Shown: piece by piece, positions 1-16,366 of the stretch | How positions within the stretch are numbered: the stretch's first letter is position 1 | Layout: each line of letters begins with the position of its first letter | DNA from: a bacterium | GTDB taxonomy: Bacteria; UBP15; UBA6099; JAJRTR01 | Assembly: GCA_024278215.1 (NCBI GenBank) | Contig: JAJRTR010000119.1 | Span: 1 to 16,366, forward strand | Reading direction: 5' to 3' | DNA length: 16,366 nt | Position numbers and translations under genes: made by a program | The notes under the pieces: generated by a model | Databases searched by the model: none | Told to the model about the DNA's origin: nothing | Seen by the model: only the letters and a program-made list of their open reading frames with translations

Positions 1-141
1 TGCTATTGTCCATAGCTGCGTTGTCGGCACAAAATCGTCCTCGACGTACTCTACAAGTACGCCTGCGAGGATTTTATACCTCCGCCTTGCTCCGAACAAT
101 TTCGCTCGACCTCGCTACGAACATAATTTTGCAATTGGCTC
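1..141 (-). repeat. Element family 1, copy A (truncated by window edge)
   Basis: This is the right-hand 141 bp of a 178-bp dispersed element that occurs four times in the window. Aligned to the complete copy at 5245-5422, exactly 37 bp are missing to the left of position 1. It ends in the terminal inverted repeat ...TTTTGCAATTGGCTC (127-141) and carries the central hairpin at 31-75. Strand is given so that the element reads GAGCC...hairpin...GGCTC with the TTCAGAGCAA-type segment before the hairpin. It lies upstream of, and divergent to, the gene at 252, unlike the other copies, which follow gene ends. No transposase is encoded. Confidence 0.9.
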
Positions 142-192
142 GTTCTGTTTGTCTTTAAGCACACTTTAAATCAGACACCTGCGGGATTTTTC

Positions 193-221
193 TTTACACT
201 CACACACCAGTCATTTAGAAT
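193..221 (+). promoter_or_regulatory. Sigma-70-type promoter for the 252 gene
   Basis: TTTACA (193-198) and TAGAAT (216-221) are separated by 17 bp, each matching the consensus at 5 of 6 positions. A start site near 228 would leave a leader of about 24 nt before ATG 252. It lies between repeat copy A and the gene, so the element is not part of the transcript. Confidence 0.55.
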
Positions 222-231
222 TGATAAAGTG

Positions 232-251
232 AAACGTTCGGGAAAACGTTT
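232..251 (+). promoter_or_regulatory. Inverted repeat touching the start codon
   Basis: AAACGTT (232-238) and AACGTTT (245-251) are perfect 7-bp arms around the 6-nt loop CGGGAA. The only Shine-Dalgarno-like bases for the gene (GGGA, 240-243) lie in the loop, and the right arm abuts ATG 252. It could be an operator just downstream of the promoter or an RNA hairpin that modulates initiation; the sequence cannot tell which. Confidence 0.4.
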
Positions 252-491
252 ATGGAATTAAGCATAAGTAATATAAAGCAGATACTCGGCTATTGCGCAC
301 AGGGCTTGCTTGTGCTGTTTGTGATTTTCTGGATATACCACATAATAGAATGTGTCAGGAGAAAAGATTTCAGCATATTCGACAAGCTTTTCTGGTTCGT
401 TGTTCTTCTCGTTCCCATCCTGGGCCTGATTCTGTACAGGGGCATTGGCAACGAATTTTACAAGGATAAAAAGAACGAAAAAGAGACATGA
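252..491 (+). CDS. Small PLDc_N-like membrane protein
   Basis: A 79-residue protein with two predicted membrane helices, at about residues 12-32 and 45-62, and a charged C-terminal tail (KDKKNEKET). The second helix ends FWFVVLLVPILGLILYRGIG, which resembles the PLDc_N (phospholipase D nuclease N-terminal) hairpin with its typical 'Pi.G.iLY' ending. That domain is common as a stand-alone small inner-membrane protein of unknown role, and no catalytic HKD motif is present. A good promoter (193-221) precedes it; the ribosome site is weak (GGGA, 8 nt upstream). The next gene starts 74 bp downstream on the same strand, so the two may be co-transcribed. The fold assignment is by motif only. Confidence 0.75.
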   Translation: MELSISNIKQILGYCAQGLLVLFVIFWIYHIIECVRRKDFSIFDKLFWFVVLLVPILGLILYRGIGNEFYKDKKNEKET

Positions 492-565
492 TATTATTAA
501 ATTTATTCAGCAGACGAAATGCTGCCCGAGCAGATCGCAGACGTATATGTAATCGGAGCCGATAA

Positions 566-2587
566 GTGACAAAAAAACTTAATATCCTGCCTGCGCTGCT
601 GTTCCTCGGCACGTTCCTGCTCGGGCTGATAAAAATGAGCGGCGGAGTCGGATGGGGCGTGTCTCCGGAACTCGCCGCCGGCATCGCCGTCCAGAAAAAA
701 GTGACGCTTCTCGGGCATCCGGTACTGGAAATGCTCGGCCGCTTTTCTTACGCTATTCCTTTTACTGAGAAAAACGCATGTGTGAATCTTTTATCCGTGT
801 TGCTGTTCAGTTTATTTATAGTTTTCATCTTCTATGCCGTCAAGGAATTATCCCATTCGACCGCCGGATCGTTTGCTGCGGTTGCCGCCATATATTTCAT
901 TCCCGGACTGCCGGAATATTTCGTTTCACTATCGCCGGGCGCATGGACTCTTTTTCTATACGCCCTGATTTTATTTCTTGGCGCGAAAGCACTTATTGAA
1001 TCGAGTGCCGCATCTATTTATTGTTTTCTTCTCGCAGCGGGGATAATGTTGCTGAACAGCGGTTTTACTGCCTTCTTCATCTTGTTTTTACTGACACTTA
1101 TCATCATAAACAATACCCGTAAATTCAAAGAAAAAGGATTCGTTTTTTCTGCTGTCGCATTTGCGGCATTATCGACAATACCCCTTACATATCTTGTTAC
1201 CATGGATGCTTTATATGTCAATTTCGAGTCAAGGCTGCCGCCCTGGCTGGGAGTTCTCGCGCCCGCGTCGAATATCGCATCGAGAATCATGAATCCGGGC
1301 GATGCCTCCGAAATGCTCCATAATTTCATAGCGCTCGCACATGTTGTTTCAGGCCCCTATTTTTTGTTTCTTATCGGGTGGCTCGCGGCGATTGTCTTTT
1401 TCAATAAACAGTTTAAAGGGAAATGGGCGTTGATGTGGGGGCTCCCGCTGCCGGCTCTCCTGTTCCTGCTCTTTTGCAATATCGACGCGAGAAGTTTCTA
1501 TCTTGCTGTTTTTAATATTTCATTATGTATTTCCGGCACATGTTGTGTTGCAGTTGCAGTACAGTCGACGGCAATGTCCATCGGTGCTAAGAAAACCGCC
1601 ATCGCTGCGGTCGGCATTATTTTTCTTGCGCCGGTTGTTTTCTTCAACTCACACAATGTCAAGCTGTCCGCAAGCGATTATTCCGAAGAATTTCTGCGCG
1701 AACTTGCACTCGGAATGAGGCGGGACGCTTTGATTTTGATTGATCCAGGGCCAGATCATTTATACGGTATTTCCTTCATGCAGATCGCAAATAAACAACG
1801 GCGCGACATTTCCGTCGTCTATCCGTACTACCTTATAAAGTCTTCCTATCGCAAGTACGTTCGCGCATCACAGGGCGCCGGCGTCGTCATACCTTCCGAA
1901 GACGACTATGAAAAGATATTAAAGCAATTGTCCGCAATTATTCCGGCGACAGGCGGCGGTTCGTCAAAACTGCTGAAACGCCGCGTTATCGAGGGTACTG
2001 TTGGCATGATTTATGAAACTATGTCTGTTCAGAACAGCATAAGACGCAGCGTCTACTTCAACAGGATCGACAGCCTTTTTTCATCACGCCTTTATCCATT
2101 CATGCAATTCGCACCTTCCAGCTACACTTTCAGATTGAATATCTACGGCAAAGACCCTATCGAATTCGCCGATCTCCTGGAGCTCGCAAAATCAAAACTT
2201 GCGGACGATCCTGTGGTGCGTAAAATCACTGCCGTTTACTTTCAGAATATAGGCGAACACTTCTATACGGATGAACGATATGAACCGGCTGTCTCCGTGC
2301 TCGAGGCCGCTGCCGGGCTTGACCCCGACAACATCTCCTCGCGTTTTTTCCTCGGCATTATCTACAAGCAATGGGGGCAATACGACAGGGCCGAATTCAA
2401 CCTGCAACAGGCTCTCGCGCTCCTCTTTAAAAAGAAACGCGACGGGCGCGAACAAAGTAACGATATATACATGATTGCCCGGATTTACAATGAACTGGGT
2501 ATGCGCGAAGAATCCGAAAAATATGAGAATATGGTGCAACCCGGCCAGGCACCAGGCAGTATACCCGGTGCCATACAAACGCGCTAG
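566..2587 (+). CDS. DUF2723/TMEM260-like multi-pass protein with TPRs
   Basis: A 673-residue protein with hydrophobic helices through about residues 5-360, a soluble segment, and TPR-like helices at about 550-660 (YEPAVSVLEAAAGLDPDN, WGQYDRAEFNLQQAL). Residues 30-90 follow the N-terminal pattern of DUF2723 proteins (GT-C fold, related to TMEM260 O-mannosyltransferases). Residues 375-432 (RRDALILIDPGPDHLYG..RRDISVVYPYYL) match the segment that follows the membrane domain in that family. The usual acidic 'D-S-G-E' and 'HPPGYP' motifs are degenerate here (GVSPEL, GHPVLEM), so catalysis is uncertain. The start is GTG 566, with GGAG at 555-558, 7 nt upstream. Likely role: transfer of a lipid-linked sugar to surface proteins, or a non-catalytic relative. 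It ends 33 bp before repeat copy B. Confidence 0.75.
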   Translation: MTKKLNILPALLFLGTFLLGLIKMSGGVGWGVSPELAAGIAVQKKVTLLGHPVLEMLGRFSYAIPFTEKNACVNLLSVLLFSLFIVFIFYAVKELSHSTAGSFAAVAAIYFIPGLPEYFVSLSPGAWTLFLYALILFLGAKALIESSAASIYCFLLAAGIMLLNSGFTAFFILFLLTLIIINNTRKFKEKGFVFSAVAFAALSTIPLTYLVTMDALYVNFESRLPPWLGVLAPASNIASRIMNPGDASEMLHNFIALAHVVSGPYFLFLIGWLAAIVFFNKQFKGKWALMWGLPLPALLFLLFCNIDARSFYLAVFNISLCISGTCCVAVAVQSTAMSIGAKKTAIAAVGIIFLAPVVFFNSHNVKLSASDYSEEFLRELALGMRRDALILIDPGPDHLYGISFMQIANKQRRDISVVYPYYLIKSSYRKYVRASQGAGVVIPSEDDYEKILKQLSAIIPATGGGSSKLLKRRVIEGTVGMIYETMSVQNSIRRSVYFNRIDSLFSSRLYPFMQFAPSSYTFRLNIYGKDPIEFADLLELAKSKLADDPVVRKITAVYFQNIGEHFYTDERYEPAVSVLEAAAGLDPDNISSRFFLGIIYKQWGQYDRAEFNLQQALALLFKKKRDGREQSNDIYMIARIYNELGMREESEKYENMVQPGQAPGSIPGAIQTR

Positions 2588-2620
2588 CCGCCCGCAGAGC
2601 GTTCACGGCAAAGAGCTAAC

Positions 2621-2798
2621 GAGCCAATCGCAAAATTATGTTCGTAGCGAGGTCGAGCGAAATTGTTCAGAGCAAGACGGAGGTGTAAAATCCTCGCAGG
2701 CATACTTGTAGAGTATGTTGAGGACGATTTTATGCCGACAACGCAGCTATGGACAATTGCAGCCGACCGCAGCAGAATCATGATTTTGCAATTGGCTC
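2621..2798 (+). repeat. Element family 1, copy B (complete, 178 bp)
   Basis: A complete element bounded by terminal inverted repeats: left GAGCCAATCGCAAAATTATG (2621-2640), right CATGATTTTGCAATTGGCTC (2779-2798). The two ends match at 18 of 20 positions. The 4-bp sequence TAAC flanks both sides (2617-2620 and 2799-2802), a possible target-site duplication. The central hairpin is at 2687-2731. It lies 33 bp after the stop codon of the preceding gene, in the sense direction. Confidence 0.92.
2687..2731 (+). other. Central hairpin of element copy B
   Basis: A 45-nt imperfect hairpin: AAAAT pairs with ATTTT, CCTCG with TGAGG, and CATACT with AGTATG, around loop TGTAG. Homologous hairpins are at 31-75 (copy A, inverted), 5312-5356 (copy C, inverted) and 16312-16356 (copy D). 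In the other copies the inner stem is CGTACT/AGTACG, so one G-C pair has become A-T on both arms here. Confidence 0.8.
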
Positions 2799-3088
2799 TA
2801 ACCAGCATATTTCACCAATGCGGGCCAAAACCCGGCAAAGCCGGAACCAAACATGCCGCATTTTCGTAGCCAAACAAATGCGGTTTGCGCACGGCACACA
2901 GAGTTTCATCGTCTACCTTGGAAACGCCTGTAACTGGAGTCTCCAGCTTTCACAGATTTCTTTTCAGCATTTCTTTACCATCCTGCGTAGCGTTTCAGTC
3001 GTAAGATACTATTGATAAACGCTATAATTATTCTACCCACACTAAATAGCGAAGAGGCAAAAACTTATGTGCAGGAAATGCCGTTTTT
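2799..3088. other. Gene-free spacer between convergent genes
   Basis: No credible gene. 2806-2830 is an inverted 25-nt near-copy of family-2 repeat sequence (9933-9957; one mismatch), so copy B appears to have inserted beside or into an old family-2 fragment. CCGCATTT (2856-2863) and AAATGCGG (2876-2883) form a perfect 8-bp inverted repeat with a 12-nt spacer. CCGGCAAAGCCGG (near 2832) could form a small hairpin. No clear U-tract terminator is seen for either flanking gene. Confidence 0.5.
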
Positions 3089-5107
3089 TTACAGTGAATA
3101 AGCTTCCTTTATCTTACTTGCAACTATGTCCGGAGTGAACCCGAATTTCTCCGCGAGCACCTTCCCCGGTGCGGATTCTCCGAAATGATCTATGCCGAGC
3201 ATCAGCCCATTGCGACCGGCATACTTGTACCAGCATTGCGGAGAACCGGCCTCGACAGCAACAATATTATCGCAATCTTTCGGAATTACACTGTGTCTGT
3301 AACGCTCGGTCTGCTGATCGAAAAGTTCATGGCACGGCATGGAAACAACCCGTATCATGTCGCCTGCGCCGCCGAGTTGCTTTTTGGCTTCGAGCGCCAG
3401 TCCCACTTCAGAACCCGCGGCGAGTATCACCACTTCGGGCGCTCTTCCCGTCTCGTGTGAGATCACATAGCCGCCTTTCATGAAGTCCGCGGGCTTCAGC
3501 GGTCTTTCCCTCTCGATAAGCGGTACACCCTGCCGTGTCAGTGAAAGCATAGTCGGCCCGTCCGTGCGCCGCAATGCGGCAGCCCACGAGTATGCCGTCT
3601 CGACTCCGTCCGCGGGTCTCATGACATTCAGCCCCGGTATGGCCCTAAGAGCGCTGAGATGCTCGACAGGCTGATGTGTGGGGCCGTCCTCGCCGACATA
3701 GAAGCTGTCGTGCGTGAAAACATAAATCACCTGCTGCTTCATCAGCGCGGCAAGCCTGATCGAGGCTCTCATGTAATCCGAGAAAATCAGGAACGTACCG
3801 CCGTAGGGGATGAAACCGCCATAGAGAGCCATGCCGTTCAACGCGGCTCCCATCGCGTGTTCGCGAATTCCGAAGTGAAAGTTGCGGCCTTTGAAATCGG
3901 ATGCGCAGACCGTTTTCTCGCCGTTTATAAAGGTCTTGTTTGAAGGCGCGAGGTCGGCCGAGCCGCCCGCCAGCCCCGGCGCCATCTTCGCCGCAGCCTG
4001 CAACACTATGCCGGAAAACGCCCTCGTCGCCTTGACTTCTCCGGGCACTGCATCCGCAAGCTTCTTTTCCAGGTTCCGGGGAAGCTCTTTGTCGATCATA
4101 CTTTTTCGCAGCCTGGCCAGTCCGGGATTCGCCTTTTCCCAGGCCTTCAGTGTTCGCTTCCATCGTTTATATTCTTTGTCGAGTTCACTGTTGCGTTCCT
4201 CGAATATTCTGTACACCTGCGCGGGTACGAAGAATTCTTTTTTGTATTTCCAGCCGATATTCTTCTTTGTCGCCGCGATTTCATCTTCGCCAAGTGGAGA
4301 ACCGTGGGCGGCGGAAGTGTCTTGCTTCCCCGGACTCCCGTTCGCTATATGTGTCGCCGCAATAATCAGTTTGGGTTTATCCGACCCGGCGACAGCCTCG
4401 TCGAGCGCCTGCGTAATCGCCGCATGATCGTGGCCGTCCGTCCATATCACATGCCATCCCATCGCCTTGAACTTGTCCCCGACATCCTCTGAAAAAGATA
4501 TATCAGTGCCACCGTCGATAGTGATTTTATTGTCGTCATAAATGTAAATGATATTATCCAGTCGCAGGTGGCCTGCCAGGGAGGCCGCCTCCGTCGATAT
4601 ACCCTCCATTAGATCGCCGTCGCTCACGATACCGAAAACCCTGTTGTTCACAATACTGTGTTTTTTATTATTAAATCTCGCAGCCGTCATCTTCGACGCT
4701 ATGGCCATACCGATACCGGTCGCAAAACCCTGTCCCAGCGGGCCGGTGGTCATCTCGACACCAGGCAGGCAGCCGTATTCCGGGTGGCCCGGCGTCTTGC
4801 TCCCCCACTGCCTGAATTCCTTCAGATCGTCGATACTCACATCATATCCCGAAAGATGTAGCAGCGAATACAGCAACATCGACCCGTGGCCCGGAGAAAG
4901 AATAAACCTGTCCCGATCAGGCCACTCCGGATGCGCCGGATTATGGCGCAAGTAGCGGCTCCACAGTATATACGCATAATCCGCAGCCCCCATCGGCATC
5001 CCGGGGTGCCCCGAGTTCGCCCTCTGCACTCCATCCATCGACAGCGTTTTGATCGTATTCACAGCAAGCATACCAGGACTATTCTTTATTGGTGTTTTCT
5101 TTTTCAT
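3089..5107 (-). CDS. tkt: Transketolase
   Basis: A 672-residue thiamine-diphosphate enzyme of the pentose phosphate/Calvin pathways, moving two-carbon ketol units between sugar phosphates in the cytosol. Length and domain order (N-terminal TPP-binding half, central Pyr half, C-terminal domain) are normal for bacterial Tkt. Visible active-site residues: H34 (ANSGHPGMPMG), H74 (SPGHGS), H108, GPLGQG at 122-127, D163 to N193 of the TPP/metal site, H268 (AAHGS), catalytic E416 (GIREHAMG), H466 (THDS) and H478 (GPTHQP). The first glycine of the usual 'GDG' is serine (SDG, 162-164). The ATG start has AAGGAAGGG about 5 nt upstream. It lies downstream of the methyltransferase on the same strand, 320 bp away, with repeat copy C between. 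Confidence 0.97.
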   Translation of the reverse strand: MKKKTPIKNSPGMLAVNTIKTLSMDGVQRANSGHPGMPMGAADYAYILWSRYLRHNPAHPEWPDRDRFILSPGHGSMLLYSLLHLSGYDVSIDDLKEFRQWGSKTPGHPEYGCLPGVEMTTGPLGQGFATGIGMAIASKMTAARFNNKKHSIVNNRVFGIVSDGDLMEGISTEAASLAGHLRLDNIIYIYDDNKITIDGGTDISFSEDVGDKFKAMGWHVIWTDGHDHAAITQALDEAVAGSDKPKLIIAATHIANGSPGKQDTSAAHGSPLGEDEIAATKKNIGWKYKKEFFVPAQVYRIFEERNSELDKEYKRWKRTLKAWEKANPGLARLRKSMIDKELPRNLEKKLADAVPGEVKATRAFSGIVLQAAAKMAPGLAGGSADLAPSNKTFINGEKTVCASDFKGRNFHFGIREHAMGAALNGMALYGGFIPYGGTFLIFSDYMRASIRLAALMKQQVIYVFTHDSFYVGEDGPTHQPVEHLSALRAIPGLNVMRPADGVETAYSWAAALRRTDGPTMLSLTRQGVPLIERERPLKPADFMKGGYVISHETGRAPEVVILAAGSEVGLALEAKKQLGGAGDMIRVVSMPCHELFDQQTERYRHSVIPKDCDNIVAVEAGSPQCWYKYAGRNGLMLGIDHFGESAPGKVLAEKFGFTPDIVASKIKEAYSL

Positions 5108-5244
5108 ATTACCCTTCCTTTATAAGATAGTAAGCAAAAGATACAGTTCACATCAAACAGTAAATATGCAACGTGTCGTTCAGAAAGTTCTCGATCCGCA
5201 GTCTGCGCCGCCGGAAAATACCAGACCGTGCAAATTCAACTGTA

Positions 5245-5422
5245 GAGCCAATTGAAAAATTCTGATTCTGCTGCGGTCGGCTGCTATTGCCCATAGCTGC
5301 GTTGTCGGCGCAAAATCGTCCTCGACGTACTCTGCAAGTACGCCTGCGAGGATTTTACACCTCCGCCTTGCTCTGAACAATTTCGCTCGACCTCGCTTCG
5401 AACATAATTTTGTAATTGGCCC
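5245..5422 (-). repeat. Element family 1, copy C (complete, 178 bp)
   Basis: A complete copy of the same length as copy B but on the opposite strand, bounded by GAGCCAATTG at 5245 and TTGTAATTGGCCC ending at 5422. The central hairpin is at 5312-5356, with a loop change (TGCAG instead of TGTAG in element orientation). It starts 5 bp after the methyltransferase stop codon (CTA, 5428-5430 on the + strand) in the sense direction, so a methyltransferase transcript would run straight into it. No target-site duplication is evident. Confidence 0.92.
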
Positions 5423-5427
5423 AGTCG

Positions 5428-6513
5428 CTAATCCTTGACACCGACAACAAGCCACGCCCGCGCAAGATTTCTCGTGACCGGGCTCATGCTGAAAACACTC
5501 TCCATCGCCCTCAACCGTGTTCTGATCGTCCTTTTAGACAACTTGCTCTCAGACACCGCCTTATTGAAAGGACCATCAGCGATATAATGGCAGCCGACGA
5601 TTCGTACCCTGCTGAGACCGGCCTCCGCAGCCATTTTTCTTAATTCCTCTTTCGAGAAATAACGAACATATAATTCTTCCTCGATTTGAACCCGATCGTC
5701 ACCAAGAAGTTTCAGCAGATCATACCCCTTCAAAGCCGGATCGGCAAGCGCCGCGCCGAGCTTGTTCTCCATAGAAAAAGCGACCCAGCCGCCCGGTTTC
5801 ACCCTATCGACAATGCCGCGCAAAGCAACTCCGGGACTGCGCAGATAACATAAAACCTCGAAAGCCACAGCAGCATCGTATGTCTTCCCGCAAAGAAAAT
5901 CCAACTTCCCCACATCAGCCCACGCAATATCGTAACTACCCGGACTCGCCTCCGCAAGATGCTTCCACGCAACCTTCAGCGCCGTCCACGAAGCATCTAC
6001 AACCAGCACATCGCAGCCCCTTCGCACAAGCGGCACAGCCGCACGTCCCACACCTCCGCCGACATCCAGCACACGGCTGCCCATCACCAGGCCACTCATC
6101 TCACGGCGCAGCAACCGCTCATATATCTCCCACTGATATTTCTTCCTGTTATGTACAGGAGACCCCGGATCAAGGAAATCGTTGAACTCGGGAAACTCCA
6201 GCCACTCCCTCTCATACGCGAAAGTATTCCACCACTGGTGATCGCGGCCACACAAAAGACGCGCCTCCTCGCCACCCCCGCGAAGCGTCTCCAGATCAGG
6301 CGACATCGGTTGCCACAAAACATCAATATGCCCATTGCCCGCCAGAGTGCCAAGCCCGTCGAGCACTTGCTTCCCGGAAATACCCGCTGCCTCGTACACA
6401 GCGCATACATCGTCAATAGAGTCTCCTTCAGAAATATGATCGAGAAGATCGCGCAATGGCCCATCATACGACACGGAATCAATCGGAACAAGTTCAACAT
6501 TTTTTAAAAACAC
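5428..6513 (-). CDS. Class I SAM-dependent methyltransferase
   Basis: A 361-residue protein. Residues 1-67 look like a small helical, possibly winged-helix-like region (LLDHISEGDSIDDVCAVYEA...LAGNGHIDVLW). The Rossmann methyltransferase core starts at about 145: SAM motif I VLDVGGGVGR (148-157), acidic motif II VVDAS (171-175), AWADVG with D200, FEVLCYL after strand 4 (218-224), and VKPGGWVAFSMENK (238-251). The insert ELYVRYFSKEELRKMAAEAGL (280-300) is typical of small-molecule and glycan methyltransferases. The substrate is not identifiable. The start is GTG 6513 with no good Shine-Dalgarno, so it is tentative; the next in-frame candidate, GTG at codon 14, is no better. Divergent to the glycosyltransferase at 6649. 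Confidence 0.85.
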   Translation of the reverse strand: MFLKNVELVPIDSVSYDGPLRDLLDHISEGDSIDDVCAVYEAAGISGKQVLDGLGTLAGNGHIDVLWQPMSPDLETLRGGGEEARLLCGRDHQWWNTFAYEREWLEFPEFNDFLDPGSPVHNRKKYQWEIYERLLRREMSGLVMGSRVLDVGGGVGRAAVPLVRRGCDVLVVDASWTALKVAWKHLAEASPGSYDIAWADVGKLDFLCGKTYDAAVAFEVLCYLRSPGVALRGIVDRVKPGGWVAFSMENKLGAALADPALKGYDLLKLLGDDRVQIEEELYVRYFSKEELRKMAAEAGLSRVRIVGCHYIADGPFNKAVSESKLSKRTIRTRLRAMESVFSMSPVTRNLARAWLVVGVKD

Positions 6514-6584
6514 GCAGGAAATCTAACACATATCGAGCACAAATCGCAAGCAAAGAGTCATTTTCACGGCAGTATGTAATAAAT

Positions 6585-6642
6585 GGAGGTGAGTATGGTT
6601 GAGGCCGGGCCGGCACCTTCCTTTACTTACATAACGAGATAA
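6585..6642 (+). CDS. 15-codon leader ORF with strong ribosome site
   Basis: GGAGGTGA (6585-6592) is the best Shine-Dalgarno of the region. It precedes ATG 6595-6597, which opens the peptide MVEAGPAPSFTYITR and stops at TAA 6640-6642. The stop is 6 nt before the glycosyltransferase ATG at 6649, whose own ribosome site is poor, so ribosomes finishing the leader could re-initiate on it. GCCGGGCCGGC (6604-6614) inside the ORF is an 11-nt palindrome. The feature interval includes the ribosome site. It may be a coupling or leader peptide, or a chance ORF; no conservation data were available. Confidence 0.35.
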
Positions 6643-6648
6643 TGTAAG

Positions 6649-8232
6649 ATGAAATCCGCTGTGGCGATTTACTCAAACAGACAGGGCAAAGAACCGCGTC
6701 TCCGGATGTACAACCATAATTATTTACCCTTGAAAATTTTTCTGTTTTTCATGTTGCTGTATATGTTCACAGCCTCGGGACACATGTACGTGCAGGACGA
6801 AAGGACGCGGTTCGACGTCACGCGCGCCATTATCGAGCACGGCACTCTGGCCATCGAGCGGGGTGATGGCGATATTGCACGCAACGGAAAGCTGTACAGC
6901 AAGTACGGGCTTGGTCAGTCCTTGCTCGCCGTTCCATTTTATGCGGTTGGCCGCATTGTGCAAAAAACACTGTTTCCCACCGAACCATACGTAGCACAAC
7001 TGGGCGTGTGTTTTTTCAATATCGTGATCACAGCTATGACCGCGGCCCTGATGTACCTGTTTCTGATGCGGCTGGGGCACGGGCCGCGCGCCGCCTTTGC
7101 CGCCGTGTTGCTATATGGAACCTGCACCATGGCCTGGCCCTACACGCAAACATTTTTTACCGAACCTCTGGCCGCGCTGTTTTTGCTGGGGGCTGCTTAT
7201 TTCATGGTATTTGGGGGTGAGTCCCCTGATAAGGGTCTGGCAACGGGCGCGATGCTGGGGGGTGCGTTTCTCACCCGTGCCGACACGGCAGTGGCTATCG
7301 CAGTGTTCGGGTTGCTTATGTTTATACGCTGGGTCAGACGGCCCAGCGCCCGCATGACTGCGGTCGCGGCCGCGGCGTTCGCTCCCATAGCCGCTGCCGT
7401 TGGACTGCAATTGACATATAACTGGTGGCGATTCGGCAATGTTATGAACTTCGGTTATCATGGGGAGAGCTTCACGAGTCCCCTGTCTGAAGGCCTTAGC
7501 GGACTGTTGATCAGCACCGGCAAAGGCCTGTTTTTCTTCTCCCCGGCGGTTCTGCTGAGCGTCCTTGGGTTCGCCCACCTTTTCCGGCGAAATCGCGCGG
7601 CGGCGTTTCTTTGCGTTGCGCCTCTGACAGCGTCCCTTTTCGAGTATGGCCGATGGAATCTGTGGGGTGGAGACCTTAGTTGGGGACCTCGCTATCTTGT
7701 CACCTTCCTGCCTCTGGCCATTATACCCGCGGTCGAATACATAACCCGCTTGAACTCTGGCATGACCGCTGTCAAAAAAAGTCTGCTCGCCATCGTGGTG
7801 GCCGTTGCACTCTGTGTCAATGTTCTGGGCCTGTCCGTGAATTTCCATGTATACACGGACCTGCTGGCCAAGACCTCAGACCGGTTCGAGGGCTCGAACG
7901 GTATGATGCTGGCTATTTATTTCAATCCGCGTTTTTCACCCATCGCCGGACATGCGGAAATACTCCGTATTATGGCAACCGGTGACCGGACATCCCGCAT
8001 GTTCAACCCGGACGGGAATCCGGATATAGCTGCCGCCCTGACCGCGAACAAAGTCCCGGATTTCTGGTGGGCGTTCTATCTGGACAAATACCAAAACAAC
8101 CCGAAACGGCTTTTATTTGTGCTCGGAACGCTGGCGCTTATTGCAACGGCTCTGGCCGCTTCGGTTCTGTGGCTGATGCGCGACCCGGCACTTGCTTCAG
8201 GCAGCTCCCCGATCAGGAATATTCCTGAATAA
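6649..8232 (+). CDS. GT-C-type membrane glycosyltransferase-like protein
   Basis: A 527-residue protein with about 10-12 hydrophobic segments from residue 26 to 512. After the first helix it carries QDERTRF (49-55), the acidic pair in the first periplasmic loop of GT-C (ArnT/PMT-like) transferases. KLYSKYGLGQSLLAVPFYAVG (81-101) and GGDLSWGPRYLVTFLPLAIIP (340-360) are typical of a widespread bacterial group annotated as phospholipid-carrier-dependent glycosyltransferases. Likely role: transfer of a sugar from a polyprenyl-phosphate donor to a cell-envelope acceptor; donor and acceptor are unknown. ATG 6649 has a weak ribosome site and may be coupled to the leader ORF; ATG 6706 (MYNHNYLPLK) is an alternative start. 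A family-2 repeat begins directly after its stop codon. Confidence 0.82.
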   Translation: MKSAVAIYSNRQGKEPRLRMYNHNYLPLKIFLFFMLLYMFTASGHMYVQDERTRFDVTRAIIEHGTLAIERGDGDIARNGKLYSKYGLGQSLLAVPFYAVGRIVQKTLFPTEPYVAQLGVCFFNIVITAMTAALMYLFLMRLGHGPRAAFAAVLLYGTCTMAWPYTQTFFTEPLAALFLLGAAYFMVFGGESPDKGLATGAMLGGAFLTRADTAVAIAVFGLLMFIRWVRRPSARMTAVAAAAFAPIAAAVGLQLTYNWWRFGNVMNFGYHGESFTSPLSEGLSGLLISTGKGLFFFSPAVLLSVLGFAHLFRRNRAAAFLCVAPLTASLFEYGRWNLWGGDLSWGPRYLVTFLPLAIIPAVEYITRLNSGMTAVKKSLLAIVVAVALCVNVLGLSVNFHVYTDLLAKTSDRFEGSNGMMLAIYFNPRFSPIAGHAEILRIMATGDRTSRMFNPDGNPDIAAALTANKVPDFWWAFYLDKYQNNPKRLLFVLGTLALIATALAASVLWLMRDPALASGSSPIRNIPE

Positions 8233-8618
8233 TCACAAAGAAATCCGAAAAACCGCGGTAACGCCTATTTTACGCCCGTTGCGGCGGCGATTCGGGATCG
8301 GTCGCATACCCGCATTTTGCGCAGGAAGGCCGGTGCGGCCGGCTGCTCCCTCACCACTCACTTGCCGCGCCTTGTATCATTGGCATTCTCATGATTTTCA
8401 ATCCGCATCGGCGGAATAGTGGGATAAGAAAAAGGTGGAATATAAAAAAACTGGTATCCGTTCACGGGTAACTGTTCGCAACAGTACGTCTGAAATTTCT
8501 GGAATGCAACGACTGTGTCGTTGCAACTGTGAAGAAGTCGCATTTCGTAAAAACTGATGTTTTTGCATTCCAGAATTTTCTGATAGTGCCGATGAAACTC
8601 CCCGGAGCAAGTCCGGGG
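8233..8618 (+). repeat. Repeat family 2, copy 1
   Basis: Starting right after the glycosyltransferase stop, this stretch aligns to 9776-10113. Shared landmarks are TCACAAAGAAA, GCGATTCGGGA, CGGTCGCATACC, GCATTTTGC, ACCACTCACTTGCCGCGCCT, GGCATTCTC and a closing CCCCGG hairpin (8600-8618: CCCCGGA, loop GCAAG, TCCGGGG). The left inverted-repeat end seen in copy 2 is missing. The central part (8420-8590) is poorly matched and holds its own nested palindromes. No gene is credible; the 88-codon frame on the minus strand (8358-8624) is explained by the repeat. Confidence 0.7.
8492..8580. repeat. Nested palindromes within family-2 copy 1
   Basis: An 18-bp arm at 8492-8509 is repeated in inverse orientation at 8563-8580 (17 of 18 match). 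Inside it, TGCAACGAC / loop TGT / GTCGTTGCA (8505-8525) is a perfect 9-bp hairpin sharing bases with the left arm. The two structures are therefore mutually exclusive, and the whole 89 bp could switch between them. Confidence 0.7.
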
Positions 8619-8635
8619 TATCAAAATCCGTGGGT

Positions 8636-8664
8636 TGTCATTCTGAGCGCAACGGAGAATCTCC
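8636..8664. repeat. Widespread intergenic motif TGTCATTCTGAGCG...GAGAATCTCC
   Basis: These 29 bp read as a variant of the 'GTCATTCTGAGCG(AAG)CGAAGAATCTC' phrase found between genes in many unrelated bacterial genomes. It directly follows the CCCCGG hairpin that ends family-2 copy 1. Recognition is from memory of the motif, not from a search. The rest of 8665-8804 shows no gene and no clear terminator for the DUF202 gene. Confidence 0.45.
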
Positions 8665-8804
8665 AGGTGTTTAAAGTATCATTCCCAATGCCATCCCTCC
8701 GTGAACAATTACAAAAGCTGAATACTGAATCAGGATGTGGGCTTCCGGATAATGGTCTAAAAACGTGAAGAGTTGTTATGACCCCTTCGTTCGGATATGC
8801 TCAC

Positions 8805-9530
8805 TTATGGAACGAAGAAATGCTTGAGTTTGCGGGCGAAATGGTGTTCGAGTTTCAGCGTTGCAAGAAAATTTTTCAGGCCGAAACCGGTGCACAACAC
8901 GCCGATAACTATCAACGAGATGTCGAAGATGGACCACTGGCTGCGACCGAAATAGCGCATCAGGCCGATGCCGAAGGTAGTGAAAGCGAGGCCGGTGCGG
9001 ATGAAGGCGAGTTCAGTCCTGCCCCTGGCGAGCAGAGAGCGGTAGCATGAAAGGTCTGTGCGGCTTGAAGCGAGACCGGTGCGGTCATTGGCAAGTCTGG
9101 TGCGTTTGTCGGCAAGATCTGTGCGTCCCTGTGAAAGGGCGGTGCGTTTACGTGCCATCCCGGTGCGCTCGTCTGCGAGGCTGGTACGCCTGTCGGCAAG
9201 GGCGGTGCGTTTTTCAGATAGGTCGGTACGTTTGCGCGCCATTCCGGTGCGGTCATCAGATAATTTTGTGCGGTATTCGGATAATTCGGTGCTTTTTCTG
9301 CTGGCTCTCGTCTGTTCTTTGGCTAGTGTGTTTCGTTCCTCTGCCAAGTGTGTGCGCACATCGGCGTTGTTTGTGCGGCGGTTGGCATATTCGGTACGTT
9401 TTTCGGCGAGTTTGATAAGGTTGGATGTAAGCCTGTTTTCCTCATGTGAAAGCTCTATAAGAGTCTTGGCGATCTGGGGAAGATCAACCCCCCTGCCACC
9501 TCCGGCTGCACGTTCATTTTCTTCAGTCAT
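8805..9530 (-). CDS. DUF202-type membrane protein with 20 heptad repeats
   Basis: A 241-residue protein in three parts. Residues 1-44 are a charged N-terminus. Residues 45-184 are 20 contiguous seven-residue units on the pattern R-T-x-L-A-x-x (RTALADR, RTSLADE, RTGMARK...). Residues 170-235 are a DUF202-like unit with two membrane helices (LAFIRTGLAFTTFGIGLMRYF and IFDISLIVIGVLCTGFGLKNF). DUF202 (YidH-like) proteins normally carry only one or two 'RTxLAxxRT' units before the first helix, so this is a repeat-expanded form. The array should be a long arginine-rich helix of roughly 20 nm if continuous. Function is unknown. The ATG has a perfect GGAGGT 8 nt upstream. The gene is flanked on both sides by family-2 repeats and is alone on its strand here. 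Confidence 0.85.
   Translation of the reverse strand: MTEENERAAGGGRGVDLPQIAKTLIELSHEENRLTSNLIKLAEKRTEYANRRTNNADVRTHLAEERNTLAKEQTRASRKSTELSEYRTKLSDDRTGMARKRTDLSEKRTALADRRTSLADERTGMARKRTALSQGRTDLADKRTRLANDRTGLASSRTDLSCYRSLLARGRTELAFIRTGLAFTTFGIGLMRYFGRSQWSIFDISLIVIGVLCTGFGLKNFLATLKLEHHFARKLKHFFVP
8979..9398 (-). repeat. 21-bp coding tandem array (20 units)
   Basis: This DNA encodes residues 45-184 of the DUF202 protein. On the + strand it is a degenerate 21-bp periodicity with GGTGCG/TGTGCG-type landmarks every 21 bases. The units differ in sequence but keep the frame, and the identical RTGMARK unit occurs twice four units apart (units 8 and 12), as does the following RTDLSEK/RTALSQG region in similar form. 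This suggests growth by duplication of several units at a time. Confidence 0.88.
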
Positions 9531-9764
9531 CCGGGAATACCTCCTTATTTATTTTTTCTATTCATTAGCTCACTTTACAGACACTTGAGGGTCATAAGCC
9601 TTTTGCAAGAGGCTGCTACGAAGATCAATATCTTTTTATTGCCATATTTCGTGTTCGCGCGATTATCAAAACTTAGAACCGCAACGGTGGCCCGTGCCGG
9701 CGCAGTGGACAAAAGTAGTCCTGATCGAATTGTCATAGCCTATGCTGTTTAAGGATAGCATTAT
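9531..9764. other. Upstream region of the DUF202 gene
   Basis: AT-rich near 9540-9660, with no gene seen on either strand. It holds the ribosome site of the DUF202 gene (GGAGGT on the minus strand, just upstream of 9530). No promoter with both boxes and correct spacing could be assigned with confidence. Confidence 0.4.
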
Positions 9765-10113
9765 CCCGGATTTCTCACAAAGAAACCCGGAAAAATCACG
9801 ATAACGCATGTTCTACTGCGTTGCGTCGGCGATTCGGGAACGGTCGCATACCTGCATTTTGCACAAGAGGCCGGCTGCTCCCACACCACTCACTTGCCGC
9901 GCCTTGTGTTATATTACAGGCATTCTCCTGATTTTTGGCCCACATTGGTGAAATATGTGGGTTATTTATAACAATCAGCTTCCACAGGCATATTTGATTA
10001 TATGCTATGGAACTGTGCAGTCAAGGATTTTCATTCCTGTGTTCGAATGTTTCGTAGTGGTTATGAAATCCTGCTGTTTTGCCTGCCCCGGATTCCGTTG
10101 TGAGAAATCCGGG
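9765..10113 (+). repeat. Repeat family 2, copy 2 with perfect inverted ends
   Basis: This 349-bp unit is bounded by perfect 16-bp terminal inverted repeats: CCCGGATTTCTCACAA (9765-9780) and its complement TTGTGAGAAATCCGGG (10098-10113). Each end also folds on itself. The left end does so as CCGG/TTTCT with AGAAA/CCGG (9766-9790), the right end as CCCCGGATT (10086-10094) with AATCCGGGG (10106-10114). It encodes no transposase or other credible protein. It is a direct repeat of 8233-8618 and sits between the divergent DUF202 and EF-G genes. Confidence 0.82.
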
Positions 10114-10159
10114 GTAGCGGGACCTTTTGCGCCACGTACCATTTCTTTTGCTGATAAGC

Positions 10160-10187
10160 TGGACAAAAGGGGGAAAGGGTGTAGAAT
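10160..10187 (+). promoter_or_regulatory. Sigma-70-type promoter for the EF-G gene
   Basis: TGGACA (10160-10165) and TAGAAT (10182-10187) are 16 bp apart, each matching the consensus at 5 of 6 positions. A start site near 10194 gives a leader of about 87 nt. It lies just outside family-2 copy 2. Confidence 0.55.
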
Positions 10188-10196
10188 AAGGTGTTT

Positions 10197-10244
10197 CGGC
10201 CACGGCGCGTTTACGTCAGGCGGCGATTGGGCCGGATTTTTTTT
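10197..10244 (+). terminator. Terminator-like leader hairpin before EF-G
   Basis: CGGCC (10197-10201) can pair with GGCCG (10230-10234), followed after two bases by eight T residues (10237-10244). It lies between the likely promoter and the start codon, with no + strand gene upstream to terminate, so a leader attenuator is possible. The stem is only 5 bp with a long internal segment, so it is tentative. Confidence 0.35.
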
Positions 10245-10280
10245 GTGCAAATTTGAAGTTACGGAAGTGAATGAGAAGCG

Positions 10281-12353
10281 ATGAAAGTAAATGAACTGAA
10301 AAAAACAAGAAACATCGGTATTGTGGCGCATATCGACGCGGGCAAGACTACGACGACCGAAAGAATTCTTTTCTATACCGGCAAACTCCACCGTTTCGGC
10401 ACTGTGGACGAAGGAACCGCGACAATGGACTGGATGGAACAGGAGCAGGAACGCGGCATAACGATAACCTCGGCTGCTACATACTGCACATGGAAAGATC
10501 ATTCGATAAATATTATCGATACGCCCGGGCATGTCGACTTCACTGTGGAGGTCGAAAGGTCGATGCGCGTGCTGGACGGACTGGTTGTCGTCTTCTGCGC
10601 GGTGGGCGCGGTGCAGCCGCAGACGGAGACTGTCTGGAGGCAGGCCGATAAGTATAAGATACCACGAGTTATCTTTGTTAATAAGATGGACCGCACCGGC
10701 GCGGATTACCGCAGGTGCATGGACCAGATACGAAAGAAATTCGGTGTTTCCGTCGCGCCGCTGACGATTCCTTATTTTGTGGAAGACAAACTGGCCGGTG
10801 TGGCGGACCTTGTGAAGATGCAACTCGAGATAAACGACGGCGAGTGCGAAGAAGGCCGCAGATGGGTCCCGCTTCCTGCCGACCTTGCCGGGCACGCCGC
10901 TGTGTGCCGCGCAGATTTGCTCGAGACGCTTTCGGACTTCAGCGACGAGATCGCCGAAAAGTATCTCGACGACGCCGAGATTTCGGAAAAGGAAATTTAT
11001 GCCGCCGTTCGCAGGGCGACTATAGAAAACAGGTTCGCGCCGGTTTTCTGCGGTACTTCGGCGAAAGATGTCGGCGTCCAGTCGCTGCTTGACGCTGTTG
11101 TGCGTTATCTCCCATCGCCGCTGGATGTTCCGGCTGTGTCGGGCGTCAACAATAAAACCGGCGAAATATGTGTGCGTCATGCCGATGATTCGGAGCCGTT
11201 TTCGGCGCTCGCTTTTAAGATCGCAAGGGAACCGCATGTCGGGCACATAACATACCTGCGTGTTTATTCGGGCAGCATAAAAAAGAACTCGAGAGTATAC
11301 AACGCCGGCATCGGGAAAATGGATCGTGTTTCGCGAATCCTGCGGATGCACGCCAACAGGCGCGAAGACCTCGACGAGCTTTCGGCAGGTTCGATAGGCG
11401 CGGTTATCGGCTTAAAAACTGTCGGCACAGGCGACACGCTGTCGGCGGAAAACGATCCGATAACTCTCGAAAACATTACATTCCCGGAACCGGTGATCTC
11501 GGTATCAATCGAGCCGGAGAAAAAGGGCGATTACCAGAAGATGTCGGCCGCTCTGCATGATCTGGCGACAGAAGACCCGACCTTTAAATCCGAGATCAAC
11601 GCCGACCTCGAGCAGACTATCATCTCCGGTATGGGCGAGTTGCATCTCGAGATCATCACCGACAGGCTGAAGCGCGAATTCGGCGTTATGACGAATACCG
11701 GAAGGCCGAAGGTCGCTTTCAAGGAGACCGCCGGCAAAACAGTCGAGGCCGAGGGCAGCTATGTGAAACAGAGCGGCGGCAGCGGCCATTTCGGGAAGGT
11801 GCTTCTGCGCGTGGCACCGCTGCCTCCGGGCGATGGTTTTGTTTTCGACAACGAAGTGCGCCGCGGCGAGATTCCCCAGGAGTATTTCGGTTCGGTGCAG
11901 AGAGGCGTCGAGCAGGCACTCAAAAAGGGCGTGCTGGGCGATTACCCGGTTATTGACGTACATGTCACGTTGCTCGGCGGCGCATTCCACGAAGTCGATT
12001 CCAACGAACAGGCTTTCAGAATAGCGGCTTCCATTGCATTCAGAAACGCGCTCAAGAAGTCCGGCGCTATCCTCAAGGAACCCATTATGAAAGTGGAAAT
12101 AACAGTGCCCGAGGATTATGTCGGCAACGTAATGCAGGACATAAGCTCGCGCCGGGGAAAGCTGGCGGAGATGGAAACTCTACCGGGGAACGTCAGGCAG
12201 ATTTCGACCTTTGTTCCCCTCTCGGAGATGTTCGGGTACTCGACCATCATCCGCAACCGTACTCAGGGCCGGGGCAGCTTCTCGATGGAGTTCCACAGCT
12301 ACCGCAAAGTTCCCAAAAGTGTATCAGACGAAATGGTGAAAAAGGGCGCATAG
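10281..12353 (+). CDS. fusA: Elongation factor G (probably a paralogue)
   Basis: A 690-residue translational GTPase that drives ribosomal translocation or recycling. All G motifs are present: AHIDAGKT (16-23), RGITITS (58-64), DTPGH (80-84), NKMD (134-137), and G5 as GTSAKD (258-263) instead of the usual GSAFKN. Domain II begins at about 305 and domain III at about 405. Domain IV (about 485-600) includes KQSGGSGHFGKV and the tip GGAFHEVDS with H570; domain V ends the protein. It stands alone rather than in the rpsL-rpsG-fusA-tuf cluster and departs from the consensus at conserved places (FGYSTIIRNRTQGRG instead of GYATDLRSLTQGR). A second, specialised EF-G copy is therefore more likely than the sole housekeeping one. 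The ribosome site GAGAAG is at 10273-10278. Its 3' end overlaps a small minus-strand ORF by 30 bp. Confidence 0.93.
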   Translation: MKVNELKKTRNIGIVAHIDAGKTTTTERILFYTGKLHRFGTVDEGTATMDWMEQEQERGITITSAATYCTWKDHSINIIDTPGHVDFTVEVERSMRVLDGLVVVFCAVGAVQPQTETVWRQADKYKIPRVIFVNKMDRTGADYRRCMDQIRKKFGVSVAPLTIPYFVEDKLAGVADLVKMQLEINDGECEEGRRWVPLPADLAGHAAVCRADLLETLSDFSDEIAEKYLDDAEISEKEIYAAVRRATIENRFAPVFCGTSAKDVGVQSLLDAVVRYLPSPLDVPAVSGVNNKTGEICVRHADDSEPFSALAFKIAREPHVGHITYLRVYSGSIKKNSRVYNAGIGKMDRVSRILRMHANRREDLDELSAGSIGAVIGLKTVGTGDTLSAENDPITLENITFPEPVISVSIEPEKKGDYQKMSAALHDLATEDPTFKSEINADLEQTIISGMGELHLEIITDRLKREFGVMTNTGRPKVAFKETAGKTVEAEGSYVKQSGGSGHFGKVLLRVAPLPPGDGFVFDNEVRRGEIPQEYFGSVQRGVEQALKKGVLGDYPVIDVHVTLLGGAFHEVDSNEQAFRIAASIAFRNALKKSGAILKEPIMKVEITVPEDYVGNVMQDISSRRGKLAEMETLPGNVRQISTFVPLSEMFGYSTIIRNRTQGRGSFSMEFHSYRKVPKSVSDEMVKKGA

Positions 12354-12572
12354 AAACAATGCTCGTCCGCCTTTTATTTCTGAAACTTGTGTTAATACAG
12401 AGATTTTGTAAGAATTTCGTGGACATGACCGGCATTTGCCCTTTATTTCCGGATCGTCCCTATGCCTGACCCCATACGGCACGATTCCTTCGCCGCCGGG
12501 ACCGGTATCATCCGGCGAACCCCAGCCTTCAATTTCAAAGGGATCAATGCCCCATCCGTAGTCTTCATCCAT
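12324..12572 (-). CDS. Small acidic hypothetical protein
   Basis: An 82-codon ORF supported mainly by a strong ribosome site: GAGGTGAT about 5 nt before ATG 12572. The N-terminal half is acidic and rich in Gly, Asp and Trp (MDEDYGWGIDPFEIEGWG, then SPDDTGPGGEG). The C-terminal part, after about residue 48, looks unlike the first half and overlaps the end of the EF-G gene by 30 bp, so the true product may be shorter or the frame may have shifted. No family recognised. It follows the 71-codon gene on the same strand, with a terminator between them, so its transcription may depend on read-through. Confidence 0.4.
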   Translation of the reverse strand: MDEDYGWGIDPFEIEGWGSPDDTGPGGEGIVPYGVRHRDDPEIKGKCRSCPRNSYKISVLTQVSEIKGGRALFLCALFHHFV

Positions 12573-12601
12573 TGCAGATCACCTCATTTCGGGGGGGAAA
12601 T

Positions 12602-12655
12602 AAAAAAGCCCGGCAATTCAACGGAACGTGAATATTCCGTTCAATCACCGGGCTT
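12602..12655 (-). terminator. Strong intrinsic terminator for the minus-strand small gene
   Basis: AAGCCCGG (12606-12613) pairs with CCGGGCTT (12648-12655). An inner stem, AACGGAA (12620-12626) with TTCCGTT (12635-12641), carries an 8-nt loop, and ATT/AAT pair between the two stems. On the minus strand the hairpin runs directly into TTTTTT (complement of 12602-12607). It lies about 67 bp after the stop codon of the 12722-12937 gene. Confidence 0.75.
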
Positions 12656-12713
12656 GAAATCAATGCTTCCGGACTGGTTGCCGGGCTTGATTATTCAATA
12701 CTACCGGACTTTC
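12648..12713 (-). repeat. Two-copy tandem repeat of about 33 bp in the 3' region
   Basis: CCGGGCTTGA recurs at 12648-12657 and 12681-12690, and CCGGACT at 12669-12675 and 12704-12710, with CAAT between them in both units. The first unit supplies the 5' arm of the terminator on the minus strand. The array fills the space between the small gene's stop codon and the terminator. Confidence 0.6.
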
Positions 12714-12721
12714 AGATAAAA

Positions 12722-12937
12722 TTACAATAGTTTCTCAAGCATTCTGAATATTTGGTTATACCTTTTTCTTTTTACCGATAATTCATCTCTTCCTTCATCT
12801 TGAGCTCTTCTAATATTAGCCTCAACTGCAGCCTTCAGATTGTTTATCTGAGCAGTTATGGATTTTGATTGTTCTTGGAAGTCCAACTCTTCAAATGTCT
12901 TGGTATTGTTCTGATGCTCTCCTGATCTTGATCTCAC
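12722..12937 (-). CDS. 71-residue basic helical hypothetical protein
   Basis: The start chosen is GTG 12937, which has AGGGAG (complement of 12944-12949) 6 nt upstream. A longer frame from ATG 12988 lacks a ribosome site and adds a segment unlike the rest. The protein reads as one or two charged helices (FEELDFQEQSKSITAQINNL, then KAAVEANIRRAQDEGRDELS), with no Cys and no membrane segment. No family is assigned; it resembles small conserved helical proteins of unknown function. The terminator at 12602-12655 supports real transcription. Immediately upstream a start-less open frame (12957-13112) ends 19 bp before this gene, suggesting it was once the second gene of an operon. Confidence 0.6.
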   Translation of the reverse strand: MRSRSGEHQNNTKTFEELDFQEQSKSITAQINNLKAAVEANIRRAQDEGRDELSVKRKRYNQIFRMLEKLL

Positions 12938-12956
12938 TTTGCGCTCCCTGAATTGT

Positions 12957-13112
12957 TTATGGCTGAACACCAAAAACAGTATTTTCATTAGTTACAAAAA
13001 CAACATTAGTGACTTTTCCACTAAAATGCTTGCCGCTATAAGATTCGTCTTTCTTTTGAACCGGAATAAAGACTGAGGCTCCCCCCTTTGGTTGGACAGA
13101 AAATGGGGGTTT
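12957..13112 (-). pseudogene. Start-less open frame, probable gene remnant
   Basis: 51 codons between a TAA (13113-13115) and a TAA stop (12957-12959), with no ATG, GTG or TTG in frame. The C-terminal part (KHFSGKVTNVVFVTNENTVF) reads like a folded beta-rich protein end. The same frame continues upstream through two stops into 'ENRQKQRLKTLTAKD'. A decayed or frameshifted gene upstream of the 71-residue gene is the simplest reading. The family is unknown. Confidence 0.35.
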
Positions 13113-13134
13113 TTAAGGTGGGGTTGGGGGGTGG
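13105..13134 (+). other. G-rich tract with quadruplex potential
   Basis: G runs of 5, 2, 4, 6 and 2 occur within 30 bases (13105-13109, 13117-13118, 13120-13123, 13126-13131, 13133-13134). CCCCCC (13081-13086) 18 bp before the first G run could alternatively pair with it, and five T residues follow that run. Confidence 0.45.
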
Positions 13135-13183
13135 TTTTAGTCTTTGGCAGTTAAGGTTTTTAGCCTTTGTTTTTGCCGGTTCT

Positions 13184-13236
13184 CACGCACGCATGATGCG
13201 TGCGCACGCACGGATGTGCGCGAGCGTACACGTGTG
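13184..13236. other. Palindrome in an alternating purine-pyrimidine tract
   Basis: CGCACGCAT (13186-13194), a central G, and ATGCGTGCG (13196-13204) form a perfect 19-bp palindrome. It sits in about 50 bp of nearly alternating purine/pyrimidine sequence rich in CG, CA and TG steps. The outer TCTCAC (13181-13186 region) and GTGAGA also pair. The tract is not credibly coding. Confidence 0.55.
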
Positions 13237-13469
13237 AGAGCGAAAGGCTTTTTCCCAAGTCCCCACATTCGGTTATTTCGCTTTGTCACCTCCTGTCATC
13301 CGGTGGTTTCCTCTCCGTAAAACGACTCTGTTTTCCTCTGTGGCGCGTTTTCGTTTGTGTGGCCATAATATCCTTCCACTGACGTTTTGCAAGCCCTGCG
13401 GCGCAATTTGAGCGCCTCAGTTGATGTACACCTGGAAAAATAGGGGCAGTCACCTATTTACGAACATTT
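13237..13469. other. Gene-free stretch
   Basis: No credible gene. A 25-codon minus-strand frame (MATQTKTRHRGKQSRF...) is preceded by GGAAGG but has no further support. Composition is mixed, and no promoter or terminator can be assigned. Confidence 0.35.
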
Positions 13470-13496
13470 CATGCCCAGGCAATAGGCTTGGGCATG
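13470..13496. repeat. Intergenic hairpin
   Basis: CATGCCCAGGC (13470-13480) pairs with GGCTTGGGCATG-type sequence ending at 13496, giving 11 pairs including one G-T, with a 5-nt loop. Five T residues start 7 bases downstream (13503-13507). No gene upstream on the + strand would use it as a terminator. Confidence 0.6.
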
Positions 13497-13553
13497 GCAC
13501 ACTTTTTGATTTGTTTTTCTGTGGGTCAGTCTGAGGAATGTTTTTATTTGTAG

Positions 13554-13573
13554 GGACACGGCATGCCGTGTCC
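13554..13573. repeat. Perfect 20-bp palindrome GGACACGGCATGCCGTGTCC
   Basis: The sequence equals its own complement across all 20 positions. Palindromes of this 'gggacacggcatgccgtgtccc' type recur between genes in several bacterial groups, so a dispersed repeat is more likely than a local operator. Confidence 0.75.
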
Positions 13574-13649
13574 GCCGGCATTTATACAGACTCCCAAGCG
13601 TAGCTCAGGGGTGCCACCCACGCCACGAATCATCAAACCATTCCGTTTC

Positions 13650-13735
13650 TTTTATCCGCGTTTATCAGATTTTAATCCGTGTCCAAAAAAGGTTTTTGAT
13701 TTTATAATCTGTGTAAATCCGCGTTAATCTGCTCA
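13650..13735. repeat. Degenerate repeats of 'AATCCGCGTTAATCTG' type
   Basis: TCCGCGTTTATCAGATT (from about 13656), AATCCGTGTCC (near 13674), ATCTGTGTAAATCCGCG and GTTAATCTG (13707-13731) are variants of one short phrase, repeated around an A/T-rich middle. Similar phrases occur in many bacterial intergenic regions. No gene is present. Confidence 0.45.
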
Positions 13736-13754
13736 GCGACAACATGTTGTCGCT
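13735..13754. repeat. Perfect 20-bp palindrome AGCGACAACATGTTGTCGCT
   Basis: Self-complementary across all 20 positions. It lies 58 bp upstream of the putative promoter and 126 bp upstream of the preferred AOR start codon. It could be an operator for a dimeric regulator or another dispersed palindrome. Confidence 0.7.
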
Positions 13755-13811
13755 TACGGCGCGATAAGGGTCTGATAGTTTTGTAAAGACTGCTATGATT
13801 GTTACGAATAA

Positions 13812-13840
13812 TTGCAATAACAGCTTTTTTTTGCTACATT
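13812..13840 (+). promoter_or_regulatory. Possible promoter for the AOR-family gene
   Basis: TTGCAA (13812-13817) and TACATT (13835-13840), 17 bp apart, each match the sigma-70 consensus at 4 of 6 positions. A start near 13847 would leave a 33-nt leader to ATG 13880 and would exclude the upstream TTG 13799 start. Confidence 0.3.
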
Positions 13841-13879
13841 AGTTTCCTTGTGCAAAAAATGGATTCCGGAGTTAATGAA

Positions 13880-16045
13880 ATGACAGAAAAAAGAATAACA
13901 TATCAAAGAACAGCACCGGAACGGGGATACACGGACCGGGTGTTGCGCGTTGATCTTACGCGCAAAGAAATCAAAGTGGAAGAAGTGTCGGCGGAGATGC
14001 GTGAGATGTTCGTGGGCGGGCGCGGCTATTGCCTGAAGCTTGTGTTTGACGGAACAAGTGGGGGGACGAAATATGACAGCCCTGAAAACGTGCTTGCGCT
14101 TGCGGGCGGGCCTTTCTGCGGCGAGACGGGATTCGTGGGTACAGGCAAATTTATTGCCGGCACGATATCGCCGCTCACCGGCACATTCTGCGATTCCAAT
14201 GTGGGCGGACATTTCTTTCCTCTGGTGAAGATTTCCGGTTTCGATGCTATCGCAATAACAGGGAAATCCGATGAAGATGTTATGCTCGTGATAGACGGTG
14301 ACGCGGGTGAAGTATTCTTTACTGAAGCGCCTGCAATGGACGGAGCGCTCATCGGGGCGGAGGAACTCGTCGAAGAATGGCGGGGCGAGGGCAAACAGAT
14401 AAATGTGGCTTATATAAACGCGGGGAATGGCGCGAAAAACACGTTCTTCGGCTGCATCAACAGCGTATATTACGACACGCGCCGCAAGCGCTGCCGCGCC
14501 AAGCAGGCGGGCCGCGGCGGCACCGGTACAGTAATGCGCGACAAGGGGCTGTGGGGTGTGCTGGTCAGGTGCAACGCAAAGAGGGCCGGCTCGAATAGAC
14601 CTGCGGACCGCGAGCGTGTGCGCCGCGCAGGCAAGAATCTTCGTGATGTTATCCGCGAGGTCGATCCCAACTCTATGAGCCTCGGCACACAGGGGACTAC
14701 GGCGCTGATGGACATGATGAACGCTTTCCACCTGTTGCCGGTCAACAACTACCAGTATGGCGTTGACGAGCGGGAGAAAGCTGTATCCGGTTTTGTATTT
14801 GAAAAAGAATATTTCAAACAGAAAACGCCCGACGGATGCTACATCGGCTGCAATCTGGCGTGCACCAAGGGTCATGAAAATCATAAGTTGCTCACCGGTC
14901 CGTATAAAGGGAAGCGTGTCGGTGTGGACGGCCCCGAATATGAGTCTGCGGCGGCGATGACCAACCTGGGCGTATTCAGCATTCCGTGGATAATGGAGTT
15001 CAACTGGTATTGCGACCAGTACGGTCTGGACACAATAAGTACAGGCGTCACAACAGCATTCGCGTTCGAGGCGTTCGAGCAGGGCTATCTTGTCGAGGAA
15101 GACACGGGCGGGCGCAAGCTCGAATGGGGTAATGCGGAACTTGTGATGGAACTGGTGCATGAGACAGCTGGTGGCGAGGAGGGTTTCGCATCGGTTCTTG
15201 CGCGTGGACTAAGGCGCACGAAACTGTGGATAGCGGACAGGGCATCGAAACGCACCGGGCGTCCTGAATCCGGAATAATAAACGCGCTGAATGACTTTGC
15301 GATGGAGTGCAAAGGGCTCGAGTTCTCTATGTACATCACGAAAGAATCGCTCGCGCAGCAGGGCGGGTACGGATTTGCGCTTAAGGGCGCGCAGCACGAC
15401 GAAGCCTGGCTCATAGCGATCGACCAGCTCAACCGGGAACTGCCCGCGTTCGAGAAAAAAGCTGTTGCGCTAAGGTGGTTTCCGCTGTTCAGAACCTGGT
15501 TCAATATCGCCGGACTCTGCAAATTGCCGTGGATCGACGTGAGGAACCCGGAAGCGAAGAATACTCCAATGCCTGCAAGGAATATGCCGACTGTCGACTA
15601 CTATATCGAATTTGTGAACGGAACACTCGGCACGGAAAAGACACTCGAAGACCTGCTGCTTGAATCCGAGCGCAGCTATACGCTGCACAAGCTGATAAAT
15701 CTGCGTCAGGGGTTCGGCACGCGCGAGCATGATAATATTCCGCTCCGTGCGATGGCCCCGGTTTTTATGAATGAATTCCTGTCACGCAAAGAGTATTACG
15801 AAGAATATCTCACGGAGCGTGCCGGACTGGACATCGCGGGCAGGAGCGACGAAGAAATGTTGAAAATGCTGCACGGCGACAGGCGCGAGAGATACGAAAA
15901 ACTCACGGACGCAGTGTACAGCGAGAAGGGTTACGACGCGAACGGGATTCCAACTGATGAGACAATGAAAAGGATGGGACTCGACGCGCCGGAATATATG
16001 CAGATAGTGCGGGCGGCGCGCAAACGGAGCGGGAACCGGAATTGA
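13880..16045 (+). CDS. Aldehyde:ferredoxin oxidoreductase-family protein
   Basis: 721 residues from ATG 13880, which has GGAG at 13868-13871. The frame also opens at TTG 13799, but those 27 extra residues lack a ribosome site and family resemblance. AOR enzymes use a tungsto- or molybdo-bispterin and one Fe4S4 cluster to oxidise aldehydes with ferredoxin. Visible here: the N-terminal cofactor domain (FVGGRGYCLKLVF at 44; GGPFCGETGFVGTGKF at 76; ISPLTGTFCDSNVGGHF at 96), RGGTGTVMRDKGLWGVLV (212-229), PEYESAAAMTNLGV (352-365) and GLDTISTG (382-389). The cluster cysteines appear as C320, C324 and C328 (GCYIGCNLAC) plus C547 (AGLCKLPW); the family norm is C-x2-C-x3-C. The C-terminus is long and divergent, so the substrate is unknown. 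No cofactor or ferredoxin gene is adjacent. Confidence 0.88.
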   Translation: MTEKRITYQRTAPERGYTDRVLRVDLTRKEIKVEEVSAEMREMFVGGRGYCLKLVFDGTSGGTKYDSPENVLALAGGPFCGETGFVGTGKFIAGTISPLTGTFCDSNVGGHFFPLVKISGFDAIAITGKSDEDVMLVIDGDAGEVFFTEAPAMDGALIGAEELVEEWRGEGKQINVAYINAGNGAKNTFFGCINSVYYDTRRKRCRAKQAGRGGTGTVMRDKGLWGVLVRCNAKRAGSNRPADRERVRRAGKNLRDVIREVDPNSMSLGTQGTTALMDMMNAFHLLPVNNYQYGVDEREKAVSGFVFEKEYFKQKTPDGCYIGCNLACTKGHENHKLLTGPYKGKRVGVDGPEYESAAAMTNLGVFSIPWIMEFNWYCDQYGLDTISTGVTTAFAFEAFEQGYLVEEDTGGRKLEWGNAELVMELVHETAGGEEGFASVLARGLRRTKLWIADRASKRTGRPESGIINALNDFAMECKGLEFSMYITKESLAQQGGYGFALKGAQHDEAWLIAIDQLNRELPAFEKKAVALRWFPLFRTWFNIAGLCKLPWIDVRNPEAKNTPMPARNMPTVDYYIEFVNGTLGTEKTLEDLLLESERSYTLHKLINLRQGFGTREHDNIPLRAMAPVFMNEFLSRKEYYEEYLTERAGLDIAGRSDEEMLKMLHGDRRERYEKLTDAVYSEKGYDANGIPTDETMKRMGLDAPEYMQIVRAARKRSGNRN

Positions 16046-16141
16046 ACTAATCACAATACCTGCTTACTAACAGCTCCAACACTGTTTACTATAGCAGAAA
16101 TGATGCGCAAAAAAGCCTGCATTTATCGCGAATATTGATAA

Positions 16142-16168
16142 CAATACCATGCCAGGCAAACGGTATTG
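16142..16168 (+). terminator. Weak hairpin downstream of the AOR-family gene
   Basis: CAATACC (16142-16148) pairs with GGTATTG (16162-16168) around a 13-nt loop. No T-run follows, so termination here is doubtful. The remaining spacer (16046-16245) shows no gene. Confidence 0.3.
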
Positions 16169-16245
16169 CGGGTTAGCACTACAACAAAACTTTCGATTTT
16201 CACAAGCGAGACGCCTGTGCCACTTTATAACACATCTTTTCAGTA

Positions 16246-16366
16246 GAGCCAATTGCAAAATTATGTTCGTAGCGAGGTCGAGCGAAATTGTTCAGAGCAA
16301 AGCGGAGGTGTAAAATCCTCGCAGGCGTACTTGTAGAGTACGTCGAGGACGATTTTGTGCCGACAA
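16246..16366 (+). repeat. Element family 1, copy D (cut by window end)
   Basis: The first 121 bp of the 178-bp element, beginning with GAGCCAATTGCAAAATTATG and including the central hairpin (16312-16356). It lies 200 bp after the AOR-family stop codon in the sense direction, as copies B and C do for their upstream genes. The right end lies outside the window. Confidence 0.9.

Follow-up and report, generated by a model that had tools for sequence, protein, structure and literature searches.

What is the 178-bp sequence that occurs four times in a 16-kb stretch of bacterial DNA, and what could have moved it there? The window analyzed here, 16,366 nt in length, is an entire contig (G000:C93) of a 4.55-Mb draft genome in 207 contigs, with an estimated completeness of 95% and an estimated contamination of 1.26%. 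A first-pass annotation described an inverted-repeat element present in four copies, two of them complete, and proposed a MITE mobilized in trans. All four copies lie where that annotation placed them (Table 1), both complete ones are exactly 178 bp, and TAAC is indeed present on either side of copy B. The two partial copies are truncated as described, although the cause is the ends of the contig itself and not, as had been supposed, an arbitrary window edge. The inverted-repeat ends are likewise real; moreover, the entire element is an end-to-end imperfect palindrome. Identity among the four copies is 90–98% in the aligned parts.

Table 1. Positions of the repeated element in the window, with the ends and flanks of copy B
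Feature	Position	Strand	Remarks
Copy A	1–141	-	One TIR end only; other side lost at contig start
Copy B	2621–2798	+	Complete, 178 bp; sets reference orientation
Target duplication flanking copy B, left unit (TAAC, 4 bp)	2617–2620		
Target duplication flanking copy B, right unit (TAAC, 4 bp)	2799–2802		
Left terminal inverted repeat of copy B	2621–2637	+	GAGCCAATCGCAAAATT; family consensus GAGCCAATTGCAAAATT
Right terminal inverted repeat of copy B	2782–2798	-	
Copy C	5245–5422	-	Complete, 178 bp; inverted relative to copy B
Copy D	16246–16366	+	Shortened by contig end

Copy C is flanked by CTGTA and AGTC and hence has no intact duplication. It lies 5 bp from the stop codon of a methyltransferase ORF, and copy B lies 33 bp from the stop codon of a gene. 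The other genes of the window include those for transketolase, elongation factor G, aldehyde ferredoxin oxidoreductase, two membrane mannosyltransferase-like proteins and a DUF202 protein. No transposase is encoded in the window, in agreement with the first reading of the sequence, and the window contains no Rfam match at gathering thresholds. Two further features of the contig may be recorded. The N-terminal part of the DUF202 protein (8805–9530, minus strand) consists of short repeats of the type RT-x-LA-x-x, and a non-coding stretch contains an alternating purine-pyrimidine run (CACGCACGCATGATGCGTGCGCACGCACGGATGTGCGCGAGCGTACACGTGTG) at 13190–13250.

Abundance and form of the element

A profile derived from full-length copies was used to scan a 1.71-Mb sample of the genome. 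The sample was drawn by contig number and supplemented with two long contigs and a small number of selected ones, so that it is not strictly random. The scan gave 182 non-overlapping copies, of which 90 are full-length, 41 are cut by the end of a contig or stretch, and the remainder are partial. The density of 107 per Mb leads to an estimate of ∼485 copies genome-wide, and the element accounts for 1.5% of bases in the sample. Searches of the whole genome returned 462 first-look candidates with copy B as the query, and all 40 of the candidates scored were reported as matches; a second search returned 471. These numbers bear out the very high abundance that had been predicted from the window, and they show copies dispersed across the genome rather than confined to these few places. 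Contig termini fall inside the element in 28 of 111 starts and 16 of 72 ends examined (44/183 in total), compared to ∼1.5% expected from coverage. This excess indicates that the assembly breaks there, and the presence of the element at roughly one in four of the contig termini examined explains why the genome has assembled poorly. The true copy number may be higher than our estimate.

The length of full copies is nearly constant (177–179 bp in 76/88), and a TIR of ∼17 bp, GAGCCAATTGCAAAATT, is present at both ends across the family. Stop codons break up five of the six reading frames in the consensus, whereas the sixth stays open throughout its 58 codons. Copies diverge from the consensus by ∼7% at the median, and identity between a copy and its nearest neighbor within the sample has a median of 95.5% and a maximum of 98.9%, indicating that the family spread over a period of time and that some copies arose fairly recently. 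Derivatives with internal deletions, down to 46 bp, retain both ends and a duplication. One copy is itself interrupted: at L034:18534–18640 it contains a MITE-like insert of ∼110 bp with ends GGGGGGTATG / CATACCCACC and an apparent 8-bp duplication, TGCAAAAT.

Target sites

Identical 4-bp sequences flank 49 of the 78 complete copies with good ends, compared to 1.9 (maximum 7) when the flanks were paired by shuffling. Target duplications were also sought in a larger set, and 4-bp duplications were found in 55/86 full copies. Other lengths are near background, with three 5-bp matches and a number of 3-bp matches equal to background. The flanking sequence has a GC content of 31%, versus 51% for the genome, and the reconstructed target is AT-rich with a weak symmetric consensus, A-N-W-Y-[4 bp]-R-W-N-T, in which a strict central TA is absent. 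Two copies (L116:15469 and L117:3331) sit inside members of other repeat families, and the uninterrupted paralogues of the repeats that were hit hold the 4 bp once. These paralogous empty sites show that insertion is precise.

The genome also contains other dispersed repeats. A second family (TAACCCGCATATTTCACCAATGCGGGCCAAAA ... GCGCGGCAAGTGAG ... GGCGATTCGGGATCGGTC) occurs in the window at 8265–8440 and 9783–9964 and in the right flank of copy B (2799–2830), and has ∼30 relatives in the 1.7-Mb sample; copies of the 178-bp element insert into it. A third, at 8529–8707 of the window, has relatives in L036, L108, L116, L150 and L163, and also surrounds a copy of the element in L180.

IS1182-type ends and the search for a partner

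With up to one mismatch allowed, the 16-bp end occurs 552 times in the source genome, compared to 0 for a reversed control pattern. The same search gave 0 occurrences in six other genomes of the phylum and 0–4 in each of 379 other genomes. The full element was found in none of the 40 other genomes searched, six of them from the same order, nor in the phages, plasmids and viral contigs searched.

Similar ends are carried by insertion sequences (ISs) of the IS1182 family related to ISUnCu17, which have ends GAG(G/C)CNNTTGCAAAA and 4-bp duplications. Two ISs from Lentisphaerae genomes that carry the end sequence, one of 1510 bp (L257; ends GAGGCAATTGCAAAAGT / GAGCCAATTGCAAAACT) and one of 1397 bp with similar ends (L255), encode proteins with DDE_Tnp_1 and DUF772 domains, for which the best NCBIfam match is IS1182, below the curated cut-off; IS5 and IS982 models, too, are among the NCBIfam hits to these partner-type ISs. 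Clean 4-bp duplications are absent from L255 and L257 despite their having the closest ends, and L189 shows a 7–8 bp duplication in a palindromic target. A scan of 385 other genomes revealed, in G060, a 1531-bp IS whose IS1182-like transposase is broken; its ends are GAGCCATTTGCAAAATTA / GAGCAAATTGCAAAATTA. Plasmid relatives identified by tblastn are annotated as IS1182, including ISUnCu17, and three of them have ends with the same layout, GAGCCTCTTGCAAAA, GAGGCTCTTGCAGAA and GAGGCACTTGCAAAA, together with the 4-bp duplications ATGA, TGGT and TTAG. In all, the ends of the element match those of IS1182-type ISs at 12–15 of 16 positions, on both sides and in several species (seen in L257, L255, L282, L283 and L285). 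An ISUnCu17-type element on the Aeromonas caviae plasmid NZ_AP026405 (L283; ends GAGCCTCTTGCAAAA / GAGCTTCTTGCAAAA, with a 4-bp duplication) resembles the 178-bp element in layout and at most end positions. ISUnCu17-type ISs differ in being autonomous, 1.4–1.5 kb long and equipped with a transposase, and beyond the ends we saw nothing that they have in common with the element.

An autonomous element with the same ends, which the first-pass annotation had suggested looking for, was sought in the source genome, and only C-terminal IS1182 fragments came to light. The ∼95% complete draft yielded no intact transposase of IS1182 type carrying these ends. Three loci match PF01609, and the ends of the element flank none of them; PF05598 is without a match. 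With PF13751 and the IS1182 model, nothing more than short C-terminal fragments was detected (contigs C188 and C62), apart from weak hits of the IS1182 model to two of the PF01609 genes. Three such fragments (L063:1576–1692, L064:1522–1731 and L072:10213–10422; contigs C188, C62 and C9) are 75–79% alike, the rest of the gene was not found, and none is bounded by the ends as a unit. The L063 fragment adjoins a copy of the element and was considered as a relic of the partner. This candidate was rejected, as the copy has its own CATA duplication and the other copies of the fragment run on into unrelated sequence; the adjacency is probably due to chance. Long-range pairing of ends with duplications in the genome sample yielded no autonomous element. 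End pairs more than 300 bp apart with 4-bp matches were chance, contig-edge or two-copy combinations, and unpaired ends with other interiors were traced to ordinary genes. A search with the L255 transposase gave no match in the source genome and matches in 4/6 genomes searched alongside it, all Lentisphaerae.

Competing explanations and known relatives

A hairpin-forming repeat of this kind could also be maintained by selection for a regulatory or processing role, acting like a terminator or being cleaved by RNase, as has been suggested for certain other bacterial repeats. The consensus folds into a single end-to-end 178-nt RNA hairpin (–80.8 kcal/mol, z = –8.6), which would be very stable if transcribed, copies B and C lie close to stop codons, and 75/81 copies are intergenic, compared to 18% for random positions, by crude ORF-based gene calls. 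By the same crude calls, however, copies are no nearer to gene 3′ ends than random intergenic points, and convergent and divergent gaps are occupied about as expected. What is seen for copies B and C in the window is thus not a general rule, and gene context does not support a terminator function. Nor are pairing and covariation clearly above shuffles. Over 45 full copies, pairs are retained in 94.7% of cells, versus 94.6% with the 3′ letters shuffled, and five hairpin pairs have changed on both sides, versus 3.1 expected. Double-change cells are the sole raised measure of five (8 versus 3.3, a value reached in 5/500 shuffles), with the caveat that related sequences may exceed shuffles without structure. 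We found no good evidence for selection on the fold and, from the covariation and 3′-end tests, no sign of a host function. As the end sequence is also missing from the six other genomes of the phylum, we regard a selected regulatory element as very improbable. Hardly any weight attaches to an artefact, a duplication of larger segments or contamination of the bin. The draft is indeed broken inside the element, yet copies are present within contigs of up to 127 kb, boundaries are sharp and bear duplications, and contamination is estimated at only 1.26%; the flanks of the copies are unrelated, so the copies are not segments of longer duplications. Fixed length, common ends, duplications, unrelated intergenic sites, empty sites and the lack of a gene of its own instead identify the element as a MITE.

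A different question is whether the MITE derives from some other IS family (IS5, IS701, IS630 or similar), with ends that came to look like those of IS1182 by convergence. Duplications of 4 bp are known in other IS families too, the source genome has three PF01609 transposases of other types, and the IS5 and IS982 models match the partner-type ISs. On the other hand, all three PF01609 loci lack the ends, whereas the match to IS1182-type ISs covers, in several species, most positions on both sides; among the plasmid relatives, the closest bear an IS1182 annotation; and there is no strict TA target, unlike for IS630 or Correia elements. Derivation from another family therefore seems unlikely, and we consider the element to be, very probably, a high-copy IS1182-type MITE. 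The assignment to IS1182 is suggested by sequence comparisons, namely the ends, the duplication length and the relatives in other genomes.

Mobilization in trans, as the first-pass annotation proposed, is consistent with every test made. In this model, the end repeats would have been recognized by an IS1182 transposase acting in trans, which would then have excised or copied the element and integrated it at a target cut with a 4-bp stagger. The autonomous copy may since have been lost from the lineage, leaving C-terminal relics only, or may be missing from the assembly. Loss is the simplest account of its absence, although a draft assembly could be missing it. The family is apparently orphaned of its transposase and, with the autonomous copy lost or missing, has probably become immobile or almost so.

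MITEs derived from IS1182 have been described before. Methanosarcina acetivorans has two with ISMac2 as partner, one of 160 bp (14 copies, 26-bp IR, 4-bp DR) and one of 169 bp (7 copies) (PMC3852290). Likened by description, the ISMac2 MITEs resemble the present element in length, long TIRs and IS1182 assignment, and one of them in its 4-bp duplication; they differ in having 7–14 copies and a known autonomous IS, compared to ∼485 copies and no intact partner here. Orphan MITE-like repeats in archaea have been explained by loss of the partner IS (PMC3852290). ISPse1, an IS1182 element, has 16-bp IRs and a 4-bp DR (PMC3281130). MITEPye1 of Paracoccus yeei, with an 18-bp TIR (PMC11578231), is similarly non-coding and intergenic, has IS1182-like ends and direct repeats, would form a long hairpin if transcribed, and is thought to be mobilized in trans. 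However, it is present in 1–3 copies per chromosome, and the same species contains intact related IS1182 elements. Correia/NEMIS of Neisseria and RUP of pneumococcus are likewise small, hairpin-forming, high-copy intergenic MITEs (PMC2229807), but they have a TA target and other ends, whereas the present element duplicates 4 bp and has no strict TA. The family described here is new, and it stands out for its copy number and its lack of an intact partner. It adds a case of unusually heavy MITE load in a sparsely sampled bacterial phylum, with an orphan MITE tied to a transposase subgroup through its ends and duplication length.

The most interesting thread, in our view, is that the end sequence is common to several phyla. 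Short elements with an identical 17-bp end and unrelated interiors are present in Chlamydiota, Spirochaetota, Lentisphaerae and Acidobacteria genomes (loci L219, L221, L226, L228, L231, L245 and L249). Short paired elements among the GTDB matches listed include those of Simkaniaceae (163 bp), Sphaerochaetaceae (167 bp), Victivallaceae (211 bp), Victivallis (113 bp), Lentisphaera (102 bp) and Bryobacterales (128–132 bp), and several among the matches listed have 4-bp duplications. Single unpaired 17-bp matches in GTDB genomes include chance ones, and most of the loci around GTDB end matches have no transposase. In five such genomes the 17-bp end occurs 22 to 122 times (122 in the L257 genome), compared to 0 for the control. 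The interiors do not match the present element; the best nhmmer E value was 0.044, for ends only. Thus, across several other phyla, the 17-bp end leads to unrelated families of MITE-like elements.

One possibility, which we put forward tentatively and would not yet favor, is that a single IS1182 transposase subgroup with the near-invariant end GAGCCAATTGCAAAATT crossed many phyla and, in each host, repeatedly bred unrelated MITE families that outlived the transposase. If so, the present family, whose hundreds of copies are accompanied by no intact transposase, would represent an extreme case of an orphan, and the combination of unrelated interiors and identical ends would suggest that MITEs arise by capturing arbitrary host DNA between ends. 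MITEs would then not originate solely by internal deletion of an IS. Were all these families driven by a single subgroup, this case would make it possible to study the formation of MITEs and their persistence once the transposase is lost. As a minor observation, the short elements of Bryobacterales lie in a palindromic GGAGTACTCC target.
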